In this document: positions 1 through 35,906 of the stretch, one piece after another
Layout of the letters: each line of letters begins with the position of its first letter
How positions within the stretch are numbered: position 1 is the first letter of the stretch
Source of the DNA: Ilumatobacteraceae bacterium
GTDB taxonomy: Bacteria; Actinomycetota; Acidimicrobiia; Acidimicrobiales; Ilumatobacteraceae
Assembly: GCA_021298435.1 (NCBI GenBank)
Contig: JAJTFJ010000018.1
Location: 1 to 35,906, forward strand
Direction of reading: 5' to 3'
Length of the DNA: 35,906 nt
Notes under the pieces: model-generated
Told to the model about the DNA's origin: nothing
The model's input: only the letters and a program-made list of their open reading frames with translations
Database searches by the model: none
Translations under genes and position numbers: made by a program

Positions 1-548
1 ATATTGCAGAGCTTGAGATCATTGCGACGGGTGAGATTGCGGGTTACGACACACGCATCCTGACACTGTCGGCGTTGAAGGGTTTCTTCTCTGCTCGTCA
101 CGCAGATGCAGTCACGTATGTGAATGCTCCTCAGATTGCAGAGGGTCAGAAGGTCGCTGTCAAAGAAACCAATGTTTCTGCAGCCTCAGCAAATAGCGAT
201 TACGTGAACCTGATTACGTTGCGTGCAGGCTCACACAGCATCGCGGCAACACTTGTGGGTCCTCGTCGTCAGCCGCACATCGTCATGGTGGATGATCACC
301 TCACTGACGTACCACCATCGGATCACATGCTGGTCGTTCGTAACGATGACCGCCCAGGTGTGATTGGTCTTGTCGGAACTCTGCTGGGTGCGCACAACGT
401 GAACATCGCCGACATGGATGTGGGACGTGCCATCAAGCCGGGCACAGCATTGATGGTGATTGCCACTACTGCTGAAGTCACCGAGACGGTGTTGGCTGAG
501 TTGCGTGCTCAGCCAGGCATCATCGAAGTGTCAAAACTGCGCGGGTAA
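1..548 (+). CDS. serA: D-3-phosphoglycerate dehydrogenase, C-terminal part (5' end outside window)
   Basis: This is the 3' end of serA, the NAD-dependent enzyme that oxidises 3-phosphoglycerate in the first step of serine synthesis in the cytoplasm. The open frame runs from base 3 without a start, so the gene begins upstream of the window. About 181 residues are visible. The first part (IAELEIIATGEIAGYDTR and onward) resembles the allosteric substrate-binding domain inserted in the long actinobacterial type of SerA. The last 75 or so residues form an ACT domain beginning near HMLVVRNDDRPGVIG, the usual serine-sensing module at the C-terminus. The NAD-binding and catalytic domains are not in view. 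The stop is TAA at 546-548, 8 bp from the stop of a convergent gene. I am confident of the identity; the catalytic half cannot be assessed. Confidence 0.93.
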   Translation, partial: IAELEIIATGEIAGYDTRILTLSALKGFFSARHADAVTYVNAPQIAEGQKVAVKETNVSAASANSDYVNLITLRAGSHSIAATLVGPRRQPHIVMVDDHLTDVPPSDHMLVVRNDDRPGVIGLVGTLLGAHNVNIADMDVGRAIKPGTALMVIATTAEVTETVLAELRAQPGIIEVSKLRG

Positions 549-556
549 TACCGCGA

Positions 557-1669
557 TCAGCGAACGACAAGTTTGACGGTGCGAGACGTCTTCTTGCCTG
601 ATTTTGTTGTGACGGTTACCTTCACAGAACAAGTTCCACGCTTTAGGTTTTTCACTGAAGTGCCCTTCACTTGACAGAACTTTCGCGAGGAGGACGCAAC
701 GGTCAGTGAAGTTTTTGAGCCTTTTGGCGCAGGCAGCTTGCTAAGGCTCAAAAGTGTCTTTGAACTTGTGGTGGCCTTCGCCTTGATCACTTTCGTGTAT
801 CTCGGTGTTGCTGGTGTTGGTGAGACAATCTGCGAGTTCTGATTACTGGTTGGGTTGTTGACTGTGGGGGAGTTGCTGTTGCCACCGCCACTTGAAGGAT
901 TGTTTGAACCCCCCGAGGATGGGGAACCAGAACCCCCCGAGGAAGGGGAACCAGAACCCCCCGAGGAAGGGGAACCAGGTGAGCTTGGTGCTCGCGGTGT
1001 GGCTGGAGCCAGTCGGGCGACTGCTACAAAAGTGGGGATGACTGGTGAACTTGGTTCAGAAATCGATGAAGTCTTTCCTGCGGCATTAGTTGCTGAGACT
1101 GTTACGGAGTAACTGCTTGTTTTATCGTCAGTAGTAAGTGAAATGTTTCGAGCAGTAGTAACAGAGGGGCTCCCAACCATCTCTGCCCCTTTCATCAACT
1201 GCACTTGGTATTTGGTGATGAGGGATCCACCATCAGAAGAGGGCTCGCTCCATGTGGCTTTCAATTCTTGATCTGCAGTGACGGTGAGATCTGGCTGTGG
1301 AGGGGCACTGGGGGAGGCGGCCTGCGGAACTACTGCGGACGCAGCGCCTGGAGAACTCCATGAAGATGCATCGCCTGCTTCAACTTTCAAGATGTAGGGA
1401 ATGTCATATTCAAGACCGTTGAAGGTGAATGATCGACTGTTGTCTGTGAGGATTTTTGAAGTCTTTACAGCTACAAGACCAATGAATGCTTTTGCTCGGT
1501 ACCGAGTTGCCCCTGCAACGGCGCTCCAACTTACTGTCGCTGTCGCTGTACCATCTGGTGAATTGGCCTTCACATTTGTGGGGCTACTGGGCGCCGCATG
1601 AACATTTTGTGATGTGGCTGCCAGTGGTAGAACAAGAATGCAAATAACAAGAAGTAATTTTTTGTTCAT
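557..1669 (-). CDS. Secreted fibronectin type III domain protein with Ser/Gly/Pro linker
   Basis: A 370-residue exported protein of unknown role, probably at the cell surface. Residues 1-25 form a classical signal peptide (MNKKLLLVICILVLPLAATS then an Ala-containing cleavage region). Two fibronectin III-like domains follow, roughly at residues 27-115 and 118-212, with typical W and Y positions (TVSWSAVAGATRYRA; KATWSEPSSDGG). Residues about 225-280 are low-complexity Ser/Gly/Pro/Asn built on an 8-residue unit. The last 60 residues are Lys/Ser/Thr-rich with a Cys pair (KFCQVKGTSV and RGTCSVKVTV), a pattern seen in actinobacterial surface proteins. No LPXTG motif or C-terminal membrane anchor is visible. 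The start codon lies 15 bp after the stop of the large secreted protein upstream, so the two are likely co-transcribed. Domain calls are by eye; no specific function is claimed. Confidence 0.8.
   Translation of the reverse strand: MNKKLLLVICILVLPLAATSQNVHAAPSSPTNVKANSPDGTATATVSWSAVAGATRYRAKAFIGLVAVKTSKILTDNSRSFTFNGLEYDIPYILKVEAGDASSWSSPGAASAVVPQAASPSAPPQPDLTVTADQELKATWSEPSSDGGSLITKYQVQLMKGAEMVGSPSVTTARNISLTTDDKTSSYSVTVSATNAAGKTSSISEPSSPVIPTFVAVARLAPATPRAPSSPGSPSSGGSGSPSSGGSGSPSSGGSNNPSSGGGNSNSPTVNNPTSNQNSQIVSPTPATPRYTKVIKAKATTSSKTLLSLSKLPAPKGSKTSLTVASSSRKFCQVKGTSVKNLKRGTCSVKVTVTTKSGKKTSRTVKLVVR
906..977. repeat. 24-bp tandem repeat, three near-identical copies, in the linker of the FN3 protein
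   Basis: Three consecutive 24-bp units (906-929, 930-953, 954-977) differ at one base only. They encode, on the minus strand, an 8-residue Ser/Gly/Pro unit in the linker. A partial degenerate copy continues on the side nearer base 880. A period of 24 keeps the frame, so copy number could vary without breaking the gene. Confidence 0.9.
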
Positions 1670-1683
1670 GAAGTTACCAATTT

Positions 1684-4600
1684 TTATGATGCCGTTAATG
1701 CAAGATTTGTAATGCCGGTACGAATTGCGGCATCTGGCAACGGAGAGGTTTGAGTAATCGCTGTTCCGTCTTTCTTGAATACTTGGAGAAAGTAGTCAGT
1801 TGAGGGGAGTAGGCCCCGAAGTTCAAACTCATTGTTGGCATTCGCACATGAAGTGGCAGACGCATCAGTTCGTTGAGATGAGTTCGTTGCTGAATGAAGC
1901 CAAGCGGCAACGCAAAGTCCTGCATCTAAAGTTCCTGAAATTGCAGCTCCGTCTTTCAAACGAATTGCCAAACCAGAAACTCCACTCGAGGTAACTTCAA
2001 TGACAGACGCCTCATCCGAGGTGTTTGCATGAGTCGGCCCTTGCTGTAATTCCTTGTACCAGCCCGGAGCCAGTGTGGGTTTTTGCGTCCACCATGAGAT
2101 TCTGTATGAGTCTCCAGCAGTCAATCCGCGGATTGCAAAAGTACCGTTCGAACTAGAACAGCCAGACGAAATCCATTGCATCGTGTCTGACTTTTGGGCA
2201 GAGAAGCACACATTTGATTCCGGCCGTGATGCACCACTTGTTACTGTTCCCCTGATTGATGGGGCATTGGCTACAGCGATGTCCCCCAAGTTGATATCAG
2301 ATGTGGCGGCCGTAGCAGTGATTCCATCAGGTCCGCTCTGAAGAGTGGAATTTGAAGTCACGAAACCCGGTCGATAATCTCCGGCGCTAAAATCCACGCG
2401 GAATCGATACGAAGCAGTGGGGTCAAGGCCACGAAGGGTGAACTCACCGTTTGAGTTAGTACAAGAAGAGCCGCTCCACATTCCCCATGGACCGCCGTCG
2501 TCTTTAAGGGCTTGCACACAAGCTCCCCAGACGCCTTTTGAACTACTGATCAGTTTGCCAGTTGCTTTCGTTCCAGTCAGTAAGGAAATGTTCCCCAATG
2601 CGACGCTGGATGAACCAAGTGTGACACTTGAAGCTTGTGTTCGGTCGGTCGTGGTCGTTGTATTGGAACGGAACCAACCACTTTGGTAACTACCCGATGA
2701 AGTATTGACTTGGAATGTGTAATCGCCCTCGGCAAGTCCACGCAAAGTTATCTTTCCGTCCGTTCCACTACAAGATGAGGTTCCCCATTCGCCCCAGCCG
2801 TTAGTTCCGGTGTTCTTGAGAGCCGAGACACAAACGCCTGCAACGGGTGTTGTGCCGTCAACTGCAACGGCAGTGAATGTTGGCCCCTGAAGAATGGTCT
2901 GAATAGCAGCGGTTGTTGTTGTCTCGTTAGAGACAACAACCAGCGTAGAGTCGTCCATTCTTCTTGTGGGAGAGCCGTCTTCCTGGTACCAACCAGGTGA
3001 AAAATCTGTTCCTGATGGGGGATCAAACCTGAGTTGGTATGAGCCTTCTTCTAGTCCAGTGATTAGGTATGTACCTGCAGAATTTGTGCAAGAAGAGCCA
3101 GACCAGACTCCCCACGGCACCGTGTCACTTATCTTGAATGCGCTGACGCAGACACCAGTGATCGGATTGGGGCCGACGTTGTCAACAATCTTCCCGGTAA
3201 TTATCTTTCCTGAGGAGAGGCTGACATCTAAACCGCCAACATCGGAAGAAGTGATTGATGTAATCGTTGCCGCTGTTACATCGGTACTTCCGAGAAAGGT
3301 TGAGCGTAAGTTGCTTTCTGGGGTTGAACCGAATCGAAACTTGTAGGAGCCTTCGCGAAGGCCCTTGATCTCCCAAGCACCAGGTGCCATAAAGCAAGAG
3401 GTGTTAACAGTTGTTCCCCACGACATGTTTGTGTCCGCCACCAGATAGGCCGTGACACAAACATTTGCCTCTTGTGCTGAATCGGTGGTGATGACTCCGC
3501 TGGCTTTGTAGCCACGCGGAAATTGAATGTTTTTCCCTGTTGCACCTGAATCGCTCGATGTGATGGTGAATCGAGTAGCGGTATCTCGTGTTCCACCAAG
3601 CCATTGGCTTCCATAGTCTCGGTGTGTCGCCATAATGGCGTATTCACCGATCTCGAGTCCCCGGATGGCAAAGTTTCCACTGTCATTGGACCGTGCGCTT
3701 CCTAGTGATCCATAAGGCCCATAATCTGGGTGGATAGTGAACGCACTGACAGTGACGCCCGCTAATGGTGCGCCGTCTGCATCTGTCACTCTTCCAGAGA
3801 TGGACTTTCCTTCATCCAAGGTTGGACTAATCGTGGTAGTAGGAGAACCGGAACTCAATGTGATCGCTTGAGCTGCTGAATATCCAGCAAGAGGGCTGAC
3901 GTTGTTGTACCACTCAGATTTATATGGCGCCCCGGACTGGTTGATGAACTGCACCTTGTAGGAGCCAAAGGCGACGCTGACCGTGTATTGACCGTTCTCG
4001 TCTGTACAAACGTACCCAACTTGGGACGAGTACATGTCAATCGATGATCCACCACTTGTGTATGCAGTGGCGCAAACTTCTCCAAAACCGACAGGGCCAT
4101 TTGGTCCTGAAATGGTCCCAGATATCTCGCCCATGGTAGGAAGTCGAAAATTCATATCTGAAACATCGCCTGTTCCAAAATTGAATTTACAATCTGCACC
4201 ACATGCAGATACCTCCGCTGCTGGGATGAGACTGTAAGAGGCTCCGGCTTTCTTGACAAAAAATCTGGGGGCTCCCGAAGTTCCTGCGGGCACCATGACT
4301 TGGATATACACATCGGAGAGAGCTTCATCAACGCCAGCTATTTCCCATGATCCGTTAGCGGCAGTTCGTGATGCGTAACCATCGGGATCACTGAAATAAC
4401 TCAGTGTTGAACGGGTAACGAAGATATTGGAAGGTGGAACTATTGACCCGGAAGCTGTTCGAAGAGTTCCTGTCAGTTGCAAACTTGTGCCAGACGTTGA
4501 CAAGTTGATACTTGTCGCCCCCGATGGCTGAAAATTGATGCATGTTGCACCGGTCGTAGATGGAGCTTGTTGGAATCCATCTGTAGTTCCACCAATTTGG

Positions 4601-4950
4601 GTTGAGTTGTACCAACGAAACTTTGCACTACGAGGGGCAGTTGTTAACGGTTTGAACATGACCTTGTAGTCATACGTAGTATCCAGTGACATTGAGTACT
4701 GCCCATTTGCGCCGACCGGTGTAACGATGTTGGGGATCGAAGGAGGTGTTCCTCCAACACAGTTTGCTGCTTTGTTGTACGGGATGAAAACCACTTGAAC
4801 TGTGCCGGCAGGAACTGGCGTATTGTTCGCGGTGATGGTCCCACTGATTGTGGCGATAGCTGCCGAAGCTGAAGTCGTGAATGGAACTGTCACCAAAACA
4901 GATCCAAGTAATACCAACACTGCTGCTCGAGCACGCGATGAGACGCTCAT
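1684..4950 (-). CDS. Large secreted repeat protein (carboxypeptidase-regulatory / Cna-B-like beta-sandwich units)
   Basis: A 1088-residue exported protein. I chose the ATG at 4950 because it is preceded by GGGGGA and begins a good signal peptide (MSVSSRARAAVLVLLGSVLV..., cleavage near ASA-A around residue 31); the frame stays open for 42 more codons upstream, but those lack export features. The mature protein is about ten units of roughly 100 residues. Each has the look of a carboxypeptidase regulatory-like or Cna-B fold: an opening I-x-G-x-(V/I), then G-x-(C/V)-V-x-A, then an L-R-G-L-x-x-G-x-Y-x-x-(R/Q)-F hairpin, and often PGWY. Seven of the last eight units carry a matched Cys pair (for example GVCVSAF ... 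GSSCTNS). No catalytic site, LPXTG motif or membrane anchor is visible at the C-terminus, which ends in LALTAS. A structural or adhesive role is inference. Confidence 0.8.
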   Translation of the reverse strand: MSVSSRARAAVLVLLGSVLVTVPFTTSASAAIATISGTITANNTPVPAGTVQVVFIPYNKAANCVGGTPPSIPNIVTPVGANGQYSMSLDTTYDYKVMFKPLTTAPRSAKFRWYNSTQIGGTTDGFQQAPSTTGATCINFQPSGATSINLSTSGTSLQLTGTLRTASGSIVPPSNIFVTRSTLSYFSDPDGYASRTAANGSWEIAGVDEALSDVYIQVMVPAGTSGAPRFFVKKAGASYSLIPAAEVSACGADCKFNFGTGDVSDMNFRLPTMGEISGTISGPNGPVGFGEVCATAYTSGGSSIDMYSSQVGYVCTDENGQYTVSVAFGSYKVQFINQSGAPYKSEWYNNVSPLAGYSAAQAITLSSGSPTTTISPTLDEGKSISGRVTDADGAPLAGVTVSAFTIHPDYGPYGSLGSARSNDSGNFAIRGLEIGEYAIMATHRDYGSQWLGGTRDTATRFTITSSDSGATGKNIQFPRGYKASGVITTDSAQEANVCVTAYLVADTNMSWGTTVNTSCFMAPGAWEIKGLREGSYKFRFGSTPESNLRSTFLGSTDVTAATITSITSSDVGGLDVSLSSGKIITGKIVDNVGPNPITGVCVSAFKISDTVPWGVWSGSSCTNSAGTYLITGLEEGSYQLRFDPPSGTDFSPGWYQEDGSPTRRMDDSTLVVVSNETTTTAAIQTILQGPTFTAVAVDGTTPVAGVCVSALKNTGTNGWGEWGTSSCSGTDGKITLRGLAEGDYTFQVNTSSGSYQSGWFRSNTTTTTDRTQASSVTLGSSSVALGNISLLTGTKATGKLISSSKGVWGACVQALKDDGGPWGMWSGSSCTNSNGEFTLRGLDPTASYRFRVDFSAGDYRPGFVTSNSTLQSGPDGITATAATSDINLGDIAVANAPSIRGTVTSGASRPESNVCFSAQKSDTMQWISSGCSSSNGTFAIRGLTAGDSYRISWWTQKPTLAPGWYKELQQGPTHANTSDEASVIEVTSSGVSGLAIRLKDGAAISGTLDAGLCVAAWLHSATNSSQRTDASATSCANANNEFELRGLLPSTDYFLQVFKKDGTAITQTSPLPDAAIRTGITNLALTAS

Positions 4951-5006
4951 GATTTCCCCCAAATAGACGCAACGAAACGTCTTGCTATAGGCACAATATA
5001 GGGGTG

Positions 5007-5297
5007 ATGGATTGCGTGAATAGATGGTCAAAGAAGGTTCTGATACGAAGTGTTGTAGTGGTAGCAGTATCTCCACTTATCTCAATGGGTTGCGGAGGAA
5101 AACCGACCCCAACACAGACTTCTTATTTTCCGCAGGAGCCCATTACCGTCCCGATTGAAGGGCGGGGAGTGACCTGTCGTGCTTTTCCTAATAAGGGGAA
5201 TACGCAGATGCCATACCGAAGCACATATTTTGAAGTCTTTAGCGATGGTAGTGAGATAGTACAAACGGAAGTGGACACTGCAACACCTTGCCCATAA
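5007..5297 (+). CDS. Small putative lipoprotein, function unknown
   Basis: A 96-residue protein divergent from the large secreted protein. The N-terminus has basic residues (NRWSKK), then a hydrophobic stretch (VLIRSVVVVAVSPLIS), then MGCGGKPTPT, which resembles a lipoprotein processing site with the modified Cys near residue 29. The match to the lipobox is imperfect because Met sits at -2. The remaining 65 residues contain two further cysteines and no domain I recognise. A GTG at 5004 is an alternative start, one codon earlier. There is no convincing Shine-Dalgarno; an AT-rich stretch (ACAATATA) ends close to the start, so leaderless expression is possible. The gene ends 12 bp before the stop of pyrF on the other strand. 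Coding status is likely but not certain. Confidence 0.5.
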   Translation: MDCVNRWSKKVLIRSVVVVAVSPLISMGCGGKPTPTQTSYFPQEPITVPIEGRGVTCRAFPNKGNTQMPYRSTYFEVFSDGSEIVQTEVDTATPCP

Positions 5298-5309
5298 ACG
5301 TTTGCGTAG

Positions 5310-6119
5310 TTAGCGGTACAGGTTGAGTGTGTCGCGGGTCTTGCGAGCAACAGCAGCTGCTGCCGTCATTGGGTCGCTTGCATCTGCATACAGAATTGCT
5401 CGTGACGAGTTCACGATGAGGCCCGTGCGCTGAGAGTTCGCACCATTTTTCACAACCGCTTCGGGGTCGCCGCCTTGTGCTCCCACGCCGGGCACCAGCA
5501 ATGGCATGTCGCCCACGATGGCGCGCACTTCAGCAAGTTCTTCGGGATATGTGGCGCCGACAACAAGTGACACGTCACCATGTTTCGACCACTCATTAGC
5601 GGCACGTCGCGCTACGTGCTTGTACAGCGGTTCATCGCCAATCAGTTGTGATTGAAACTCTCCACTGCCGGCATTCGATGTGCGGCAGAGAACAATCGCT
5701 GCGCCGTTCTTGTGCACGAGGTACGGCTCGATGGTGTCGCCACCCATGTACGGGTTCACGGTGACTGCATGTGCGCCATAGCGATCAAATGCTTCTTGCG
5801 CGTACATCTTGGCGGTGTCACCAATGTCGCCGCGCTTTGCATCAAGGATGATGGGAATGGTGGGGTAGTTCGCACGGATGTGTGCGCAAATGTTTTCCAA
5901 CTGCTTCTCTGCGCCGATTGCTGCGAAGTACGCAATCTGTGGTTTGAACGCGCATGCAAACTCGGCAGTCGCATCGACAATGTCAATGCAGAAATACTCC
6001 ACACCGTCTTTGTCGGGGGAGTAGTGGCTGGTGAGGCGCGAGACATCGGGGTCAAGACCAACGCACAGCAATGAATTAGACTCAGTCCACCTCTTGCTCA
6101 GCAGTTCAGAAAACTTCAC
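5310..6119 (-). CDS. pyrF: Orotidine 5'-phosphate decarboxylase
   Basis: Catalyses decarboxylation of OMP to UMP, the last step of de novo pyrimidine synthesis. The 269-residue length and motifs fit the type 2 family found in Actinobacteria. The catalytic signature LDAKRGDIGDTAKMYA is intact at about residues 96-111, and the phosphate-binding end is represented by VPGVGAQGGDPEAV and the later GLIVNSSRAILYA. I chose the GTG at 6119 (VKFSELLSKRW) because it lies 2 nt after the ferredoxin stop and fits the family N-terminus; the frame stays open upstream, but that stretch overlaps the ferredoxin gene. Translation is probably coupled to the ferredoxin gene. Confidence 0.93.
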   Translation of the reverse strand: MKFSELLSKRWTESNSLLCVGLDPDVSRLTSHYSPDKDGVEYFCIDIVDATAEFACAFKPQIAYFAAIGAEKQLENICAHIRANYPTIPIILDAKRGDIGDTAKMYAQEAFDRYGAHAVTVNPYMGGDTIEPYLVHKNGAAIVLCRTSNAGSGEFQSQLIGDEPLYKHVARRAANEWSKHGDVSLVVGATYPEELAEVRAIVGDMPLLVPGVGAQGGDPEAVVKNGANSQRTGLIVNSSRAILYADASDPMTAAAAVARKTRDTLNLYR

Positions 6120-6121
6120 CG

Positions 6122-6313
6122 TCAGTCTTCGATGGTGATGGCAGCAGTAGGACACATGTCGGCAGCTTGGCGAGCCAAGTCTGCGTTTGCACCTTCAGGT
6201 GATTCCTGCAGGATGTAGAGGTACCCGTCGGCGCGTACTTCAAATACTTCTGGCGCAATCTGTGTGCATGCACCAGTCGATGCGCAGATGTCAAAGTCAA
6301 CAACAATCTTCAT
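6122..6313 (-). CDS. Small single-cluster ferredoxin, probably [3Fe-4S]
   Basis: A 63-residue electron carrier. The motif DICASTGACTQIAPEVF near the N-terminus and MCPTAAI near the C-terminus give three cysteines (C10, C16 and one in CPTAA) spaced C-x5-C...C-P. This is the pattern of the single-cluster ferredoxins that often serve cytochromes P450 and other oxygenases. The position where a fourth ligand would sit is occupied by other residues, which argues for a 3Fe-4S cluster. A strong AGGAGG lies 6 nt before the ATG. It sits between leuA (69-bp gap) and pyrF (2-nt gap). No redox partner is visible nearby, so its client is unknown. Coupling to pyrimidine synthesis is not implied by sequence. 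Confidence 0.88.
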   Translation of the reverse strand: MKIVVDFDICASTGACTQIAPEVFEVRADGYLYILQESPEGANADLARQAADMCPTAAITIED

Positions 6314-6382
6314 GGGAACCTCCTGTGTCGGCCTGTCCCCAAACTACTCCACACGCCCAAGATGGGCTCGGACGATGTGTCC

Positions 6383-8071
6383 TTATGCGGTGGTGTGGCG
6401 CTCATATGCAGCAAGTACAGCGCGGAATGATGCCGAGATGATGTTCGGGTCAGTACCCACGCCCCACAGCACATTGCCGTCGCCATCAGTTGTCTCTACG
6501 TAAGCCACAGCAGTTGCTTCCGAGCCTTGACCCATTGCATGTTCGGCATAGTCCACTACGTCAAGGGTGGTCTTCAGACCGTCTTGGACTGCATGAACAA
6601 ACGCATCAATGGGTCCGTTGCCAGTGCCGGTCACAGTGTGGTGTTCACCGCGAACAATCAACTGCGCTGTAATGGAAGTAGTGCCCGATGCCGAATCACT
6701 CTTGAGTTCATGACTCTGCAAGTGAACACTCGGCTCGTTGGGTAAGTACTGCGAAGAGAAGGTGTCCCAAATGATGGTGGGGCTGACTTCAGTGCCGGTT
6801 CCTTCAGTGATGTTCTGAATCGTCTTTGAGAATTCAATTTGCAGACGACGCGGCAAGTCAAAGCCGTGCTCTTCTTTCATGATGTATGCCACGCCACCCT
6901 TGCCAGACTGGCTGTTCACACGGATCACTGCCTCATAGTTGCGGCCGACGTGCTTCGGATCAATCGGCAAATACGGAACACCCCACGTGGAGTAGTCCTT
7001 GCCCAATGCTTCAAAGCCCTTCTTGATGGCGTCTTGATGACTGCCCGAGAACGACGTGTACACAAGGTCGCCCACGTATGGATGGCGCTCGGGTACTGGC
7101 AAACGATTGCAGAACTCGGCAACACGGCGCAGCGAGTCAATGTCTGAAATGTCGAGTTCTGGGTCAACGCCATTCATGAACATGTTCATTGCAACGTTGA
7201 TGAGGTCGAGGTTGCCAGTGCGCTCGCCATTGCCAAACAATGTGCCTTCTACGCGATCAGCACCTGCCAGCAAACCAAACTCTGCAGCAGCTGTGCCGGT
7301 GCCACGGTCATTGTGTGGGTGCAATGAGATCACCACGGTTTCGCGTTGCTTGATGGTGCGAATGAACCACTCAATAACGTCGCCGTACACGTTTGGTGTG
7401 TAGCACTCCACTGTTGCAGGCAAGTTCAAGATCAGTGGCTTTGTTGATGATGGTTTGATGATGTCCATCACAGCTTCACAAATCTCAACTGCAAACTCTG
7501 GCTCGGTCAGCGTGAAGCTTTCGGGGGAGTACTCGTAGCGCAAGTTGGTGCCGGCGAGCATCGGCTCAAATTCAAGGCACAACTTTGCTGCATCGATTGC
7601 AATCTGCTTGATGCCGTCTTTGTCCAAACCAAAAACAACTTCGCGTTGCAGTGGGTTTGTGGAGTTATAGAAGTGAACGATGGCGTTCTTGGCGCCTTCC
7701 AAGCATTCATATGTGCGCTTAATGAGTTCAGGGCGACACTGCACCAACACTTGAATGGTCACGTCATCTGGAATGAGGTCTTCCTCGATGATCTGGCGTA
7801 CGAAATCAAAGTCCGGCTGGCTGGCCGATGGGAATCCCACTTCAATTTCTTTGAAGCCCATGTTGACAAGTGCCTTGAACATACGCATCTTGCGCTCGGG
7901 GTCCATGGGGTCGATGAGAGCTTGGTTGCCATCGCGCAGGTCAACACTGCACCACAACGGTGCCTTGGTGATCGTGTTGTTCGGCCATGTGCGGTCGGCG
8001 AGGACAAGGGGAATCCACGGCTGGTACTTCGAGAAGGCCATCTTCTTCGGGGTCACATTCTGTGGTGGCAT
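6383..8071 (-). CDS. leuA: 2-isopropylmalate synthase
   Basis: Condenses acetyl-CoA with 2-oxoisovalerate, the committed step of leucine synthesis. The predicted protein has 562 residues. The N-terminal TIM-barrel domain carries VDLRDGNQALIDPM with the metal-binding Asp, the metal-binding HPHNDRGTGT, and the conserved FGNGERTGNLDL. The C-terminal 130 residues match the regulatory domain that binds leucine (TGTGNGPIDAFVHA, then LLDVVDYAEHAM-like sequence). Length and motifs fit the long actinobacterial LeuA type. I chose the ATG at 8071 because AAGGAA lies about 8 nt upstream; an in-frame ATG at 8119 would overlap the leader region just after the attenuator and has no ribosome site. Expression is probably controlled by the leucine attenuator at 8122-8229. 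The ferredoxin and pyrF genes lie downstream on the same strand. Confidence 0.95.
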   Translation of the reverse strand: MPPQNVTPKKMAFSKYQPWIPLVLADRTWPNNTITKAPLWCSVDLRDGNQALIDPMDPERKMRMFKALVNMGFKEIEVGFPSASQPDFDFVRQIIEEDLIPDDVTIQVLVQCRPELIKRTYECLEGAKNAIVHFYNSTNPLQREVVFGLDKDGIKQIAIDAAKLCLEFEPMLAGTNLRYEYSPESFTLTEPEFAVEICEAVMDIIKPSSTKPLILNLPATVECYTPNVYGDVIEWFIRTIKQRETVVISLHPHNDRGTGTAAAEFGLLAGADRVEGTLFGNGERTGNLDLINVAMNMFMNGVDPELDISDIDSLRRVAEFCNRLPVPERHPYVGDLVYTSFSGSHQDAIKKGFEALGKDYSTWGVPYLPIDPKHVGRNYEAVIRVNSQSGKGGVAYIMKEEHGFDLPRRLQIEFSKTIQNITEGTGTEVSPTIIWDTFSSQYLPNEPSVHLQSHELKSDSASGTTSITAQLIVRGEHHTVTGTGNGPIDAFVHAVQDGLKTTLDVVDYAEHAMGQGSEATAVAYVETTDGDGNVLWGVGTDPNIISASFRAVLAAYERHTTA

Positions 8072-8121
8072 TTGGGGTTCCTTTGGTGGATTCGGGTGGG
8101 GGAAAAGCGTGTGGGGCAAAC

Positions 8122-8149
8122 AAAAAACCCCCTGCCTGGGCAGAGGGTT
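8122..8149 (-). terminator. Rho-independent terminator of the leuA attenuator
   Basis: Read on the minus strand, AACCCTCTGCC and GGCAGGGGGTT form a stem of about 10 bp with a tight loop, followed directly by six T residues (8127-8122). It lies between the leader peptide and leuA. The left arm contains CTGCC, which could instead pair with GGCAG just downstream of the leader stop, giving a plausible antiterminator. Confidence 0.88.
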
Positions 8150-8178
8150 TCGACAGCAACGATATTCGGCTGCTGCCG

Positions 8179-8214
8179 TTACATAAGGAGGAGGAGCGTC
8201 TTCAAGGTCTTCAC
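8179..8214 (-). CDS. leuL: leuA leader peptide MKTLKTLLLLM
   Basis: An 11-residue reading frame, GTG to TAA, with five leucines. Four are consecutive (CTC CTC CTC CTT) and directly precede Met and the stop. It sits 29 nt before a strong terminator hairpin and 107 nt before leuA. This is the textbook layout of amino-acid attenuation: when charged Leu-tRNA is scarce, ribosomes stall on the Leu run and the terminator fails to form. A TATAAC -10 box ends 9 nt before the GTG, so the transcript has almost no 5' leader and the peptide is probably translated from a near-leaderless message. The codon run, terminator and position are seen directly; the regulatory behaviour is inferred from the known mechanism. 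Confidence 0.87.
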   Translation of the reverse strand: MKTLKTLLLLM

Positions 8215-8223
8215 TGTTTTCAG

Positions 8224-8229
8224 GTTATA
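8224..8229 (-). promoter_or_regulatory. Probable -10 box (TATAAC) of the leuA leader transcript
   Basis: TATAAC on the minus strand ends 9 nt before the GTG of the leader peptide. No good -35 hexamer lies 16-18 bp upstream; that space is taken by the arm of an inverted repeat. Confidence 0.6.
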
Positions 8230-8234
8230 CGACA

Positions 8235-8278
8235 AAAGGACCATGCACCACCCCTGAATGAGGCGGGCATGGCCCTTT
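8235..8278 (-). terminator. Long inverted repeat after homospermidine synthase, probable terminator
   Basis: On the minus strand AAAGGGCCATGC (8278-8267) and GCATGGTCCTTT (8246-8235) pair over 12 positions with one G-U, and the enclosed segment can add a five-pair inner stem (CCGCC with GGTGG). A short T tract follows. It begins 13 bp after the hss stop and its distal arm reaches to within 6 bp of the leuA -10 box. Confidence 0.6.
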
Positions 8279-8290
8279 GTAGGAGGTGTC

Positions 8291-9781
8291 TTAGGCGTCA
8301 CCGACCAAGAAGTTGCCGAACTGCCATGGGTCGCTGGGGTCCAGCAGATCTCCGTGGTCAGCCCACTGATTGAAGATGTCCTTGCGGGTCTTCAATGGTG
8401 TCCAATCGGTGGGACCAGAGAACTGGGTGCCGATGTAGGGGCGAGCCTTTTCGAGGATGTACTCGTGTGGCAAATCATCAGGAACACAGAGACCCTTGTT
8501 GGGTTCATCAATCATCCACTGAATAGCAGAGATGATGGAGGCTGCAACTTGCAATGTCGTTGCACTCTGATGAGGTAACACGGCACGTGCTTCTTCAATC
8601 GAGAGAAGCGAGCCAGTCCACCAACCAGTGAAGTCGTGACCAAGAAGGAGCACGCCAAGCTCATCGCGACCGCTGATGATTTCATCATTCAACAGACGCT
8701 GCTGTGGCTGCATCTCCCAATCACGCATCTGCAGTTCACGAACAGACGCAATCGCATCGTTCGATGGGCAGTATGCATAGTGAACGGTCGGACGATAAAT
8801 GTCGACACCGTTCTCATCGCGCACCGTGAGGTGATGACACATTGTGTATGCCTCGCCATGACGAATCACCATGCCGTGTGTTTCACCACACGGAACCCAT
8901 GAACGCACAAGTGTGTTCATGCCGGGTTGTGCGATGCAGATCTGATTACTCGGACCATCGTCGTCATGCTTGAAGCCACGAGGCGGCAGGCGCTTCTCGT
9001 GTGTGCCCCAACCCAGCTCAGCTGGTGCAATGCCTTCTTCATAGAAGCCATCAACACTCCATGTATTGACGAACTCGTTGACTTCTTTCGGCTTGTTGGA
9101 AATCTGCGTGTCACGTTCAGAGATGTGAATCACCTTTGTGCCGGTGAGCATCGCAAGCTTGTTGAACTCACCATTGGCAAGAGCTTCTTCCAAACCTGCT
9201 GTGCGATCACCCGCAAGACCCTCAGCAAGAATCTTGGTGGTGATTTCTGCAAGCGCTTGCTTGACGAAGTGGCTCACAAGTCCAGGGTTCGCACCATGCT
9301 CAAGAACAGCTGTAGGGCCGCTGTTGCCGCCCCAGGCTTCCACCATCTTGCGTAACGACTGGTGGCGCACATACAAGGTGCGATCCAGTGGGTGCGTGGC
9401 AGCCATGTCCTCGTATGGGTCCCACAATTCCACGGAGGTGTTGAGGTAGCGAACGCCGTTATCATGACACCAGGTGAGGATGGTTGGAGCATCAATGTTC
9501 CACGCAAGGTCGAGCAGCATGTCGCCGTCGGACAATCGTGCGGACAAAAACTCGTCGAGGTTCTCTGGAGTGACACGACCAATCTCGTATTGCACACCTT
9601 GCGCAATCAGATCGGCGATGCGGTCACGGTTGTCGAGGAAATCAACAACGGTGATGCTCTTCGGGTCAATCTTCACGTCTCGAACGAGAAGGGGAAGTGT
9701 GCATTGAGCAACACCGCCACAGCCCAGTACAAGGATGCGGCGGGGGATGAGAGGTGCGACTGAACCGTTAATGGGTATCAA
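8291..9781 (-). CDS. hss: Homospermidine synthase
   Basis: A saccharopine-dehydrogenase-family enzyme that makes homospermidine from putrescine in an NAD-dependent reaction. The 496-residue length is slightly above the usual 475-480. Visible family hallmarks are the nucleotide-binding start RILVLGCGGVAQCTLPLL, HGANPGLVSHFVKQAL, HISERDTQ, FVNTWSVDGFYEEG with PAELGWGTHE, the segment RPTVHYAYCPSNDA, ELGVLLLGHDF, and the terminal SDPWQFGNFLV. Starts: the TTG at 9781 is the first available, with AGGTGA immediately before it, too close for ideal spacing; the true start is therefore uncertain. It stands alone, with no other polyamine gene in view. Regulation is not evident. Confidence 0.87.
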   Translation of the reverse strand: MIPINGSVAPLIPRRILVLGCGGVAQCTLPLLVRDVKIDPKSITVVDFLDNRDRIADLIAQGVQYEIGRVTPENLDEFLSARLSDGDMLLDLAWNIDAPTILTWCHDNGVRYLNTSVELWDPYEDMAATHPLDRTLYVRHQSLRKMVEAWGGNSGPTAVLEHGANPGLVSHFVKQALAEITTKILAEGLAGDRTAGLEEALANGEFNKLAMLTGTKVIHISERDTQISNKPKEVNEFVNTWSVDGFYEEGIAPAELGWGTHEKRLPPRGFKHDDDGPSNQICIAQPGMNTLVRSWVPCGETHGMVIRHGEAYTMCHHLTVRDENGVDIYRPTVHYAYCPSNDAIASVRELQMRDWEMQPQQRLLNDEIISGRDELGVLLLGHDFTGWWTGSLLSIEEARAVLPHQSATTLQVAASIISAIQWMIDEPNKGLCVPDDLPHEYILEKARPYIGTQFSGPTDWTPLKTRKDIFNQWADHGDLLDPSDPWQFGNFLVGDA

Positions 9782-9942
9782 TCACCTAATGAGTGCGCTT
9801 CAGCGCGGGGGGTGAGTTGTGCCTTCATAGGAGTGAAAAAACTAACTGAAAGCACCGTGCAACGCACTACTTCTCACAGAAAGTTCATGTTTGCTTCAGT
9901 AATGGCGACGAGAACCCCGTGATTACCGATTAGTAGGCATCT
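9782..9942. promoter_or_regulatory. Divergent intergenic region between hss and the DEAD-box helicase gene
   Basis: The 161 bp must hold both promoters. I see no strong -35/-10 pair for either side. A small perfect hairpin (GCGCTTCAGCGC) lies near the hss end. No leader peptide or terminator was recognised. Confidence 0.5.
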
Positions 9943-11142
9943 ATGCCGATACCGTTGACTCCTGTCATGACCAATACCCCCATTTCAACGCCCACGGGAT
10001 TCGCAGCACTCGGAGTGCCACCCGAGGTCGATAAGGGTCTTGCGGCCGCTGGTTTCGCCGCTCCCTTTGCCATTCAAACTGAAGCCATCCCTGTCGCCAT
10101 GCGCGGTGTCGATCTCTGTGGTCGTGCCCGTACTGGTTCGGGAAAGACACTGGCCTTTGGTGTGCCGATGTTGTCTCGCATTTCAAAGTTCGACAAGGTA
10201 CGTGCACCTCGAGGATTAGTTCTTGTTCCTACTCGTGAACTTGCCTTGCAGGTTGCTGAGGTGCTGCAGCCGATTGGCAAGGCGTGTGATCGTGTTGTCC
10301 TACCGGTGTATGGCGGTGCGTCTCGCGAAGATCAAGTTGATGCGCTTGAAAAAGGTGTCGACATCATCGTTGCAACTCCATTGCGTCTCATTGACCTGAT
10401 GAAGGGTGGCGAAGTGGAGATGGGTGACGTGCAATGCGTCGTTCTCGACGAAGCAGACCGCATGGCCGATGACGGTTTCACCCCGCAGGTTGAGTGGGTG
10501 CTTCGCCATGTCACCGGCGAGCATCAAACGATGTTGTTCTCGGCAACTCTGGACGGCCAAGTGGGCAACCTTGTGCGTCGCTATATGAAGGACCCCGAAG
10601 AGGTTTCTATTGATGCGCCAACGGACACCGTGGGCACGATGCACCATCTGTTTTTGGCAGTGCACAGAATGGACAAAGACAAAGTCATCGCTGCGATTGT
10701 GGAGAGCACTGGCAAGACCGTGGTGTTCTGTGACACGAAGCGTTTGTGTGACCGTGTCACCGAGAACTTGCAAGATCTTGGTGTGAATGCTGCTGCGATT
10801 CACGGCGACCTCACGCAAGCAGCTCGTGAAAAAGCAATTGTGCGCTTTACGAACAATGACCTCAAGGTGTTGGTGGCAACTGATGTCGCCGCTCGTGGCA
10901 TTGACATTGATGATGTCGAGTGTGTTGTGCATTACGTGCCGCCGATTGATACAAAGGCGTACTTGCACCGTTCGGGACGTACCGCTCGTGCGGGTCGTGA
11001 TGGTTGGGCGGTCACTTTGGCTGAGTACAACCAGCACACCACTTGTCGGATCATCCAGCGCGCACTGCGTTTGGCGACGAACCCGCCGGTGGAAGTGTTC
11101 TCCAACGACAAGCGCCTCCAGGACCTCAACCTCTTCTTATAA
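9943..11142 (+). CDS. DEAD-box ATP-dependent RNA helicase
   Basis: A 399-residue superfamily 2 RNA helicase. All core motifs are visible: the Q-motif region (GFAAPFAIQTEAIP), motif I GRARTGSGKT, motif Ia PTRELALQV, motif II VLDEADRMADD near residue 168, motif III SATLDG, the second RecA domain with IHGDLTQAAREKA and VATDVAARGIDIDDV, and motif VI HRSGRTARAGRDG. The C-terminal extension is only about 20 residues, so this is a minimal helicase without the RNA-binding tails of CsdA or RhlE. Likely roles are rRNA assembly or cold-adapted RNA unwinding, but the substrate cannot be read from sequence. An ATG eight codons further on (9967) is an alternative start; neither has a clear ribosome site. 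It is separated by 106 bp from recC. Confidence 0.93.
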   Translation: MPIPLTPVMTNTPISTPTGFAALGVPPEVDKGLAAAGFAAPFAIQTEAIPVAMRGVDLCGRARTGSGKTLAFGVPMLSRISKFDKVRAPRGLVLVPTRELALQVAEVLQPIGKACDRVVLPVYGGASREDQVDALEKGVDIIVATPLRLIDLMKGGEVEMGDVQCVVLDEADRMADDGFTPQVEWVLRHVTGEHQTMLFSATLDGQVGNLVRRYMKDPEEVSIDAPTDTVGTMHHLFLAVHRMDKDKVIAAIVESTGKTVVFCDTKRLCDRVTENLQDLGVNAAAIHGDLTQAAREKAIVRFTNNDLKVLVATDVAARGIDIDDVECVVHYVPPIDTKAYLHRSGRTARAGRDGWAVTLAEYNQHTTCRIIQRALRLATNPPVEVFSNDKRLQDLNLFL

Positions 11143-11248
11143 GGGGCTTTTGCCTCACGGGCACATGCCGGTGCCATTGCTGTTGGACGGCTGAGAACCT
11201 TCACCCACCCTTCTGAAAGAATGGACCGACTATTTCGGAAGGAGTCGG

Positions 11249-14200
11249 ATGTCGCGGAGAACTGACATTGGGTTGAAAGTTACGTTTGTTGAGTCTCTCG
11301 CAGACACGGTGGCGCCCCTTGTCCAGTACCTCAATGCATCTGATTCCACTCGCGATCTGTTTGACGTCGATCATGTCATTGTTCCCAATGCTGGGGTGCG
11401 TGCTTGGTTGTTGCAACAGATTGCTTCGCAGGTCGGCACCAGTTCGTTAGGTCACGACGGCATTGCCGCCAATGTCTCCATTAAGTACTTAGGTGAACTC
11501 GATGCATTGGTTGGTCGCCGTGCAATGGGTTCCGATCCGTGGGCAGTCGGCCCATTGTCAATGACCGTCCTGAGTGTCATCAACAAGCACATAGGTTCAT
11601 TTAGCTCACACATTGAACGCATGGGTGGCGGGCTCAAAGCTGCGCGTCTCATGTCTGACCGATTCGATAAGTACCATGCGCGCCGCCCATCGATGATTGT
11701 GGAATGGGAAGCGGGCCGTGCGACGTTGGCTCCAGCCGTTGGCGATGTCGTGGGCAAGGGTGAACACGCAATAGAGGCGACAGCACTTGATGCATCCGAT
11801 GTGTGGCAATACGACTTGTGGCGTCTAGTGCGTGAAGAAGTGGATGCGCAGCCTTGGCCGGTAGTGGTCGAAGAGATGCTGGCAGATCCATCGCTACTCA
11901 ACGATGCAGATTTGCCACCGCGTCTGTTGGTCGTCGGGTTGCAATCACTCAGCGTCCGCCATGTGCGTGCATTGCAGTTGTTGTCTCAGCACATGTCGGT
12001 TGAAGTTGTCTTGGTACACCCATCACCGGCGCTTGCATCTCAGTGGGCTCTCGATGCATCGCGCGTTCCTGTTTCTGTTGGTGTCGCACCTTTACCAGTT
12101 CGTGTGAATTCATTTGAAGACAACGTTGACTCGATGGTGTCCATGTGGCTACGTGGGGCTCACGATGCACAGATGGTGTTGGCATCTCAGGGGGTCTCGC
12201 CGGCGCTGCAGACTCTCTCCGACGTCACTGCGGCTGATGATCTATTGCATTCTCTCCACAATGCCGTTCGTGCGGGTGTTGCAACCCACAGTGCGTTTAC
12301 ACCCGGTGATCGTTCATTTCAAGTGCATCGTGCGCATAACTTGGGTCGACAAGTCGAGATTGCTCGTGATGCGATTCTGCATGCGTTTCACGACATCAAA
12401 GGTCTTGAACCACATGAGGTTGTCGTTATCTGTGCAGATGTTGAAACTGCTTCACCACTGTTGGAAGCAGCCTTTAGTCGTGAAGTCAATGGAAAGCCAT
12501 TGCCATTTATCGTTGCCGACCGTGGTTTGCGTCAGGTAGACGACGGAGCAGCATTGTTGAACAACTTGCTCACAGTTGTGACTGGTCGATTCAGTATCAC
12601 TGACATCATGACGGTGGCGACGTCGCCACTGGTGATGCAGAAGTTTGGTGCGTCGAGTGACGATGTGTCTTCCTGGTATCGACTCATCGAGCGCACACGA
12701 ATTCGTTGGGGCTCGACCGCGGACCACCGCAAACGCAAAGGTGTGTTGTCTGATGAGAATGCGCACACGTGGGTTGCCGGTTTACAGCGTGCACTAGTGG
12801 GGGCGTTATTGCCAGACGCTGAGCCCGATATTGATTTTGGTGGAACAGTTCCTCTGCCCGATTTGGATGCTGCTGATCTCGAGTCAGTCGGGCGATTGTC
12901 GGCCATCGTGTCTGCCATGTCTTCGTTAGAGCAGTTGGCAAACACCACGGCAGAACTTCCTGTTGTTCAGTGGGCAGATGCAGTTGAAGAAACCTTGGCG
13001 TTGGTATCCATTGATATCAAGGGCGAACTTGATGATGCTCGGGAAGCCATCGACACCCTGCGTGGGTATGTCCGTGATGCTCGAGGCAATGATGTTTCGG
13101 ACCTCGCCGTCACGTTCGAACATTTTGTTGAACAGTTGCAGGAACAAATCTCCAGTGCTCCAGGTCGACAGCCTCTACTTACGGGGGCAGTGACTGCAAC
13201 GTCAGCAGTGCCACTGCGTGGCGTGCCGTTCAAAGTGGTGTGCCTCTTGGGGTTTGACGAAGGCACGATGCGCGCGGGAGAAGCCGAAGGCGACGACTTG
13301 GTGACCCGTCAAGTGTTCATGGGTGATATTGATCCGCGCATTGACCAGCGTCGATCCATCCTTGATGCCATTTGTGCCGCTTCGCACCGAGTTGTTGTCA
13401 CATGTAATGGGCGCAGCATCAAAAACAATGCTGAGGTTCCGCTGATTACACCACTGGCAGAATTACTAGATCTTTGCGAGCGATGTGGCGTAGAAGAAGA
13501 CCCAGACAATAAGGGTTTCCTGCAGGTGGAGTATCAGCACCCGCGCCATTTCAGTTCTCCACGCAACTTCATCGAAGGAAAGATTGTTCCAGGCATGGTG
13601 TGGTCACATGATGACGTTGCATTGAGGTCCATCACTGAAGAACACACCAAAACTCAAGCGGCACTTCAGGCCGATGTTGCAGTTGCGCGAATGGCAGAAG
13701 AATCTGAAGATCATCCATATCGTGTGATTTCGCCACGCGAGCTTGAGTCATTTATGCGTGACCCGCTGTCGGCCTTTGTGCGAAGTGGTTTGGGCATTAA
13801 CACGTGGAATAACGAAGAAGATGATGAGCCTGCAACGATTCCTCTTGAGTTGACGCAGAAAGAGATAGGTCATCTGCGTGGCAATCTCGCATCAGCTGTG
13901 CAATCTGGATTCAGCGCAACACATTGGACAAGAGTGAATACCGCAGTCGGCAATATTCCGATGGGCGCGTATGGCTCACAACTGGCGGAAGCGATTGTTG
14001 GTCGAGTTGACGAACTGAGTGGTGTTGCCTCGGATTGGGGGATTCATCTTGATGATCTCATTCCGTATGAAGTTCGTATTCCGTACGCCGGTGGAGAAGT
14101 TGCGGGCAACGTGATGGTGTTTCCTGCTTCGCAGAGTCACATTGCGATTGTCGACCTTGGGAAACGATCCACGAAGTCTGAGTCAAATCTGCGTCACCGC

Positions 14201-14743
14201 TTGGGGCTCTGGCTTCTTCTTTTGCGCGCCTCCGGATATCAGATTGAAGGTGCAATTGCAGTTGTCGTCGGGGAGGAAACACGGGACGGAGTCAAACATC
14301 CGACGACTATCTGGCATTACGTGCAACTGCAGCCAAGCATGTCCCAAGAGAGTGCTCGGCAAAAGGTGCAAGCCCTGGCTGTCATGTTTGAGGAAGCAGT
14401 GAAGTCGCCATTTCCAAAGTTCAGCGGAACCATTGATCAGATGCTGAAAGGTGAAGTGAAGAAAGCGGAAGACGCTTTCGGTAGCTATCTCTCAATGTCG
14501 AACAAGAGCAATGATGGTGAAGAGTACAAATACCTTCAAACCATGGAATGCCTTGTGTATGGAACGAATCCGAAATTCGAGGATGTGTTTGGTGCCGGTT
14601 CCCCCATAGTCGACTTCTACAAGAGATTGGCTGCGGTGAAACTTGAACAAGATGATGACATCGCAAAAGATCTAGGTCTCAAGAATGTCCCCCCCACAAA
14701 CGTCCCTGCAGGGAAAAAGAAGAAAAGGTATATCTACGCATGA
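11249..14743 (+). CDS. recC: Exodeoxyribonuclease V gamma subunit (RecC)
   Basis: Subunit of the RecBCD helicase-nuclease that processes double-strand breaks and recognises Chi-type sites. The 1164-residue length is close to E. coli RecC (about 1120). The N-terminus (VTFVESLADTVAPLVQYL, then HVIVPNAGVRAWLLQQIA) matches the characteristic RecC start, followed by RQVEIARDAILHAFHD and EPHEVVVICADVETASPLLEAAF, corresponding to the degenerate helicase domain, and FKVVCLLGFDEGTMR. Catalytic helicase and nuclease residues are not expected in RecC. The C-terminus is Lys-rich (AGKKKKRYIYA). Start: ATG at 11249 with a good GGAAGGAG 5 nt upstream. The stop overlaps the recB start by 4 nt (ATGA), so translation is coupled. 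Confidence 0.92.
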   Translation: MSRRTDIGLKVTFVESLADTVAPLVQYLNASDSTRDLFDVDHVIVPNAGVRAWLLQQIASQVGTSSLGHDGIAANVSIKYLGELDALVGRRAMGSDPWAVGPLSMTVLSVINKHIGSFSSHIERMGGGLKAARLMSDRFDKYHARRPSMIVEWEAGRATLAPAVGDVVGKGEHAIEATALDASDVWQYDLWRLVREEVDAQPWPVVVEEMLADPSLLNDADLPPRLLVVGLQSLSVRHVRALQLLSQHMSVEVVLVHPSPALASQWALDASRVPVSVGVAPLPVRVNSFEDNVDSMVSMWLRGAHDAQMVLASQGVSPALQTLSDVTAADDLLHSLHNAVRAGVATHSAFTPGDRSFQVHRAHNLGRQVEIARDAILHAFHDIKGLEPHEVVVICADVETASPLLEAAFSREVNGKPLPFIVADRGLRQVDDGAALLNNLLTVVTGRFSITDIMTVATSPLVMQKFGASSDDVSSWYRLIERTRIRWGSTADHRKRKGVLSDENAHTWVAGLQRALVGALLPDAEPDIDFGGTVPLPDLDAADLESVGRLSAIVSAMSSLEQLANTTAELPVVQWADAVEETLALVSIDIKGELDDAREAIDTLRGYVRDARGNDVSDLAVTFEHFVEQLQEQISSAPGRQPLLTGAVTATSAVPLRGVPFKVVCLLGFDEGTMRAGEAEGDDLVTRQVFMGDIDPRIDQRRSILDAICAASHRVVVTCNGRSIKNNAEVPLITPLAELLDLCERCGVEEDPDNKGFLQVEYQHPRHFSSPRNFIEGKIVPGMVWSHDDVALRSITEEHTKTQAALQADVAVARMAEESEDHPYRVISPRELESFMRDPLSAFVRSGLGINTWNNEEDDEPATIPLELTQKEIGHLRGNLASAVQSGFSATHWTRVNTAVGNIPMGAYGSQLAEAIVGRVDELSGVASDWGIHLDDLIPYEVRIPYAGGEVAGNVMVFPASQSHIAIVDLGKRSTKSESNLRHRLGLWLLLLRASGYQIEGAIAVVVGEETRDGVKHPTTIWHYVQLQPSMSQESARQKVQALAVMFEEAVKSPFPKFSGTIDQMLKGEVKKAEDAFGSYLSMSNKSNDGEEYKYLQTMECLVYGTNPKFEDVFGAGSPIVDFYKRLAAVKLEQDDDIAKDLGLKNVPPTNVPAGKKKKRYIYA

Positions 14744-17700
14744 GTGATGTACTGAATCTTCGCGATCAATCGTTGGACAACGGGCTCTTTATCGAAGCAA
14801 GCGCTGGCACTGGCAAGACCTATTCGGTGGCAGCACTTGTAGTGCGAGAACTAGCGCTAAACGATGATCTCTCGATCTCTCAGATTTTGGTCACGACGTT
14901 TACACGCAATGCGGCCGCTGAACTGCGTGATCGTGTACGACGTCGTCTTGTGAAGACAGCAGAGTCTTTACGCAAGAACTCCAATGAAGAAGACGATGTC
15001 ATCGTTGAGTATTTGCTGGCTGACTGCTCAGATACTGAGCGTATTGCGCGATCCCATCGCCTGATGCGGGCAGTGGTCGAGTTTGATACTGCAACAATCG
15101 CAACTATTCACTCAGTGTGTTCAAAGATCATCTCCCTGTCAGCTGAGTCCACATCAATGGCTGGCGAGGAAGTGCAAAGTCGTCTGATTGCAGAAGTAGT
15201 CAATGATGCATTAGTTGCTCAGGCTCACATGGCACCCACGTTGCCAGAGAAGAAGATTATTGAAGTCGTCACGCAGTTGATTGGCGAACCCCTAACTCAG
15301 ACATGGTTTGATGCCAGTGAAGTATCAAGTGTCGCGCTCCTGCAGCGTATTGATGAGGTTATTAAGCAGTGTGTGCTCAAGATTGAAGAGGAACTTCGAC
15401 AGGCTCCCACTTTTGACTACCTCATTCGCCGTGCGTTCCAAGTCATTAACTCTTCAGAAGTAGACGGTGTTCTTGCGGAGTTCCGCCGTCGCTATCGATA
15501 TCTCATTGTTGATGAAGCTCAAGATACGGATTCTCAGCAGTGGGAAATCTTCCGCGGAATCTTCCCGATGGGAGACAACGTGGGAGGTGCATTAATTGCT
15601 GTGGGCGATCCAAAGCAATCCATCTATAAGTTCCGCGGTGCAGATATTGACGCATATCGAGTGGAGCGCGATAAAGGTCTCACACGCACACTGCGTACTA
15701 ACTATCGATCCGACTCTCCGGTGATTCAAGGGTTGAATGTTTTGTTTGAAGGTTCGCAGTTCGGTGAGGGAATTCCGTATGTCGCAGTTGATGCGCCGAA
15801 GGACAAGAAGAATTCAGAACTCACAGGAATTTCTCCTGTCGAGATTCTGAATATTCCTGATCCAAGTGGGCCAGCAGCAGTTGCTGGTCCGACGGCTCAA
15901 CGAGTTTCAGCATATTTGCGATCGAATGTTCTTCTGGATGGCGAGCGTATTCACCCAAGTGATGTTGTTGTGCTTGTCCGTAGCGGATGGCAAGGCCAAC
16001 TGATTGAACGCGAATTGCGTGAATTGAATATTCCTGCGGTGAGTAGCGGGACTGCATCGGTGATGGAGAGTGAGACTGCTGAGCACTGGCGTGTTCTTTT
16101 GCTGGCACTAGAGCGCTTTGCCGATGCAGGTCGAGTGCGACATGTAGTGGGGACACCTATTTTTGGTGTTCCTCTGTCGTCGCCTGCTTTGCTTGATGAT
16201 GAATTCATCGGTTCGATTCAAGAAACCTTGGCTGAATGGGCTGGGGTTCTGCGGCGTCACGGTGTCGCAGCACTGACATCCACAATGATGTCGGATCCAG
16301 GAACCATCTTGTCTCTCTCAGCTGGTCTCTCTGGCGAACGTCGATTGACTGACTTCAGTCATGTTGCTGACTTGTTGAATGCAGAAACGAATGGTGCCGG
16401 ATGTTCGGCCACTGATGTTCTTGATGCATTCACTCGACTAGTCGAAATTGATAGTTCATCGGAAGTGGTGAGCCGTCGCGTCGAGAGTGATTCATCTGCA
16501 GTGCAAATCATGACAATCCATGTCTCGAAGGGTCTTGAATTCCCATTGGTCATTGTTGCTGATTCGTGGAAGGACGAGATTTCAACAAATCAGAAAAAGA
16601 AGTTGCCGATCATTCGCCTCCAGAAAGACGATGGTCAACCATTACAGGGGCGGGTTGCCGACATCGGTTACGTCACAGGCGAAGTATCGCCCATCAGTCT
16701 GCGACGTTTGCAGGAAGAGGCTTCGGAAGAGTCATCACGAATTTTGTATGTTGCTGCCACGAGGGCAAAACATCATGTCTGCATCCTTCGTCCACTAGAC
16801 GGCAAGATCTCTGTGATTGACAGCCGAATGAATGCATCGGCTCTTGCTGGAGAATCGGAATCTGTCACTGTTCTTTCGGCCACCGACATTCCCGACGCAG
16901 TGCAATATGTGCCGAATAAGAAAGAAACGAAACAAGAAAAATTGCTCGTTGCGGCCTCTCCGTCTGCAGTTACACAGACATACCGCCGCACCTCATTCAC
17001 TGGCATCACAGAACTGCAGAAGGGCGGCAGTGTGGTCGGCGCCGCCCGTGTTGATTCTCGATCCGGAACAGAAGAAGGTGAGCGTCTCTTCATTCGTAGT
17101 GTCGGATATGCGTCTAACAAGGCTCCGCTCGGAGTCCATCAGATGCCACTTGCGCGCATTCCTGGTGGCGCTCATATCGGGAAGATTCTGCACACGGTGT
17201 ATGAACATGTTGATCCGTCTCACACAGATTTGGAAAACCACGTCTCAGCCATTGTTCGTCGTCATGTATCGGGCGCGCTGTTGACCGATCACGGCCAGAA
17301 CATTATTGATGGCATCGTTTTGTCGCTCAGCACACCATTAGGCGGCGCAGTCGGCGTGCACTCTCTTGCATCACTAGGTCTGAAGAACCGAGTCGCAGAA
17401 ATGTCCTTCGAGATGTCGTTAGCTCATCTTTCTTCCGGTGTGAAGGCAAGCGATATCGGTCGACTGTTGAAGAATTCGCTTTCGCAGGATGATCTCTTGT
17501 CGTCGTATGCAGAGACTCTGTGTGACCCATCTTTTGATATCCCTCTGGCGGGACTGATTAACGGGTCTATCGATGCATTGCTACGAGTAGAGACTGTTGA
17601 AGGAATCCCTCGTTTCTTCATCAGTGATTACAAGAGCAACAGACTTGACCGCGATGGGGATGTCTCAATGATTGAGGCGTATTCCACCGACCGAATGCTG

Positions 17701-17958
17701 CATGAAATGGAACATCACCATTACCCACTGCAGGCGCTGATCTATGGCGCAGCCGTCTATCGCTTCCTGCGTTGGCGAGCACCACAGATCGACGCCAATG
17801 AGGCGATTGCCGGATTTGCTTACATGTTCATTCGCGGCATGGTGGGCGAGACAACTCCGGTTGATGCGCTGGGAAATCGCAACGGTGTTCTTACATGGAC
17901 CGCACCCGTTGGCTTCTGGAGTTCACTGTCTGATCTCTTTGCAGGAGGTGGAAGATGA
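14740..17958 (+). CDS. recB: Exodeoxyribonuclease V beta subunit (RecB helicase-nuclease)
   Basis: UvrD-like 3'-5' helicase with a C-terminal nuclease, 1072 residues. Helicase motifs in order: I, EASAGTGKTYSVAAL (residues 19-33); Ia, TTFTRNAAAELRDRV; II, YLIVDEAQDTDSQQW near residue 257; III, GDPKQSIYKFRGADIDAYR; IV, LRTNYRSDSPV; V, IMTIHVSKGLEFPLV; VI, RILYVAATRAKH. The RecB-type PD-(D/E)XK nuclease is intact near residues 945-965 (GSIDALLRV then FISDYKSNR), with the downstream Tyr/Gln helix HYPLQALIYGAAVYRFLRW. It is about 100 residues shorter than E. coli RecB, mostly between motifs Ia and II, so part of the 1B region is reduced. It overlaps recC and recD by 4 nt each. Confidence 0.94.
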   Translation: MSDVLNLRDQSLDNGLFIEASAGTGKTYSVAALVVRELALNDDLSISQILVTTFTRNAAAELRDRVRRRLVKTAESLRKNSNEEDDVIVEYLLADCSDTERIARSHRLMRAVVEFDTATIATIHSVCSKIISLSAESTSMAGEEVQSRLIAEVVNDALVAQAHMAPTLPEKKIIEVVTQLIGEPLTQTWFDASEVSSVALLQRIDEVIKQCVLKIEEELRQAPTFDYLIRRAFQVINSSEVDGVLAEFRRRYRYLIVDEAQDTDSQQWEIFRGIFPMGDNVGGALIAVGDPKQSIYKFRGADIDAYRVERDKGLTRTLRTNYRSDSPVIQGLNVLFEGSQFGEGIPYVAVDAPKDKKNSELTGISPVEILNIPDPSGPAAVAGPTAQRVSAYLRSNVLLDGERIHPSDVVVLVRSGWQGQLIERELRELNIPAVSSGTASVMESETAEHWRVLLLALERFADAGRVRHVVGTPIFGVPLSSPALLDDEFIGSIQETLAEWAGVLRRHGVAALTSTMMSDPGTILSLSAGLSGERRLTDFSHVADLLNAETNGAGCSATDVLDAFTRLVEIDSSSEVVSRRVESDSSAVQIMTIHVSKGLEFPLVIVADSWKDEISTNQKKKLPIIRLQKDDGQPLQGRVADIGYVTGEVSPISLRRLQEEASEESSRILYVAATRAKHHVCILRPLDGKISVIDSRMNASALAGESESVTVLSATDIPDAVQYVPNKKETKQEKLLVAASPSAVTQTYRRTSFTGITELQKGGSVVGAARVDSRSGTEEGERLFIRSVGYASNKAPLGVHQMPLARIPGGAHIGKILHTVYEHVDPSHTDLENHVSAIVRRHVSGALLTDHGQNIIDGIVLSLSTPLGGAVGVHSLASLGLKNRVAEMSFEMSLAHLSSGVKASDIGRLLKNSLSQDDLLSSYAETLCDPSFDIPLAGLINGSIDALLRVETVEGIPRFFISDYKSNRLDRDGDVSMIEAYSTDRMLHEMEHHHYPLQALIYGAAVYRFLRWRAPQIDANEAIAGFAYMFIRGMVGETTPVDALGNRNGVLTWTAPVGFWSSLSDLFAGGGR

Positions 17959-19604
17959 GTGAGAGCTCAGTGAATCTTGATGCTGCTGTGGAGCATCGTG
18001 TTGTTGATTTGGTTGACATTGAATCTGCACGACAGATATTTGCCTTAGCGAATTCGGTGAAGAGTCGCACACGGTCGGACCAAGCATTTCTGCTGGCTGC
18101 TTTGGTGTTGCATTCGTTCCGTGAAGGACACGCCTGTCTCGATCTCGAGAACATTGATACATGGCGTGGTGAGCACGGAGCCGAGATTGGTTGGCCCACT
18201 GATGCATCAAGTTGGATGAAGACACTGGGTGAGAACTCCGACGTATTTGGGCAGCCAGTTGAGGTGCAGGATCTTCCGCGTCCACCATTCGTTGTTGAAG
18301 GCGGGCTGGTGTATATCTCTCGAGTTTTTCAAGAAGAGGTGGACATTGCACAACGTCTTGTAGCTGCAAGCGGCTCAACAGTCACTGTCGTTCTTGGTGG
18401 TCCTGGTACTGGAAAAACTCGCTGGGTTGCGGAGCAGCTCGGTGCCATGACATCAGGCAATGTCCCGTCATTGGCATTGTGTGCACCAACAGGGAAGGCT
18501 TCTCGTCACTTAAAGGCAGTGCTTGATAAGCGACTTCGTGAAAGCGGTGCAAGTGAAGACGTTCTAGACGCTCTTCAGCACGCTCCTTCAACAACTGCTC
18601 ACAAACTGTTGGGTTATCACCCCGCGCGAACACCAAAATTCCGTTACGGGCGCCATGAGCCTTTGCCATACAAATTGGTCATTGTCGACGAAGCGTCCAT
18701 GATGTCGTTGTCGATGATGAATCGCTTGTTGTTATCGCTTCGGCCTGATGCGCACTTGTGGTTAGTAGGGGATCCTGATCAATTGGCAAGCGTTGAAGCT
18801 GGGTCAGTTCTCGCTGATATTGCGCGTGGTGCAAAGCGAAGTGACTCTGTTCTGAACAGTCGTTTCATCGAGCTCACCAAACAGCACCGCTTTGATGCTG
18901 ATTCACCGATTGCACAGTTGGCTGCAGCCGTTCGCGATGGGGACATTGCCAAGGCACGAACCATTCTGAACACACCTCATCCTGATTTCTTGTGGATTGA
19001 TCCTCAGAAAGAACCAGAGAAACTTGCCACGCTGCAATCCGAAGTTGTGAACCATGCACGGTTGGTTCTTGAGGCTGCGGAAAGTGGAGACATTGAGGGT
19101 GCACTCACTGCAAAGACGAAACTGCAAGTTCTCTCGTCCACTCGCGATGGACATTTAGGCGTGTACGACTGGAACCAGACAGTAGAAGCAAGGCTAGGTC
19201 CCTCAACTTCAAAGAGATGGTATGCGGGTCGTCCGGTGCTGATTACTCGTAACGACTCTTCAACAGGGCTTGCTAACGGTGACGTTGGTGTGATTTGCAA
19301 CGTTGATGGACACCCGCGCGCATCTTTTGGTGATCCACAGGACCCCACAACCATTGCCTTGGCACGACTGCCAGAGTCCGACACAGTGCATGCACTCACT
19401 ATTCATAAGAGCCAAGGATCTGAATACCAGCACGTTGTTGTTGTCTTACCTCAGTCGCACTCTCGAATCGTCACGCGAGAATTGTTGTACACCGGAATTA
19501 CACGTCCTCAGAAGAAACTGACATTAGTTGCCACAATCGAATCAATTGAGGCCGCAATTATGACGCCGATTCGCCGTGCGACTGGTCTCGCGGATCGTCT
19601 GTAA
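17955..19604 (+). CDS. recD: Exodeoxyribonuclease V alpha subunit (RecD helicase)
   Basis: 5'-3' superfamily 1B helicase of the RecBCD complex, 549 residues (E. coli RecD is about 608). Visible motifs: Walker A GGPGTGKTRWVAEQL near residue 148, CAPTGKASRHLKAVL, the Walker B region LVIVDEASMMSLSMMNRLL, the glutamine loop VGDPDQLASVEAGSVLADI, LTKQHRFDADSPI, and the C-terminal helicase end HALTIHKSQGSEYQHVVVVLP with ELLYTGITRPQKKLTLV. The N-terminal domain begins with an EHRVVDLVDIESARQIF segment, which in other RecDs contacts RecC. The absence of a long N-terminal extension and the operon position make it RecD1 rather than the stand-alone RecD2. It overlaps recB by 4 nt (ATGA). Confidence 0.93.
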   Translation: MSESSVNLDAAVEHRVVDLVDIESARQIFALANSVKSRTRSDQAFLLAALVLHSFREGHACLDLENIDTWRGEHGAEIGWPTDASSWMKTLGENSDVFGQPVEVQDLPRPPFVVEGGLVYISRVFQEEVDIAQRLVAASGSTVTVVLGGPGTGKTRWVAEQLGAMTSGNVPSLALCAPTGKASRHLKAVLDKRLRESGASEDVLDALQHAPSTTAHKLLGYHPARTPKFRYGRHEPLPYKLVIVDEASMMSLSMMNRLLLSLRPDAHLWLVGDPDQLASVEAGSVLADIARGAKRSDSVLNSRFIELTKQHRFDADSPIAQLAAAVRDGDIAKARTILNTPHPDFLWIDPQKEPEKLATLQSEVVNHARLVLEAAESGDIEGALTAKTKLQVLSSTRDGHLGVYDWNQTVEARLGPSTSKRWYAGRPVLITRNDSSTGLANGDVGVICNVDGHPRASFGDPQDPTTIALARLPESDTVHALTIHKSQGSEYQHVVVVLPQSHSRIVTRELLYTGITRPQKKLTLVATIESIEAAIMTPIRRATGLADRL

Positions 19605-19610
19605 ATCAAA

Positions 19611-19689
19611 CGCCGATTAATCGGCGCGCACTTTAAGTGCACACGTCATCCGAAGTAATTACGCTCATGAGTGGCGAGACCTTCTCGCC
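19611..19689. repeat. Three successive inverted repeats after recD
   Basis: A perfect 16-bp palindrome CGCCGATTAATCGGCG (19611-19626) is followed by GCACTTTAAGTGC (19628-19640, six-base arms) and by GGCGAG/CTCGCC with a five-base loop (19673-19689). The first lies 6 bp after the recD stop. None has a T tract, so these are not standard terminators, though they could form mRNA 3' structure or bind a protein. Confidence 0.65.
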
Positions 19690-19737
19690 ATCAATCCAAC
19701 TTCCCCGTACACATTGCTTGCGATCTGGAAGGAAAAC

Positions 19738-20187
19738 ATGTCGGTTGATGAAATCAGCAGAATTCGATTAGCGAGGCGCGCAGTTGAAGTATTCGGAGAA
19801 GCAGAGGCGGCGACGCTGATGGAGCATCTCCCATTAGGTGGAGTATCGAACCTTGCCACCAAAGACGACCTCAAAATTCTCGGTACGGAGCTTCGCCTCG
19901 AGATGTCAGAACTTCGGTCCGAATTGCGTGGAGAGATGTCAGAACTTCGTTCAGAATTACGTGGAGAGATGTCGGAGATTCGCGCTGACTTTGGAACGTT
20001 GCGTGGTGAGTTCGGTACGTTGCGTGGCGAGTTCGGTGAGCTCAAGGGTGAGTTCGGTACGTTGCGTGGCGACTTTGGTGAATTACGCGCATATATCGAG
20101 GAACGATTTCATCGTCAGACCATCACAATGATCACCACGATGTCGGCGTTAATGGGAATTCTGTTTGTTGCGCTCAAGTGGGCGTGA
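19738..20187 (+). CDS. Coiled-coil protein with C-terminal membrane anchor (DUF1640-like)
   Basis: A 149-residue protein. I chose the ATG at 19738 because GGAAGG lies 5 nt upstream; a TTG eight codons earlier also exists. Residues 1-45 form a globular or helical head (SVDEISRIRLARRAVEVFGE). Residues 55-87 are three 11-residue repeats (GEMSELRSELR type), and residues 88-122 are five 7-residue repeats (TLRGEFG, ELKGEFG and similar). The last 23 residues (TITMITTMSALMGILFVALK) form a single membrane helix, so the protein is probably tail-anchored with its coiled coil in the cytoplasm. The layout resembles the small coiled-coil proteins grouped as DUF1640 or CCDC90-like, but that match is by impression only. 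It follows recD by 133 bp, with hairpins between, and may or may not be co-transcribed. Confidence 0.72.
   Translation: MSVDEISRIRLARRAVEVFGEAEAATLMEHLPLGGVSNLATKDDLKILGTELRLEMSELRSELRGEMSELRSELRGEMSEIRADFGTLRGEFGTLRGEFGELKGEFGTLRGDFGELRAYIEERFHRQTITMITTMSALMGILFVALKWA
19900..20103 (+). repeat. Tandem coding repeats: 33-bp units then 21-bp units
   Basis: Three 33-bp units (19900-19932, 19933-19965, 19966-19998) encode hendecads. Five 21-bp units from 19999 to 20103 encode heptads. Adjacent units are similar at DNA level, suggesting growth by tandem duplication. Confidence 0.85.
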
Positions 20188-20199
20188 GCCCCGAATGAT

Positions 20200-20787
20200 C
20201 TAGCGCTTCAACCAGCTCGGGCGGCTCTTCTCAAACGCATCAATTTCATCGGCATGAGTCATTGTGATGCCAATGTCATCAAGGCCATTCAAGAAACGGT
20301 GTTGTGTCGGAGCGTCCATGGGGAATGATTCCTTGAAGCCAGCCGATGGAACTTCCACCAACAACTTCTCCATGTCCACGACAATCTCAGTATTGGCATC
20401 AGCCTCAATGAGCTCCCACAACTTCTCAACAGCAGATTGAGGAAGGATGACCGGAGCTAATCCATTCTTGGTGCAGTTGTTGCGGAAGATATCGCTGAAG
20501 CTCGGAGCAATCACGGCGTCAAACCCGTATTGCTGAATTGCCCACACAGCATGCTCACGTGATGAGCCCACGCCAAAGCTGGGTCCAGCCACCAAGATGC
20601 TTGCGCCGCTGTAGCGCTCATCGTTGAGAACGAAGTTGCGATCGTCGCGCCATGTTGAAAACAGCCCTGCCTCAAAGCCAGTGCGCTCCACACGCTTGAG
20701 CCAGTCAGCAGGAATGATCTGGTCGGTATCGACGTCACTGCGCTTGAGAGGCACACCGCGTCCGGTGAGAACTTGTACTGATTTCAC
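20200..20787 (-). CDS. leuD: 3-isopropylmalate dehydratase small subunit
   Basis: The 195-residue swivelling-domain subunit of isopropylmalate isomerase. It pairs with LeuC to convert 2- to 3-isopropylmalate, and in citramalate-using bacteria it also isomerises citramalate. Motifs: [17 protein letters not shown] near the N-terminus, [21 protein letters not shown] in the middle and [18 protein letters not shown]. The usual FGCGSSREH Cys is Val here, a tolerated position. The start is the GTG at 20787, overlapping the leuC stop by 4 nt (GTGA), so translation is coupled to the end of leuC. It appears intact, in contrast to its broken partner. It converges on the coiled-coil gene, with 12 bp between stops. 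Confidence 0.94.
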
Positions 20788-22125
20788 TTCAAATCTCCTG
20801 GGCTTGCGAAATGTCCGGCTACAGCGGTTGCTGCAGCGACGGCGGGGGAGACAAGGTGCGTCCGTCCGCCGCGACCTTGGCGTCCCTCGAAGTTGCGGTT
20901 ACTTGTGCTGGCGGCGCGTTCGCCTGGTGCCAACTTGTCGGGGTTCATTGCAAGGCACATGCTGCAACCAGGCTCACGGAAGTCAACGCCTGCCTCAATG
21001 AGAATCTTGTCGAGTCCTTCTTTGATTGCTTGCTCACGCACAGCATGGCTTCCGGGAACAACCATCACACGCTTCACTGTGACTTTGCGACCCTTCAACA
21101 CCTCGGCTGCTGCACGAATTGTTCATTCCTGCGGTGAGACCCATGTACTCGAGAGCGCGCTTGATGGTGTCGGCACCTGTTTCATCATCAGCGTCTGATG
21201 GTGAAGGAATGACGCCGTCAATGGGCAATACCTGTGCAGGGTTTGTTCCCCAGCTGACATATGGCGTGAGTGTTGAGGCGTCGATGAAGACTTCCTTGTC
21301 CCACTTCGCGCCATCATCTGTTTTCAGTTCTTTCCATGCGGCAACTGCAGCATCCCAGTCGGCACCCTTCGGTGCATTCTCGCGACCCTTCAAGTATTCG
21401 AATGTTGTTTCATCTGGTGCAATGAGGCCAGCCTTTGCGCCAGCTTCAATGCTCATGTTGCACACCGTCATGCGGCCTTCCATCGAAAGCGCACGAATCG
21501 CTGAACCGCGATATTCAATGACGTGGCCGATGCCGCCACCGGTTCCGATTTTGCCGATGATGGCAAGGATGATGTCCTTTGCGGTGACACCTTCAGGGAC
21601 TTCACCATCAACTGTGATGGACATCCACTTTGGACGTGACTGGGGAAGTGTTTGCGTTGCAAGAACATGTTCCACTTCGCTGGTGCCAATTCCGAAAGCA
21701 AGCGCACCAAATGCGCCATGCGTTGCAGTGTGGCTGTCGCCGCACACGATGGTCATGCCGGGAAGAGTGCGTCCCTGTTCTGGTCCAATCACGTGAACGA
21801 TTCCTTGACGGGCGTTGCCCATAGGGAAGTGCGTGAAGCCGAACTCAGCCGCGTTGTCACGAAGTACTTGCACCTGACGCGCAGAAATCTCATCTGCAAT
21901 CGGAAGGTGAATGTCTGCCGTCGGAACATTGTGATCTTCAGTTGCAATGGTGAGGTCAGGGCGACGCAATGGGCGACCAGTGAGGCGCAAACCATCAAAT
22001 GCCTGCGGGCTGGTGACTTCATGCACCAAGTGCAAGTCGATGTACAAAAGGTCGGCTTCACCAGGTGCACCGTGAACAACGTGCTGGTCCCAGACCTTCT
22101 GGGGGAGAGTCATTGGATTCGACAT
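20784..22125 (-). pseudogene. leuC: 3-isopropylmalate dehydratase large subunit, interrupted by an internal deletion and frameshift
   Basis: The N-terminal 340 or so residues are normal LeuC, from [15 protein letters not shown] through [38 protein letters not shown] and [11 protein letters not shown]. The frame then goes out after LTAGM and ends 30 codons later in unrelated sequence. The expected C-terminus resumes one frame over ([19 protein letters not shown], then [10 protein letters not shown] and [17 protein letters not shown]) and ends normally at 20784. By comparison with E. coli LeuC, about 62 nt around 21117-21126 are missing, including the GSCTN motif with the first 4Fe-4S cysteine. 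The ATG at 22125 has AAAGGA upstream. As written, no functional LeuC can be made. A real deletion and an assembly error are both possible. Confidence 0.9.
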
Positions 22126-22150
22126 GTGTGATCCTTTCGGAATCGCATAT

Positions 22151-22178
22151 TTGATTGTCTCAATATGTGGGATATAAT
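22151..22178 (+). promoter_or_regulatory. Promoter of the IclR-family gene (TTGATT, 16 bp, TATAAT)
   Basis: TTGATT at 22151-22156 and a perfect TATAAT at 22173-22178 are separated by 16 bp. The ATG follows the -10 box by 9 nt, so the message is probably leaderless or nearly so. Confidence 0.75.
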
Positions 22179-22183
22179 TCCCA
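22168..22183. promoter_or_regulatory. Candidate operator TGGGA-TATAAT-TCCCA in the leuC/IclR gap
   Basis: A perfect inverted repeat with five-base arms and a six-base spacer that is exactly the -10 box of the regulator gene. Its position suggests autorepression and possible control of leuCD, which starts 43 bp away on the other strand. Confidence 0.5.
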
Positions 22184-22187
22184 ATTA

Positions 22188-22835
22188 ATGGACAGCGTAT
22201 CAGGGGTCGGAGTTGTAGACAAGGCGTTTGTCGTTTTGAACGTTCTTGTCACACGTCCGCTCACTTTGGCTGAGGTCGTTGAGGCCACAGGTATCCCGCG
22301 CGCCACGTGCCATCGTTTGTTGTCGGCATTGGAACATCACGGTGCAGTGCGTCGCAATGATGAAGGTCTCTATTGCGTTGGGCCATCAATGGCAGGCCTT
22401 GGTCGAGCAGCGACAGCTCAGTTCCCGTTTCTGCGGAGAGCCCGCGATGTTGCAACAGCATTGCGGGACAAGACCGGCGAAAGCGTGCAAGTGTTTTTCC
22501 CCGAAACAGACGGGCGTCGCTGTGTCGTCAGTCTTGAGTCACCGAATGGCTTGCGCTGGATCGTTCCCGAGGGTGCGTTGTTTCCCATTGCACGCGGGTC
22601 TGCTGGACGGGTGTTGTCTGGCGCAAAGCTCAGCAATGGTGGATGGATTGAATCTGTTGAAGAGCGTGTGAAAGGCGTTGCGTCTGTCAGTGCTCCCGTG
22701 ATTGACGGGGCAGGCGACATCATCGCGGCACTTTCCATCTCAGGACCTCTCGAGCGAATGAGTCGTAATCCCGGTGCGAAGTTCGGTGCGATGGTGTCAC
22801 GTGGTGCGCGAGATCTTTCCGATTTCGTTTCCTAA
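22188..22835 (+). CDS. IclR-family transcriptional regulator, candidate regulator of leuCD (NdgR/LtbR-like)
   Basis: A 215-residue DNA-binding protein. The N-terminal winged helix-turn-helix spans about residues 5-62 ([12 protein letters not shown], then [20 protein letters not shown] and [11 protein letters not shown]). The C-terminal effector domain includes [27 protein letters not shown] and a [21 protein letters not shown] end. I chose the ATG at 22188 because it directly follows a TATAAT box; the frame remains open 11 codons upstream, into the promoter. It is divergent from leuCD with 62 bp between starts. Streptomyces NdgR and Corynebacterium LtbR are IclR proteins in exactly this position that control leucine genes, so an orthologous role is likely; this is inferred from synteny and family. 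Confidence 0.88.
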
Positions 22836-22864
22836 ATCTCTTGCCTCGTGTGCACATGTGGCAC

Positions 22865-23365
22865 ATGGAAAAAGACACCTCACCCACAATTCACTCACCA
22901 GCTGACATTCTCGACATCGCTGTTGGGGTCGAGACAAAACTGCACGCCATGCTCGAGACCTTTGAGTTGCCTGGTGCTCGCTTGTACGGAGTCAATTGTG
23001 CAGCGCGCCCTGTGACTGAGCCCAATATGTGTTTTCTTGCGCAACATCCTGATGTGTACGAGTTGCTTGATGCACCCTCGAGTGCTTTGGCTCGCATGTT
23101 TGATGCGGCCACAATCGTGACAACGGGGTGGGCTGCACCGCTTGGGCCCGACGGAACAGTCGAAGGCGCACCGAGCGAGCATGCTCAGCGTCGTCGAGTG
23201 CGACTTGTCGTGGTGGTTGCTGACCATGGAGTTGCCAGTGTCTTGAGGTTCGCTGACCAGCCCGATGATGTTGTGACTGACCCAGGGTCAGCCACCGGAT
23301 CTCTGGCCGAAGCCATCACTCGTTTTTGGTTTGATCCACCAGTTAATTTGCCGAGCAACGCCTAG
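22865..23365 (+). CDS. Conserved-looking protein of unknown function upstream of nadA
   Basis: About 166 residues, soluble, no signal peptide or membrane segment. I do not recognise a domain. An N-terminal helix ([20 protein letters not shown]) is followed by a mixed region with [31 protein letters not shown] and a Cys-poor C-terminus ending [12 protein letters not shown] chose the ATG at 22865 (MEKDTSPTI); an ATG at 22856 and a TTG at 22841 are alternatives, and none has a clear ribosome site. It ends 5 bp before the nadA GTG and is 29 bp after the regulator gene, so it probably belongs to the nad transcript. Function not assigned. Confidence 0.65.
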
Positions 23366-23370
23366 CGAAC

Positions 23371-24402
23371 GTGCGTCTTTTCACAAAGGCGCAATTCAGA
23401 ATTGGTACGCCTAGCCTTGCTGACGTGACTTCCCCCGTCGACAAAGAATGGGCAAACCGCATCCGTGCTCTCGCGGCCGAAAAAGATGCAGTGATCCTTG
23501 CGCATAACTATCAAGTACCAGAGATTCAAGATGTCGCTCATCATGTAGGTGACTCCCTTGCACTTTCTCGAATTGCGGCAACAGTTCCCGAGTCGACAAT
23601 CATTTTCTGCGGCGTGCACTTCATGGCAGAGACAGCAAAGATTCTTTCGTACGACAAGACCATCATCATTCCCGATGAGCGAGCTGGTTGTTCTTTGGCA
23701 GACACCATCACTGCGGACCAACTGCGTGAGTGGAAAGCACAGCACCCTGGTGCTGTCGTGGTGAGCTATGTCAACACCACTGCTGCGGTGAAAGCTGAAA
23801 CTGATATCTGTTGCACCAGTTCCAACGCAGTAGAAGTTGTTCAATCAATTCCTGCCGATGTTCCTGTGTTGTTTTGCCCTGATCAGTTCCTCGGTGCACA
23901 TGTGCAGCGAATGACAAAGCGCGACAACATGCACATTTGGATGGGCGAGTGCCATGTACACGCGGGCATTAATGGCTCAGAGCTCAAGGCGATGGTGGCA
24001 GCTGAGCCCGATGCAGAACTATTCGTGCACCCTGAATGTGGTTGTGCAACCAGTGCGATGTATCTCGCCTCAGAAGGTGTGGTGCCAGCGGAACGAACTC
24101 ACATTCTCTCCACCGGTGGAATGCTCGATGCAGCTCGTACAACGAAGGCAAAGAAGGTTCTCGTTGCCACTGAGACAGGCATGTTGCATCAGTTGCGCAA
24201 GGTCAACGTGACCACCGTGTTTGAACCGGTGAACCGCGCAGCTGTGTGTAAGTACATGAAGATGATTACGCCAGAAAAACTGGAACATGCTCTCGTGCAT
24301 GGCACAGATGTTGTCGATGTGCCTCGCGATATTGCTGATCGTGCGCGTCTTTCTGTTGAGCGCATGATTGCGATCGGCACACCGTCACGTGTCGGCGAAT
24401 AA
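23371..24402 (+). CDS. nadA: Quinolinate synthase
   Basis: Condenses iminoaspartate with dihydroxyacetone phosphate to quinolinate in de novo NAD synthesis; needs a 4Fe-4S cluster with three Cys ligands. The 343-residue protein has [35 protein letters not shown] with C80, [11 protein letters not shown] with C222, and [15 protein letters not shown] with C293, the expected ligand set. [10 protein letters not shown] and STGGMLDAA are also conserved. The GTG at 23371 is the start ([12 protein letters not shown]), 5 bp after the preceding stop. Its 3' end overlaps the nadB start. First enzyme gene of a nadABC group. Confidence 0.95.
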
Positions 24403-26032
24403 TCGCGTCCCTCGCCAGTTAGCGGCGCCAGAACCAACATGGTTCGTGGATACCGATGTTGTGATTCTCGGGTCCGGAGCAGCGGGGCTGTCCGCAGCGC
24501 TTGCACTGCGTCCTGTGCGCGACGTTGTCCTCGTCACAAAAGACATTCTTGCTGCAGGTAGCACGAACTGGGCGCAAGGTGGTCTTGCTGCGGTGCTCGA
24601 TCCGAATGACTCCATTGAGTTGCATGTGCAGGACACGTTGGAAGCGGGCGCAGGACTCTGCGATGAAAGTGCGGTGCGAGAACTTGTTTCCGAGGCTCCA
24701 ACGGCTATTCGCTATCTGATGGAACTTGGTGCTGCCTTTGATGCAGGCGATTCATCGGGTGAAATAGCACTCACCCGCGAAGGTGGCCACTCGCATAATC
24801 GCATTGTTCATGCAGGTGGTGACCAAAGCGGCGCAGAAGTGCAACGAACACTTGACGAGTCAGTCCGACTTGCGGGTGTGCAGGTGGTGGAGCGCGCATT
24901 CGGTCTTGATGTCGTCACGGGGAAGACTGCAAACGGAACTCGTGCTGTTGCAGGTGTTCGGGTGGCGATGTTGGACAGCAATGGTGGCGTCGAAAGCGTC
25001 GGCATTGTGACAGCACGTGCCGTGATTATTGCAACGGGCGGTTATGGCCAGGTGTATGCCTCCACTTCAAACCCTCCTGCTGTAACAGGCGACGGCATTG
25101 CTCTTGCTCTTCGCGCAGGTGTTGAAGCAAACGATCTTGAATTCATTCAGTTTCACCCCACGGTGTTGTGGAGTGGTCCAGAAGCAACTGGGCAACAAGC
25201 GCTGATTAGTGAAGCCGTTCGTGGTGAAGGTGCAATCCTTCTCGACGCCGCTGGTCAACGCGTGATGGCCGGTGTGCACCCACAAGAAGACTTGGCACCA
25301 CGAGACGTTGTCGCATCTGCGATCAGTCGACGGATGTCGGAAGCGCCAGCAGGTGTTGACGACCACGTGTATTTGGATGCTCGCAAGATTGAGAAGTTTG
25401 AGGACAGATTCCCTTCCATCACCGCCTCGTGCCTTTCGGCAGGTATTGATCCGCAACACGAACTCATCCCCGTTGCTCCTGCTGCTCATTATGTGTGCGG
25501 CGGTGTGAAGGCAACTTTGGATGGTGCAACATCGTTGCAAGGTTTGTATGTCGTCGGTGAAGCCGCGTGTACAGGTGTGCATGGTGCCAACCGATTGGCC
25601 TCCAACAGCCTCACGGAAGGTGTTGTCGCTGGAACGCGCGTCGGGCGTGAATTGAGTTGGAAACTTCCCGAAGAAGTCAGCACAGTCGATGATGATGTCG
25701 AAGGTGCGCTTATTGACTCGTATCACCGCGCAGCACTGCGTTCCGCAATGTCACGCTATGTCGGTGTCTTGCGCACTCCCGATGGACTTACGGCGGCGGC
25801 ACGTATTTTGAACACCCTGGGTGCAAATGCCTCTGCGGATGTAGTGCCAACACGAAAAGCTTTTGAGGCCACCAATATGTTGACGGTGGCTATTGCTGTA
25901 GTGGAAGCAGCACACACTCGTCAAGAGAGCCGTGGTTGCCATCGTCGAACAGATTTTGCCGAACCGCGCACAGACTGGATGCGGCACCTATCGTGTCGCA
26001 TTGTTGACGGACGCATGGAGGTCTCGGCATGA
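24389..26032 (+). CDS. nadB: L-aspartate oxidase
   Basis: FAD-dependent oxidation of L-aspartate to iminoaspartate, the substrate for NadA. The 547-residue protein has an N-terminal FAD-binding fold ([19 protein letters not shown]), [13 protein letters not shown], the catalytic region [28 protein letters not shown], and [27 protein letters not shown], followed by [15 protein letters not shown]. The C-terminus [11 protein letters not shown] is normal. I chose the GTG at 24389 ([11 protein letters not shown]), which overlaps the end of nadA by 14 nt; a TTG seven codons upstream is less likely. The stop overlaps the nadC ATG by 4 nt. Confidence 0.94.
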
Positions 26033-26949
26033 ACTTGTACTCACCATCACAAGTAACGCTTTCTCGCCTCGCAGCACAAGGTCTCAGTGCCGAATATGTC
26101 CAGCAAGTCATTCGTGACACAGTTTCAGAGGATCTTGATGGCGGAATGGACATCACCAGTGTTGCCACGGTTCCGCTTGAGCAGCGCAGTGTGGTGACTT
26201 TCGGTTCCCGTGCGAATGGATGTCTTGCAGGTCTCGATATCGCTATCGCTGCAGTTGAGATGGTCTGTGGACCAACAGCTAGCAATGTGGAACGCGTCAA
26301 GAATGATGGTGATCGAGTGCAGCCCGGCGATGTATTGGCGCGTGTTGAAGCACCGACCCAGTTGATGTTGACAGCGGAACGTACGGCGTTGAATCTGATG
26401 TGCCATCTCTCGGGTGTTGCGACAGCGACATCGAAGTGGGTTGATGCAATCGCTGGAACGTCGGCAATCATTCGCGATACCCGCAAAACAACTCCCGGCC
26501 TACGTGCAATGGAGAAGTACGCCGTGCGATGTGGTGGTGGCCAGAACCATCGCATGAGCCTGAGTGACGCTGCATTAGTGAAAGACAATCACATTGCGGC
26601 TGCTGGGGGCGTTGCTGAAGCGTTCGCAAAAGTTCGTGAACTTGCGGCCACATTACCGATTGAGATTGAAGTGGACACTCTTGAACAGTTGCGTGTTGCG
26701 CTCACTGCTGGAGCAGACGTGGTGCTTCTTGACAACATGTCACCTGTCATCATGCGCGAGGCCGTCGACATCAGTGCACAACACACTGAGTCAACTGGCC
26801 ATGCGGTGTTACTTGAGGCGAGCGGTGGCTTGACGATAGAGAAGGCGAAGGCAGTTGCTGAAACAGGCGTGCATTTCATCAGCGTGGGTGGTCTCACTCA
26901 TTCGTCGCCGATTCTTGACATTGGTCTCGACATGGAGACCATCCTCTAG
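26029..26949 (+). CDS. nadC: Nicotinate-nucleotide pyrophosphorylase (quinolinate phosphoribosyltransferase)
   Basis: Converts quinolinate and PRPP to nicotinate mononucleotide, the third step of the pathway made by nadA and nadB. The 306-residue protein has the family signature DTRKTTPGLRAMEKYAVRCG followed by GGQNHRMSLSDAALVKDNHI, the catalytic EVDTLEQL, DVVLLDNMSP, LEASGGL and ISVGGLTHS. The ATG at 26029 overlaps the nadB stop in an ATGA junction. Its stop (TAG, 26947-26949) overlaps the stop of the convergent AarF-like kinase gene, so the two genes share bases in a CTAG. Confidence 0.95.
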   Translation: MNLYSPSQVTLSRLAAQGLSAEYVQQVIRDTVSEDLDGGMDITSVATVPLEQRSVVTFGSRANGCLAGLDIAIAAVEMVCGPTASNVERVKNDGDRVQPGDVLARVEAPTQLMLTAERTALNLMCHLSGVATATSKWVDAIAGTSAIIRDTRKTTPGLRAMEKYAVRCGGGQNHRMSLSDAALVKDNHIAAAGGVAEAFAKVRELAATLPIEIEVDTLEQLRVALTAGADVVLLDNMSPVIMREAVDISAQHTESTGHAVLLEASGGLTIEKAKAVAETGVHFISVGGLTHSSPILDIGLDMETIL

Positions 26950-28325
26950 CTAGTCCTTTGTCGCACTAGCCAGGCGGCTTCGGCTTCACCCATCGGTGTC
27001 GATGGGCCAGCGTTTGTCATTGGCCACAACTCTTCACTGATGCGACGGAAGTTTCCTGCGGCGCCGAGTTGCCCGAGCAATGCATACAGACCCAAGTTGA
27101 TGCGCTGAATGAACACAAAAGCTTTCGGAACAGTGGCGTATTGCGCAATGGCCGAGGTGCGATCAAAAGTGTGACGCACGATGGACGTGGCGTATTCGGT
27201 CGACCACGTCATCTCCTTTGACTCGCGCACGGGCGCATAGAAGTGCGCGAAATAATCGCCTGCCTCTTGAGTGGTGAAAGGCGCATCGGGTTGCAACATG
27301 CCAGCGTCTTCAATGATGCGGCGATACTTCTCCATGTCGTCTTCCAACACAGCCGCGCTCACCATTCCCTGGAACATTTCCATTTCTTCCACGGTGAAGT
27401 GTTTGATGAGTCCAAAGTCAAGGAAGGTCACACGACCGTCCTTGTGGAAGATGTAGTTACCAGGATGTGGATCACCATTAAATGCGCGGAAGCGATACAA
27501 GCTGCGGAAGACAAAACGGAAGATCGCTTCACCGACGTTGTTGCGTTCTGCTTGTGACCATTCCAGAACTTCAGCAAACGAATGACCGCTCACGAGTTCA
27601 GTGATGAGAACACGCGAGGTGGAGTATTCATGCAGAACTTCGGGAACATGAATAAACGGGTGTCCTCGATAGAAATCAGCGAATGTCTGCTGGTTCTGTG
27701 CCTCGAGTGTGTAGTCAAGTTCCTCGCGCAGACGATCCTTGATTTCAGCGACCATGTCCTCTGGATTCAGACTCTTAAAACCAAACGCAAGTAATGCGCC
27801 CAACAAGTCGGCAGTGCGGATATCAGCATCAATCGCTTCAGCAACACCGGGATATTGCACTTTGACTGCCACGGCACGTTCACCTGCTGGTGTGCGAAGA
27901 ATTGCGCGGTGTACTTGTCCGATTGATGCAGCAGCAATGGGCTCATCGTCAAACTCGACGAACATCTCAGCGACTGGACGACCTAATTCGGTCTCTAAGA
28001 CTTCATGAACAAGTTCGACCGCCATCGGAGGCGCATTTGATTGCAGTTGGCCAAGAGCAAGACGCATGGGCTCAGGCAAACCATCATCGAGATAGCTAGC
28101 CATCTGACCCAACTTCATGAGTGCGCCCTTCATGTTGCCGAGTTCGGTGGCTACCTGTTGAGCAGTCTTCATCTCGCGATCACGCGACAGTTGCTCGCGT
28201 CGTTCGGCGCCAGCAAATACTTTGCGTGCAGATGTGCCGGCATGGGCAAGACCAATTCGGGCGCCGAGGCGAGCCAGACGACTATTTCGTCGCCACCGTG
28301 ACCGAAGATTGATTGCAGATTTCAT
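26946..28325 (-). CDS. ABC1/AarF/UbiB-family atypical protein kinase-like protein
   Basis: A 459-residue member of the UbiB (ADCK) family. Motifs: the family-specific KLGQMASYLDDGLPEPM (KxGQ motif) near residue 72, the Ala-rich nucleotide loop AAASIGQVHRAIL, the invariant Lys in VAVKVQYPG, the catalytic loop NGDPHPGNYIF, and FLDFGLIKHF (DFG). These proteins support isoprenoid quinone or lipid homeostasis in other organisms; substrates are poorly defined, so no specific role is claimed. The ATG at 28325 overlaps the hydrolase stop by 4 nt. It is the third gene of a greA-hydrolase-kinase operon. Its TAG stop overlaps that of nadC on the other strand. Confidence 0.9.
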   Translation of the reverse strand: MKSAINLRSRWRRNSRLARLGARIGLAHAGTSARKVFAGAERREQLSRDREMKTAQQVATELGNMKGALMKLGQMASYLDDGLPEPMRLALGQLQSNAPPMAVELVHEVLETELGRPVAEMFVEFDDEPIAAASIGQVHRAILRTPAGERAVAVKVQYPGVAEAIDADIRTADLLGALLAFGFKSLNPEDMVAEIKDRLREELDYTLEAQNQQTFADFYRGHPFIHVPEVLHEYSTSRVLITELVSGHSFAEVLEWSQAERNNVGEAIFRFVFRSLYRFRAFNGDPHPGNYIFHKDGRVTFLDFGLIKHFTVEEMEMFQGMVSAAVLEDDMEKYRRIIEDAGMLQPDAPFTTQEAGDYFAHFYAPVRESKEMTWSTEYATSIVRHTFDRTSAIAQYATVPKAFVFIQRINLGLYALLGQLGAAGNFRRISEELWPMTNAGPSTPMGEAEAAWLVRQRTS

Positions 28326-29200
28326 GACACTGAATCGCGAGAAGGGACATCAGTTGTCGAACGATGATGCACATTGAGACATGCATTCACGAGCATGGGA
28401 ACAAAGCGATCTGCATGTGCAAACACTGCATCGTGGTCTGCATCAATGGTTTGTGTAAAGACATTCGGTATCAACTGGGCAAGTTCATGCTGACGATCAG
28501 TGGCGACAACCCGATCTTGGGTCGTGATGATCATTGCCGTCGGTGCAGCCACTTCAGGTAGCCATTTGCGAGAGTCATACAGACCAAGTGCCGCACCAGC
28601 TTCAAGGATGAGACGCCATTCGTGGTCTGACGCTTCCTTGGCTGCCCACGGTTCCCACGTCATTGTTTTGCGCGACACATACAAACGATGAGAGATCGAT
28701 TCACGAAGGGATGCAGGCACAAGCCGAGACAGTGCACCAATGCCTGCGAGCGCGGTGAAACCGATGCGTTCTTTCCGCTCTTCCACAAAATGCCCAGACG
28801 TCGCTGCAAGAACTAAGCCGCTGACACGATGCGCGTGGCGCTTCCACACAAGTTGTGCAACGGTGCCACCCATGGAATACCCGACAGGAATGAATTTCTC
28901 GATACCTAACTGATCAGCGAGTGCTGCCGCATCATCAGCACAATCCGACAACTTGAATTGGCGCTTGGTGCGAATGCCGCGTCCGTGTCCGCGATGGTCA
29001 AGTGCGATCACACGAAAGTGTTGGCCCAGTTGTTCGTAACACATGAACCAGTTGAGGTCGGCCGTTGCAGTCCAGCCGTGCAACAACATCAACGTTGGTG
29101 CACCGGCAGGGCCTTCCACTTCTCGAAAGTACGTGGTGCCACGTCCGGGAAGAGAGATGAAACGACCAGGCGGCAGATTCGGAGTTGGGTGATCGCTCAG
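28322..29200 (-). CDS. Alpha/beta hydrolase, probable CTG start
   Basis: A serine hydrolase of unknown substrate. The first conventional start, GTG at 29119, would give 265 residues but would cut off the natural first strand of the fold. In-frame sequence upstream encodes RFISLPGRGTTYFREVEG, the normal N-terminus for this family, and there is no ATG, GTG or TTG there. The CTG at 29200 overlaps the greA TGA as CTGA and has AAAGG about 7 nt upstream, giving 292 residues. The core is intact: MLLHGWTATADLNW (oxyanion region), nucleophile elbow VGYSMGGTV (Ser about 109), acid QDRVV (Asp about 229) and ADHDAVFAH (His about 256). It ends in an ATGA overlap with the kinase gene. Confidence 0.85.
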   Translation of the reverse strand: MSDHPTPNLPPGRFISLPGRGTTYFREVEGPAGAPTLMLLHGWTATADLNWFMCYEQLGQHFRVIALDHRGHGRGIRTKRQFKLSDCADDAAALADQLGIEKFIPVGYSMGGTVAQLVWKRHAHRVSGLVLAATSGHFVEERKERIGFTALAGIGALSRLVPASLRESISHRLYVSRKTMTWEPWAAKEASDHEWRLILEAGAALGLYDSRKWLPEVAAPTAMIITTQDRVVATDRQHELAQLIPNVFTQTIDADHDAVFAHADRFVPMLVNACLNVHHRSTTDVPSRDSVS

Positions 29201-29676
29201 TTCTCGACCTTTACGACTGTCACTGAAACTTTCGCGCCATTCTCGAGAGTGATCTGCACCTTTTCGCCCTCGTGCTTACCAAGCAGCGCAGATCCGATAG
29301 GGGAGACAGGACTCATCACTTCCACACCTTCGCCAGTGCGCTTTTCTTCGATGTGTCCGATGAGATACAACTCGGCGTCTTCGGCGTCATCGCCATCGAA
29401 CAAAATGGTGACGCGCGAGAGAACGCCCACTTCGCCTGCTGGTGGAGCAGTGGCAATCTCTGAACTTTCCAAGATGGAAAGCAGCAGATTCTTGCGGTCG
29501 TTCAACTGGCCATACTCGTCTTTGGCGGCGTGGTAGTCGCCGTTTTCCTTGAGGTCGCCCATTTCACGGGCAATGCCAATGAGGTCTGCAACACGTGGAA
29601 GCTCGTTGTGCTCCAGGTGGGTGATCTCGGCCTCGAGCCTTTTGTAGGTCTCTGCTGACAGAAGGTGCTTTGCCAT
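29197..29676 (-). CDS. greA: Transcription elongation factor GreA
   Basis: A 159-residue factor that stimulates transcript cleavage by backtracked RNA polymerase. The N-terminal coiled coil ([19 protein letters not shown]) with the acidic tip [21 protein letters not shown] is followed by the FKBP-like C-terminal domain ([38 protein letters not shown], ending [10 protein letters not shown]). I chose the ATG at 29676 ([14 protein letters not shown]) from the family N-terminus; the frame stays open 71 codons further, but that stretch overlaps leuB on the other strand. No clear Shine-Dalgarno. The TGA stop overlaps the hydrolase CTG. Divergent from leuB, with 39 bp between starts. Confidence 0.94.
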
Positions 29677-29715
29677 GCGAGGAAGGCTATCTGCGCCTTC
29701 TACGATGGAGCCCCT

Positions 29716-30711
29716 ATGGCACATCGCATTGCACTCATTGGTGGAGACGGAATCGGACCAGAAGTCACGGCGGAAGCCGTCAAGGTGGTGCGTGCGACCG
29801 GAGTCGCCATTGAGACCACTGATTTTGACCTCGGTGGTATGCGGTATCTGCGCGATGGTGAGATCTTGTCTGACGATGTGCTTGATCAATTACGCAACTT
29901 TGACGCCATCTTGTTGGGCGCCGTCGGCACCCCTGATGTTCCTCCTGGCATTATCGAGCGTGGCCTTCTCTTGAAGATGCGTTTTGATCTCGACCTTTAT
30001 GTGAATCAACGACCTTTCGCAGGCACTGCTCCTGGTCACATCACGCCTCATGACTTCGTTGTCATCCGCGAGAACACTGAAGGCCCGTATGTGGGCGAAG
30101 GCGGCGTTCTTCGTCGGGGTACCGCTCATGAGATTGCAACACAGGGCAGTGTGAACACGCGCCATGGTGTTGAGCGTTGTATCCGTTATGCATTCGAGCT
30201 TGCAGCGAAGCGCGAGCGTAAGCACGTGACGCTGGTGCACAAGACAAACGTGCTCACCTTCGCGGGTGACCTCTGGCAGCGTGCCTTTAACGATGTTGCA
30301 AAAGAGTTCCCGCAAGTAGGAACCGCGTACAACCATGTTGACGCCGCATGTATCTACTTCGTGGAAGATCCGCACCGCTATGACGTCATCGTGACCGACA
30401 ACTTGTTTGGTGACATCCTCACCGACCTCGGTGGTGCCGTCAGCGGCGGCATCGGTTTGGCATCGTCGGCCAACCTCAACCCTTCTCGCACCGGTCCGTC
30501 CATGTTTGAGCCGTCTCATGGTTCAGCACCCGACATCGTGGGTACAGGCAAGGCCAACCCCACAGCGGCCATTTTGTCTGCTGCTCTGATGTTGGAATTC
30601 CTGGGCGAAAATGATGCCGCAGCCCGTATTCGTGCCGCTTGCGACACTGCCCCCACGGGCAACACCGTCGAAATCGGAAACTCAATCGCCGCACTCGTTG
30701 CTGGCAAGTAA
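29716..30711 (+). CDS. leuB: 3-isopropylmalate dehydrogenase
   Basis: NAD-dependent oxidative decarboxylation of 3-isopropylmalate, and of 3-methylmalate if the citramalate route runs. The 331-residue length fits the short actinobacterial LeuB. Motifs: [40 protein letters not shown], the substrate-binding [27 protein letters not shown] with catalytic Lys, and [20 protein letters not shown] plus [13 protein letters not shown] with the metal and NAD positions. I chose the ATG at 29716 ([10 protein letters not shown]) because it has GGAG upstream; the in-frame ATG at 29665 lies inside greA. ilvE follows after 30 bp, so the two are likely co-transcribed. Confidence 0.93.
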
Positions 30712-30741
30712 TCTTCAACCAACACACCGCTAGGAGCACCC

Positions 30742-31659
30742 ATGCCCACTCTTGTCCCAACACCGAAAATTTGGATGAACGGCACTCTTGTCGACTGGGA
30801 CAAAGCTCAGGTGCACGTTCTCACGCACACGCTTCACTACGGAACAGGCGTCTTCGAAGGAATTCGCGCATACGAAACTGCTGATGGCCCCGCAGTCTTC
30901 CGTTTGACCGAGCACATCGAACGACTCTTCCGCAGCGCAAAGATTCTCGGTATGGAGATTCCATACACGGTGCAAGAAATTGTTGATGCAACTCGTGAGA
31001 CAGTTCGTTCCACTGGTTTGCCTGGTTGTTACATCCGCCCGATTGCGTATTACGGCTACGGCGAGATGGGTCTGAACACTCTTCCGTGCAGTGTTGACGT
31101 TGCGATTGCGTGCTGGCCATGGGGTGCTTATTTGGGCGAGGATGCCATGACCAAGGGTGTGCGCATGAAGATCTCTTCATGGAAGCGTCTGGACCACAAC
31201 ATGCTTCCTCCTGCTGCAAAGACCGTTGCGAACTACGCAAACTCCTCGCTAGCCAAGGTGGAGGCATTGCGCGCCGGATACGACGAGGCAATCCTTCTCA
31301 ATATGGAAGGTCTTGTCAGCGAGTGCACCGGCGAGAACCTTTTCGTTGTGCGCAACGGCAAAGTCATCACACCGCCACTTTCGGCTGGAGCGCTGGAAGG
31401 CATTACCCAGTGGAGCGTCATTAAGATTCTTCAAGACCTTGGCTACGAAGTCGAGACGGGCAATATCGCTCGCTCCGACCTTTACATCGCTGAAGAAATC
31501 TTCTGTGTGGGTACAGCTGCTGAAGTCAGCGCCATTAACTCGGTTGATGACCGCAGCGTTCCTTGCCCCGGCCCGATCACCAAGCAGGTGGCGGATATCT
31601 ACGGCAAGGCCGTTCGTGGCCAACTCCCGCAGTACAAGGACTGGCTCGAGCTCGCCTGA
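30742..31659 (+). CDS. ilvE: Branched-chain amino acid aminotransferase
   Basis: PLP-dependent transamination that makes leucine, isoleucine and valine from their 2-oxo acids. The 305 residues form a fold IV aminotransferase. HTLHYGTGVFEGIRAYET and IRPIAYYGYGEMGLN are near the N-terminus. The active-site Lys lies in PPAAKTVANYANSSLA, about residue 159; then EAILLNMEGLVSECTGENLF and the phosphate-binding LSAGALEGITQWSVI and FCVGTAAEVS. TAGGAGC precedes the ATG by about 6 nt. It follows leuB by 30 bp. Beyond it is a 319-bp gap with the cimA regulatory region. Confidence 0.94.
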   Translation: MPTLVPTPKIWMNGTLVDWDKAQVHVLTHTLHYGTGVFEGIRAYETADGPAVFRLTEHIERLFRSAKILGMEIPYTVQEIVDATRETVRSTGLPGCYIRPIAYYGYGEMGLNTLPCSVDVAIACWPWGAYLGEDAMTKGVRMKISSWKRLDHNMLPPAAKTVANYANSSLAKVEALRAGYDEAILLNMEGLVSECTGENLFVVRNGKVITPPLSAGALEGITQWSVIKILQDLGYEVETGNIARSDLYIAEEIFCVGTAAEVSAINSVDDRSVPCPGPITKQVADIYGKAVRGQLPQYKDWLELA

Positions 31660-31698
31660 GCCCACATCACTGAAAATTCTTCACGAGTTTTCAACATG

Positions 31699-31734
31699 GG
31701 AAACCCTTATCGGCAATAGGGAGATGGGTTTTCC
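31699..31734 (+). terminator. Possible weak terminator after ilvE
   Basis: GGAAACCC (31699-31706) can pair with GGGTTTTCC (31726-31734) with one bulged T. The following T tract is short, so termination is uncertain. Confidence 0.35.
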
Positions 31735-31776
31735 ACAGGTTTCCCCACAGCCAAGGCAACTTTGCCCACAGGGGAG

Positions 31777-31805
31777 TTGACGATTGCCTCAAATACGGCG
31801 ATACT
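31777..31805 (+). promoter_or_regulatory. Promoter of the cimA leader transcript (TTGACG, 17 bp, GATACT)
   Basis: TTGACG at 31777-31782 and GATACT at 31800-31805 are separated by exactly 17 bp. The leader ATG begins 7 nt after the -10 box, where transcription would be expected to start, so the leader mRNA is probably leaderless. Confidence 0.8.
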
Positions 31806-31812
31806 TTCTCTC

Positions 31813-31878
31813 ATGTTGACCGCAAGCATCTCCCGCCGCCTTCTCGGCTCTGCTGCGTCAATCATCATTATTCTCTAG
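31813..31878 (+). CDS. cimA leader peptide with four consecutive isoleucines
   Basis: A 21-residue frame, ATG to TAG. It begins MLTASISRRLL and ends SIIIIL: four consecutive Ile codons (ATC ATC ATT ATT) and a Leu directly before the stop. It sits directly behind a good promoter and 29 nt before a terminator hairpin, with cimA 100 nt downstream. The arrangement matches amino-acid attenuation sensing charged Ile-tRNA, which fits because citramalate synthase opens a route to isoleucine. A GCGCACG/CGTGCGC hairpin starts at the last base of the stop codon and could serve as the pause or competing stem; I did not find a clear antiterminator pairing. Leaderless translation is likely. The elements are seen directly; regulation is inferred. 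Confidence 0.85.
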   Translation: MLTASISRRLLGSAASIIIIL

Positions 31879-31907
31879 CGCACGCCGGCCTCCGACGTGC
31901 GCGCACC

Positions 31908-31930
31908 GACCGCCTTAGGGCGGTTTTTTC
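31908..31930 (+). terminator. Rho-independent terminator of the cimA attenuator
   Basis: ACCGCC (31909-31914) and GGCGGT (31919-31924) form a perfect six-pair GC-rich stem with loop TTAG, followed by six T residues (31924-31929). It lies between the leader peptide and cimA. Confidence 0.88.
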
Positions 31931-31978
31931 ATTCCCTGATTCACCCCACCAGACAAGATTTACAACGGAGACACCGAG

Positions 31979-33562
31979 ATGAACACCACCACCTCACTTG
32001 AAATGGTCGAAGCGTTCGACACCACACTGCGCGATGGCATGCAGGTGGAAGGCGTATCGGCAACTGTCGAAGACAAGCTGCGCATTGCAGAACAGTTGGA
32101 GTATCTCGGCGTTCACTTCATTGAAGGCGGATGGCCTGGTGCGAATCCGAAGGACATCGAGTTCTTCGCTCGTGCTGCAAAGGAACTCAATTTCCGTAAC
32201 TCAACTCTTGTGGCTTTCGGCTCCACACGTCGTCCTAAAGGAAAAGTTGACGATGATGCCACTCTGCGCAATTTGCTTGATGCGAATACATCGGCTGTGT
32301 GCATTGTTGCAAAGTCCTGGGATTATCACGTCACTGATGCTTTGCAGACAACGCTCGACGAAGGTGTCTTGATGGTTGCGGACTCCGTTGACTTCTTGAA
32401 TGGTCACGGTCGTCAGGTGCTGGTTGACCTTGAGCATTTCTTCGATGGCTATAAGAACAATCCAGAGTTTGCAATGCGTGTGGTGGAAGCTGCAGTCATG
32501 AAGGGCGCTACGCACTTGGTGATGTGCGATACCAATGGTGGATCACTGCCTCATGAAGTCGCTGAGATTGTTGGCAAAGTAAAGGCATTCGTCGGCAACG
32601 ACGCAACGCTTGGCATCCATTGTCATGACGACACTGGCTGCGCCGTTGCCAACTCGATGGCAGCAGTATTGGCCGGAGTACGTCACGTGCAGGGCACGTT
32701 GAATGGCTTGGGTGAGCGCACGGGTAACACCAACCTCACCACAGTGATTCCCAACCTTGAATTGAAGATGGGCTTTAGCTGTTTGCCAGAAGGCCACTTG
32801 TCGCGCATTACCGCGGTGAGCAATCACGTTGCCGAAGTACTCAATCGTCCATTGAATCCGCAGGCTCCCTACGTGGGTGCATCGGCGTTTGCTCACAAAG
32901 CAGGACTGCACGTGTCTGCGATCAAGCGTGCTCGTGATGCGTATGAACATGTTGATCCGGAAATCGTGGGCAACGGAACTCGTTTCGTTGTCAGTGAAAT
33001 GGCCGGTCGTGCAACCATCGAAGTAAAGGCTGATGAACTTGGTCTCACTCTGGATGGTGCTGCTGTGAACACTGTGATTGAAGATCTCAAGCGTCTTGAG
33101 CACGAGGGGTATCACTTTGAGGCTGCGGATGCATCTCTCGAGATGTTGATGCGTCGTGCGACAGGATGGACACAGGACCAGTTCCGCGTGGAGACAATGC
33201 GGGTTGTGACTGATGAAGCATCCGATGGCCGTTTCACCACTGAGGCTGTAGTCAAGGTATGGGTCGGAGATCAGCTGTTCGAGAATGTCTCTGCTGGCAA
33301 TGGTCCGGTGAACGCAATTGACGCAGCACTCCGCGCCAGCCTGCGCTCCAGTTTCCCTCAGATCGACAAGATTCACCTCGTGGACTACAAGGTGCGCATT
33401 CTCGATGGCGGCAGTGCGACGGGCGCTATCACTCGAGTACTCATTGACGCCACCAACGGCGACAGAAGCTGGACCACGATTGGCGTGTCCACGAACATCA
33501 TCGAAGCCTCTTGGCAGGCCCTCGAGGAATCACTGGTCTACGGGCTTCTTCACGCCAACTAA
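31979..33562 (+). CDS. cimA: (R)-citramalate synthase
   Basis: Condenses pyruvate and acetyl-CoA to citramalate, giving 2-oxobutyrate for isoleucine without threonine. The 527-residue protein belongs to the DRE-TIM family: FDTTLRDGMQVEGVSAT at the N-terminus, the metal-binding HCHDDTGCAVANS, and NGLGERTGNTNLTTV, with AFAHKAGLHVSAI. The C-terminal third is the LeuA-like dimerisation or allosteric domain (NVSAGNGPVNAIDAALRASL). The early sequence, with IEGGWPGANPKDIEFF, favours citramalate synthase over isopropylmalate synthase, and a separate leuA is present. The ATG has GGAG about 9-12 nt upstream. Expression is probably controlled by the isoleucine leader. LeuCD and LeuB are the expected next enzymes. 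Confidence 0.92.
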   Translation: MNTTTSLEMVEAFDTTLRDGMQVEGVSATVEDKLRIAEQLEYLGVHFIEGGWPGANPKDIEFFARAAKELNFRNSTLVAFGSTRRPKGKVDDDATLRNLLDANTSAVCIVAKSWDYHVTDALQTTLDEGVLMVADSVDFLNGHGRQVLVDLEHFFDGYKNNPEFAMRVVEAAVMKGATHLVMCDTNGGSLPHEVAEIVGKVKAFVGNDATLGIHCHDDTGCAVANSMAAVLAGVRHVQGTLNGLGERTGNTNLTTVIPNLELKMGFSCLPEGHLSRITAVSNHVAEVLNRPLNPQAPYVGASAFAHKAGLHVSAIKRARDAYEHVDPEIVGNGTRFVVSEMAGRATIEVKADELGLTLDGAAVNTVIEDLKRLEHEGYHFEAADASLEMLMRRATGWTQDQFRVETMRVVTDEASDGRFTTEAVVKVWVGDQLFENVSAGNGPVNAIDAALRASLRSSFPQIDKIHLVDYKVRILDGGSATGAITRVLIDATNGDRSWTTIGVSTNIIEASWQALEESLVYGLLHAN

Positions 33563-33608
33563 CGAGTTCTTCCTCAGAAGACGGCTGGTCGGCGTAGAGT
33601 TTCTTCTT

Positions 33609-34136
33609 ATGGCAGCACCCCGATTCGCACCAGTTCCACCGGTTGAACCAGTTCGTTATTACGAGTCACCCGATGTCGTCCCCGACGGCCGGCAGCTTGG
33701 TCGTCCCGGTGAGATCGAAGGGCGTCAACCTGCTGGTGATCGCCTCGGCTATCAGGGTCCAGATCAGGGCTACATCATCACGTTGGCACGTCGTGCTGAA
33801 GGACGTGTTCGTGTGTCGGCAGGAGAGAGCATTGACGATGCTCTTCGTGGTTGTTCGCTGATCGCCCTGCGTCGCGCTTCGATGTTTGGTCGCGCACCAT
33901 CTGTCTATGACCTCAACCTCGCACTTGCGCTCTGGGGATTTCTCTCCGATGCGCCACCAGCAGATTTAGTCGCCGTGCGTAAGGAACTCTTTATCGGTGT
34001 TGGCCATGTCCACCATTACAAAGAGGGTCGAGCAATTGCCGACATGATTCCAGAATCAACGTTGCGTCTGTCGCCTGACGACGTCGCAGCCCAATTCGCC
34101 ACACAGTGGCGCGCACTCACGGGGTATGCACAATGA
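33609..34136 (+). CDS. Small protein of unknown function preceding an acyl-CoA dehydrogenase
   Basis: A 175-residue soluble protein I do not recognise. It has a Pro-rich N-terminus (APRFAPVPPVEPVRYYESP), then DRLGYQGPDQGYIITLARRAEGRV, a predicted helical middle with SLIALRRASMFGRAPSVYDLNLALALWGFL, and a His-rich short motif GVGHVHHYKEGRAIADM. The ATG at 33609 is chosen because the preceding in-frame sequence overlaps cimA; there is no ribosome site, and TAGAGT 8 nt upstream could be a -10 box of a leaderless message. The stop overlaps the acyl-CoA dehydrogenase start by 4 nt (ATGA), so the two are coupled and may work together, but no function is assigned. Confidence 0.72.
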   Translation: MAAPRFAPVPPVEPVRYYESPDVVPDGRQLGRPGEIEGRQPAGDRLGYQGPDQGYIITLARRAEGRVRVSAGESIDDALRGCSLIALRRASMFGRAPSVYDLNLALALWGFLSDAPPADLVAVRKELFIGVGHVHHYKEGRAIADMIPESTLRLSPDDVAAQFATQWRALTGYAQ

Positions 34137-35906
34137 CTATTTACAATGCACCGCTCGGTGACATCGATTTCGTTCTCAATCGCTTCTGCGGCTTGAGCGA
34201 TATCACATCGCTTCCAAAGTTTGCTGATGTTGACGCGTCAATGGTCGGCGATCTTCTCTCTGAAGCAGCACGTTTCTTTGAAGAGCGGTTCTCTCCACTG
34301 AACAAGTTGGGCGACACTGTTGGTTCGCATCGCAATGCTGATGGAACAGTGACAACACCTGAGGGTTTCAAAGAGGCCTATCAGGCATACGTTGACGCTG
34401 GCTGGGGTGCTGTGGGCTTTGACCAGGGTTTTGGCGGCGGTGGATTCCCATGGCTTGTCAATATCGCGATTCAAGAAATCATGAACTCATCGAACATGGC
34501 GCTCACAATGGCGCCACTGTTAACGCAAGGTGCGATTGACGCGATCATGCATCACGGCGATGAGATTCAGAAGATGACATACCTGCCAAAGATGATCTCT
34601 GGCGAATGGACAGGAACGATGAACCTCACCGAGCCAGATGCTGGCTCGGACGTGGGAGCAGTGCGTACGAAAGCAACAAAGCAATCAGACGGTACGTATC
34701 TCATTTCCGGAACGAAGATCTACATCACCTTTGGTGAGCATGACATGGCCGACAACATCATTCACTTGGTGTTGGCTCGTACGCCCGATGCACCTGCGGG
34801 AACAAAGGGAATCTCTTGTTTCATTGTTCCAAAGTACGTGTTGAACACTGACGGCTCGCTGGGAGCGCGCAACGACGTGAAGTGTGTGAGCATCGAGCAC
34901 AAGACCGGCATCAAGGCAAGCCCCACGTGTGTGTTGTCGTTTGGTGACGAAGGCGGTGCGGTGGGTTATCTCATCGGTGAAGAGAATCACGGCATGTCCT
35001 ACATGTTCACGATGATGAACCAAGCACGTCTTGGCGTTGGTCTCGAAGGTATGGCTCTCATCGAGCGGGCGTATCAGCAATCAGTCGAATATGCGGTTCA
35101 GCGCAAGCAAGGCCGCGCACCAGGAGCCCCAGCAGGGGAAAGTTCTTCCATCATTCTTCACCCCGATGTGAAGCGCATGTTGGTGACGATGAAGAGCACG
35201 ATTGAAGCACTTCGTCGCATCATCTATTGGAACGCCGCGTGTCTCGATATCGCAGCACATCACACTGATGCTGCGGAACGTGAAAAAGCTTCTGACATTG
35301 CTGGGCTCTTGACGCCCATCTCGAAGGGGTGGGGAACCGACATGAGCGTGGAGCTCACAGGAATGGCTGTGCAGATTCACGGCGGTATGGGATTCATTGA
35401 GGAGACCGGTGTTGCACAGCATTATCGCGATGCTCGAATCACCACTATCTATGAGGGAACCAATGGCATCCAAGCGATGGACCTTGTGGGCCGCAAGTTA
35501 GGAATGAAGGGTGGCGCAGTCGTCCTTGGCTTATTCGACGAGATGGACGCCATGCACGACAAGTTGCTGAAGCATCCTGAACTCCTTGCATCAGCTGCCG
35601 AGTTGAAGTCAGCCGTCAATGCTGTGCGTGGAACAACGAACTGGTTTTTTGAAAATGCCACAAACCAAGTTGCAGTGCTTTCTGGCGCGACTCCATACCT
35701 TCGTCAGTTGTCAACGCTTGTTGGCGGCTATGTGATGGCAAAGTCGGCACACATTGCTCTTCATTCAGATCTGTCTGAAGAAGAGAAGAGCGCAAAGATC
35801 AACACTGCTCGCTTCTTCTGTGAACAACTGCTTCCCGCGGTACATGGTCTCAGTGGCGCAGTCATGGGCGATGATGAATTGCTGATGTCGTTTACTGAAG
35901 AAGCGC
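34133..35906 (+). CDS. Acyl-CoA dehydrogenase, large FadE5/DmdC-like type (3' end outside window)
   Basis: FAD-dependent acyl-CoA dehydrogenase; the frame is open from ATG 34133 to the window end (591 codons) and the stop lies beyond. Start is in an ATGA overlap with the preceding gene. The N-terminal helical domain includes GWGAVGFDQGFGGGGFPW; the FAD/substrate segment is TGTMNLTEPDAGSDVGAVRTKA and GTKIYITFGEHD; the catalytic Glu is in IYEGTNGIQAMDLVGRKL near residue 445, with GFIEETGVAQHYRDARI before it. The long C-terminal part (about 600 residues total) is typical of the larger ACADs grouped with FadE5 and methylthiopropanoyl-CoA dehydrogenase, which have an extra helical domain. Substrate cannot be told from sequence. 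Confidence 0.92.
   Translation, partial: MTIYNAPLGDIDFVLNRFCGLSDITSLPKFADVDASMVGDLLSEAARFFEERFSPLNKLGDTVGSHRNADGTVTTPEGFKEAYQAYVDAGWGAVGFDQGFGGGGFPWLVNIAIQEIMNSSNMALTMAPLLTQGAIDAIMHHGDEIQKMTYLPKMISGEWTGTMNLTEPDAGSDVGAVRTKATKQSDGTYLISGTKIYITFGEHDMADNIIHLVLARTPDAPAGTKGISCFIVPKYVLNTDGSLGARNDVKCVSIEHKTGIKASPTCVLSFGDEGGAVGYLIGEENHGMSYMFTMMNQARLGVGLEGMALIERAYQQSVEYAVQRKQGRAPGAPAGESSSIILHPDVKRMLVTMKSTIEALRRIIYWNAACLDIAAHHTDAAEREKASDIAGLLTPISKGWGTDMSVELTGMAVQIHGGMGFIEETGVAQHYRDARITTIYEGTNGIQAMDLVGRKLGMKGGAVVLGLFDEMDAMHDKLLKHPELLASAAELKSAVNAVRGTTNWFFENATNQVAVLSGATPYLRQLSTLVGGYVMAKSAHIALHSDLSEEEKSAKINTARFFCEQLLPAVHGLSGAVMGDDELLMSFTEEA

Follow-up and report, generated by a model that had tools for sequence, protein, structure and literature searches.

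The window analysed here, a stretch of 35,906 nucleotides from an Ilumatobacteraceae bacterium (contig JAJTFJ010000018.1 of assembly GCA_021298435.1), carries the citramalate synthase gene cimA downstream of leuB and ilvE, and between ilvE and cimA lies a predicted leader element composed of a promoter, a short ORF with a run of isoleucine codons close to its stop, a hairpin anchored at the stop codon (hairpin 1) and an intrinsic terminator (Table 1). The cimA product scored above the cut-off of the NCBIfam citramalate synthase model TIGR00977 (682.7 vs 450 bits), leuB passed the NCBIfam cut-off for its name, and the product of leuA, whose own leader lies in the same window, passed two 2-isopropylmalate synthase models. 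A GreA-like protein is encoded at 29200-29730 on the minus strand, divergently from leuB; it stays below every NCBIfam GreA/GreB cut-off listed, the best score being 120.9 vs 161 bits.

Table 1. Features of the cimA leader region and of the companion leuA leader (positions in the window).
Feature	Position	Strand	Remarks
ilvE	30742..31659	+	upstream of the leader; passes the NCBIfam cut-off for its name
-35 hexamer TTGACG	31777..31782	+	direct sequence reading
-10 hexamer GATACT	31800..31805	+	17-nt spacer to -35; ATG 7 nt downstream
Leader peptide ORF, MLTASISRRLLGSAASIIIIL and stop	31813..31878	+	predicted leaderless; ATG at 31813, 21 codons
Four Ile codons ATC ATC ATT ATT (codons -5 to -2)	31861..31872	+	followed by CTC and TAG
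Leader stop TAG	31876-31878	+	one codon (CTC, Leu) between Ile run and stop
Hairpin 1, stop-anchored	31878..31902	+	7 bp GCGCACG/CGTGCGC plus inner 3 bp
Spacer, hairpin 1 to terminator	31903..31907	+	5 nt
Intrinsic terminator	31908..31929	+	7-bp stem 31908-31925; T6 31924-31929; computational only
cimA, citramalate synthase, 527 aa	31979..33562	+	SD-like GGAG 31967-31970, 8 nt before ATG
Companion leuA leader ORF	8179..8214	-	GTG 8214-8212; ends LLLLM; stop TAA 8181-8179
leuA leader hairpin and terminator	8122..8178	-	hairpin 8178-8151; T run 8127-8122

The original prediction had described a promoter with correctly spaced hexamers closely preceding the ATG, a peptide ending Ile-Ile-Ile-Ile-Leu, a hairpin at the stop codon and a terminator with six T residues before cimA, and base-level reading of the letters bore out all of these parts, with the G of the UAG forming the first pair of hairpin 1. 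The GGAG of cimA follows 94 nt downstream of the end of the Ile run, and a transcript running on from ilvE would also meet the leader terminator. Taken singly, neither promoter-like sites (3 found vs 5.2 expected) nor terminator-like sites (6 found vs 8.2 expected) were in excess between positions 27000 and 35906. The combination of leader parts is rare, unlike promoter or terminator alone: when the 35.9-kb window was scanned blindly on its two strands for at least four identical Ile, Leu or Val codons among the last six, together with a hairpin at the stop codon and a terminator, two sites only came up, the leaders of cimA and leuA, whereas the same scan on 40 two-strand shuffles gave 1 match in total. 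The 118-nt leader folded with a z-score of -3.45, and 1 of 200 shuffles was equally good.

The decisive evidence that the predicted leader is real is its conservation. The first cimA loci were gathered by protein, independently of the leader (29 loci of the family, L083-L111), and 27 of them carry a leader with at least three consecutive Ile codons, the remaining two being L104, with Ile-Glu-Ile, and L100, which is too short. This protein-anchored set and the protein-anchored genus loci described below are free of the bias that comes with Ile training, the latter being confined for cimA to 24 genomes from a single genus and one from a sister genus. A covariance model built from 20 leaders, the E-values of which are rough and some matches of which precede other genes, gave matches in 167 of the 221 family genomes, in 87 of 198 genomes taken as a sample of the order and in 22 of 396 taken likewise from the phylum. 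From loci L112-L148, L161-L163 and L175-L254 we used 100 of 120 as the cimA set (98 loci of the family, and L144 and L147 from other families), which yielded 98 unique elements; the 20 omitted loci were repeats or near-copies, the contig-end loci L137 and L196, and L253 and L254.

The stop codon is UAG in all 98 unique elements. Ile occupies codon -2 in 98, codon -3 in 91, codon -4 in 94 and codon -5 in 81 of them, counts that are partly built in because most elements were gathered with the Ile-trained model; it is found at codon -1 in none of the 98, and Ala is the residue seen most often at -6. Hairpin 1 opens on the G of UAG in 97 of the 98 elements, its loop spans 3 to 20 nt (3-6 nt in 66), and the terminator begins 0-6 nt behind it throughout, as located by a parser that places the terminator after hairpin 1. 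Six of the seven pairs of hairpin 1 have changed on both sides, and none of 500 shuffles reached the observed covariation scores; sliding the pairing partners abolished the covariation, in an alignment that was itself fitted to the model. In 93 of 93 distinct rows the G of UAG is the invariant closing pair, and the stop is presumably fixed as UAG because this G closes hairpin 1, which UAA or UGA could not do. The T runs are interrupted in several relatives. A look in relatives for the Ile run and the terminator upstream of cimA was the check suggested by the original prediction; both are kept, and the relatives support an Ile-keyed leader peptide, predicted to be leaderless, with a terminator before cimA.

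Leaderless initiation was approached through the promoters, with an in-frame start required 4-9 nt after the -10 hexamer and a score of at least 8. Promoters of this spacing precede 45 of the 98 elements, compared with 1.3 expected from shuffles (the other 53 fell below the score threshold), and 30 of the 56 elements of the order-wide set described below, compared with 0.2 expected. The gap between -10 hexamer and start measures 6-7 nt in 39 of the 45 and 7-9 nt in 26 of the 30, and an SD-like motif before the start was seen in 1 and 2 of them, respectively. The window element (row L131) has a gap of 7 and a spacing of 17. This promoter spacing agrees with leaderless initiation and supports it, short of proof.

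The original prediction had paired the cimA leader with that of leuA, and the pairing holds across the genus: all 26 leuA loci that include the gene start (the 27th, L360, lacks it) have a leader closing with a Leu run, and a leader closing with Ile codons precedes cimA in all 28 loci whose upstream sequence is long enough, with at least three consecutive Ile in 27. These 28 cimA loci represent 25 genomes, L361-L363 being from duplicate genomes of L102, L087 and L094; 24 of the 25 belong to the genus (24 of its 32, taken from the best 30 cimA matches) and L106 belongs to the sister genus. Congeners extend the pair by a Val-keyed leader before ilvB, which could be parsed in 20 of 27 genus loci, with at least three consecutive Val in 19 and a mixed run (IVLVVLA) in L381. 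In all parsed leuA, cimA and ilvB leaders a hairpin stands at the stop and a terminator directly after it. With Leu at leuA, Ile at cimA and mostly Val at ilvB, the codons of each leader therefore correspond to the end product of the branch entered through the enzyme concerned. By eye, the loop of the leuA leader hairpin (GCCG(A/C)ATATCG-like) is near-invariant, more so than pairing alone requires.

In the 330 nt scanned, no ilvB leader was parsed in 7 of the 27 loci. Inspection by eye pointed to degraded or missed leaders in L376 and L388 and to a terminator only in L383, and no leader was visible in the 150 nt printed for L333, L374, L377 and L380. L333 is the genome of the window itself, where no Val leader was seen within 700 nt upstream of ilvB either, so that only the leuA and cimA pair remains there. 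The region upstream of ilvB in this genome (G000:C51) includes an AT-rich stretch in which a GGCATTTTTTGC element may be present. In L253 and L254, from genus g2 of the family, Val-Val-Val-Ile codons are accompanied by the same stop-side hairpin and a terminator; the L254 element precedes, by eye, an acetolactate synthase-like ORF.

Beyond the family, the order-wide set comprises 56 of the 63 loci L149-L160, L164-L174 and L255-L294, seven near-copies or repeats being omitted; 52 of the loci are from the order, three from the class and one from another class. Their leader codons are mostly Ile and Val. Among the Val codons at positions -5 to -2 in the leaders of L149-L174 and L255-L294, 40 of 65 are GTA. 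Downstream of these elements we found leuB in 46 of 56 cases, cimA alone in one (L170) and an unidentified gene in nine; within the fetched stretch 42 of the 46 leuB loci also held ilvE and four held cimA. In the seven genomes where both positions were available, cimA starts about 2.0 kb past the element on the same strand, as would be expected for consecutive leuB-ilvE-cimA genes. Conversely, none of 20 family loci from genera g2, g9 and g18, which gave weak or no model matches, has a leader at cimA, and in all of them cimA directly follows ilvE (identified with tblastn in 19 and by eye in the short L310). The idea that the element is tied to cimA everywhere was rejected on these 20 loci. Since the leader is absent where cimA abuts ilvE and present before leuB, the element seems to go with whichever gene heads the transcription unit.

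In a further sample of 28 cimA loci, 7 were flagged as having a branched-chain leader, and another such leader was noticed by eye in L008. Outside the order, 40 cimA loci, about one per family, gave candidates in three cases: L395 (peptide MSASIIIIA, identical with the site of L170), L410 (VATATVIID) and the doubtful L431; the settings used returned no candidate in the other 37. Additional candidates were picked up by script in L053 and L071 and by eye in L063 and in the Nonomuraea loci L060, L064 and L068. Judged from these samples, occurrence of the putative element outside the order is sporadic.

Folding was used to ask what the ribosome could do to such a leader. The leading edge of the ribosome was placed, by assumption, 13 nt from the start of the codon in the A site, and with this footprint hairpin 1 had a median probability of 1.00 for a ribosome waiting at the first Ile codon, 0.39 for one at the last Ile codon and 0.00 for one at the stop; the element of the window itself gave 0.005 with the ribosome at the last Ile codon. 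The terminator probability was high throughout in equilibrium folding with ribosome masks (medians 0.94-0.97). As the probability of hairpin 1 shifts with ribosome position, the structure under ribosome control in this model is hairpin 1, not the terminator. Equilibrium folding is uninformative on antiterminators because the Escherichia coli thr and leu controls behaved alike; only the hairpin 1 probabilities were kept from it, and the rest was replaced by folding of transcripts truncated before the 3' arm of the terminator, with a stalled ribosome compared with one at the stop. In this assay the probability that the terminator 5' arm is paired upstream fell, from stalled to stop, from 0.90 to 0.05 in the thr control (L315) and from 0.67 to 0.01 in the leu control (L317), whereas none of the 100 loci of the cimA set and none of the 56 order-wide elements had a stalled-minus-stop difference above 0.3 in this non-pseudoknotted, protein-free folding. 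The difference was reversed in sign, with medians of -0.39 in the cimA set and -0.44 in the order-wide set.

We consider the element to be, very probably, a transcription attenuator of cimA that senses isoleucine-tRNA, and the likelihoods that we attach below to particular mechanisms are shares within this reading. An isoleucine attenuator of cimA is well supported; a classical base-sharing mechanism is not supported. We infer from the promoter spacing that transcription would begin on the leader AUG and that the ribosome would load at the 5' end. When Ile-tRNA is plentiful, the ribosome would arrive at the UAG and cover the 5' arm of hairpin 1, which would stay open, and transcription would terminate. 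When Ile-tRNA is short, the ribosome would wait at the first Ile codon with its leading edge just before the UAG, hairpin 1 would fold and the polymerase would continue into cimA. Since isoleucine sufficiency should switch cimA off, a folded hairpin 1 should oppose termination, and we tentatively favour that it does so by proximity, hindering base closure of the terminator in the RNA exit channel with no bases shared between the two. Hairpin 1 and the terminator lie 1-5 nt apart in 91 of the 98 and in 54 of the 56 elements (145 of 154), and by eye the leuA and ilvB leaders, which differ in sequence, are equally compact. The available portions of the cited literature contain no direct precedent for this proximity step. 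A stall at the first Ile codon would not lead one to expect the codon counts, in which codon -2 is the most conserved (98 of 98) and the first Ile codon, -5, the least (81).

The same counts would suit an isoleucine attenuator in which hairpin 1 has the opposite role, acting as an insulator or pause hairpin in favour of termination: a ribosome held on the last Ile codons would keep hairpin 1 open and permit read-through, and upon quick release at the UAG hairpin 1 would fold with the terminator next. We regard this, the main alternative, as rather unlikely, though it draws on several of the results above. It would account for the invariance of codon -2, and a ribosome at this codon does open hairpin 1 in part, and nearly completely in the window element. 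Moreover, when hairpin 1 is open, the terminator 5' arm becomes paired upstream with medians of 0.50-0.53 in the cimA set and 0.37-0.53 in the order-wide set, compared with 0.13 and 0.10, respectively, for a ribosome at the first Ile codon. Those pairings, however, which are the ones behind the reversed sign, are no stabler than in shuffles (z near 0), a weak test in which the thr control reached -3.98 and the leu control only -0.90. Besides, the masks for a ribosome at the last Ile codon and at the stop are nearly alike, so that the switch would depend on timing, and the short spacer between hairpin 1 and terminator is not required by such a mechanism.

Classical attenuation, in which terminator and antiterminator are mutually exclusive helices with bases in common, is improbable in our estimation. 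The leaders do have an ORF in which codons for the end product stand in tandem and, computationally, an intrinsic terminator before the first gene, and they resemble the E. coli thr and leu leaders in regulatory codons, terminator and the logic of ribosome position. The E. coli leaders have an untranslated 5' part, and the cimA elements are predicted to be without one. The two E. coli leaders reveal a base-sharing antiterminator in the truncated-transcript test, but the cimA elements do not: an antiterminator sharing terminator bases was detected in none of 156 elements by non-pseudoknotted folding. Upstream complements to the terminator arm were, at their longest, not above those in shuffles (4.64 vs 4.88 and 4.96 vs 5.26), complements of at least 7 being present in 4 of 100 and 3 of 56 elements, and when stem overlap was rechecked after maximal outward extension with the terminator start unconstrained, hairpin 1 and terminator overlapped in 2 of the 98 and 1 of the 56 elements (3 of 154), by 1 nt each. 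An antiterminator formed as a pseudoknot between loop and terminator (GGTTG in the loop against CAGCC, by eye) was also considered and dropped, loops being 3-6 nt long in 66 of 98. The original prediction had set the element beside the attenuation of ilv, leu and trp operons, and in that textbook sense it was not supported, the base-sharing antiterminator not being found despite responding E. coli controls.

Precedents that favour base sharing come from other Actinobacteria. In the available text on Corynebacterium glutamicum, the three-hairpin attenuator of ilvBNC is modelled with hairpins that overlap by a boundary trinucleotide (PMC11857589); this leader and the ilvB-II motif, which is described for Corynebacterium (PMC10272879), resemble the cimA element in that they encode a branched-chain amino acid (BCAA) leader peptide and have a hairpin ahead of the terminator, and they differ in that a base-sharing antiterminator and terminator are modelled there and none was found here. 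The ilvB1 leader of Mycobacterium tuberculosis, as presented in the accessible parts of its report, likewise has a BCAA uORF, with LVVI codons whose regulatory role was tested by mutation, and an intrinsic terminator; it serves a different gene, and its 166-nt leader is described with terminator and anti-terminator alternatives (PMC13236596).

Another kind of cis-acting RNA control, such as a T-box, a riboswitch or a protein-bound hairpin, seems very improbable. The GCGCACG of hairpin 1 recurs in many families beyond what pairing needs, a point in favour of such control; on the other side, neither a T-box nor any other cis-regulatory RNA family of Rfam reached its gathering score in the window, the choice of codons tracks the gene, and the loops vary from 3 to 20 nt. 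A tRNA scan returned nothing. Least credible of all is a plain terminator of the leuB-ilvE unit with a chance short ORF and no regulation of cimA, given the register-fixed Ile codons, the covariation, the branch-matched codons of leuA and ilvB leaders and the same layout at the head of leuB units, even if the one other terminator-like match between the ilvE stop and cimA lies inside the promoter (31783-31802), so that the leader terminator may also end the upstream unit.

Returning to the putative isoleucine attenuator with a hairpin proposed to act by proximity, its closest relatives are found among the leader peptides of Actinobacteria. Seliverstov et al. (PMC1262725) described actinobacterial leaders for ilvB, leuA, leuS, trp and cys, and the available text of that study states that some attenuator components are missing in many cases and that earlier leader mutations of ilvB and leuA in Streptomyces coelicolor did not fit classical attenuation. 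Their candidate ilvB leaders and the LEU element of leuA resemble the present leaders in that a terminator follows a short ORF that contains BCAA codons; the LEU element is depicted there as a pseudoknot whose base stem lies between the Leu codons and the Shine-Dalgarno box of leuA, whereas a stop-anchored hairpin and a terminator are seen here. The words cimA and citramalate are absent from the main text of the same paper. In the available parts of a report on Streptomyces lividans (PMC8079986), ilvL, leuL1 and leuL2 are leaderless, as is predicted here, and contain BCAA codons, and hairpins and a U-rich stretch are reported for ilvL and leuL2. The targets given are ilvBHC, leuA and leuS, with cimA not among the 8 leaders listed, and the ilvL peptide mixes Ile, Val and Leu, whereas the genus examined here mostly uses one residue per gene. 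As in leaders of the ilvL/leuL type, BCAA codons near the stop are followed by a hairpin and a terminator before a BCAA biosynthesis gene. We thus place the cimA element with the actinobacterial leader-peptide attenuators, as a variant, apart from the classical base-sharing kind.

In the open-licence literature we found no report of a cimA attenuator, in line with the original prediction, which was not aware of one, and likewise no report of leaders in Acidimicrobiia or Ilumatobacter or of steric antitermination beside a leader peptide. We would propose with considerable reserve that the leaders form an Acidimicrobiia attenuator class with antitermination by other means than competing pairs, in which one module is keyed with Leu codons to leuA, with Val codons to ilvB and with Ile codons to cimA. 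Should the attenuator prove real, citramalate synthase would count among the enzymes under attenuation control, and a single genus would tune the entry of each BCAA branch by its own end product with one module. If the proximity step is true as well, it could explain why actinobacterial BCAA leaders seemed like attenuators lacking parts in the available account of PMC1262725.

The host is an uncultured actinobacterium in which the leader appears to gauge isoleucine supply through translation of a tiny peptide. Its genome is an incomplete 1.53-Mb assembly (76.5% complete) with Acidimicrobiaceae/Ilumatobacteraceae MAGs as nearest named relatives. It contains a threonine dehydratase-like gene that matches TIGR01127 just below the cut-off (364 vs 378.75 bits), and cimA may therefore not be the sole route to isoleucine but share this task with the threonine route. 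Among the loci compared, the contigs of L034, L063 and L080, which are from actinobacterial MAGs, are titled Bifidobacterium breve; these titles look wrong, and the cimA of L034 is 82% identical to that of the window.
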